From a virus, in IMG/VR virus record IMGVR_UViG_3300002835_000790, positions 1-29,646 of that record: a DNA stretch of 29,646 bases. One strand, written 5' to 3'. The notes beneath the pieces are model-generated. The model searched no databases, was not told where the DNA came from, and saw only the letters and a program-made list of their open reading frames with translations. Both the position numbers and the translations under genes were made by a program. This document shows, one piece after another, positions 1-29,646 of this stretch. Within the stretch, counting starts at the first letter, position 1; the number at the start of each line of letters is the position of its first letter.

Positions 1-204
1 ACAGCTAGTAACGTATTCTTGGCTTATGTGCCTGATGCGTTGCTATATGCGTCTTTGGCAGAGGCAGAGCCGTATTTGATGAATGATGCAAGGGTGCAGA
101 CTTGGGCTTCCTTGTATTCTAGGGCGATTGATTCTATCTCTACGTCCGACCAAGCAAGTGAGTATAGTGGTCAACCTATGTCTATGTCTTATAACGTGAG
201 GTAA
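1..204 (+). CDS. Head-tail adaptor-like protein, 5'-truncated
   Basis: The reading frame is open from the first base of the window, so only the C-terminal 67 residues are present. The visible part contains LLYASLAEAEPYLMND and a later W-x2-LY-x3-I stretch. This resembles the C-terminal helices of SU10-type phage adaptor proteins, which form the ring joining portal to tail. A TTG at base 19 could be read as a start, but the frame continues unbroken upstream and the family is much longer, so a start outside the window is more likely. The position, just before tail genes and after the missing portal/capsid genes, fits an adaptor. The assignment rests on motif memory, not a search. Confidence 0.6.
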   Translation, partial: TASNVFLAYVPDALLYASLAEAEPYLMNDARVQTWASLYSRAIDSISTSDQASEYSGQPMSMSYNVR

Positions 205-207
205 ATC

Positions 208-594
208 ATGGCTGAGATGTCTAATTATCTGGAGAATGCGCTAATTAACGCTACTCTCCGCAATACAAGCTACACAAGCCCTGCTGCGGTTTATGTAGGT
301 CTATACACTGATGATCCGGGTGAAGGCAATACGGGTACTGAGGTATCTGGTGGTTCCTACGCTCGTACAGCGGTAACGTTTGGTGCGCCTAGTAACGGTG
401 TATCAACGAATAGCGCGTCAGTTACGTTCCCGACTGCTACTGGCACATGGGGTACTGTGACTCATGTAGGTATTCTAGATGCGTCAACTAGCGGCAACCT
501 GCTGTATTACACAGCCTTGGATGCGTCTAAGTCGATTGCTTCTGGTGACGTGTTCACAATCTCGACAGGCAACCTTTCCGTAACTCTGGAGTAA
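208..594 (+). CDS. Small phage tail-associated protein (Gp80-like)
   Basis: This 128-residue protein has an N-terminal helix (SNYLENALINATL) followed by beta-rich sequence with VYVGLYTDDPGEG and GGSYART motifs. These are characteristic of a small virion protein family often annotated as tail fibre protein or Gp80-like in many tailed phages. The later THVGILDA and GNLLYYTALDA segments also fit that family. It begins 3 bases after the adaptor stop and is followed 3 bases later by the next gene, so it sits in the structural operon. Its exact place in the virion is inferred only; there are no catalytic motifs. Confidence 0.6.
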   Translation: MAEMSNYLENALINATLRNTSYTSPAAVYVGLYTDDPGEGNTGTEVSGGSYARTAVTFGAPSNGVSTNSASVTFPTATGTWGTVTHVGILDASTSGNLLYYTALDASKSIASGDVFTISTGNLSVTLE

Positions 595-597
595 TTT

Positions 598-957
598 ATG
601 GCACTCGTAATTGCTGACCGAGTTCGGGAAACGTCCACCACGACCGGCACAGGCACATTAACCTTGGACGGTGCAGTAACGGGCTTTCGTACTTTCGGAT
701 CGGCGATTGGCGATGGTAATACTTGCTATTACACGATTACTCTCGGTGCAGATTGGGAAGTTGGTCTCGGTACTGTTGGAACGGGTACGTTAGCTCGTAC
801 TACGGTACTGAAATCATCTAACAGCAATAGTGCTGTTAATTTCGGTGCTGGTGCTAAGGATGTCTTTGTAACGTACCCTGCTGATAAGGCTGTTACAACT
901 GATAATGCTGTTACAACTGGCAAAGCCATAGCAATGGCTATTGTATTTGGAGGTTAA
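598..957 (+). CDS. Small virion structural protein
   Basis: This 119-residue protein starts MALVIADRVRETS and continues with Thr/Gly-rich beta sequence (GTGTLTLDG, CYYTITLG, WEVGLGTVGTGTLART). This is the usual look of a small beta-sandwich phage structural protein that commonly accompanies tail genes. It probably decorates the head-tail interface or serves as a fibre base. There is no signal peptide and no enzyme motif. It is tightly packed between two other structural genes. The function label is inferred from composition and location. Confidence 0.5.
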   Translation: MALVIADRVRETSTTTGTGTLTLDGAVTGFRTFGSAIGDGNTCYYTITLGADWEVGLGTVGTGTLARTTVLKSSNSNSAVNFGAGAKDVFVTYPADKAVTTDNAVTTGKAIAMAIVFGG

Positions 958-959
958 TC

Positions 960-1313
960 ATGGCAGCACCTAATGTAGTCAACGTCGCCACCATCACCGG
1001 GAAGACTGCTGTGCAAGCAGTCGGAACATCTGCAACGGCGATTGTCAGCAACTCCGCAGCAAGCGGCAAGGTGTTCAAGGTCAACGCGCTGTATGTCAGC
1101 AATGTGGATGGAACGAACAATGCTGAGATCACGGTTGATATTTTCCGTAGTTCAACGGCATACAAGCTTGTGAATACGGTGACTGTTCCAGCAGATGCTT
1201 CGCTCGACGTATTGAGCAAGCCAATCTACCTTGAAGAAGGCGATAGCTTGCGCCTGACCGCTAGCGCAAGCGGCGACCTTGAGGCTGTGTGCAGCTACGA
1301 GGAGATCAGCTAA
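960..1313 (+). CDS. Small beta-rich virion protein
   Basis: This 117-residue protein is dominated by beta-strand-like Val/Ala/Ser/Thr sequence. Examples are VFKVNALYVSNVDG near residues 39-52 and YLEEGDSLRLTASASGDLEAVCSYEEIS at its C-terminal end, read here in segments. The pattern of N-terminal strands, a 'YVSN' strand and a terminal 'EGDSLRLTASA' turn is typical of small phage capsid-decoration or tail proteins. It starts 2 bases after the preceding stop, and its stop abuts the start of the glycine-rich gene, which suggests co-translation. No specific family name is claimed. Confidence 0.5.
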   Translation: MAAPNVVNVATITGKTAVQAVGTSATAIVSNSAASGKVFKVNALYVSNVDGTNNAEITVDIFRSSTAYKLVNTVTVPADASLDVLSKPIYLEEGDSLRLTASASGDLEAVCSYEEIS

Positions 1314-2366
1314 ATGAGGCGCGGCAACGGCGGTGTTATTGGTAAGCGCAATGCGCCGACGACCGCATCGGCTAAAGGCATCTGGTCGCTTTCTGAGGTG
1401 CAAGAGGCAAGGCAAGGCGGCGTCTGGCCAAGGAATATAACGCCGACGGTTCAGTATTTAGTTGTCGCTGGTGGTGGTGCTGGAGGTATGGGGCAAACTG
1501 CCGGGGCTGCCGGTGGTGGTGCTGGCGGTTATCGATCATCAGTGACCGGAGAATCTTCCGGCGGCGGCGCTTCAGCAGAAACGTCTTTGACGGTCGTTGC
1601 TGGAACCTCATATACGGTTACTGTTGGCGCTGGTGGTTCTGGAACCTCTACCGGAGCAGCAAACGGGACAAGCGGAAGTAATTCCGTGTTTTCCACTATC
1701 ACATCAACTGGTGGAGGAGGTGGGCAAGGCTATGTAGGATCAGGTGGGGGAACTGCGCCATCTGGCGGCTCCGGCGGCGGGGGTGGAGCGCAAAACGGAA
1801 TCGGTGGTGCTGGCACAGCTAACCAAGGATATGCGGGTGGTAATGGCGGGGGCGGCGCAGATAACTACCCCGGTGGTGGTGGTGGTGGTGCAGGTGCTGT
1901 TGGTGGAACTGGCGCAAATTCAAACGCAAAAGCAGGCGCTGGTGGCATAGGCGTTCAATCCAACATTGATGGAAACAATTACTACTACGCAGGCGGTGGT
2001 GGTGGAGGTGGATACACCTCCGGTAATGGTGGAGGTAATGGCGGTCTTGGTGGTGGCGGTGGCGGCTCAACAGATTCAGGAGCCGCTGGCACTGGTGGTG
2101 GCTCAGCAAGAAATAGCGGTCAAGCAGGAGGCACTGCGGGAGGGGGCGCAAACCTGTCTGCCGCAGGCGCAAACACTGGTGGAGGCGGCGGTGCGGGGTA
2201 CACTACTTTGACAGGCGCCTCTGGGAATGGCGGTTCAGGTATTGTCATCATTCGTTACCCAGACAACTACGACGCAGCCGCGTCAACTACCGGCTCGCCA
2301 ACAGTGACTGTTTCTGGCGGCTACCGTATTTACACTTGGACTAGCTCCGGCTCAATCACGTTCTAA
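1314..2366 (+). CDS. Glycine-rich adhesin-like tail protein
   Basis: This 350-residue protein has an N-terminal head (about 1-45) with VIGKRNAPT and GIWSLSEVQEAR, a motif I associate with phage fibre-tip or tail-associated proteins. Residues about 50-315 hold many Gly runs (GGGGG, GGGGGAG) separated by Ala/Ser/Asn and a few aromatic residues. The C-terminal segment contains GSGIVIIRYP and ends in a short beta region, typical of the Gly-rich_2 type domain. Such Gly tracts can pack as polyglycine-II helices, as in the T-even gp38 adhesin, and bind receptors. A receptor-binding role is therefore likely but inferred. Low complexity means database hits would need care. Confidence 0.6.
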   Translation: MRRGNGGVIGKRNAPTTASAKGIWSLSEVQEARQGGVWPRNITPTVQYLVVAGGGAGGMGQTAGAAGGGAGGYRSSVTGESSGGGASAETSLTVVAGTSYTVTVGAGGSGTSTGAANGTSGSNSVFSTITSTGGGGGQGYVGSGGGTAPSGGSGGGGGAQNGIGGAGTANQGYAGGNGGGGADNYPGGGGGGAGAVGGTGANSNAKAGAGGIGVQSNIDGNNYYYAGGGGGGGYTSGNGGGNGGLGGGGGGSTDSGAAGTGGGSARNSGQAGGTAGGGANLSAAGANTGGGGGAGYTTLTGASGNGGSGIVIIRYPDNYDAAASTTGSPTVTVSGGYRIYTWTSSGSITF

Positions 2367-2374
2367 GGCACGAC

Positions 2375-2740
2375 ATGGCTCATTTTGCACAACTCGATGA
2401 GAACAACTTGGTCACGCAGGTGATCGTAGTCAACAACAACGACTGCTTGCTTGACGGTGTTGAAAATGAAACTGTAGGCGTGATGTTCTGCAAATCGCTG
2501 TTCGGCGCAGACACTCGCTGGAAACAGACTAGTTATAACGGTAATTTCCGTAAGAATTACGCTGGAATCGGCTACACTTATCAAACAGACATTGATGCTT
2601 TTGTTCCTCCGCAGCCTTATCCATCGTGGATATTAGACGCTAATGCTCAATGGCAACCACCAGTAGCAATGCCTACAGATGGAAAGATGTACTCATGGGA
2701 TGAGGCAACGACATCTTGGGTCGAGATAGTAGAGGCTTAA
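2375..2740 (+). CDS. Conserved phage tail-associated protein
   Basis: This 121-residue protein begins MAHFAQLDENNLVTQVIVVNN. It carries W-K-Q-T-S-Y-N-G-N-FRKNYAGIGYTY in the middle and a Pro/Trp-rich tail (PPQPYPSW, YSWDEATTSWVE). This combination is recurrent in phage and cyanophage structural regions, where the protein is usually left as a conserved hypothetical. The strand-turn-strand C-terminus with repeated Trp suggests a fibre-associated or chaperone-like role. It begins 8 bases after the Gly-rich gene and ends one base before the next start. Confidence 0.5.
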   Translation: MAHFAQLDENNLVTQVIVVNNNDCLLDGVENETVGVMFCKSLFGADTRWKQTSYNGNFRKNYAGIGYTYQTDIDAFVPPQPYPSWILDANAQWQPPVAMPTDGKMYSWDEATTSWVEIVEA

Positions 2741-3277
2741 ATGCTTGGATTCCTACCGTTATCTGCTGCTGCAATATCTGAAGATAGCATTACTACGCTG
2801 GTTACAGCGTCAGGGGCGATTAACGGTCGAGCGTTAGTTACTGCGGCTGGAACTAAGACGGTTAGTGCTTCTGGTGCAATCCTTGGTAGGGCTGTTGTAA
2901 CGGCTGCTGAGGGGGCTATACAGGGTTCAGCGGCGGTTACTGGTAGAGCCGTAGTCACTGCGCTAGGAGGCTACTCTAGGTCTGCTGTAGCGGCTATTGT
3001 AGGCACTGCGACGGTTACAGCGACAGGTGGAATTGCTAAGTTTGCGTCTGCTCAGATTGTTGGCGTAGGAACATTTACAGCGATAGCGAATAATGATGTT
3101 TTTGCATCGGCTGCGATTACTGCTGAGGCTGACGTTCGTTGCGTTGGTGGGGTAAGAAGATCAACGGCAACAGGGTCAATTAGTGCTAGGGCTGTGGTCG
3201 TTGCTGAAGGCATGATTTACGGTGAAGAATGGACGAAAGTTTCTCCGGTGAGTGATACATGGCAACGACAAGAATAA
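2741..3277 (+). CDS. Ala/Val/Thr repeat virion protein
   Basis: This 178-residue protein starts MLGFLPLSAAAI, a common opening of small phage structural proteins. The body is made of at least five imperfect units of the form (S/A)-(S/A)-G-x-I-x-G-x-A-x-V-T-A-x-G, with near copies such as GAINGRALVTA, GAILGRAVVTA and AAIVGTATVTA. The alternation suggests stacked beta strands, possibly a fibrous or beta-helical stalk. Its 3' end overlaps the next gene by 19 bases, so the two are probably translationally coupled. No family name is assigned. Confidence 0.5.
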   Translation: MLGFLPLSAAAISEDSITTLVTASGAINGRALVTAAGTKTVSASGAILGRAVVTAAEGAIQGSAAVTGRAVVTALGGYSRSAVAAIVGTATVTATGGIAKFASAQIVGVGTFTAIANNDVFASAAITAEADVRCVGGVRRSTATGSISARAVVVAEGMIYGEEWTKVSPVSDTWQRQE

Positions 3278-4926
3278 ACTTTGGTGAGTGGCTACCGGAT
3301 CAGCCGAGTATCATTCAGGCGGTATCGGATGCAGTGAACTGTTATCCAGTTGCTAACGGTTATGCGCCTATCCCTAATATTGAGCCATATCCTAACGACC
3401 AAACGCAAATTAGTGGGGATGATGATTTGCTGGCTTGTTTTGGTGGAAAGTATGGCGGTCAGAATACGTTATTTGCGGCTAGTGCCTCAAAGATTTTCAA
3501 ATTTGATACGACCAATAACTCTTATGTTGATGTCAGCAAAAGCGGTGGTTATTCGGCTTCCTCATGGGATGTAACTCAGTTTGGATCGGTAGTTATTGCT
3601 GCTGACGGTAGTGCCAAGCTACAAGCGTTTGATTTAGGCTCAAGTACGGCATTTGCGGATTTGTCGGCTGATGCGCCTATTGCCAAGTTTGTCACAGTTG
3701 TCCGGGATTTCGTTGTAGCTGCTAACGTAGCTGGCGAGGAATCTAAGGTTTACTGGTCGGATATTAATAACGAGACTGTTTGGACTCCATCCTTGGCTGC
3801 CCAAGCTGATGCTCAGGTGCTTCCTGACGGTGGTGACATTACTGGTATCGCTGGAGGTGAATACGGATTGATTTTCTTGGAGAAGGCAATCTACCGGATG
3901 ACGTATGCTGGTAGCCCGTTCTTTTTCCAGTTTGACGCTATTTCTCGGTCTTTGGGATGTATCGCTAACGGCTCGATTGCTCAGTTATCAGGTGTTACCT
4001 ATTTCCTAGCGGACGATGGTTTCTATGCTTGCAATGGTCAGACAGTCACCCCGATTGGTACTGAGAAGGTTGATCGCTGGTTTTTTGATGTCGCAGCACC
4101 TGACCAAATTGCAACTGGCATAAGCGCAACTGCTGACCCAGAAAGATCATTGATAATTTGGGCTTTCCCAACACCATCTGGTAACAAATTACTTATTTAC
4201 AGCCAGAAGCTAAACCGCTGGTCTTATTCAAATATTAACGTAAAGTCTGTATCGTATGCGGTTACTGCTTCTGCCTCGTTGGAGGCTTTGGATAGGCTTT
4301 CAATTACGCAGGGAACGAATACGTTAGCAGGTACTTACACTCGTACAACTACGACTGTTACCGTAACGGCAAACAATCATGGGCTAAATACCAATGCCTA
4401 TGTTTACTTTGATGCGACATCTGGCGGTGCTGCTGATGGGATATATCAAATTACTAAGGTAGATGACAATAGTTTCACGTTTACAACGGTAGCTTCAGGG
4501 TCTATTTCGACGAGTAACTGTACTTTATCGTTGCCATCGATTGATGCTGCGTCAATTCCGCTAGATGATCGCGTTTATGCGGGTGGAACTTGGTTCTTGG
4601 CGGCTGTTCAAGGGAAGCAGGTATTCAGATTTAATGGCGGTGCTGCTGAAGCCTCTGTTACGACGAACGATTTAGACATTGGCAGGAGCTTAATGACCCT
4701 AGTTAAGCCTATTGTGGACAATGGCAGTGGTGATGTAGCGGTATCTGGTCGAGTATTGCTCCAAGATAACGTTACTTTTACGGATTATGCCTCTCCAGAC
4801 TCGATTAATCGGGTATCTGTACGGTCTAGCGGTAACTATCACAGGGTAAAGGTACGTCCTACGGGTAGCAACTGGCGTACTGTGGTGGCTGTTGACGTAG
4901 ATGTAACGAAAGCTGGTGATCGATGA
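3259..4926 (+). CDS. Large tail / DNA-stabilisation-type structural protein
   Basis: This 555-residue protein opens with INFGEWLPDQPSI and AVNCYPVANGYAPIPN. This matches a podovirus protein family with a beta-propeller-like body, often annotated as structural or packaged-DNA-stabilisation (P22 gp10-like) protein. Repeated strands such as LLACFGGKYGG, VYWSDINNETVWTP and ANGSIAQLSGVTYFLADDG fit propeller blades. Residues about 350-420 look like an inserted immunoglobulin-like region (TTTVTVTANNHGL). In podoviruses such proteins form the tail tube or plug beneath the adaptor. It overlaps the next gene by 4 bases (ATGA). Confidence 0.6.
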   Translation: MATTRINFGEWLPDQPSIIQAVSDAVNCYPVANGYAPIPNIEPYPNDQTQISGDDDLLACFGGKYGGQNTLFAASASKIFKFDTTNNSYVDVSKSGGYSASSWDVTQFGSVVIAADGSAKLQAFDLGSSTAFADLSADAPIAKFVTVVRDFVVAANVAGEESKVYWSDINNETVWTPSLAAQADAQVLPDGGDITGIAGGEYGLIFLEKAIYRMTYAGSPFFFQFDAISRSLGCIANGSIAQLSGVTYFLADDGFYACNGQTVTPIGTEKVDRWFFDVAAPDQIATGISATADPERSLIIWAFPTPSGNKLLIYSQKLNRWSYSNINVKSVSYAVTASASLEALDRLSITQGTNTLAGTYTRTTTTVTVTANNHGLNTNAYVYFDATSGGAADGIYQITKVDDNSFTFTTVASGSISTSNCTLSLPSIDAASIPLDDRVYAGGTWFLAAVQGKQVFRFNGGAAEASVTTNDLDIGRSLMTLVKPIVDNGSGDVAVSGRVLLQDNVTFTDYASPDSINRVSVRSSGNYHRVKVRPTGSNWRTVVAVDVDVTKAGDR

Positions 4927-5714
4927 CTCGTCAATTTCGCACATTACCGCCATTTGGAGCCTCGGAGCGTGATGTTGCTGAGGTTGTTCGTGGCGTTATG
5001 GACGGAAAGACGAATAACTCAGGACTTCTGACCCTAGCGACAGGTAATGCGGTTACAACGACCCTGTACGACGGTCGTATAGGCAACGACAGCCTTATTT
5101 TCTTTGTTCCGGTATCTAATGCTGCTGAGGCTGATTCGGCTCCCTATGGGGCGTTTCAGGACTCTACAGACCAAACGGCTGCAAACACGACTACAGCCTA
5201 TGCAGTTACATTTAACACAACAGATTATTCCAATGGAGTCTACATTTCTGATAGTTCTAGGCTTAACGTCAGGAATTATGGAATTTACAACATCCAGTTT
5301 TCTTTCCAATTTAAGAATACGTCTAACGATGGTCAAGACGTAGATATTTGGTTCCGCAAGAATGGTAATGACGTAGCTAGTTCTAATAGTAAGTTTTATT
5401 TGCCAGCGAGAAAGAGTACGGGTGACCCTAGCCACTTGATTGCCGCAATGAACTATGTCTTAGAGATGAGCGCTAATGACTATGTTCAGGTAATGTGGAG
5501 GGTGAGTAATACTGGCGTTTCTTTGGAGCAGTACCCAACTGATACGAACCCAACTAGACCGGCAACACCATCGACTATTATTACAATGTCTTACCTTGCA
5601 CCATCAGCAACAACGAATCTTTACGTTTCAAGCCAGCAACAAGGGGAAGCAACTGTCAGTCATTGGGCTAACAGTACGGCAGACAAAACTTACGGGTACA
5701 TTATCGTCGGATGA
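4923..5714 (+). CDS. Virion protein with C1q/TNF-like jelly-roll region
   Basis: In this 263-residue protein, residues about 1-45 (LPPFGASERDVAEVVRGVMDGK) look like a short attachment segment. Residues about 80-225 have the strand order of a C1q/TNF-like jelly roll: a YAVTFNTTDYSNGV strand, YGIYNIQFSFQF, VDIWFRKNG and YVQVMWR. Trimeric jelly rolls of this kind are common on phage fibres and capsid spikes, so a receptor-binding or decoration role is plausible. The stop overlaps the next start by 4 bases. The fold is inferred from strand motifs only. Confidence 0.55.
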   Translation: MTRQFRTLPPFGASERDVAEVVRGVMDGKTNNSGLLTLATGNAVTTTLYDGRIGNDSLIFFVPVSNAAEADSAPYGAFQDSTDQTAANTTTAYAVTFNTTDYSNGVYISDSSRLNVRNYGIYNIQFSFQFKNTSNDGQDVDIWFRKNGNDVASSNSKFYLPARKSTGDPSHLIAAMNYVLEMSANDYVQVMWRVSNTGVSLEQYPTDTNPTRPATPSTIITMSYLAPSATTNLYVSSQQQGEATVSHWANSTADKTYGYIIVG

Positions 5715-6112
5715 TTGAATTCAAATTTATCGAGCCTGACCAACTTAGACAATGGTGGATGAGCGTCAAGCCCGGACTAGAGGAAATAAAGAAGCGCAGT
5801 CCTGAGAACTGGATACCAGAGGATGTTTACGCAGACTGTTGGAACAGTAAATCGTTTTTATATGTAGCGTTAAAAGATAGTCATTTTGCAGGGTACTTTG
5901 TACTGCAGCCAATCAACCAAAAGCTCCATGTTTGGGCGGCTTGGACGTTAGAAAATGATTATCAGTTGGTGGAAAAAGGTTTACAATTTACCAAAGATAT
6001 GGCAAGGGAAGCTAATATCAAATATTTAAGTTTCTCAAGTCATCGTCCGGGGTGGAATCGTAGGGCTAAGGCTTACGGATTCCGTCCTAGAGAATGGATT
6101 AGCGAGGTGTAA
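5711..6112 (+). CDS. GNAT-like protein (T7 gp13-like position)
   Basis: This 133-residue protein carries a GNAT-like pattern. It has an N-terminal helix with W-W and E-E-I-K, a SFLYVALKDSHFAGYFVL beta pair, and a long helix (VEKGLQFTKDMAREANI) leading to YLSFSSHRPGWNRRAKAYGF, where the terminal R-x-A-x-x-x-GF is typical of acetyltransferase C-termini. In T7-like phages a GNAT-like virion-associated protein (gp13) precedes the internal core proteins. Here it likewise precedes the ejection-type genes. The classical acetyl-CoA P-loop Q/R-x-x-G-x-G/A is not obvious, so a structural role without catalysis is possible. Confidence 0.6.
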   Translation: MIEFKFIEPDQLRQWWMSVKPGLEEIKKRSPENWIPEDVYADCWNSKSFLYVALKDSHFAGYFVLQPINQKLHVWAAWTLENDYQLVEKGLQFTKDMAREANIKYLSFSSHRPGWNRRAKAYGFRPREWISEV

Positions 6113-6113
6113 T

Positions 6114-7112
6114 ATGGGTGGCGGTGGAAGCGAACAAAAGACGGAAATCGACCCGGAATTTAAGCCGTTTATGAAGTTTGGCTTGGAAGAAGCCAAGCGA
6201 CTATACGGAGCAATGCCTAACGTACCAGAGACTTTAGCGGTTAGTCCGTCTGCTGCGACTCTACAGGCGATGTCTGCTGCTGAACAACGTGCTTTGGCAG
6301 GTTCTCCGCTAACAGGACAAGCTCAAAACGTACTAGCTCAACAAATGGGCTATACAAGCCCCTATGCCGGGAAGATTGAGGCTATGGGGATGGGTGCTTA
6401 CGACCCGTCTTCCGGTTTCTATCGTTCCATGATGGAAAGTCAGCCTGAATCCGAGGCTGCTCGTCTAACGAGATCGACTGCTGGTGGTGCTTATCTCAGC
6501 GGTGCTAGCCCATATCTACAGGGTGCGTTATCTCAGGCTAACCGTCTAGCTGGTGAGTCTTTTACGGAAAGCATGAAGGACTTACAGGCTAAGGCTGCTG
6601 CTGCTGGTCGTTATGGATCAGGAGCAATGGCACAACAAACTGCCAGAAGTCAGGATGTCTTAGCTAGAGCGTTAGCAGAACAGAATCAACAAGCGTTCTT
6701 AGCAAATTACCAAGCAGAACGTCAGGCGCAAGAACAAGCTATGGGTCGTTTAGGCGGTCTTGAGCAACAGGCTATAGCGAATAGATTCGCTGGTGCTGGT
6801 GGTTTAACGGCTGGTGAGCAAGCAAACCTACGGACTCGTTTAGGGGCTTTGGGTGCTGCTTCTGATATTACATCTGCTGATCTAGCAAGACAGGCTCAGG
6901 CTGCTCAGTTGGCTCCAGCGTTGGCTGCTCAGGATTATTCGGATATTCAGAAACTCTTGCAGGTTGGTCAAGGTCGTGAGTCTTACGAGCAACAGGGTAT
7001 CGAGGGTAGATTGAAAGCTCAAGATATACCGCTAGATCGTCTGCGCCGTACTACCAATATCTTCTATGGTGCGCCATTGGAGACTAAGACAGCTACTTCA
7101 GGGGGTAAATAA
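6114..7112 (+). CDS. Ejection / internal virion protein 1
   Basis: This 332-residue protein starts MGGGGSEQKTEIDPEFKPF, a start shared by many podovirus internal virion or DNA-transfer proteins. The rest is Ala/Gln/Gly-rich and helical, with ESFTESMKDLQAKAAAAGR and AQQTARSQDVLARALAEQN, giving long amphipathic helices. Such proteins leave the capsid with the DNA and help form the channel across the host envelope. It starts one base after the GNAT-like gene and shares one base with the next gene. The class is assigned from composition, opening motif and position. Confidence 0.65.
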   Translation: MGGGGSEQKTEIDPEFKPFMKFGLEEAKRLYGAMPNVPETLAVSPSAATLQAMSAAEQRALAGSPLTGQAQNVLAQQMGYTSPYAGKIEAMGMGAYDPSSGFYRSMMESQPESEAARLTRSTAGGAYLSGASPYLQGALSQANRLAGESFTESMKDLQAKAAAAGRYGSGAMAQQTARSQDVLARALAEQNQQAFLANYQAERQAQEQAMGRLGGLEQQAIANRFAGAGGLTAGEQANLRTRLGALGAASDITSADLARQAQAAQLAPALAAQDYSDIQKLLQVGQGRESYEQQGIEGRLKAQDIPLDRLRRTTNIFYGAPLETKTATSGGK

Positions 7113-7651
7113 TGGGTGCGCCAATGATGATAGGTGCTGCGCTAGGTGGCGGTCTGTCTGCGGCTAGGGGCGGTAATCCGCTACTAGGGGCATTGCTTGG
7201 TGGCGTTGGTGGTGGCGTATTTGGTGCTGCTGGTGGCGGTGCTGCGGCTGCTGCTAACGCTGGTGCTGGCTTGGCTCCTGCTGCTACAGGTCTAAAAATG
7301 GGTGCGGCTACAGGGTTAACGGCTCCTACGGCGTTTTCTGGTATGGGTCTAGCTCCTGCATCTGCTGGACTAGCTCCGGGCGTTGCTAATTTAGCTCCAC
7401 CTGCAATGACAGGTTACGGCTTGACTCCTGCTGCTACTAGCGTAGGTCTGATGGATACATTGCAGAAGATTCCTAAGTCTTTTGGTGAATTTAGCCGAGA
7501 GAATCCGTTTGCTACAAAGTTGGCAGGTCAAGCAGCAGAAGAAGAATTTAGACAGAAACAGGTTCCAAATCCCGGATTGCTACGAGGCAGACCAGCAGAC
7601 GAGCAAGCGATGCAATATTCGTCGCCAATCCCTAAAATCAGTCTGTTATAG
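7112..7651 (+). CDS. Ejection / internal virion protein 2, Gly-Ala rich
   Basis: In this 179-residue protein, residues 1-60 form a hydrophobic Gly/Ala stretch (IGAALGGGLSAARGG, LLGALLGGVGGGVFGAAGGGAA) that could insert in a membrane. A Pro/Ala/Leu segment with repeated APASAGLAP-like phrases follows, then a short charged C-terminus containing AAEEEFRQKQ. The Gly-zipper-like start is typical of phage ejection proteins that oligomerise in the inner membrane. Its start codon overlaps the stop of the previous gene by one base. Function is inferred from composition and neighbours. Confidence 0.55.
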   Translation: MGAPMMIGAALGGGLSAARGGNPLLGALLGGVGGGVFGAAGGGAAAAANAGAGLAPAATGLKMGAATGLTAPTAFSGMGLAPASAGLAPGVANLAPPAMTGYGLTPAATSVGLMDTLQKIPKSFGEFSRENPFATKLAGQAAEEEFRQKQVPNPGLLRGRPADEQAMQYSSPIPKISLL

Positions 7652-7658
7652 GTGATCT

Positions 7659-9431
7659 ATGGCAATAGAAGATTACATTCCTAATATCTTTGGCGGTACT
7701 CCAACCGTTTATCAAGGGTTGTTGAGTCCACAGGAACAGGCTTCACTAGAGAAACGCGCTAACCTAGCTGGTTTGCTTGGCTCAGTTGCATCTTTAGCTC
7801 AAGGAATGGGTGGTGGTGGTTATCCTCGTTCTCCTACTCAAAATATTTTAACTGCCATAGCTCAAGGCTTTTCAGGTGCAGGTCAGACGTATCAGGCTGG
7901 CATTGGTCAGTTAGCAGAGGTTCAGAAGTTGCAACAGTCTAGGATGCAACTTGATGCAATCAATAAGGTTTTGCAAGACCCAAATGTCGATGATGCTACG
8001 AAGGCATATATTCGAGCAAATCCAGCAGAAGGGCTAAAGTTATTGTCAGAACGTAGTCAGTTTCAGAGGGCTAGAGAGGCTTATATGCCTACTCCTGCTC
8101 CTACTGCTCCTGCTGCTCCTGCTCCTGTAGAGGGCGGGATGCCTCCAGTAACTGTTACTGGCAATCCAGAAATAGCACGATTAGAGACTCAAATTCAAGG
8201 CGCATTGGCAGATGCTCAAGCATATTCTTCATTACGCAGACCAACGGAGGCTGAGGCTTCTGCTCGTCTAGCTGATAGGCTAAGAGAGCGTCAACAACAG
8301 TTGTCGGCGGCTGAGACTAATTTAGATGTTCGAATTCAAAATGCTCCTGAGTCGTTCAAAGAGCAATATAGAACTTTGAGTTCACTTAGAGATAGTCTGA
8401 AGCCACAAGACTTTGTTTCTGCATTGCAAAAGATTGATGCTGATGTTGCTCAGTCTCAGAAGCAATATAAGTTTGAAGGTTTGCCTGGGAATTTCGCTGT
8501 TCGTATGTTTGGAACTAACGATATGACCAAACTTAGCCCACAGCAAAATGATCTGGTGTTGCGATTTGCTAATGCTCCGACTCAAGCAGATCAAACTAAG
8601 ATTGTTATTGATGCTCAGAAGTTGCAATTTGAGACAGGTGTTGGCGTTAACGTTCCTGTATCGAGAGAACAGTTGCTAGGCGGTCAAACTCAGCCTGTAG
8701 TTGCACCAACTGCCCAAGCTCCTGCTGTTGCTCCTCCTTCTGTTGCGCCAAGTGTTACAGCAGTTTCTCAGGCTCCTGCTCCAGTAACAACGCCTCAAGA
8801 AGCTAGACAAGTCGTAAAAGACATTAAAACTCCAGTTGTTGACATTAACGTAACTCCTCTGATTAAGCAGCCTGATTCTAAAGTTCCACCAAAGACGAAA
8901 CAGGATTTGCTAACCAAGCAGAGTTCTAGTGTTGGTTTGGCTAGTTATGCGCTAAAGAATGTCGTTGATGCTAGAGATTCGGCTGAAAAGTTACTGAGTA
9001 ATCCTGCATACCTAGACGCTCTAACTGGTATGACTGCCCCTGCCATGAAGAATGTGCCGGGAACGGATGCTTATACGGCTAATCAACTTGTAAATAACCT
9101 GCTTGGTCGTGCATTTGTAAATGAACTTTCACAGATGAGACAAGCATCCCCGACGGGTGGTGCGGTTGGTAACGTAGCTGTTGCTGAAATGGATAGTTTG
9201 TCCAAGATTCAATCTTCCCTAACGGTAGGGATGAAAAAGGATGAATTTATCAAGCAATTAAAGCAATATATCAATGTTTCAAACCGAGCAATTAAGACGA
9301 TCCCTAACGAATATGCTCGTACTTACGGCTATAGCGGTGAGTTCGATGACTTGTTGAAGGGTACAGTTGTTGAGCAAAATGCTCCTGCTGCTCAAGTTCC
9401 TAGCGGTGTAAAAGTTAAAAGGGTGCGCTAA
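7659..9431 (+). CDS. Ejection / internal virion protein 3
   Basis: This 590-residue protein starts MAIEDYIPNIFGGTPTVYQG, followed by the Gly-rich helix NLAGLLGSVASLAQGMGGGGYP. The middle is Gln/Ala-rich helix (about 95-330), then a Pro/Ala/Val linker (about 345-400) with many APAVAPPSVAP-like pieces. The C-terminal helical domain holds SAEKLLSNPAYLDALTG and NQLVNNLLGRAFVNELSQMR. This layout resembles podovirus DNA-transfer proteins. No lytic transglycosylase motif is evident. The gene begins 7 bases after the previous stop and shares one base with the next gene. Confidence 0.55.
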   Translation: MAIEDYIPNIFGGTPTVYQGLLSPQEQASLEKRANLAGLLGSVASLAQGMGGGGYPRSPTQNILTAIAQGFSGAGQTYQAGIGQLAEVQKLQQSRMQLDAINKVLQDPNVDDATKAYIRANPAEGLKLLSERSQFQRAREAYMPTPAPTAPAAPAPVEGGMPPVTVTGNPEIARLETQIQGALADAQAYSSLRRPTEAEASARLADRLRERQQQLSAAETNLDVRIQNAPESFKEQYRTLSSLRDSLKPQDFVSALQKIDADVAQSQKQYKFEGLPGNFAVRMFGTNDMTKLSPQQNDLVLRFANAPTQADQTKIVIDAQKLQFETGVGVNVPVSREQLLGGQTQPVVAPTAQAPAVAPPSVAPSVTAVSQAPAPVTTPQEARQVVKDIKTPVVDINVTPLIKQPDSKVPPKTKQDLLTKQSSSVGLASYALKNVVDARDSAEKLLSNPAYLDALTGMTAPAMKNVPGTDAYTANQLVNNLLGRAFVNELSQMRQASPTGGAVGNVAVAEMDSLSKIQSSLTVGMKKDEFIKQLKQYINVSNRAIKTIPNEYARTYGYSGEFDDLLKGTVVEQNAPAAQVPSGVKVKRVR

Positions 9432-10969
9432 TGCCTACCTATGAGATCACTATCCCGGGTTCTGGAACGTATCAGGTAGAGTCTGATCGTCCATTATCGG
9501 ATGCTGAGGCTTATCAGGCTGCTGCGGCTAATGCACAGCCTCGCGGTGTTACAGAGCAATTGACTAGAGGTGCTGGCTTGGCATTGAGAGGTGCTGCTCC
9601 TGTGGCTACTGGTGCTGCTGGTGGCTTTATGGTTGGGGGCGCGCCGGGAGCATTGGCAGGTAGTTTAGCGTTGCCTATTGCTGAACTAGGCACTCAGGCT
9701 GCTAACGTGATGTTGCCTGAGAAGTATCAGATTCCATCACCGTCTAGTGCTGTTGAGGGTCTTTTAACCAGACTTGGTTTCCCTGTTCCTGAAACTACTG
9801 GTGAACGAGTGATTCAGGCTGGTGGTGCTGGTTTAGGTGGGTTTGGTGGTCAGATAAGAGGCTTACAGGCTCTATCTCAGACCGCAGCTAGTCCAGTAGG
9901 TCGTGGCGTAGCTCAGACTATGGCTAGCGAACCCGGAAGGCAATTAGCGGCTGCTGCCCCGTCTGCAATGGCTGGTCAAACAGCTTATGAGCTTACTGGA
10001 AGTCCTGTGGCTGGCATGGTTGCTGGCATGGGTACTGGTGCAGCGTTTGGCGTTGGTGCTAAACAGCCCGGAGTTACCAGAGAGGAATTAGCAGCAAAAT
10101 CGACTAGATTGTTTGAAAAAGCCAAAGAATCAGGCGTAATGTTCAATGCCCCTAAGTTTGCCAATAAGATGGAAGGGGTAATGAATGGCTTGAGAGATGA
10201 GGGTTATGAGGTTGGTGGAGCCTATCCTAAACTAGATATTGCTTTTAAACGTTTGACTGACCCGAATACGCCAAAAGATTTTACTGGTTTAACTAATTTA
10301 CGAAAAGCAATTCGTAGCGCACAGGCAAGTATTGATCCAGAAGAACGCAGGATGGCGACTATTCTGAAGAATGAATTTGATGATTATGTGGCTAACGCGC
10401 CTAGTAGCGATATGTTTGGTCTAAATACCAAAACTGGCACTGCACTATGGAAACAAGCTAGGGATGAATACTCGAAGCTAATGAAGTCGGATATTTTCGA
10501 GGAAATGCTTTCCAATGCTCAATTAGATGCTAGCAAGTTTACTCAGTCTGGTGCTGAAAACTCGATGGCTCAACAATTACGCCAATTGGCTAAGAACGAT
10601 AAAAAGATGCGGATGTTCACTAAAGATGAGCAAGCCGCTATTCGTTCCGCTGCTAAAGGCACTACAGTACAAAATCTGCTGAAATTCTACGGTAGATTCG
10701 CGCCTACGAGTCCTATACCTGCTGGATTTGCTGGTGGTGCTTCTGTTTATGAGCCTACGATTGGTGTTCCATTTACTTTAGGTGCAATGGCTTCTAGGGC
10801 TGGTGCTACTAAGATGCGTGAACAGTCAGTACAAAACTTGGCTGATATGATGAGATCAGGCATTACCGAGGTTCCTAGAAATCTTGCTCCTGCTGTAACT
10901 GGTGCTAGAGGTTTGTTGACTCCGTTGAATGTCACAAGTGAAGAACTGCAACAAATTTACGGTAGATAA
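9431..10969 (+). CDS. Ejection / internal virion protein 4
   Basis: This 512-residue protein starts MPTYEITIPGSGTYQVESDRP, a short beta-hairpin N-terminus seen in phage internal proteins. Hydrophobic Gly/Ala stretches follow (about 45-85 and 175-205) that could cross or line a membrane. The rest is helical with ELAAKSTRLFEKAKESGV and a basic stretch LRQLAKNDKKMRMF near residues 370-385. It is the last and most hydrophobic of the ejection-type set and shares one base with the preceding gene. An ejection role is inferred; no enzymatic motif was found. Confidence 0.55.
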   Translation: MPTYEITIPGSGTYQVESDRPLSDAEAYQAAAANAQPRGVTEQLTRGAGLALRGAAPVATGAAGGFMVGGAPGALAGSLALPIAELGTQAANVMLPEKYQIPSPSSAVEGLLTRLGFPVPETTGERVIQAGGAGLGGFGGQIRGLQALSQTAASPVGRGVAQTMASEPGRQLAAAAPSAMAGQTAYELTGSPVAGMVAGMGTGAAFGVGAKQPGVTREELAAKSTRLFEKAKESGVMFNAPKFANKMEGVMNGLRDEGYEVGGAYPKLDIAFKRLTDPNTPKDFTGLTNLRKAIRSAQASIDPEERRMATILKNEFDDYVANAPSSDMFGLNTKTGTALWKQARDEYSKLMKSDIFEEMLSNAQLDASKFTQSGAENSMAQQLRQLAKNDKKMRMFTKDEQAAIRSAAKGTTVQNLLKFYGRFAPTSPIPAGFAGGASVYEPTIGVPFTLGAMASRAGATKMREQSVQNLADMMRSGITEVPRNLAPAVTGARGLLTPLNVTSEELQQIYGR

Positions 10970-10971
10970 TC

Positions 10972-12135
10972 ATGGCAAAGAACAAGATTAGCGAATACAG
11001 CGCAACGGCTGCTAATAACACTGACATTGGTGGGATTAACATTGCTGAAGGCTGTGCGCCGAGTAACATCAATAACGCGATTCGTGAATTGATGTCTCAG
11101 CTAAAAGACCAGCAAGCAGGGTCTGATGGGGATAACTTTACTGTTGGCGGTAACTTGTCTGTTAGTGGCACTGTAACCCTAACGAACGCTTTGCCTATAG
11201 CTCAGGGTGGTACTGGAAACACCACAGCACCTACAGCGATTAACGCTCTGATGCCTTCTCAGACGAGCAACTCTGGTAAATACCTAACGACTGACGGTGT
11301 TAGCGTTGCTTGGGGAAGTGTTACACCGGGAACTGGTACGGTTACTAGCGTTGCATTGTCTGGTGGTTCTACAGGCTTAACGATTACTGGTAGCCCTGTA
11401 ACTACGTCAGGCACGATCATTTTAAGCGGTACGTTAGCAGTTGCTAATGGCGGCACTGGTGCTACTTCATTGTCCACAGGTGCGGTATTGGTGGGTAATG
11501 GTACGTCTGCTGTATCGTCAGTAGCTCCTAGTACTAGCGGTCATGTATTAACGTCTAACGGTAGCTCTTGGGCATCATCTGCTTTGCCTGTAGCCTCATC
11601 ATCGGTGTCTGGTGTTGTTAATACTGGTACTCAGACCTTTGCAGGGTCTAAGACATTTAGCACAGGCATAACTTCAGCTAATGGCTATAACTTTACGTCG
11701 AATAGTTCATTGTTTTGGACTGGTGCTGAGGCTCAGATTCGTATTGCTGGCAATATGCGCCTATTTGTGGGTGCTACATCGGCTGGCTTTGACCTGTCAG
11801 ACGTTCAAAAAGTCGGCGGTGGCTCATTTAATAGCTACTCAGACTCACGTTACAAACAAGATATTAGTGCCTACAATAAAGGTCTAGCGGAACTAAAGCA
11901 GGTTGAGCCTAAGAACTACCGTTTTACCGCTGAGTTTATGAAGTCTGATGCCCCATCACAGCAGTTTGTTGGGGTTATTGCTCAGGAGTTGGAAGGTACT
12001 GCATTTGCTAATTGCGTAAAAACGGATGACAAAGGCTTTAAGATTGTAGATACATCTGAACTCACGTTTGCTCTGATTAATGCGGTAAAAGAGATGAGCC
12101 AGCGTATCGAACAACTTGAGGCTAGAAATGGTTGA
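10972..12135 (+). CDS. Tail fibre with S74 intramolecular chaperone
   Basis: In this 387-residue protein the N-terminus contains NINNAIRELMSQLKD, a typical fibre attachment segment. The shaft has fibre phrases such as ALPIAQGGTGNTT and LAVANGGTGATSLSTG. The C-terminal about 100 residues are an S74 chaperone, which trimerises the fibre and then cuts itself off. The SDSRYKQDI motif places the predicted nucleophile at Ser290 and its partner Lys at 295, and a C-terminal coiled coil ends in IEQLEARN. The mature shaft would end near residue 289. It is likely a receptor-binding fibre. Its last 8 bases overlap the holin start. Confidence 0.85.
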   Translation: MAKNKISEYSATAANNTDIGGINIAEGCAPSNINNAIRELMSQLKDQQAGSDGDNFTVGGNLSVSGTVTLTNALPIAQGGTGNTTAPTAINALMPSQTSNSGKYLTTDGVSVAWGSVTPGTGTVTSVALSGGSTGLTITGSPVTTSGTIILSGTLAVANGGTGATSLSTGAVLVGNGTSAVSSVAPSTSGHVLTSNGSSWASSALPVASSSVSGVVNTGTQTFAGSKTFSTGITSANGYNFTSNSSLFWTGAEAQIRIAGNMRLFVGATSAGFDLSDVQKVGGGSFNSYSDSRYKQDISAYNKGLAELKQVEPKNYRFTAEFMKSDAPSQQFVGVIAQELEGTAFANCVKTDDKGFKIVDTSELTFALINAVKEMSQRIEQLEARNG

Positions 12136-12328
12136 CATAGGTAAAGCATCTACTGCGGCGACTTACGGCGGTTCTGCGACTGCCGTTTTTTTTGGTCTTA
12201 CAGCTAATGAATTCGCTGCGCTTGGTGGTCTAGCAATCGGTGTTATCGGCTTGTTAATTGGTACTTGGTTTAAGCACCAGCATTTACAGATTGCTAAGAA
12301 GAATCAGAAGCCTGATCCAGAGGAATAA
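12128..12328 (+). CDS. Holin
   Basis: This 66-residue protein starts at ATG 12128, inside the fibre gene's last codons. GAGG at 12118-12121 lies six bases upstream, which makes this start better than the upstream TTG at 12116. A moderately hydrophobic segment (TAATYGGSATAVFFGL) is followed by a clear membrane helix (ALGGLAIGVIGLLIGTWF), and the tail is charged (KHQHLQIAKKNQKPDPEE). Two segments with a charged C-terminus resemble class II holins such as S21. Holins open the inner membrane for endolysin release or activation. A run of eight T lies at 12186-12193. Confidence 0.75.
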   Translation: MVDIGKASTAATYGGSATAVFFGLTANEFAALGGLAIGVIGLLIGTWFKHQHLQIAKKNQKPDPEE

Positions 12329-13018
12329 ATCGATCCGCTAACGCTACTTGCTGCTGCTAATGCTGCGGTTGCGGCTGTAAAGAAAGGCTGTCAACTTTAC
12401 AAAGAGATCAAGGGTGCGGCAGGTGATGTTAAGGATGTGCTGGATGATTTAAAGGCACAGTATCAGAAGATTGTTGACCCGACTCCGGTACAGAAGCAGC
12501 AGTACCACGCTGAAGTGCAGCGGGTGCAGGAGATAGCGAAATCCGACCCGAACGATGTGTTTACGGACATCGGCAACCAGCTAGGCGCATTGATGGATGC
12601 TTATGACGCTATCAGCAAGTTGTTCTTGAAGGAGCAGTTGGAGGCTAAGCAGGTCTACAGAGGTGAAGAAAGTATCGGCAGACGGGCATTAAAGCGCATC
12701 CTGATTACGTCTAGGCTTGATGCAATGTTAGCCGAGATAAGAGAAACCATGGTGTACCGCAGCCCGCCGGAATTATCTGGACTCTGGGGCAAGTTCGAGG
12801 AGATGTGGCAGCGTATCGTCAAAGAGCAAGAAGAAGCTCACGCAGAAGAACTTAGGCTAGCTCAGATAGCATCATGGCGACGAAGAAAAAGGATAGCGGA
12901 AATCAAGTCAAAGGTGGCGTGGGGTTCAGCAGTAGTTTTCGTAGTTCTATGGGCGGTGGGTCTAATGTGGCTGACGACAAGAAGCGCGATGATGAAAACA
13001 TCCCTTGGACTTTATTGA
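12329..13018 (+). CDS. Membrane-anchored lysis-region protein, probable ATC start
   Basis: The frame is open directly after the holin TAA (12326-12328) and has no ATG, GTG or TTG before GTG 12437. The residues encoded before 12437 (DPLTLLAAANAAVAAVKKG, YKEIKGAAGDVKDV) continue a sensible helical protein. GAGG at 12320-12323 sits five bases before the ATC at 12329. I therefore prefer a 229-residue protein starting at ATC; the conservative alternative is 12437-13018 (193 residues). A long helical region is followed by basic RRRKR and a C-terminal membrane helix (VVFVVLWAVGLMWL). Similar one-helix proteins occur near phage lysis genes, but the function is unknown. Confidence 0.6.
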   Translation: MDPLTLLAAANAAVAAVKKGCQLYKEIKGAAGDVKDVLDDLKAQYQKIVDPTPVQKQQYHAEVQRVQEIAKSDPNDVFTDIGNQLGALMDAYDAISKLFLKEQLEAKQVYRGEESIGRRALKRILITSRLDAMLAEIRETMVYRSPPELSGLWGKFEEMWQRIVKEQEEAHAEELRLAQIASWRRRKRIAEIKSKVAWGSAVVFVVLWAVGLMWLTTRSAMMKTSLGLY

Positions 13019-13179
13019 TTACTGTCATGGCGGTGTTATTAACTTTCTTTATCGTAATGCCTATTCTGGCTTTCATGTACTACGATATGTACTACGCTCA
13101 TCAAGCTGCCATCATCGAGATTAGGAAGATGAAGGAACTACGGCGAGAGATACTGATAGAGAGGATGTATCGTGATTGA
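12874..13179 (+). CDS. Small membrane protein overlapping the previous gene
   Basis: This 101-residue protein is read in a different frame from the gene it overlaps by 145 bases. Residues about 44-68 (WTLLITVMAVLLTFFIVMPILAF) form a strong membrane helix. A helical basic tail (IEIRKMKELRREILIERMY) follows, and the N-terminus is Ser/Gly/Lys-rich. No strong Shine-Dalgarno precedes ATG 12874. A GTG at 12966 within the frame would shorten the overlap to 53 bases and is a real alternative. The stop overlaps the endolysin start by 8 bases. It could be a holin partner or antiholin; no family is recognised. Confidence 0.55.
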   Translation: MATKKKDSGNQVKGGVGFSSSFRSSMGGGSNVADDKKRDDENIPWTLLITVMAVLLTFFIVMPILAFMYYDMYYAHQAAIIEIRKMKELRREILIERMYRD

Positions 13180-13810
13180 CCGCAATGCTTTCAGGAAATT
13201 TATTCCTCACTCTAAGTACCCGGATCAATGGTATGACGCTTTATTTAGCCAGCAGACCGAACTAGGCGGTAAGTCGCTCCTAGAAGAATACGAAATAACC
13301 ACTCCTAACCGTATAGCGGCTTTTCTAGCCCAATGTCATCACGAATCAGGTGGGTTCGTATGGCTAACGGAAAACCTGAACTACTCTGCTTCAGGACTCC
13401 TTAAAGTATTCCCTAAGTATTTCTCTACAGACGCTCAAGCCAAGGCTTACGCTAAACAGCCGGATAAGATTGCCAACCATGTTTATGCTAATCGTATGGG
13501 CAACGGTGACGAGGCTAGCGGAGATGGGGCTAGATACAAGGGTAGAGGACTGATCCAGCTAACTGGCAAGGATAACTATTTCTGGTTCGCTGCTAGCCTA
13601 GAGATGACTCCTGAGCAAGCCTCAGAGTACACACAGACGTTTGAAGGTGCTGCTCAGTCTGCTTGCTGGTTCTGGGAGACTAACAAGCTCAATCGATTCG
13701 CTGATGCCACAGACTTGCGAGGCATGACTAAGGTCATTAATGGTGGTTACAAGGGTATGGAAGATAGAGAGGCTCAGTATGCGCGCGCTTTGGCTGTTGT
13801 TCATTCTTAG
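13172..13810 (+). CDS. Endolysin, glycoside hydrolase family 19
   Basis: This 212-residue protein starts at GTG 13172, with AGAGGA (13160-13165) six bases upstream. It has the GH19 (chitinase-like lysozyme) signature: CHHESGGF with the predicted acid Glu58, a second acidic residue Glu67 in WLTENLNYSA, and YKGRGLIQLTGKDNY in the substrate groove. A Trp-rich C-terminal part (SACWFWETNKLNRFA) completes a single-domain enzyme. It would cleave the glycan of peptidoglycan during lysis. There is no signal peptide, so release depends on the holin. Its 3' end overlaps the next gene by 32 bases. Confidence 0.9.
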   Translation: MIDRNAFRKFIPHSKYPDQWYDALFSQQTELGGKSLLEEYEITTPNRIAAFLAQCHHESGGFVWLTENLNYSASGLLKVFPKYFSTDAQAKAYAKQPDKIANHVYANRMGNGDEASGDGARYKGRGLIQLTGKDNYFWFAASLEMTPEQASEYTQTFEGAAQSACWFWETNKLNRFADATDLRGMTKVINGGYKGMEDREAQYARALAVVHS

Positions 13811-13961
13811 TCTCGTAGGTTGTGAGGATAGGTTCCGTTATCCTTGCCAAGATAACAAAAACTGGAATAAACCTGAGTGCCAGCGTCCTACTTGTGCTGT
13901 AACGGGAACCTGTCCAGATCAATTAGTACCTGCTGCGGACTTTAAGCCGGAGGAAAAATGA
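13779..13961 (+). CDS. Small lipoprotein of the lysis cassette
   Basis: This 60-residue protein starts at ATG 13779 within the endolysin 3' end, with GAGAGG at 13767-13772 six bases upstream. The first 14 residues (MRALWLLFILSLVG) are a signal peptide ending in the lipobox LVGC, giving lipid attachment at Cys15. Four more cysteines follow (YPC, PEC, PTC, GTC), spaced for disulfides in the periplasm. It is distinct from the nested Rz1 downstream, so the phage encodes two lipoproteins. It may be a second outer-membrane lysis factor or a superinfection-exclusion-type surface protein. Its stop overlaps the next start by 4 bases. Confidence 0.6.
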   Translation: MRALWLLFILSLVGCEDRFRYPCQDNKNWNKPECQRPTCAVTGTCPDQLVPAADFKPEEK

Positions 13962-14380
13962 AGTGGAGTCCTGACCAGATTGATTCAGTCATTAAGCTAG
14001 TCATTGGCACTACCTTTTGTATGGTGCTTTTGATGATGTCTAGCCTAGCGATGTACTCGGTTGTTTTCGTCACTCAGCCGATGAACGCTATAGCACCAGC
14101 GGATAAGCAGTTCTTTTTGTTGCTTTCCGATATGTCAAAGTACATCCTCGGGGCATTAGCGACATTACTTGCCATTAAAGGTAAGGATGGGGTTGCTAAG
14201 TTGATCGATCCACCACCCGGAGTATCTAAGGCGAGTGACTGGACTGATCCACCTAAAGCACCACCACCGTCACCCGTACAAGCTCCTGTTCGTATGGAGC
14301 CAACGATTGCACCAATATCCTCAGCAGGTTATAACGGTAAAGCAGCACCCGAACAACCACCACACCCGGAGATCACATGA
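13958..14380 (+). CDS. Membrane protein with Pro-rich tail
   Basis: This 140-residue protein has a first membrane helix near residues 16-38 (GTTFCMVLLMMSSLAMYSVV) and a second near 52-70 (FFLLLSDMSKYILGALATLL). A long Pro-rich cytosolic or periplasmic tail follows (PPKAPPPSPVQAP). Two helices with a flexible tail are compatible with a holin or antiholin, and the gene sits between endolysin and spanin genes. The start and stop overlap both neighbours as ATGA. I do not recognise a specific family. Confidence 0.55.
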   Translation: MKWSPDQIDSVIKLVIGTTFCMVLLMMSSLAMYSVVFVTQPMNAIAPADKQFFLLLSDMSKYILGALATLLAIKGKDGVAKLIDPPPGVSKASDWTDPPKAPPPSPVQAPVRMEPTIAPISSAGYNGKAAPEQPPHPEIT

Positions 14381-14556
14381 TTGCGATACGAATGGTTGGA
14401 ACTGTCGTTCTTAGTCTTTTACTTGTGTTTAACATTCACGCTGGCGAGACAAAGAAGGTCTGTCACGCTGAGAAAAGACAGGGTAAAGAGGTACAGGTAT
14501 GTCGTGAGGTCAAGATTCACAAGAAACTTGATGGCACAAAAGTACCGCCGAAATGA
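14377..14556 (+). CDS. Small secreted protein
   Basis: This short gene encodes 59 residues and overlaps both neighbours in ATGA style (14377-14380 and 14553-14556), which strongly supports it. The N-terminus (IRMVGTVVLSLLLVFNIHA) is a signal peptide with probable cleavage after Ala22. The mature part is short and basic with two cysteines (KKVCH, QVCREVK) that could pair. A competing frame starting at TTG 14381 gives an Arg-rich, unlikely protein and is rejected. The role is unknown; its location suggests a lysis or envelope function. Confidence 0.6.
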   Translation: MIAIRMVGTVVLSLLLVFNIHAGETKKVCHAEKRQGKEVQVCREVKIHKKLDGTKVPPK

Positions 14557-15014
14557 ACCCTTACGTCATCATTGGCGTTGTAGTAGCCATAGGCGTTGCA
14601 GGAGCCGGAGGTCTGTATCAAGGACACCAGCTAGGCAAGGCTGAGGTTCAACAGGCTTGGGATAAAGAGAAAGCCGAGCAATATGCTCAGTACGCTAAGG
14701 CTCAGGAAGAAGCTAGGGCTAAGGAGCAGGAGCTACAGGCTAATGCTGACCAGTTAAGGAAAGAGAAAGATGCGGAAATCAGGAATATTAACGCTCGGGC
14801 TAATGCTCTCTCTAACAGCCTGCAGCAGCGTCAAACCCGCCCCACCGAAACAAGTTCCTTGCCCAGTTCCTCCGGCACTAGACCGAGTGGCTGTACCGCA
14901 AGAGAGCTTTTTAGAGAGGACGCAGAAATGGCTGTCCGGTTCGCTAGAGAAGCCGACGAACTTAGAACAGCCCTTACCCAATGCTACACCCAATACGAAG
15001 CCCTAAGAAAGTGA
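14553..15014 (+). CDS. Rz: Rz-like inner-membrane spanin
   Basis: This 153-residue protein has an N-terminal anchor (VIIGVVVAIGVAGAGGLY). A long coiled coil follows (about 30-90) with AEQYAQYAKAQEEARAKEQE and LRKEKDAEIRN, ending in a soluble Ser/Pro-rich and then helical C-terminus. This is the standard i-spanin layout: the protein spans the periplasm and binds the Rz1 lipoprotein to fuse inner and outer membranes at the last step of lysis. The Rz1 gene lies entirely within it in another frame, which supports the call. The stop lies just before a possible terminator. Confidence 0.85.
   Translation: MNPYVIIGVVVAIGVAGAGGLYQGHQLGKAEVQQAWDKEKAEQYAQYAKAQEEARAKEQELQANADQLRKEKDAEIRNINARANALSNSLQQRQTRPTETSSLPSSSGTRPSGCTARELFREDAEMAVRFAREADELRTALTQCYTQYEALRK
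14770..15006 (+). CDS. Rz1: Rz1-like outer-membrane spanin lipoprotein, nested in Rz
   Basis: This 78-residue protein is wholly inside the Rz gene in a different frame. The signal peptide (GILTLGLMLSLTA) ends in lipobox LTAC with lipidated Cys18. The mature part is Pro-rich (KPAPPKQVPCPVPP), as usual for Rz1. AAGGA at 14756-14760 lies nine bases before the ATG. Together with Rz it forms the spanin complex linking both membranes. The stop falls 8 bases before the Rz stop. A nested spanin pair is strong evidence for an outer-membrane-bearing host. Confidence 0.85.
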   Translation: MRKSGILTLGLMLSLTACSSVKPAPPKQVPCPVPPALDRVAVPQESFLERTQKWLSGSLEKPTNLEQPLPNATPNTKP

Positions 15015-15188
15015 CTTCTGAGCCTCTGTAGCGATCTCTGAGGCTGTTTTTATCATCTGGTCATAGGTCTGACCACTACCCCTAGCAATTAAGCCTCCTA
15101 GAGCCGCTGCGAAGAAGATACGCCAATCGTCGTTAGGTTTATCTTCCTGCCACTTAGGATCGTCAGGATTCTTTCTAGGTCTGCCCAT
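15003..15188 (-). CDS. Small conserved phage protein
   Basis: This 61-residue protein starts MGRPRKNPDDPKWQE, where GRPRK resembles an AT-hook-like basic DNA-binding start. A hydrophobic FFAAALGGLIARG segment and a helical C-terminus follow. AAGGGAA lies shortly before the ATG. It is the last gene of the leftward operon. Its final 12 bases overlap the end of Rz on the other strand, and it also covers the putative terminator. No family is recognised. Confidence 0.5.
   Translation of the reverse strand: MGRPRKNPDDPKWQEDKPNDDWRIFFAAALGGLIARGSGQTYDQMIKTASEIATEAQKSLS
15021..15051 (+). terminator. Possible rho-independent terminator after the lysis genes
   Basis: AGCCTC (15021-15026) pairs with GAGGCT (15040-15045) across a 13-base loop and is followed by GTTTTTA. 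It lies 7 bases after the Rz stop, where the rightward late operon meets the leftward operon. The stem is only six pairs and lies inside the coding region of the facing gene, so strength is uncertain. Confidence 0.5.
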
Positions 15189-15384
15189 TTCGTTCCCTTA
15201 GCTGTCTTGCAATTCTGTTAATGTGGTTTACTGGAGTCGGCTTCCCGGATAGGTTCCGGTAGATACTCGGAGACTTCTTCTCGATACAAGATTTGCATAT
15301 CCAGCGAGTAGTTCCCCTAGTCGGTCTGGTAACTCCACCCTCTATGTCTCTAATGGCTTGGCAACTGGTACAAAATTTAGTCAT
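15175..15384 (-). CDS. Small zinc-ribbon protein
   Basis: This 69-residue protein starts at ATG 15384, which overlaps the preceding gene's TGA as ATGA; this is better than the upstream in-frame ATG at 15399. The sequence has C-x2-C (FCTSCQ) and a second C-x2-C (WICKSCIEKK) about 25 residues later, an arrangement able to hold one zinc ion. The rest is basic (INRIARQLRERNG). It may bind nucleic acid or another phage protein. The 3' end overlaps the next gene by 14 bases. Confidence 0.55.
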   Translation of the reverse strand: MTKFCTSCQAIRDIEGGVTRPTRGTTRWICKSCIEKKSPSIYRNLSGKPTPVNHINRIARQLRERNGQT

Positions 15385-15575
15385 AGTCTGCGCTGGCAAG
15401 TAAATGCTTGAATATCGACTCTAAAGGCTCCTGCGAACTTACAGTCAGAGGCTATCCGAGCTTCGGTCTGTATCCCACCGACATACCATCCGATCACGCA
15501 GAGCAGGATAGCGACGATAGACTTAGCCCACCAACCATTCACCATATCGATAGCTTTAGCAATGTCATTTGTCAT
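15381..15575 (-). CDS. Small inner-membrane protein
   Basis: This 64-residue protein has one clear membrane helix near residues 15-34 (WAKSIVAILLCVIGWYVGG), preceded by a short amphipathic stretch. The C-terminal part has two cysteines (SDCKFA, AFTCQ) that could be in the periplasm. It overlaps the MazG-like gene by 11 bases upstream and the zinc-ribbon gene by 4 bases downstream, so it is part of one operon. The function is unknown. Confidence 0.5.
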   Translation of the reverse strand: MTNDIAKAIDMVNGWWAKSIVAILLCVIGWYVGGIQTEARIASDCKFAGAFRVDIQAFTCQRRL

Positions 15576-15873
15576 CTTTAACGAATACTCCTTCCTTGTT
15601 CAGAAAGCCCTTGCGATCCTTAATCTGCTCGTATGCTGACTGAAAACAGTGTTTTAGATCGACATCTTCAATAGCAGCAACCATAGTGAGGCATACAAGA
15701 ACGTCGCCAAGTCCATCGATAACTGCGTCACGATCTCGTTTGGTAATCGCATCTGCTAATTCCCCCATCTCAGAAAAAGCCTTCAATAGCTGCGTCTTAG
15801 CGTCGGAATTCTGAATGATTCCTCTTGCCTCACCCCAACGGACTACTAATAGTTCGGTTGCTTCATAGCTCAT
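15565..15873 (-). CDS. MazG-like nucleotide pyrophosphohydrolase
   Basis: This 102-residue protein has the length and helical layout of a small MazG-like enzyme. The motif FSEMGELADAI supplies Glu35 and Glu38, and DGLGDVLVCL supplies Asp53 and Asp57, which together would hold magnesium. The usual E-x-x-D of the second half appears as G-x-x-D, with Asp53 one residue earlier, so activity is not certain. Phage MazG proteins hydrolyse nucleotides such as dNTPs or (p)ppGpp-related substrates and are thought to tune host metabolism. The start overlaps the XRE gene's stop as ATGA. Confidence 0.7.
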   Translation of the reverse strand: MSYEATELLVVRWGEARGIIQNSDAKTQLLKAFSEMGELADAITKRDRDAVIDGLGDVLVCLTMVAAIEDVDLKHCFQSAYEQIKDRKGFLNKEGVFVKDDK

Positions 15874-16061
15874 AGGAAACTTTCAATTTCTTCAATAGGC
15901 ATAGCAAAGGTCTTGTGAATGGCAATCATCATGCTAGCCGATACGCCATATCGCTCATTCCGAATCTTGCTAATCGTAGGGGTTGATACGCCTAGCGTTA
16001 GGGCTAATTGGCGGTCATTCTTAATGTTGTAGGTCTTTAGTAAATAGTCCAGCAATTCCAT
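15870..16061 (-). CDS. XRE-family helix-turn-helix regulator
   Basis: This 63-residue protein is a single helix-turn-helix domain. RQLALTLGVSTPTISKIRNE (about 18-37) forms the two recognition helices, followed by SASMMIAIHKTFAMPIEEIESF. Its size is like Cro or short C-type repressors. TCAGGAGAAAAC precedes the ATG. A dyad sits inside a sigma70-like spacer just upstream, suggesting autoregulation. It is the obvious candidate to bind the paired dyads elsewhere in the window, though this is inference. Confidence 0.75.
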   Translation of the reverse strand: MELLDYLLKTYNIKNDRQLALTLGVSTPTISKIRNERYGVSASMMIAIHKTFAMPIEEIESFL

Positions 16062-16072
16062 GTTTTCTCCTG

Positions 16073-16101
16073 AGTTAATGCCCGTCTTTCCGGGCTGTCA
16101 A
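16073..16101 (-). promoter_or_regulatory. Putative promoter with dyad operator for the XRE gene
   Basis: Read on the minus strand there is a perfect TTGACA (16101-16096), a 17-base spacer, and a weak -10 TTAACT (16078-16073). The spacer holds the dyad GCCCG-N6-CGGGC (16080-16095), so a protein bound there would block polymerase. The rest of the 16062-16266 gap shows only scattered short inverted repeats and no supported gene. Confidence 0.4.
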
Positions 16102-16266
16102 CATACTCACACAGAGGGGAGAAACCTACCTGATAGGAGACTGTGCGTATGCTGCGTAGGTTATGTGCGCCACCTATCGCTAGGCTTAAGGGTGAGGTAC
16201 TCGCTTCACTGGCTCTATCCTTGACGATTTGTTAATCGGCAAACCAGCATCCGCTTTCCCTCATAA

Positions 16267-16413
16267 TCAAAAGCAACTTGTATTGCAGTTGCCACCATAA
16301 CAGCAGGTTGTACAGGTCACATACCGACCATCGTAGTAATAGCTATGTGTTGAGCAGCTAGCCCAAACGAGAGGGGCTGTAAGAGCTAACCAGAGTGCGA
16401 ATAAGTATTTCAT
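16267..16413 (-). CDS. Secreted cysteine-rich peptide
   Basis: This short gene encodes 48 residues: an 18-residue signal peptide (MKYLFALWLALTAPLVWA) and a 30-residue mature part with six cysteines at 20, 34, 37, 38, 43 and 47. The six could make three disulfides, and the mature part also has a YYYDGRY tract. GGAG lies upstream of the ATG. It follows the HNH gene on the same strand after 9 bases. A periplasmic or secreted role, such as exclusion of other phages, is possible but unproven. No family is recognised. Confidence 0.6.
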   Translation of the reverse strand: MKYLFALWLALTAPLVWASCSTHSYYYDGRYVTCTTCCYGGNCNTSCF

Positions 16414-16422
16414 AGTTTCTCC

Positions 16423-16854
16423 TTAGGAAATGTTTTTTACTAAAGCGTGAGCTTGACTATGATGAATATGGCATAGCCAAACAACATCTAAAGGTGCTGA
16501 GTAATCTGGATGATGAACTTCTGCTTTTTCTCCGCAAACCCAACATGGATGAGGCATTACAACCCCTATCTTTACTGCGTACCTAAGTAATGTTTGTGCT
16601 TTTCTTCTTTCTGGATAATTTGCTTTCCACTTATCTGTAACCTCTTTATGAAGTTTTATCCTATGTGGCAATTTTGATCTTTCACGATCATATGCTCTGA
16701 CCTTTTCAAGATTTTCCTGCCTATGTTTATTTGCATCATTTTTCGTGCATTCTTTGCACTTGTTTAAGTGACCATCAGCCATTGCTTGATGCTTATAAAA
16801 CTCTGTCAATGGCTTGATAGTCTTGCACTTAAAGCACTCTTTTGAACGAGTCAT
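16423..16854 (-). CDS. HNH-type endonuclease
   Basis: This 143-residue protein has an N-terminal zinc knuckle with C7, C10, C33 and C36 (CFKC, CKEC), a basic linker rich in Arg/Lys, and a C-terminal HNH-like domain. The latter has C104-x2-C107, HH at 114-115, then C128 and H131-H132 in WLCHIHH. Such free-standing enzymes are often mobile in phages. The sequence is visibly more AT-rich than its neighbours, and a TATAAT on the minus strand at 16890-16885 could give it its own promoter. It interrupts an otherwise coupled operon, which fits later insertion. Confidence 0.7.
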   Translation of the reverse strand: MTRSKECFKCKTIKPLTEFYKHQAMADGHLNKCKECTKNDANKHRQENLEKVRAYDRERSKLPHRIKLHKEVTDKWKANYPERRKAQTLLRYAVKIGVVMPHPCWVCGEKAEVHHPDYSAPLDVVWLCHIHHSQAHALVKNIS

Positions 16855-16898
16855 GTCACTATTCCTGTGCTATGAAATATGACCATTATAGACCCGTT

Positions 16899-17135
16899 TT
16901 AATTAAAAGGGATATCATCATCCCCCATAACATCGTTTTTTGGTGGTGCTTTTTTGGTTTCCTTCTCCTTAACCGCTAGAGAGAAAAACTTACCGTTCTT
17001 GCCTTCTTTAAGCCACCCAGAGAGCCAGTAATCCTTGCCATCGATATTGATCGTGCCGGAGTAGTCTGGATGCTTGTCAGACTGCTTGTTAGTGTTTCGC
17101 CCTAACATACCGCGATTAGTATTATCGTATTCCAT
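16899..17135 (-). CDS. Single-stranded DNA-binding-like protein
   Basis: This 78-residue protein contains YSGTINIDGKDYWLSGWLKE and GKFFSLAVKEKE, strands like those of short OB-like phage proteins. It ends in the acidic tip DDDIPFN (72-78), the hallmark C-terminus through which SSB proteins bind partners. It directly follows the ERF annealing gene with a 2-base gap, a standard recombination pairing. It is shorter than classical SSB (about 170 residues), so it is a reduced form or a DUF736-like relative. Confidence 0.6.
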   Translation of the reverse strand: MEYDNTNRGMLGRNTNKQSDKHPDYSGTINIDGKDYWLSGWLKEGKNGKFFSLAVKEKETKKAPPKNDVMGDDDIPFN

Positions 17136-17137
17136 GA

Positions 17138-17791
17138 TTATCCTTTAGTGAATTTCTTAATTGCACTACGTTGCTTGCTATCCAACTGGCTCCAGAGTGC
17201 AGTTTTTAAATCCGCATCCAGTTCCAGAGAATTGATGTACTCCACAGCCTCGCCTACCTTATCCTTGTGGATGAACATAATTACGTCGGCTGCATAGCTA
17301 CGAATCTCGTCCTGAGATTCTGAGTCTAGTTCGTCAAATACCGACTTAGTGACAGGCTTTGAGGACTTAGGTTCTTCTGATCCGGTAGTCGCATCTAGTG
17401 AGTCATGCTCACAGATAGCCATAGCCATTACCATTAGATAACGAGTAATGAAGGTAATTGATGCGCCTAGATTCTGGACTTCATGGCATCCCTTTAATTG
17501 AGCAGAAGCCATAGGGCAGGTGAACTTAGCGCAGCCACCATCCTCAGTATCAATGACACGCATTGTCGCTAGATCGCTGGTGAACTCTAACGTATGGCAA
17601 AGACCTAGTTCAGCGAATATCGAGTTGACGGTAGGCAGGAAGTCGGTCAATTCAAAGTAGCGATACCCTGCGAATTTGTTATGTCCTGACTTTTTTAGCT
17701 CGATATTCTGGAGCTTGACTCTGGCTTTCTGGAGCTTTTCATATACAAGCCATTGCTGCTGTTCTTCTTGCTCCTGTTGACGGTTATCCAT
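17138..17791 (-). CDS. ERF-family single-strand annealing protein
   Basis: This 217-residue protein has, after a Gln/Glu-rich start, the ERF core: KSGHNKFAGYRYFELTDF with LPTVNSIFAELGLC (about 35-66), then strands CAKFTCPM and GASITFITRYLMVMAMA, the latter matching the ERF helix that ends the fold. ERF proteins are Rad52-like rings that anneal homologous single strands, used in phage recombination and genome circularisation. The C-terminal third (about 140-217) is an acidic/helical interaction region. Adjacent genes encode an SSB-like protein and small accessory proteins. Confidence 0.8.
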   Translation of the reverse strand: MDNRQQEQEEQQQWLVYEKLQKARVKLQNIELKKSGHNKFAGYRYFELTDFLPTVNSIFAELGLCHTLEFTSDLATMRVIDTEDGGCAKFTCPMASAQLKGCHEVQNLGASITFITRYLMVMAMAICEHDSLDATTGSEEPKSSKPVTKSVFDELDSESQDEIRSYAADVIMFIHKDKVGEAVEYINSLELDADLKTALWSQLDSKQRSAIKKFTKG

Positions 17792-17794
17792 TAT

Positions 17795-17965
17795 TTATCC
17801 TTTAGCGAATTTTTTATTGAAGATGATATTGTTAGGTTGTGCTTTCTCATTAGCTTGTATCTTTGCAGCCTCCTTTTGCTCTTTGCGAATACGGTCAAAA
17901 GTCTTACGAATGTTTGTTTTGCCAGACGAGACATATTTGAATGATGGGTCTAGGATTGATGTCAT
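17795..17965 (-). CDS. Small basic protein upstream of ERF
   Basis: This short gene encodes 56 residues. It contains LDPSFKYVSSGKTNIRKTF followed by a charged helix (RIRKEQKEAAKIQANEK). The L-D-P-x-F-x-Y-V...T-x-I-R-K-T-F phrase is one I associate with small genes placed near phage recombinases. It overlaps the upstream gene's stop as ATGA and ends 3 bases before the ERF start. The function is unknown; a DNA-binding or recombinase-accessory role is plausible. Confidence 0.6.
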   Translation of the reverse strand: MTSILDPSFKYVSSGKTNIRKTFDRIRKEQKEAAKIQANEKAQPNNIIFNKKFAKG

Positions 17966-18072
17966 ACGCTATCCAATAACAATGCCAGTAGAAACATTAG
18001 AAAGATGACTTTACCAGAATGACGGTCGATGAAGTCAGCTAGCTTATCGTCTGTCCTGAATAGTTTGTTCAT
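17962..18072 (-). CDS. Tiny membrane protein
   Basis: This 36-residue frame is supported mainly by perfect ATGA overlaps with genes on both sides (18072-18069 and 17965-17962). A charged start (FRTDDKLADFIDRH) is followed by a hydrophobic C-terminal helix (VIFLMFLLALLLDSV). It could be a small inner-membrane regulator. No family is recognised. Confidence 0.5.
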   Translation of the reverse strand: MNKLFRTDDKLADFIDRHSGKVIFLMFLLALLLDSV

Positions 18073-18266
18073 TTTGTCCTCGTTTCTATCATTGCGTCTG
18101 CCCAACCATAAGCAGCGTCAGGAATCCAGCCGCCCCATGCCCCACCTGTCGCAAGAATTTGAGCGTGTAGTTTTGGGTTTGCCAATAATCCTTGCAATGC
18201 CGCCGCTGCGAAGTAATCGCGCAAGTCCATGCCCTTCTCGTTCGTTACGTTTGGGAATGCTTTCAT
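18069..18266 (-). CDS. Small conserved phage protein
   Basis: This 65-residue protein contains DLRDYFAAAALQGLLANPKL and GWIPDAAYGWADAMI. This D-L-R-D-Y-F-A-A-x-A-L-Q-G-L pattern with a following YxxAD-type helix is common in small phage early proteins of unknown role. Both ends overlap neighbours as ATGA. It is likely cytoplasmic and helical. Confidence 0.6.
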   Translation of the reverse strand: MKAFPNVTNEKGMDLRDYFAAAALQGLLANPKLHAQILATGGAWGGWIPDAAYGWADAMIETRTK

Positions 18267-18592
18267 ACTTCTTTCCCCTTAAAGTAGTTTTCTGCTTCCC
18301 GGTCTTTGTGTTCCTGATACAGCCTGTCTTGATGCTCAAAATGACGATCCTCGTCAGTCTCATCGTATTCAGGCAAGTTCTTAGACTTCACAGTACGGTT
18401 AATCATATTGATAATGAACCGTTGCATACTGTCTCTCAATTGGATAGGATTTTGATGATGCTGCGACCAAACCCATAACATCTGTGAAAACTCCTCGCCA
18501 ATATCTGCGGCTGTCATGTGGCAAAGCACATCATCTGGATGACCGTCTAACAGTTCGTAAAGTAAAAACTGCTCGAATTCCTGTGCGTTCAT
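18263..18592 (-). CDS. First gene of the leftward early operon, unknown
   Basis: This 109-residue acidic, helical protein has FEQFLLYELLDGHPDD and IGEEFSQMLWVWSQH segments and a charged tail with many Asp/Glu/Lys. No motif is recognised. It is the promoter-proximal gene of the operon that continues to 15003, and the dyad pair at 18658-18687 lies 66 bases before its start. AGAGGATAAAT precedes the ATG. Early expression is likely. Confidence 0.55.
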   Translation of the reverse strand: MNAQEFEQFLLYELLDGHPDDVLCHMTAADIGEEFSQMLWVWSQHHQNPIQLRDSMQRFIINMINRTVKSKNLPEYDETDEDRHFEHQDRLYQEHKDREAENYFKGKEV

Positions 18593-18657
18593 ATTTATCC
18601 TCTAGTAAGTTACCGCCCCGAAATAATGCCATACCTTAACAGATAGGTGTAAAAACA

Positions 18658-18687
18658 TTTCTATAGATAAATCAAATCCTATAGGAA
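18658..18687. promoter_or_regulatory. Paired dyad control element A
   Basis: TTTCTATAGATA (18658-18669) and ATCCTATAGGAA (18676-18687) are two imperfect copies of a TTCCTATAGGAA dyad with centres 18 bases apart. The second has the perfect palindrome TCCTATAGGA. They lie in the 128-base divergent gap between the leftward operon and the rightward replication genes. The same pair layout recurs at 23424-23453 and 28835-28864. It could be an operator pair or part of the promoters. Confidence 0.55.
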
Positions 18688-18720
18688 CATTCTATTACCA
18701 AACAACAACATTATGAGACA

Positions 18721-18879
18721 ATGAAATACGAGAAAGCATTAAAAAGATTGCAAGAAACGCAACCTAAGCTAGAGAAGTACCCTGAACCTAGAAAGACAAC
18801 TCCTAGAGGGCAACCAGTTGAAAGAAGAACCTTCAAAACTCTCAGTTCCAACGTTAAGCGACAAAACTGGAACGATTAA
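18721..18879 (+). CDS. Small basic protein, first rightward early gene
   Basis: This short gene encodes 52 residues, rich in Lys/Arg/Gln/Pro: KALKRLQETQPKLEKYPEP near the start, and QPVERRTFKTLSSNVKRQNW before the stop. Charge and lack of hydrophobic core suggest a nucleic-acid or protein-binding peptide. It is the first frame after dyad element A on the plus strand, and its 3' third overlaps the next gene. No strong Shine-Dalgarno precedes it, so confidence is moderate. Confidence 0.45.
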   Translation: MKYEKALKRLQETQPKLEKYPEPRKTTPRGQPVERRTFKTLSSNVKRQNWND

Positions 18880-18994
18880 GAAATACCATCACGGTCTTAG
18901 ATATTGCGCTGGCTGCAAGAAGTCCAGATCGTCAATGCAGTTCAAGGAACACAATGTTTGTAAGATTTGTCAGTTAAGAAACATTACGGTATAG
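18818..18994 (+). CDS. Small zinc-finger protein with TTG start
   Basis: This 58-residue frame has C-x2-C (YCAGCKKSRSS) and a later C-x2-C (VCKICQLRN) about 18 residues apart, able to bind one zinc ion, embedded in basic residues. TTG 18818 has GAGGG at 18806-18810 seven bases upstream. It overlaps the preceding gene by 62 bases in another frame. The Cys spacing and good Shine-Dalgarno support it. The function is unknown. Confidence 0.5.
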   Translation: MKEEPSKLSVPTLSDKTGTIKKYHHGLRYCAGCKKSRSSMQFKEHNVCKICQLRNITV

Positions 18995-19033
18995 TTCAGA
19001 GGGAATGGCTAGGGTAGCTCCCGAAAAGACGCT

Positions 19034-19085
19034 TCATCACCGTCCTGCCTTATCCCACCACAGTGATGACCTTTTGATGGAAGGT
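19034..19085 (+). promoter_or_regulatory. Possible structured leader of the replication operon
   Basis: TCATCAC (19034-19040) can pair with GTGATGA (19063-19069). Alternatively ACCTT (19069-19073) can pair with AAGGT (19081-19085), which would hide the AAGG Shine-Dalgarno of the next gene. The two helices share base 19069 and so compete at one position. A translational switch is possible but untested. Confidence 0.3.
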
Positions 19086-19090
19086 TAGAT

Positions 19091-19687
19091 ATGTCTATTC
19101 GAGTCAAGAACTGGTCTCAGTTCCAGCATTTCAAAGATCGTAAGCCCATCTGGATCAAGCTCTATCGTGAGCTTTTAGACGATATTCAATGGCACGAACT
19201 TGATGCCAAATCCTCCAAAGTCCTAGTCATGCTCTGGCTTTTAGCGTCAGAGGATCATGGCAATTTACCCGACATTAAGACCATCTCTTTTAGGCTAAGA
19301 ATGTCTGAAAGTGACGTAAATGCTTGTATATCAAAGCTTTCTCACTATTTGGATCATGATGCTAGCAACGTGATATCAAGCGGATATCAAGATGATCTCC
19401 TAGAGAAGAGAAGAGAAGAGACAGATAAGAAGAAAAAAATCGTTAGCGAAAAACCTGAAAATGTTTCTGAAAATGTATGGCATGACTTTATTGCCCTACG
19501 GAACGTTAAGAAAGCTCCAGTAACGGTTACGGTGCTTGATGGCATTGCTAAAGAAGCAAGCAAATTAGGGTGGTCGTTAGAACGTGCAATGGAAGAAATG
19601 TGTGTCCAAGGTTGGCAGGGCTTTAAGGCTAATTGGGTCAAGAACACGGTTGCTAACGAAAACTTTATGGGGAGAAAAGTGCTGTGA
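19091..19687 (+). CDS. Replication initiator / replisome organiser-like protein
   Basis: In this 198-residue protein the N-terminus (IRVKNWSQFQHFKDRKPIW, KLYRELLDD) and LVMLWLLASEDHGNLP followed by the winged-helix phrase ISFRLRMSESDV match phage replisome-organiser-type proteins. The C-terminal domain (WHDFIALRNVKKAPVT, then MEEMCVQGWQGFKANW) is a helicase-loader-like module common in such proteins. It would bind the phage origin and recruit the DnaB-like helicase encoded at 21969. AAGG lies six bases before the ATG. It overlaps the next gene by 4 bases. Confidence 0.7.
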   Translation: MSIRVKNWSQFQHFKDRKPIWIKLYRELLDDIQWHELDAKSSKVLVMLWLLASEDHGNLPDIKTISFRLRMSESDVNACISKLSHYLDHDASNVISSGYQDDLLEKRREETDKKKKIVSEKPENVSENVWHDFIALRNVKKAPVTVTVLDGIAKEASKLGWSLERAMEEMCVQGWQGFKANWVKNTVANENFMGRKVL

Positions 19688-20112
19688 TTGGAAACTTACT
19701 AAACAAACTCGAAAAGGTCAAAGGCTCTAAAGGTCGTTGGATAGCTTGTTGTCCTGCTCACGATGACAGATCACCAAGCCTTGCCATAACGGAAACAGAT
19801 GACGGTCGAATCCTGCTCAAGTGTTTTGCCGGATGTTCAGCGCATCAAATCGTTGAAGCCGTAGGAATGGACTTGACAGACCTATTTCCTAACGACAACA
19901 ATTTAGACCGATTAAAGGCAAACCATATCAACAAACCAGTACGCAGACCGTTTTACGCAACAGACCTGCTGAAAATAATCCAATTTGAGGCACTTATTAC
20001 GTCCATAGCGGCGTTTGACGTAAGCGAGGGTAGGGAAGTATCAGCGGAGGATAGAAAACGGCTTAAAACGGCTCTATCCAGAATCAACGAAGCGGTTTCT
20101 TATATTCAATAA
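19684..20112 (+). CDS. CHC2 zinc-finger primase-like protein, no catalytic domain
   Basis: This 142-residue protein starts at GTG 19684, overlapping the preceding stop. It carries the primase-type CHC2 finger: C23-P-A-H26 followed by C47-x3-C51, with DDRSPSLAI between. Normally this finger precedes a TOPRIM catalytic domain, but the frame ends soon after with a helical region (AEDRKRLKTALSRINEAV). It may therefore act as a template-reading or recruiting subunit for host primase, or be a reduced phage form. No frameshifted TOPRIM is visible downstream. Confidence 0.7.
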   Translation: MIGNLLNKLEKVKGSKGRWIACCPAHDDRSPSLAITETDDGRILLKCFAGCSAHQIVEAVGMDLTDLFPNDNNLDRLKANHINKPVRRPFYATDLLKIIQFEALITSIAAFDVSEGREVSAEDRKRLKTALSRINEAVSYIQ

Positions 20113-20115
20113 TTT

Positions 20116-20517
20116 ATGGAAATTTCCCAAACTTTTACGTTTGAAGCTGCTCATACGTTAGCTCGGTTAGTTCCATTAGTTGAATATGAGCCAAGCATGA
20201 GGATTCATGGACATTCTTATGTTGCTACGGTTGCGGTCAAGGGTGAGATGGGTGCGGATGGGATTCTGCAATTCTTTAGGCTTCCTAAAAACAAACGGCA
20301 AAAAGTTGACTTGTTTTACTTGCGGAAAGAAATCCAAGAGGTCAGAGCAAAGTTAGACCATCGTTTCCTTAATGAAATTGAAGATTTGCCGCACCAGACG
20401 CTAGAGGCACTATGCGTATTCATCTTCAATCATATTAACCAGTATTTCCCGGTCGCTTGGGTCAAGGTTGAGAGACCGTTAAGCGGAGATGCTTGCCGAT
20501 ACGATGGTGTCAAATGA
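20116..20517 (+). CDS. queD: QueD-like 6-carboxytetrahydropterin synthase homologue
   Basis: This 133-residue protein has the QueD/PTPS scaffold. FTFEAAHTL supplies zinc ligand His13, and IHGHSY supplies His31 and His33. The catalytic pair Asp81-His82 lies in LDHRFLNE, followed by VERPLSGDACRY near the end. QueD makes 6-carboxytetrahydropterin, the second intermediate of the 7-deazaguanine (queuosine) pathway. Two oddities stand out: the nucleophilic Cys, four residues before the HGH motif in E. coli QueD, is Ser27 here; and a basic insert of about 12 residues (QFFRLPKNKRQK) splits the region after strand 2. It is coupled by ATGA to a DpdA-like gene. Confidence 0.8.
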   Translation: MEISQTFTFEAAHTLARLVPLVEYEPSMRIHGHSYVATVAVKGEMGADGILQFFRLPKNKRQKVDLFYLRKEIQEVRAKLDHRFLNEIEDLPHQTLEALCVFIFNHINQYFPVAWVKVERPLSGDACRYDGVK

Positions 20518-21254
20518 TTCACTATCACGGGCTTCCGATTACACCGGCAACAGCAGCTCTGAGGGCTATAAGTGGCGGTCATGCGTTTGTTTCCTTTAGA
20601 CATTCAGACCAACTAACGATAGCGTTGGAGGCTTCTCAGTCTTTTGCTGTAGATAACGGGGCTTTCAGCGCGTGGAAATCTGGCAACCCTGTAGAAGATT
20701 GGAACCCATTTTATGAATGGGTGGATAGATTGAGGCGTTATCCAACGTTTGATTTTGCTGTGATCCCTGACGTTATTGACGGTGATGAAAAGGCAAATGA
20801 TGATCTATTAGACCAATTCCCGTTTGCTATTTACGTTGGCGCACCAGTATGGCATTTGCATGAGAGTCTAGAAAGATTGGACAGGTTAGCAACAAAGTAT
20901 CCAAGGATTTGCTTAGGTTCATCTGGTGATTTTGCAAACATTGGAACCCCTGCTTGGTGGAGTCGGATGGCTGAGGCAATGGATGTTATTTGCGACGATG
21001 AAGGATTGCCAAAGACCAAGATTCACGGTTTGAGGATGCTAAACCCGGATGTGTTTACGAGATTTCCATTTGCTTCTGCTGACAGTACAAACATAGGTCA
21101 AAACGTAGGAATTGATAGCGCATGGCGAGGAACTTATACGCCACCAACAAAGGAGGCAAGAGCTGCTCTTATGCGAGAGCGTATCGAATCACACCAAAGC
21201 GCACAGGTATGGGATAGAAAAATTGCGCCTATTCAGGTAAATTTATTTGATTAA
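20514..21254 (+). CDS. DpdA-like (TGT-related) DNA deazaguanine transglycosylase candidate
   Basis: This 246-residue protein starts at ATG 20514, coupled to queD; a TTG at 20493 is less likely. Segments in order are SFAVDNGAFSAWKSG, TFDFAVIPDVIDGDE, PVWHLHESLERL, ICLGSSGDF and KIHGLRMLNPDV followed by PFASADSTN. This TIM-barrel order, with an Asp in the last motif as possible nucleophile, resembles tRNA-guanine transglycosylases and their DNA-acting phage relatives (DpdA), which swap guanine for a 7-deazaguanine base. The queD neighbour strongly supports that reading. The usual zinc-binding cysteines of TGT are not seen, so the assignment is inference. Confidence 0.6.
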   Translation: MIHYHGLPITPATAALRAISGGHAFVSFRHSDQLTIALEASQSFAVDNGAFSAWKSGNPVEDWNPFYEWVDRLRRYPTFDFAVIPDVIDGDEKANDDLLDQFPFAIYVGAPVWHLHESLERLDRLATKYPRICLGSSGDFANIGTPAWWSRMAEAMDVICDDEGLPKTKIHGLRMLNPDVFTRFPFASADSTNIGQNVGIDSAWRGTYTPPTKEARAALMRERIESHQSAQVWDRKIAPIQVNLFD

Positions 21255-21266
21255 CGAGGGGAGATT

Positions 21267-21569
21267 ATGACGATTGAGCTTACACGACAGGAAGCGGAGG
21301 AAGTGGTTAAGATTTTAAGAATGATGTACACAAACCATGCTCTAACGAAAGCCATTGCAGAAAGATTAGCCGGAGAGCCGCTGATTGAGTTTCCGAAAGA
21401 GCCTGAGCCAGAGGAAGTTGTTGATGCTATTTGGAAAGTCGTTGATGCTGAATGGAAAGACTTATCTACCGCAGAGATCAAAGCTATCTGGAATCTAACG
21501 AAAAAGCCTAGCGAGTTCTCTACTATGCTTCTGGCAAAGATTAAGGAGAAAAATGACCTTTCACGATGA
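21267..21569 (+). CDS. Small acidic phage protein
   Basis: This 100-residue protein has an N-terminal LTRQEAEEVVKILRMMY helix, a Pro/Glu linker (PKEPEPEEVVDA) and a helical C-terminus with LSTAEIKAIW. It resembles small cytoplasmic phage early proteins with a T-x-E-L-T-x-x-E-A-E opening, but I assign no function. GAGGGGAG lies before the ATG. The 3' end overlaps the nuclease-like gene by 17 bases. Confidence 0.5.
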   Translation: MTIELTRQEAEEVVKILRMMYTNHALTKAIAERLAGEPLIEFPKEPEPEEVVDAIWKVVDAEWKDLSTAEIKAIWNLTKKPSEFSTMLLAKIKEKNDLSR

Positions 21570-21972
21570 CCTTAGCCGAGGCGTAGCCTTTGAAATGCAG
21601 GTTCTTTCGAATATTCGGAAGAAATATCCATGCGCTACGTTGATTGAGGGCTACAAGGGCTATGACATTTGGATACCGGAGACAGGCACAGGCGTTGAGG
21701 TGAAGTACGACCCGATGTCCAAAGAGACAGGCAATCTGGTTGTTGAAGTTGAGATGTCTGGCAACCCATCGGCATTGTTGGCAACCGAGGCTAAGTGGTG
21801 GGTTTTTTACGATGGCGACGTTTTTTTATGGGTCAGACCTAGAGACATTATTCACTGCATTATCGAGAATAAATTGGTATATGTAGAGTTTGTAGGTGCT
21901 GGCGATAGGAACAAAAAGAAAGCGTTTTTGATTAAAAAAGAACTGCTGTTCAAATATGGGGAGAAACGATGA
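21553..21972 (+). CDS. PD-(D/E)XK nuclease-like protein
   Basis: In this 139-residue protein the fold signature is Glu14 in the first helix (GVAFEMQV), then Asp38 in YKGYDIWIPE, and Glu49-x-Lys51 in GVEVKYD. These are the metal-binding residues of the PD-(D/E)XK superfamily. A strand phrase NPSALLATEAKWWVFYDGDV follows, common in a phage protein family with this core. A role in recombination intermediate cleavage or host DNA degradation is plausible. It sits between small early genes and the helicase, overlapping the helicase by 4 bases. Confidence 0.65.
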   Translation: MTFHDDLSRGVAFEMQVLSNIRKKYPCATLIEGYKGYDIWIPETGTGVEVKYDPMSKETGNLVVEVEMSGNPSALLATEAKWWVFYDGDVFLWVRPRDIIHCIIENKLVYVEFVGAGDRNKKKAFLIKKELLFKYGEKR

Positions 21973-22967
21973 GCATTGAAGCGAGGGCGATAGAGCTAGA
22001 CGAGGCTAGGAAAGCCAGAATCCTGAAATCGGAGACTATTGACGTTGAGAAGTACCTTCATGCCAACGATGTGACGATCCGGGTAAGGAAGGCTAGGGAT
22101 TGGCTGGAGTCGGTCAAAGAGTCTTACCTATCGGAAACGGTAGAGCGAAAAGTTGTTATGCCTTGGACTAAGACGCATGATTCCTTTGCCTATCGTGAGG
22201 GTGAGGTAACGGTTTACGCTGGTAGCAACGGAGGCGGCAAATCCTTAATCACTGGTCAAATCGCGCTGCACTTGGTCAAGCAGAATCAGTCGGTCTGCAT
22301 AGCGTCATTCGAGATGAAGCCAGAGAGGACTCTACAACGGATGCTCCGACAGTTCTCCGGTGAATCGCTGGATGATCCGCTAACCCATGACAGGGCAGGA
22401 TTTATCACGAAGATGGTTGACCGGATGGACAAGTTTCTAGGTAGTAATATGTACCTTTACGACCAGCAGGGAACTACGTCACCAGAGAAGGTGATAGCCA
22501 TGACTCGGTACTGCGCCACAGAGCTAGGCGTTAAGCACATTATCATCGACAGCCTAATGAAGTGCGTGAAGAACGAGGATGACTTTAACGGTCAGAAGTT
22601 TTTTATCGATGAGCTAACTGCACTGGCTAGAGATCATAACGTCCATGTTCATCTAGTCCACCATATCCGCAAGCAGCAGACAGACGAGACACAGCCGAAC
22701 AAGAACGACTTGAAGGGGTCAGGTTCTATCTCGGATCAGGTGGATAACGTCTTTTTGGTGTGGCGCAACAAGAAGAAGGAAAACGCTAAGAACCGGGGTG
22801 AGCAGATAGACGAGACTCAGCCGGATACCTACCTAATGTGCGAGAAGCAGCGGAATGGTGACGGTCAGGAATGGTACGGACTTTGGTACGACAGTCTAAG
22901 CCAGCAATTTGTGGAAAGAATAGGGGCGAGAATTGACTTTGACAACCGAGGAAGTTTTAGAGCATAG
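21969..22967 (+). CDS. DnaB-like replicative helicase
   Basis: In this 332-residue protein the RecA-type core begins near residue 78 with VTVYAGSNGGGKS, where the Walker A Lys is residue 91. SFEMKPERTL follows, matching the DnaB 'S-L-E-M' region. The Walker B strand is HIIIDSLMK with Asp194, and VHVHLVHHIRKQ, DLKGSGSISDQVDNVFLVW and a later EKQRNGDG complete motifs H3-H4. The N-terminal DnaB domain is missing, as in phage-type short helicases. It unwinds phage DNA, probably loaded by the initiator at 19091. Its 3' end overlaps the next gene by 35 bases. Confidence 0.9.
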   Translation: MSIEARAIELDEARKARILKSETIDVEKYLHANDVTIRVRKARDWLESVKESYLSETVERKVVMPWTKTHDSFAYREGEVTVYAGSNGGGKSLITGQIALHLVKQNQSVCIASFEMKPERTLQRMLRQFSGESLDDPLTHDRAGFITKMVDRMDKFLGSNMYLYDQQGTTSPEKVIAMTRYCATELGVKHIIIDSLMKCVKNEDDFNGQKFFIDELTALARDHNVHVHLVHHIRKQQTDETQPNKNDLKGSGSISDQVDNVFLVWRNKKKENAKNRGEQIDETQPDTYLMCEKQRNGDGQEWYGLWYDSLSQQFVERIGARIDFDNRGSFRA

Positions 22968-23151
22968 GCACAGGTGCGAGGTCAGACAGGTTTTGGCTTG
23001 GAGAGTAGAAGACAGGGGCAAGGCGATGGAATATCTCTCAAAGGTAAGGCAGAAGCGAGGCGATCAAGCTGCGGATAGATTAGAGAAAGATTGCCGGACT
23101 CAGTGGGAACGTGGGAACAGGGGTGAGAAAGGGGATTGGCGTGGTTTATAA
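22933..23151 (+). CDS. Small conserved basic protein
   Basis: In this 72-residue protein, TTG 22933 has AGGGG at 22922-22926 six bases upstream; another TTG at 22939 is possible. The sequence (LEHRHRCEVRQVLAW, then YLSKVRQKRGDQAADRLEKD, ending WERGNRGEKGDW) matches a short family common in phage replication operons, probably DUF7696. It is likely a helical nucleic-acid-associated protein with no known activity. It overlaps both neighbours. Confidence 0.6.
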   Translation: MTLTTEEVLEHRHRCEVRQVLAWRVEDRGKAMEYLSKVRQKRGDQAADRLEKDCRTQWERGNRGEKGDWRGL

Positions 23152-23419
23152 ACGGGTGGATTCCAATCAGGTCGAGATTGTCAAAGAACTAAGACGCTTA
23201 GGGATGGAGGTTGAGCATTTGCATAGCGTAGGCAAGGGCTGTCCAGACATCTTAGTAGGCTGGAAGGGCAAAAACTGTCTCTTGGAGATAAAGCGAGATG
23301 AGAAAGCCAAGCTAACCCCGGATCAGGTCTTATGGCATCACTCATGGAAAGGGCAGGTAACTGTTGTCAGTAACGTAATTGACGCGATAAAGGCGGTGAA
23401 AGAGGTTTGCCGGGAATAG
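23141..23419 (+). CDS. VRR-NUC-like PD-(D/E)XK endonuclease
   Basis: This 92-residue protein starts at GTG 23141, with AAAGGGG (23127-23133) seven bases upstream; a GTG at 23111 is an alternative. The sequence shows a compact nuclease core: DSNQVEIVKELR with Gln10, GCPDILVGW with Asp36, and LLEIKRDEK with Glu49-x-Lys51. LTPDQVLWHHSWKGQVTVV follows. These match the minimal VRR-NUC type, which often acts on branched DNA. It may serve as the phage's Holliday-junction resolvase. It closes the replication operon before an intergenic gap. Confidence 0.75.
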   Translation: MVYKRVDSNQVEIVKELRRLGMEVEHLHSVGKGCPDILVGWKGKNCLLEIKRDEKAKLTPDQVLWHHSWKGQVTVVSNVIDAIKAVKEVCRE

Positions 23420-23423
23420 TGTT

Positions 23424-23453
23424 TACCTATAGCAATGTGTTTTCCAATAGAAA
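23424..23453. promoter_or_regulatory. Paired dyad control element B
   Basis: TACCTATAGCAA (23424-23435) and TTCCAATAGAAA (23442-23453) have centres 18 bases apart, as in elements A and C. The 104-base gap also has three GTGTTT(A/T)C repeats at 23419, 23437 and 23459, the first two again 18 bases apart. It precedes the small-gene operon beginning at 23524. Whether it is an operator or promoter is not settled by sequence. Confidence 0.5.
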
Positions 23454-23523
23454 TAAATGTGTTTACACGCAGAAATAGTTTTGAGAAGATACGTCCATCA
23501 ACAACACAACACAGGGGAACAAA

Positions 23524-23703
23524 ATGAACGGAAACACTCTCTCACTCGGTCGTAACCACACTACTGCTGACGCAGTATCACTTACAACATTTTCGGATTG
23601 TTTCCGTGTCAACATAAACTGGAACGACGGTGCATATATTTATGCAATTTATGACACAAAACAAGAGGCACTAGACCACATTCAGGCGTTAGGGTGGTCT
23701 TAA
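23524..23703 (+). CDS. Small unknown protein
   Basis: This short gene encodes 59 residues with a Ser/Thr-rich start (TLSLGRNHTTADAVSLTTF) and a beta-type core (FRVNINWNDGAYIYAIYDT), ending in a helix and LGW. Its leader AGGGGAACAAAATG is identical in 14 bases to that of the gene at 23745, which supports both starts. It is the first gene downstream of dyad element B. No family is recognised. Confidence 0.6.
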   Translation: MNGNTLSLGRNHTTADAVSLTTFSDCFRVNINWNDGAYIYAIYDTKQEALDHIQALGWS

Positions 23704-23710
23704 TCAACCA

Positions 23711-23728
23711 GCCGGGGGAAACCCCGGC
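23711..23728 (+). promoter_or_regulatory. Intergenic GAAA-tetraloop hairpin 1
   Basis: GCCGGGG (23711-23717) pairs with CCCCGGC (23722-23728) around a GAAA tetraloop, a very stable RNA fold. It lies between a stop codon and the next gene's Shine-Dalgarno. There is no T run, so an RNA-processing, stability or translational role fits better than termination. A near copy occurs at 23969-23984. Confidence 0.6.
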
Positions 23729-23744
23729 GTTATAGGGGAACAAA

Positions 23745-23960
23745 ATGGGAATCGTAAAAGCTAGCATTTTTCAAGAGACTAACGGCTACGGCAAAACTTT
23801 CTTTATCGGTGAGTGTGAGGCATTGCCAATCCGCACCAACATTGCCGAGCTAGAGGGCGAGTTAGTTGAGTTTCTTGGTGATACGAGACAAGCGGTTATT
23901 GAGCAAATCATCTCAGCCTTAAAGTCTCGCGGTATGTCAGGCAAGTTGCGTATTATTTAA
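23745..23960 (+). CDS. Small unknown protein
   Basis: This 71-residue protein has beta strands (IVKASIFQETNGYGKTFFIG) followed by ELEGELVEFLGDTRQAVIEQ and a C-terminal helix-turn. No motif is recognised. The leader is AGGGGAACAAA, shared with 23524, and it is flanked on both sides by GNRA-type hairpins. It is probably an early accessory protein. Confidence 0.6.
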   Translation: MGIVKASIFQETNGYGKTFFIGECEALPIRTNIAELEGELVEFLGDTRQAVIEQIISALKSRGMSGKLRII

Positions 23961-23968
23961 TTAACCAT

Positions 23969-23990
23969 CCGGGGGGAACCCCGGTTTTTA
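23969..23990 (+). promoter_or_regulatory. Intergenic GGAA-tetraloop hairpin 2
   Basis: CCGGGG (23969-23974) pairs with CCCCGG (23979-23984) around GGAA and is followed by TTTTTA. The T run makes a weak terminator possible. It has the same position relative to the preceding stop and following Shine-Dalgarno as hairpin 1. Confidence 0.55.
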
Positions 23991-23999
23991 GGGGGCAAT

Positions 24000-24179
24000 A
24001 TGAAAGTTGAAGGAACAACCCAACACACAGCAATTTTCGTCGATACGGTTGGCAAGAACGTCTGGATTAACGTTATGTTGTCCAACGGCAGCGCAAACCT
24101 ATCTATCTCGCCTGAAAACGCTGAGAAGCTGATTGAGGCAATCCGAGTTTCCATTACTGAGGCTCAGTATGCAGGTTGA
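24000..24179 (+). CDS. Small unknown protein
   Basis: This short gene encodes 59 residues with a beta-rich core (TAIFVDTVGKNVWINVMLSN, ANLSISPENAEKLI) and a C-terminal helix. AGGGGGCAAT precedes the ATG, and the gene overlaps the next by 11 bases. No family is recognised; it resembles other single-domain phage proteins with a beta-sheet-plus-helix layout. Confidence 0.6.
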   Translation: MKVEGTTQHTAIFVDTVGKNVWINVMLSNGSANLSISPENAEKLIEAIRVSITEAQYAG

Positions 24180-24495
24180 TCCTCATGAGGCAATCGACTT
24201 TATCTACCGGAACTCTACGGCTTACGCCAAGGCTAAGGCTGAGGTAACGTACCTAGAGGAGTTTCGGAAAAGCAAGAAAGCAATCCTGTTCAGTCAGGCT
24301 ATCGGAAATACGGTCGCTGACAGGGAGAATCAGGCTTATGCTCACCCAGAGTATCAAGCTTTACTAAAAGGGCTTCAGGCGGCTGTAGAGGCTGCTGAGG
24401 AGCTTAGGTGGAAGCTGATAGCAGCACAGGCTCGCATCGATGTCTGGCGCAGTCAGGAGGCTTCTAATCGAACAATGGATAGGGTTACGCAATGA
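24169..24495 (+). CDS. Conserved phage coiled-coil protein
   Basis: This 108-residue protein starts at ATG 24169, with TGAGG at 24158-24162 six bases upstream. It is almost entirely helical: KAKAEVTYLEEFRKSKKAI, ENQAYAHPEYQALLKGLQAA, RWKLIAAQARIDVWRSQEAS. I recognise this as a family common in phage accessory regions with unknown role. Its stop overlaps the next start by 4 bases. Confidence 0.65.
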   Translation: MQVDPHEAIDFIYRNSTAYAKAKAEVTYLEEFRKSKKAILFSQAIGNTVADRENQAYAHPEYQALLKGLQAAVEAAEELRWKLIAAQARIDVWRSQEASNRTMDRVTQ

Positions 24496-24683
24496 ACGAG
24501 ATCGATGATAGCAATTTGGCACAATGTGAGTATTGCGGTTGGGTGGTAGATTGGGATGAGGTTCCTAGAGCTAGGGATTTGTCTGGTGAGATCGTTACCT
24601 GCTGCGAGGAGTGCAACGAGGGTGAGAGTTTCGTAAATTATCCGGCTAAAAACTTTAATGTACAGAAACAAGAAGCTACTTGA
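24492..24683 (+). CDS. Small zinc-ribbon protein
   Basis: This 63-residue acidic protein has C-x2-C (CEYCGW) and CC-x2-C (TCCEECNEGE) about 23 residues apart, compatible with one zinc ribbon. The rest is Asp/Glu-rich and probably disordered. It begins in ATGA overlap with the preceding gene, and its 3' end overlaps the YbcO-like gene by 26 bases. Confidence 0.6.
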   Translation: MNEIDDSNLAQCEYCGWVVDWDEVPRARDLSGEIVTCCEECNEGESFVNYPAKNFNVQKQEAT

Positions 24684-24945
24684 AAAGGCTAGAGACCTAC
24701 CCTGTCAGCATTGCGGCAGGGAGGATGGAACGGTAGTCGCAGCCCATTCGAATCAGTTGCGAGATGGGAAAGGAAAGGGTATAAAGGCTAGTGATTTTAG
24801 GATTGCTAGCCTTTGTTTTTTATGCCATTTTGAGCTTGACCAAGGCAAGAATCTTTCCAAACAGCAGCGGTTAGAAATGTGGGAAGAAGCTCATAGAAAG
24901 ACCATCGGCTTGTTCTTTGAACGTGGTTATCTGGAGGTCGTATGA
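24658..24945 (+). CDS. YbcO-like nuclease (DUF1364)
   Basis: This 95-residue protein has the sequence MYRNKKLLEKARDLPCQHCG, then AAHSNQLRDGKGKGIKASDF, then SLCFLCHFELDQGK with C16, C19, H30, C53, C56 and H57, which matches the DUF1364/YbcO family. This is an HNH-like metal-dependent nuclease fold found next to phage late-regulator and recombination genes. It probably acts in DNA recombination or branched-DNA processing. It overlaps both adjacent genes. Confidence 0.8.
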   Translation: MYRNKKLLEKARDLPCQHCGREDGTVVAAHSNQLRDGKGKGIKASDFRIASLCFLCHFELDQGKNLSKQQRLEMWEEAHRKTIGLFFERGYLEVV

Positions 24946-25109
24946 AAAAGATGTCTAAGGCTCAAAAGAAGGTCGGTAAGGTCATGGGCGAGTTTAAAGA
25001 GGGTACTTTGCACAGCGGTAAGGGTGGCAAGGTGGTCAAGTCCAAAGATCAGGCGATTGCCATTGCTCTAAGCGAGGCTGGTATGGCTAAGAAGGGCAAG
25101 AAGAAATGA
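24942..25109 (+). CDS. Small Lys-rich protein (DUF6496-like)
   Basis: This short gene encodes 55 residues, very rich in Lys: SKAQKKVGKVMGEFKEGTLH, GKGGKVVKSKDQAIAIALSE, GMAKKGKKK. This matches a small basic family known from phages and environmental bacteria (DUF6496). It is probably a DNA-binding or DNA-condensing peptide. It is coupled by ATGA to both neighbours and belongs to a run of four basic genes. Confidence 0.7.
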   Translation: MKKMSKAQKKVGKVMGEFKEGTLHSGKGGKVVKSKDQAIAIALSEAGMAKKGKKK

Positions 25110-25258
25110 AGCCCGGACTTTATGCGAATATCGCTGCTAAACGGAAACGTATCGCTGAGGGTTCTGGCGAGAAAATGCGTAAACCGGGTGCTAAAGGTGC
25201 GCCTACTGCTCAGGCGTTTAAGGAATCAGCTAAGACAGCCAAGCCGAGGAAGAAATGA
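25106..25258 (+). CDS. Small basic protein 2
   Basis: This short gene encodes 50 residues: PGLYANIAAKRKRIAEGSG, EKMRKPGAKGAPTAQAF and a terminal KTAKPRKK. It resembles other phage or environmental short proteins that start MKPGLYANI. It shares the Lys-rich character and ATGA coupling with the neighbouring basic genes and may be a DNA-packaging or DNA-condensation accessory. Confidence 0.65.
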   Translation: MKPGLYANIAAKRKRIAEGSGEKMRKPGAKGAPTAQAFKESAKTAKPRKK

Positions 25259-25413
25259 AGAACGGTAAAAAGAAATCTGACAAAGAGTTGCTAAAAGAGT
25301 ATCTCGACGAAGAAAAAGAAAAAAAGAAAAATGGTGTTAATGAAATAGAAATCGAGATCAAGATTCCTATGGGCAAGCATAAACGGGGTAAAAATGGGCG
25401 CAGCATGGACTAA
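25255..25413 (+). CDS. Small charged protein 3
   Basis: This short gene encodes 52 residues, highly charged with alternating Lys/Glu (KKKSDKELLKEYLDEEKEKK), then a beta-like NEIEIEIKIPMG and a basic tail. It is ATGA-coupled to the preceding basic gene and overlaps the next by 20 bases. No family is recognised; the coiled-coil-like charge pattern suggests protein binding. Confidence 0.55.
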   Translation: MKNGKKKSDKELLKEYLDEEKEKKKNGVNEIEIEIKIPMGKHKRGKNGRSMD

Positions 25414-25693
25414 GAAGGCTGGCAAGAACCCGAAAGGGGGATTAAATGAAAAGGGTAGAAAGTCCTACGAGGCTGCAAATCCCGGCTCTGATCTTAAGCC
25501 TCCTGTTAAATCTGGCGATAATCCTCGTCGTGCTTCATTTCTAGCCCGGATGGGTAATATGCCGGGGGCAGAACGTAAGCCTAACGGTGAGCCTACTAGA
25601 CTACTTCTAAGCCTACAGGCATGGGGAGCTAGTTCAAAGGCTGACGCAAAGTCTAAAGCAGCCGCTATATCCGCAAGAAACAAGAAGAAATGA
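25394..25693 (+). CDS. Small basic protein 4 (DUF6321-like)
   Basis: In this 99-residue protein, [20 protein letters not shown] and [20 protein letters not shown] match a family (DUF6321) I recall from phages and aquatic bacteria. The protein ends in a Lys-rich tail. It probably binds nucleic acid. It overlaps the previous gene by 20 bases and the acyltransferase gene by 4, so it links the basic-protein run to the transferase cassette. Confidence 0.7.
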
Positions 25694-26199
25694 GATACAG
25701 CTACGGGCTGGAAAACATTACTGTCCGGCATTGGGGCGAGAAGGCTGACGTTTTAATTGGGGCTTTTTGCTCGATTGGCGATAACGTCGAGATATTTTTA
25801 GGCGGGAATCATCGGACGGATTGGGTGACAACCTACCCTTTCGGGCATATCAATGAGGAAATATTCCCTTGGCATGGTGACGGACATCCAGCGACTAAGG
25901 GTGATGTAATCATCGGGAATGATGTCTGGATCGGCTCAGGCTGCACGATTATGTCCGGGGTGACGATAGGCGATGGTGCTGTTTTAGCGGCTAAGTCTGT
26001 GGTGACTAAGGATGTTCCTGCTTATGCTGTAGTCGGTGGAAACCCTGCTCAACTCCTAAAGTACCGTTTTAGTTGGGATCAGATAAAGAAGCTGCAAGAA
26101 AATCCTTGGTGGGAGCTTCCAGAAGCCCGTATAAACGAGTTAATTCCGTTATTGTGTTCAGACAAGGTAGAGGACTTAATTGCAGCCCTTAACGCTTAA
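25690..26199 (+). CDS. Left-handed beta-helix acyltransferase (CatB-like)
   Basis: In this 169-residue protein, hexapeptide repeats are clear: [20 protein letters not shown], then [20 protein letters not shown] and [15 protein letters not shown], the last being a hallmark of this enzyme family. The catalytic His is probably His41 in GGNHRTDW. Such enzymes transfer acetyl or other acyl groups to sugars or antibiotics using acyl-CoA. Next to a methyltransferase and glycosyltransferase it could modify a surface or DNA sugar. It overlaps the next gene by 20 bases. Confidence 0.85.
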
Positions 26200-26713
26200 T
26201 TTAGGCTCCGGCAAGGATTGGCGGGATGACTGCCTAAACGCTGACATTCAGGCTAGGGTAAAGCCGGATTGGGAAGTGGATATATCGAAAGTTAGATATG
26301 GGGCGATAGTCCAGACCAGATTTGGTGAGGTTGAGATTAAGCCAGAGATGTTCGATAAAATCATTGCTAACGACGTTCTGGAGCATATCCCGGACTTGGT
26401 AGGGGCGATGACGAACTGCAAGAATCTGCTAAAACCGGGGGGCGAGTTCCATATTCATGTGCCTTACGAGCTAAGTCTAGGGGCTTGGCAAGACCCGACC
26501 CATGTAAGGGCGTTTAACGAGAATAGCTGGCTGTACTACACTGATTGGCATTGGTACTTAGGCTGGGAAGATCGGTTTCACTTGAGGCAGATGGCGTTTA
26601 ACCTGTCTGAGTACGGTAATGAGTTAGCAGAAAAGAAATTAACTGACGCAGAAATACTAAGAACTCCGAGGGCTGTAGATTCGATGAGTGTCATTTTATG
26701 CAAGCAATCGTAA
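26180..26713 (+). CDS. SAM-dependent methyltransferase
   Basis: This 177-residue protein starts at TTG 26180, with AGAGGA at 26169-26174 five bases upstream. LNLGSGKDW (residues 6-14) is the SAM-binding motif [14 protein letters not shown] is the class I (type 11) motif following strand 4, and [15 protein letters not shown] is the post-motif III region. The substrate is unknown; a sugar or small molecule is suggested by the neighbours. There are no DNA-methylase target motifs such as DPPY. It overlaps the glycosyltransferase gene by 16 bases. Confidence 0.85.
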
Positions 26714-27405
26714 TCTGTACGGTAAACAACCCCGGCATAACGGTGCTGCTGGAGTCTATTCGTTGCTATGGTGACAAGTTGCCCGTTTACTTATGTAGTA
26801 ATAATCTGGGATTATGGGCAAGAGCAAGAGAAATCTGCGACAGTCTCATCTACCGACCCAATCCTGCTACCAATTTTGGAGATGCTTATAACGCAGCCAT
26901 CGACTATGCCTTCGAGCATGGAAAGTTTGACTCATTGATTTTAGCTAACGATGATGTGGTTCTTAATCCAAATACGCTATCGTTAATGAGAGAAGACACT
27001 GAGGTTTTGAGAGAAAGAGGCTTCAAAGTCGGGTTTTTAGGGGCTAGGAGCGACTATGTACTGCCAGATCAGAACATACGGTTCCCGGTAGATGGGGATA
27101 GACGCAGTGCGCTAGGGTGGGAAAGTGAGCAGCAGATTAAGGTTGCCCCGGTCATTGCGCCTATCTGGGCAAGCATTAGCCGGGAAGCATGGAATGTAGC
27201 GAAGTTCCCGTCAACTAATTGGTATTCAGATAATATAATATGTCATGATTTAAACGTGGCGGGTTATCAGCATTTCGTCAGCAGGGCTTATGTGCATCAC
27301 GCAGGGAGCCAGACGATAGGCGTTGATTTCAAGAAAAGCCATGAGGAACCGAGGGCGTGGATAATGGAAAACCGCCCAGATATGTACGAGGCTATCTATG
27401 GCTGA
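26698..27405 (+). CDS. Glycosyltransferase family 2-like protein
   Basis: This 235-residue protein has a GT-A fold start ([17 protein letters not shown]). The nucleotide-sugar region LPVYLCSNN is followed by SLILANDDVVLNP, where Asp85-Asp86 give the DxD-like metal site. YVHHAGSQTIG near the end is typical of GT2 enzymes. It would add a sugar to a phage or host acceptor. It has lateral links to an acyltransferase and a methyltransferase in the same operon, suggesting a three-step modification. It overlaps the next gene by 8 bases. Confidence 0.75.
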   Translation: MQAIVICTVNNPGITVLLESIRCYGDKLPVYLCSNNLGLWARAREICDSLIYRPNPATNFGDAYNAAIDYAFEHGKFDSLILANDDVVLNPNTLSLMREDTEVLRERGFKVGFLGARSDYVLPDQNIRFPVDGDRRSALGWESEQQIKVAPVIAPIWASISREAWNVAKFPSTNWYSDNIICHDLNVAGYQHFVSRAYVHHAGSQTIGVDFKKSHEEPRAWIMENRPDMYEAIYG

Positions 27406-28600
27406 CGGATTACTTTCAAATGTTTTAGGTGCGGTAGATCGCAAAAAGCAAGAGGTCAAAGCTGGGCTAGGGCTTTTGGCTGACAATCCGCAGGAATGGG
27501 CTGCACAGGCTACAGCTAGATATTTCCCTACTAAGGAAGAAGAACGGCAATTCAGGATGGTTAAGGAAATGGGTGGAGACATAACCCAGACTCCTTATTA
27601 CCAGAAGGTGTTTGACCTAACCCAGTTTCAGGGCAGCATTAAATCTCCAATAGGTACGGCAAGTGGATTGTTCCGTCAGGGTGAATTTGACCCACGATTT
27701 GACCCTAGAAAACTAGAGCAAGAACGATTGAGGGCTTTGACAACGGTTGTTAATCCTACAAGTTCAAATCAAATTCCTGTTGTTGACCTGACTCAATTTG
27801 CAGGTAGACCATTTATAACGTCAATGTCTGATAGGACTGCTGCTGGCGGGAAGTTGACGGAAATAAAAGGAGTCAAGTTAGATCGACCTATTGGTTTGCT
27901 AGGTGGTCAAGACTATATGTTCTACAACCCCGGTCAAGTTTGGGCATCTGGGAAGAATCCAGTAAACCAAATTATGCAAAATGCTCAAGTCATCAAGGAA
28001 GTAACAGGGCAAAACCCGTTGTATTTACCTTGGAGAATGGCTCCATCTGGTGGTGACTTTGCAACGATGACGGGTGAAACAATGCTGTCTTATGCTAATA
28101 GCGCACTGAGCAAGGCAGAAAAAACAAAAGTTAACAAAGAGATAAAGAAATTTATTCCAGAATGGTCTGGTTTAGCGTCAAATCAGAGTGTTGAGCAATT
28201 CAGAAATGCGCCAGATTCGGTTAGAAAAGCCTTGAAAAATGCGCTTGATACGAACTTTAGGAATACTGGGGGATTGAGTATCGGTGAGGCTAGATTGGCT
28301 GTGGCTGATCCTAGGCAGCTAGTAGCTGCTGACGCTGGAATCATGAATGTCGGGGAAATATTTGCAGGAAGCCCAATCGTAGCCGTATCAGGACATCCAT
28401 CGTATCCAAGGGGCGTTCCGGGGCAAGGTTTAGGAAGATTACAGGAAAACAGGACAATCTTTGAGCTATTGCCGCAGGTTGTCCGAGAGCGAGGAATTGT
28501 AGACCCAACGAAACCAAGTCAAACAGACATTAGAGCTTTAATGATGAAGCCGTATGCCGGAATCATAGACGATAAATTACTTAAGGCACTTGGTTATTAA
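27398..28600 (+). CDS. Polyvalent-protein-like phage protein, function unknown
   Basis: This 400-residue protein has an N-terminal helix (LLSNVLGAVDRKKQEVKAGL), then FDLTQFQGSIKSPIGTASGL. A conserved-looking block VVDLTQFAGRPFITSMSD with GVKLDRPIGLLGGQDYMF reminds me of domains in large phage polyvalent proteins. Helical segments follow (ALSKAEKTKVNKEIKKF). No catalytic motif is certain. It may be virion-associated, since the next rightward genes are terminase genes. Its 3' end overlaps a minus-strand gene by 20 bases. Confidence 0.45.
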   Translation: MADGLLSNVLGAVDRKKQEVKAGLGLLADNPQEWAAQATARYFPTKEEERQFRMVKEMGGDITQTPYYQKVFDLTQFQGSIKSPIGTASGLFRQGEFDPRFDPRKLEQERLRALTTVVNPTSSNQIPVVDLTQFAGRPFITSMSDRTAAGGKLTEIKGVKLDRPIGLLGGQDYMFYNPGQVWASGKNPVNQIMQNAQVIKEVTGQNPLYLPWRMAPSGGDFATMTGETMLSYANSALSKAEKTKVNKEIKKFIPEWSGLASNQSVEQFRNAPDSVRKALKNALDTNFRNTGGLSIGEARLAVADPRQLVAADAGIMNVGEIFAGSPIVAVSGHPSYPRGVPGQGLGRLQENRTIFELLPQVVRERGIVDPTKPSQTDIRALMMKPYAGIIDDKLLKALGY

Positions 28601-28781
28601 ACAGATAAGATTCGTTGAATTTATCTGCTATAGTTTCTCCAAAGCGGTCAAACAGCCATTGTTTAACGGATTCCGGTGTAGTGGATTCAATGCCGGAAAC
28701 GACACAATAAGTCTCATGTAGGACTAACGCATCAAAAATATCTTGAGGCATTTTGATTTCGGTATTAACGATAGGTGACAT
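28581..28781 (-). CDS. Small unknown protein, minus strand
   Basis: This 66-residue protein has KMPQDIFDALVLHETYCVV, then TPESVKQWLFDRFGETIADK, helical with a central Cys. AGGAGG at 28797-28792 on the minus strand lies before the ATG. It faces the end of the preceding gene and is the only leftward gene in this part of the window. It shares its upstream gap with dyad element C and the terminase operon. The function is unknown. Confidence 0.55.
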   Translation of the reverse strand: MSPIVNTEIKMPQDIFDALVLHETYCVVSGIESTTPESVKQWLFDRFGETIADKFNESYLFNNQVP

Positions 28782-28834
28782 AAATCCTCCTTTCTATGTA
28801 GTGTACAGAAATTGACGTAAGGAAGTATTTATAA

Positions 28835-28864
28835 TTCCTATTGGAAATAGTAATGGTATAGCAT
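28835..28864. promoter_or_regulatory. Paired dyad control element C
   Basis: TTCCTATTGGAA (28835-28846) is a near-perfect dyad; a weaker partner ATGGTATAGCAT (28853-28864) lies 18 bases away centre to centre. A TATAAT at 28830-28835 touches the first dyad, so a bound protein could block a promoter here. It precedes the terminase genes and the divergent 28781 gene. Confidence 0.5.
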
Positions 28865-28887
28865 GACATCCAGAGGATAATGCAAAA

Positions 28888-29226
28888 ATGGAAACAGATC
28901 ACAGTAAAGAGGAAGAAGTTACAGCGTATCCGGGTCTAACTAATGCAGGTAAGGGTAGACCAGCAGGAGTGCCGAATAAGTCCACTACAGTAGTGCGTAA
29001 CGCTATAGCTACTCTGCTAGAGAAGAACGTGCCTTACATGGACAGATGGCTACAGAGGGTAGCTGAAGGCGATGAGGTGCTAGGGTTGAAGCCTGATCCG
29101 GCTAAGGCACTAGACCTAATGCAGAAGCTCTCTGAGTACCACATACCTAAGCTGGCAAGGACTGAGGTGACAGGTAAGGACGGGGAAGCTCAGGAAATGG
29201 TTATCAGATGGGGAGGGAAGAAATGA
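28888..29226 (+). CDS. Small terminase subunit-like protein
   Basis: This 112-residue protein has GKGRPAGVPNKSTTVVRNAI, a basic helix-turn opening, then ALDLMQKLSEYHIPKLARTE and VTGKDGEAQEMVIRW, all common in small terminase subunits of this phage type. It would recognise the packaging site and recruit the large subunit. It lies two genes before the large terminase with a tiny zinc gene between. The assignment is from pattern and context. Confidence 0.65.
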   Translation: METDHSKEEEVTAYPGLTNAGKGRPAGVPNKSTTVVRNAIATLLEKNVPYMDRWLQRVAEGDEVLGLKPDPAKALDLMQKLSEYHIPKLARTEVTGKDGEAQEMVIRWGGKK

Positions 29227-29306
29227 GCTACAAGCCAGTAAATTGCCCAAGTTGCAGCGCGTTCCTAGTGAACAATAAATGCCTGAACTGCGGATTCGTT
29301 AAGTGA
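29223..29306 (+). CDS. 27-residue zinc-ribbon micro-protein
   Basis: This very short gene has C-x2-C (NCPSCS) and a second C-x2-C (KCLNCGF), a minimal zinc ribbon. It is ATGA-coupled to the small terminase gene, and its TGA overlaps the large terminase GTG (29303-29306). That tight coupling makes it credible despite its size. It may be a packaging accessory; the function is unknown. Confidence 0.6.
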   Translation: MSYKPVNCPSCSAFLVNNKCLNCGFVK

Positions 29307-29646
29307 CAGAGATTGTCATTCCTTACGAGCCGCGAGATCAGCAGCTAGAGATACATGATGCGATTGAGCAGCATCGTTTTACTGTGGTGGTTGCCCATCG
29401 TCGCATGGGAAAGACTGTTTCGGCTATCAACCACCTTATCAAGTCCGCTATCGAGTGCGACAAGCCAGACCCACGATTTGCCTACATTGCGCCTACCTAC
29501 GGACAAGCCAAGCGAGTAGCGTGGGATTACCTTCAGAAGTACACCAGATCACTAGGAGCTACCTACAATGTCTCTGAGTTACGTGCTGATTTTTATGGGC
29601 GTAGGGTTAGTCTATATGGGTCTGATAATCCTGACAGTCTTAGGGG
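29303..29646 (+). CDS. terL: Large terminase subunit, 3'-truncated
   Basis: The gene starts at GTG 29303 and runs off the window with 114 complete codons. EPRDQQLEIHDAIEQH precedes TVVVAHRRMGKTVSAI, where the R-x-x-G-K-T is the terminase-type Walker A with its ATPase Lys. FAYIAPTYGQAKRVAWDYL and the following strand are typical of the N-terminal ATPase domain. Walker B and the nuclease domain lie outside the window. It powers DNA packaging through the portal. Confidence 0.9.
   Translation, partial: MTEIVIPYEPRDQQLEIHDAIEQHRFTVVVAHRRMGKTVSAINHLIKSAIECDKPDPRFAYIAPTYGQAKRVAWDYLQKYTRSLGATYNVSELRADFYGRRVSLYGSDNPDSLR

What the first reader, a model, noticed from the sequence alone, without database searches (positions are those of the whole stretch)
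20116..21254. queD-like and DpdA-like genes: candidate 7-deazaguanine DNA modification with a partial pathway
The two genes overlap by ATGA inside the replication operon. QueD feeds the preQ0 pathway, and DpdA-like TGT relatives insert 7-deazaguanines into phage DNA, which protects against restriction. No FolE, QueE or QueC gene is seen in this window, so the phage would rely on host enzymes or on genes in the missing part, and the base installed cannot be predicted.
Basis: partly seen in the sequence, partly recalled or inferred. Interest (0 to 1): 0.75.

Follow-up and report, generated by a model that had tools for sequence, protein, structure and literature searches.

The report
Two-gene phage DNA guanine-modification cassette
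This phage carries two overlapping genes that probably help swap some guanines in DNA for a 7-deazaguanine, using one early-step enzyme of its own (QueD) plus the inserting enzyme (DpdA) and relying on the bacterium for the steps in between; the same pair recurs in dozens of other phages.

Summary
20116-20517 encodes a 133-aa QueD-like (PTPS) protein and 20514-21254 a 246-aa DpdA-like protein; they overlap by ATGA. The DpdA-like protein is in the same PHROG family as the DpdA of phages 9g, CAjan and Salmonella 7-11, keeps the TGT-type aspartates and the histidine (9g His196) that separates DpdA from DpdA2, and is modelled as a TGT-like barrel. Its relatives include MED16, 7-11 and CAjan, whose DNA contains 7-deazaguanines by mass spectrometry. 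The QueD-like protein is unusual: Ser and Arg stand where E. coli QueD has Cys27 and Glu110. This is not decay: all 80 of the closest bacterial relatives share it, most lie next to queE, and in six genomes it is the only PTPS protein. In IMG/VR, 79 of 80 loci with this QueD type also carry a DpdA-like gene, normally overlapping it. No FolE or QueE was found in 37 contigs with the pair, and no QueC. Best reading: a minimal two-gene 7-deazaguanine DNA-modification cassette that boosts and then taps the host preQ0 pathway (dPreQ0 or dADG). Related cassettes carry a second partner of unknown function (phrog_37496) predicted to fold like archaeosine synthase QueF-L. New variant of a known kind.

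The parts
20116..20517 (+). QueD-like protein (PTPS / COG0720 family), 133 aa, SxxxHGH subtype
   Evidence: PF01242 E 4.6e-18; TIGR03367 56.7 bits, below the 89.25 cut-off; best PDB relatives are P. aeruginosa and E. coli QueD; groups with Burkholderiales QueD in a tree, 97/97 support
20194..20196 (+). Ser27 codon of the QueD-like protein, at the place of E. coli catalytic Cys27 (Zn ligands His13, His31, His33 kept)
   Evidence: alignments; Ser in 80/80 bacterial and 70/75 viral relatives; the other 5 viral ones have Tyr
20473..20475 (+). Arg120 codon of the QueD-like protein, at the place of E. coli Glu110 (pterin anchor)
   Evidence: alignments; Arg in 80/80 bacterial and 74/75 viral relatives, gap in one
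20514..21254 (+). DpdA-like 7-deazaguanine DNA transglycosylase, 246 aa, no zinc motif
   Evidence: phrog_887 E 8.3e-72, the same family as 9g, CAjan and 7-11 DpdA; tblastn to MED16 40.9%, 7-11 36.4%, CAjan 26%; profile match to 9g/CAjan/7-11 DpdA, probability 99.7, E 3e-26; AlphaFold pLDDT 92.2; Foldseek
20652..20654 (+). Asp47 codon of the DpdA-like protein (DNGAFS motif; matches 9g LDSGAFS and TGT TDSGGFQ)
   Evidence: invariant in 48 relatives; alignments
21024..21026 (+). His171 codon of the DpdA-like protein = 9g DpdA His196 (reported absent from DpdA2)
   Evidence: PMC6884629
21081..21083 (+). Asp190 codon of the DpdA-like protein (ADST; matches 9g CDSS, proposed nucleophile)
   Evidence: invariant in 48 relatives; alignments
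20514..20517 (+). ATGA stop/start overlap of the two genes (translational coupling)
   Evidence: sequence; overlap kept in nearly all relatives

Best explanation
The two genes form a minimal 7-deazaguanine DNA-modification cassette. The QueD-like enzyme (a betaproteobacterial SxxxHGH-type QueD) makes 6-carboxy-tetrahydropterin and so pushes host flux towards preQ0. Host FolE supplies its substrate, and host QueE and QueC finish preQ0, with 7-amido-7-deazaguanine as a QueC intermediate. DpdA then exchanges guanine in DNA for preQ0 or its amide by a TGT-like base-exchange reaction, giving dPreQ0 or dADG. Shown here: gene identity, conserved active-site residues, predicted fold, recurrent overlapping pairing, and absence of the other pathway genes. 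Inferred: enzyme activities, host supply, the base installed, and any anti-restriction benefit.
For: DpdA: same PHROG as 9g, CAjan and 7-11 DpdA; direct tblastn hits to MED16, 7-11 and CAjan, all with 7-deazaguanine DNA by LC-MS/MS (PMC8306585, PMC6884629); profile match E 3e-26; catalytic Asp and His196 equivalents invariant; TGT-like barrel, arcTGT 1j2b second by E-value with TM 0.58, and named phage queuine tRNA-ribosyltransferases among the best viral fold matches. QueD: PTPS family; same Ser/Arg subtype in 80/80 best bacterial hits, a QueE-type ORF beside it in 68/80 by motif; sole PTPS gene in 6 of 14 genomes, all six with QueC and TGT. Pair: 79/80 loci of this QueD type have the DpdA-like gene, in two gene orders. 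No FolE or radical SAM in 37 pair contigs and no QueC above cut-off. Other DpdA relatives sit beside a YhhQ-type transporter or a QueF-L-like gene.
Against: The QueD-like protein lacks the catalytic Cys and the pterin-binding Glu of characterised QueD and fails NCBI's cut-off. All pair contigs, the window included, are IMG/VR records that may be fragments. Modification in phages with a related DpdA and no own preQ0 genes is low (0.02-0.13% of G), so a protective role is unproven. A direct profile comparison with ordinary bacterial TGT was not significant.
Confidence: 0.72

Rival explanations
1. The QueD-like protein has a new activity. With Ser and Arg in place of Cys27 and Glu110 it acts on a 7-deazaguanine intermediate (for example as a 7-carboxy-7-deazaguanine decarboxylase like the recently proposed DpdL), so DpdA installs an unusual base such as plain 7-deazaguanine.
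For: Both catalytic/anchor positions are replaced throughout the subtype; the gene occurs beside DpdA without QueE or QueC. That phages with dDG/dCDG carry a DpdL decarboxylase is recalled from Cui et al. 2023 (not held in the library; a lead, not a test).
Against: The same Ser/Arg form is the only PTPS protein in six Burkholderiales genomes that also carry QueC and TGT and usually lies next to queE, as an ordinary QueD would. It also sits between QueE and QueC in a bacterial-type dpd island (L112).
Confidence: 0.13
2. The cassette modifies tRNA or raises host queuosine during infection (an auxiliary metabolic role), and DNA is not the target.
For: QueD belongs to the queuosine pathway; the PHROG annotation reads 'queuine tRNA-ribosyltransferase'.
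Against: No PF01702 match and no CxCxxC zinc motif; it groups with DpdA proteins shown to act on DNA. 9g DpdA does not complement E. coli delta-tgt, and CAjan dpdA is needed for DNA modification (PMC6884629).
Confidence: 0.06
3. The pair is a remnant: DpdA works at trace level on host preQ0 and QueD has no measurable effect, so there is no useful protection.
For: 7-11 and MED16 DNA carry only about 0.02% and 0.13% of G as dADG, and MED16 DNA was still cut by most enzymes tested (PMC6884629, PMC8306585).
Against: Overlapping QueD-DpdA pairs in two gene orders, several clades and dozens of contigs, with invariant active-site residues, indicate continued selection for joint function.
Confidence: 0.09

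Closest known systems
Phage DpdA (9g / CAjan type, phrog_887; Hutinet et al. 2019, PMC6884629)
   Same: Same PHROG family, TGT-like barrel, DxGAFS aspartate, His196 equivalent, CDSS/ADST aspartate; encoded beside a 7-deazaguanine pathway gene
   Different: Shorter (246 against about 310 aa), 26% identity to CAjan; no FolE, QueE, QueC or amidotransferase encoded
Singleton DpdA phages (Pantoea MED16, Salmonella 7-11; PMC8306585, PMC6884629)
   Same: Closest relatives with measured DNA modification (40.9% and 36.4% identity); the host is thought to supply preQ0
   Different: They have no QueD (7-11 tested; MED16 as reported in the paper); the window adds an overlapping QueD-like gene
Phages with a partial preQ0 set (Pantoea Vid5 with three of four genes; Mycobacterium Bipper without QueC)
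   Same: Incomplete pathway completed by the host or by unknown genes
   Different: Here only QueD is kept, as a recurrent two-gene overlapping module
QueD / PTPS-I (E. coli QueD)
   Same: PTPS family, Zn-binding His triad, LDHxxLN motif
   Different: SxxxHGH instead of CxxxHGH, Arg instead of Glu110, insertion before the VDLFYLR helix; the type found in Burkholderiales queE-queD operons

Membership tests
DpdA (phage, 9g type) | Profile membership with characterised DpdA | tested here: met
   phrog_887: window 5e-74, 9g 2.5e-100, CAjan 2.3e-98, 7-11 1.1e-75; hhalign 99.7%, E 3e-26
DpdA (phage, 9g type) | TGT-like TIM barrel | tested here: met
   AlphaFold pLDDT 92.2; Foldseek PDB: arcTGT 1j2b rank 2, TM 0.58, other hits are generic TIM barrels; BFVD best hits include phage queuine tRNA-ribosyltransferases
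DpdA (phage, 9g type) | Catalytic aspartates (DSGAFS and CDSS motifs) and His196 | tested here: met
   D47, D190 and H171 invariant in 48 relatives and aligned to the 9g DSGAFS motif, CDSS motif and H196
DpdA (phage, 9g type) | Inserts 7-deazaguanine into DNA | not testable with these tools
   needs LC-MS/MS of nucleosides
DpdA2 (nt-1 type) | No His196; separate family | tested here: not met
   His171 present; nt-1 record has no phrog_887 match
Bacterial/archaeal tRNA TGT | PF01702 match and CxCxxC zinc site | tested here: not met
   no PF01702 match in the window; the protein has no CxCxxC
QueD (PTPS-I / TIGR03367) | PTPS family with Zn-binding His triad and LDH motif | tested here: met
   PF01242 4.6e-18; His13, His31, His33 and the LDH motif kept
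QueD (PTPS-I / TIGR03367) | CxxxHGH catalytic Cys, terminal Glu, equivalog score | tested here: not met
   Ser27 and Arg120; 56.7 bits against a cut-off of 89.25. Burkholderiales proteins of the same subtype also fall below it
QueD (PTPS-I / TIGR03367) | Same subtype sits in a queuosine operon and serves as the sole PTPS protein | tested here: met
   68/80 with a QueE-type ORF by motif; sole PTPS in 6/14 genomes that have QueC and TGT
[quoted passage not shown]
   only QueD and DpdA in the window and in the pair contigs

The most novel reading that the evidence does not exclude
The Ser/Arg QueD subtype in phages has moved to a new reaction on a 7-deazaguanine intermediate, so that these two-gene cassettes install a base other than preQ0 or its amide, with QueD and the QueF-L-like phrog_37496 protein acting as base-choosing partners of one DpdA family.
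Probability: 0.13. Interest if true: 0.75.

Novelty: new variant of a known kind. Interest (0 to 1): 0.52.

Why it matters
Phages that carry DpdA without a preQ0 pathway were the largest and least understood group in the 2019 survey (PMC6884629). The data here split that kind of DpdA into recurring modules: DpdA with an overlapping QueD, DpdA with a QueF-L-like protein that databases list as unknown (phrog_37496), all three together, or DpdA beside a precursor transporter. That turns 'modification status cannot be predicted' into specific, cheap tests, and it points to a QueD form without the textbook catalytic Cys that Burkholderiales appear to use as their QueD.

Tried and rejected
(1) I first read the Cys-to-Ser and Glu-to-Arg changes as loss of QueD function; rejected after 80/80 bacterial relatives showed the same residues, mostly beside queE, and six genomes had it as the only PTPS gene. 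(2) Membership in DpdA2: rejected (His171 present; nt-1 not in phrog_887). (3) A hidden QueC: weak hits in four DpdA contigs were below cut-off and matched only the first 66-69 positions; rejected. (4) A QueF-L-like gene beside MED16 or 7-11 dpdA as the source of dADG: none found. (5) Direct profile comparison with ordinary TGT gave nothing significant, probably because the alignments were shallow; the link runs through characterised DpdA and the fold. (6) The paper on DpdL and DpdA3/4 (Cui et al. 2023) is not in the library, so that comparison rests on memory. (7) Rfam search around the pair found no riboswitch.

Full report
OBSERVATION. The two genes are real and intact. The QueD-like ORF is 20116-20517 and the DpdA-like ORF 20514-21254, both on the + strand, overlapping by ATGA. 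They sit in a replication block between an O-like initiator and primase fragment upstream and a DnaB-like helicase downstream. The record is a 29,646-base IMG/VR virus record, probably a fragment. It has no match to TGT (PF01702), QueC, radical SAM or FolE.

THE DpdA-LIKE PROTEIN. Pfam and NCBIfam give no family, but PHROGs gives phrog_887, 'queuine tRNA-ribosyltransferase', E 8e-72. A search of reference phages with that family hits DpdA of 9g, CAjan and Salmonella 7-11, and not the DpdA2 phage nt-1. tblastn links it directly to MED16 (40.9%), 7-11 (36.4%) and CAjan (26%), three phages whose DNA contains dADG or dPreQ0 by mass spectrometry (PMC8306585, PMC6884629). A profile of 48 relatives matches a profile of 9g, CAjan and 7-11 DpdA with probability 99.7 and E 3e-26. 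Asp47 (DNGAFS), His171 and Asp190 are invariant in the 48. His171 aligns with 9g His196, the residue reported as conserved in DpdA and absent from DpdA2. The AlphaFold model is confident (pLDDT 92.2). Against the PDB the archaeosine TGT 1j2b ranks second by E-value and has the highest TM-score on the query (0.58) of the 50 matches listed; the others are mostly generic TIM barrels. Against viral models the named best hits are phage queuine tRNA-ribosyltransferases.

THE QueD-LIKE PROTEIN. It is a PTPS-family protein that keeps the Zn-binding histidines and the LDH motif but has Ser27 for Cys27 and Arg120 for Glu110 of E. coli QueD. 9g and CAjan QueD keep the canonical CxxxHGH. At first sight this looks like loss of function. 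A scan of bacterial genomes changed that: all 80 best hits, mostly Burkholderiales, have the same Ser and Arg, and 68 have an ORF with the QueE cysteine motif directly upstream (a motif scan, not a profile match). In six of 14 genomes tested it is the only PTPS gene, and those six carry QueC and TGT. The NCBI QueD model scores these host proteins below its cut-off too. The simplest reading is that SxxxHGH proteins are the QueD of these bacteria and that the phage gene is of that type. In a tree the window's group is joined with Burkholderiales (Sphaerotilaceae) QueD with 97/97 support, and phage QueDs fall in several clades (few columns, many forks unresolved). Whether a Ser enzyme makes CPH4 has not been shown to my knowledge; this is the weakest step.

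THE PAIR RECURS. A scan of IMG/VR for this QueD type, without using DpdA, returned 80 loci. The DpdA-like gene is present in 79; the exception is a 5.6-kb contig (L199). The genes overlap in nearly all, with QueD upstream in one set (window type) and downstream in another, larger set. In 37 contigs with the pair, no FolE or radical SAM protein was found, and no QueC above cut-off. The contigs may be fragments, but a number exceed 30 kb. Among the 80 best DpdA relatives chosen without regard to partner, 39 have QueD, the QueF-L-like gene or a transporter beside DpdA.

OTHER PARTNERS OF THE SAME DpdA FAMILY. About a quarter of the 80 best DpdA relatives have, overlapping or just upstream, an 80-115 aa protein. 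Pfam and NCBIfam do not know it and PHROGs lists it as phrog_37496, unknown function. Its model (pLDDT 97.3) has the beta-beta-alpha-alpha-beta-beta topology of the T-fold. Its 12 best PDB matches are all archaeosine synthase QueF-L (5jyx/5k0p, TM up to 0.78, best E 2e-4). An invariant Cys-Pro and two Glu line up with B. subtilis QueF Cys55, Glu78 and Glu97 (the sequence-level score is weak and the Glu78 register is by eye). All 77 further loci found with it carry the DpdA-like gene. Three contigs (L197, L198/L310, L201) have the overlapping order QueF-L-like, QueD, DpdA. Acinetobacter phage AB3P2 and Pseudanabaena phage Pam5 have a VUT/YhhQ-type transporter gene just downstream of DpdA (the AB3P2 gene is annotated hypothetical and was assigned by resemblance to the Pam5 one); YhhQ is a known preQ0 transporter (PMC5372724). 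Each partner independently ties this DpdA family to 7-deazaguanine chemistry.

MECHANISM. Host FolE makes dihydroneopterin triphosphate. Phage QueD converts it to CPH4. Host QueE and QueC make 7-carboxy-7-deazaguanine, its amide and preQ0. DpdA swaps guanine in DNA for preQ0 or the amide. Precedent for host supply: 9g DpdA alone in E. coli put 84-790 dPreQ0 per million nucleotides into plasmid DNA, and modification required host queD when Gat-QueC was co-expressed (PMC6884629). MED16 with DpdA alone had 354 dADG per million nucleotides (PMC8306585). An own QueD would be expected to raise that low level; this is inference. dPreQ0 or dADG is the predicted base; dG+ and dPreQ1 are less likely because no QueF-L-like partner or amidotransferase was seen in the window.

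VERDICT. Observation confirmed; interpretation supported, with the corrections that the QueD is of a non-canonical but widespread type, that the partial pathway is typical of the cassette, and that protection from restriction is unproven. A new variant of a known kind. The QueF-L-like identity of phrog_37496 is the most surprising by-product.

Noticed in passing
L055:9756-10004, L197:1263-1508, L310:3998-4249, L115:2756-3001 (Pseudomonas phage Epa33) and about 100 other loci: phrog_37496 (unknown function), an 80-115 aa protein next to DpdA, is predicted to have the T-fold of archaeosine synthase QueF-L with an invariant Cys-Pro and two Glu; it may tailor preQ0 into G+, an amide or preQ1.
   Followed up: partly
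L116-L195 (bacterial genomes, mostly Burkholderiales): The chromosomal QueD of many Burkholderiales has Ser for the catalytic Cys and Arg for the pterin-binding Glu (SxxxHGH) and scores below NCBI's QueD cut-off although it usually lies beside queE and can be the only PTPS gene.
   Followed up: partly
L112:984-5079 (MT835580, human faecal record): A bacterial-type dpd island with DpdA, two DpdB-like ORFs, QueE, a Ser/Arg QueD and QueC in a row (assigned by eye).
   Followed up: no
L108:4720-5193 (Acinetobacter phage AB3P2) and L114:3935-4468 (Pam5): VUT/YhhQ-type transporter genes directly after the DpdA-like gene, suggesting precursor salvage; the AB3P2 gene is annotated hypothetical.
   Followed up: partly
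L266-L270: A divergent PTPS variant next to DpdA with Tyr at the catalytic Cys place (DYPQVHGH) and no C-terminal Cys.
   Followed up: no
window 19002-19069 (+): Sub-threshold match to the Rfam family int-alpA RNA (26.8 bits against a gathering score of 35.8, E 0.012).
   Followed up: no
L109, L113 and other lambdoid Salmonella, E. coli and Shigella phages: DpdA-like genes in the early regions of temperate phages (SPN3UB, SfI, BTP1), annotated hypothetical or queuine tRNA-ribosyltransferase; no PTPS gene in SPN3UB or SfI.
   Followed up: partly
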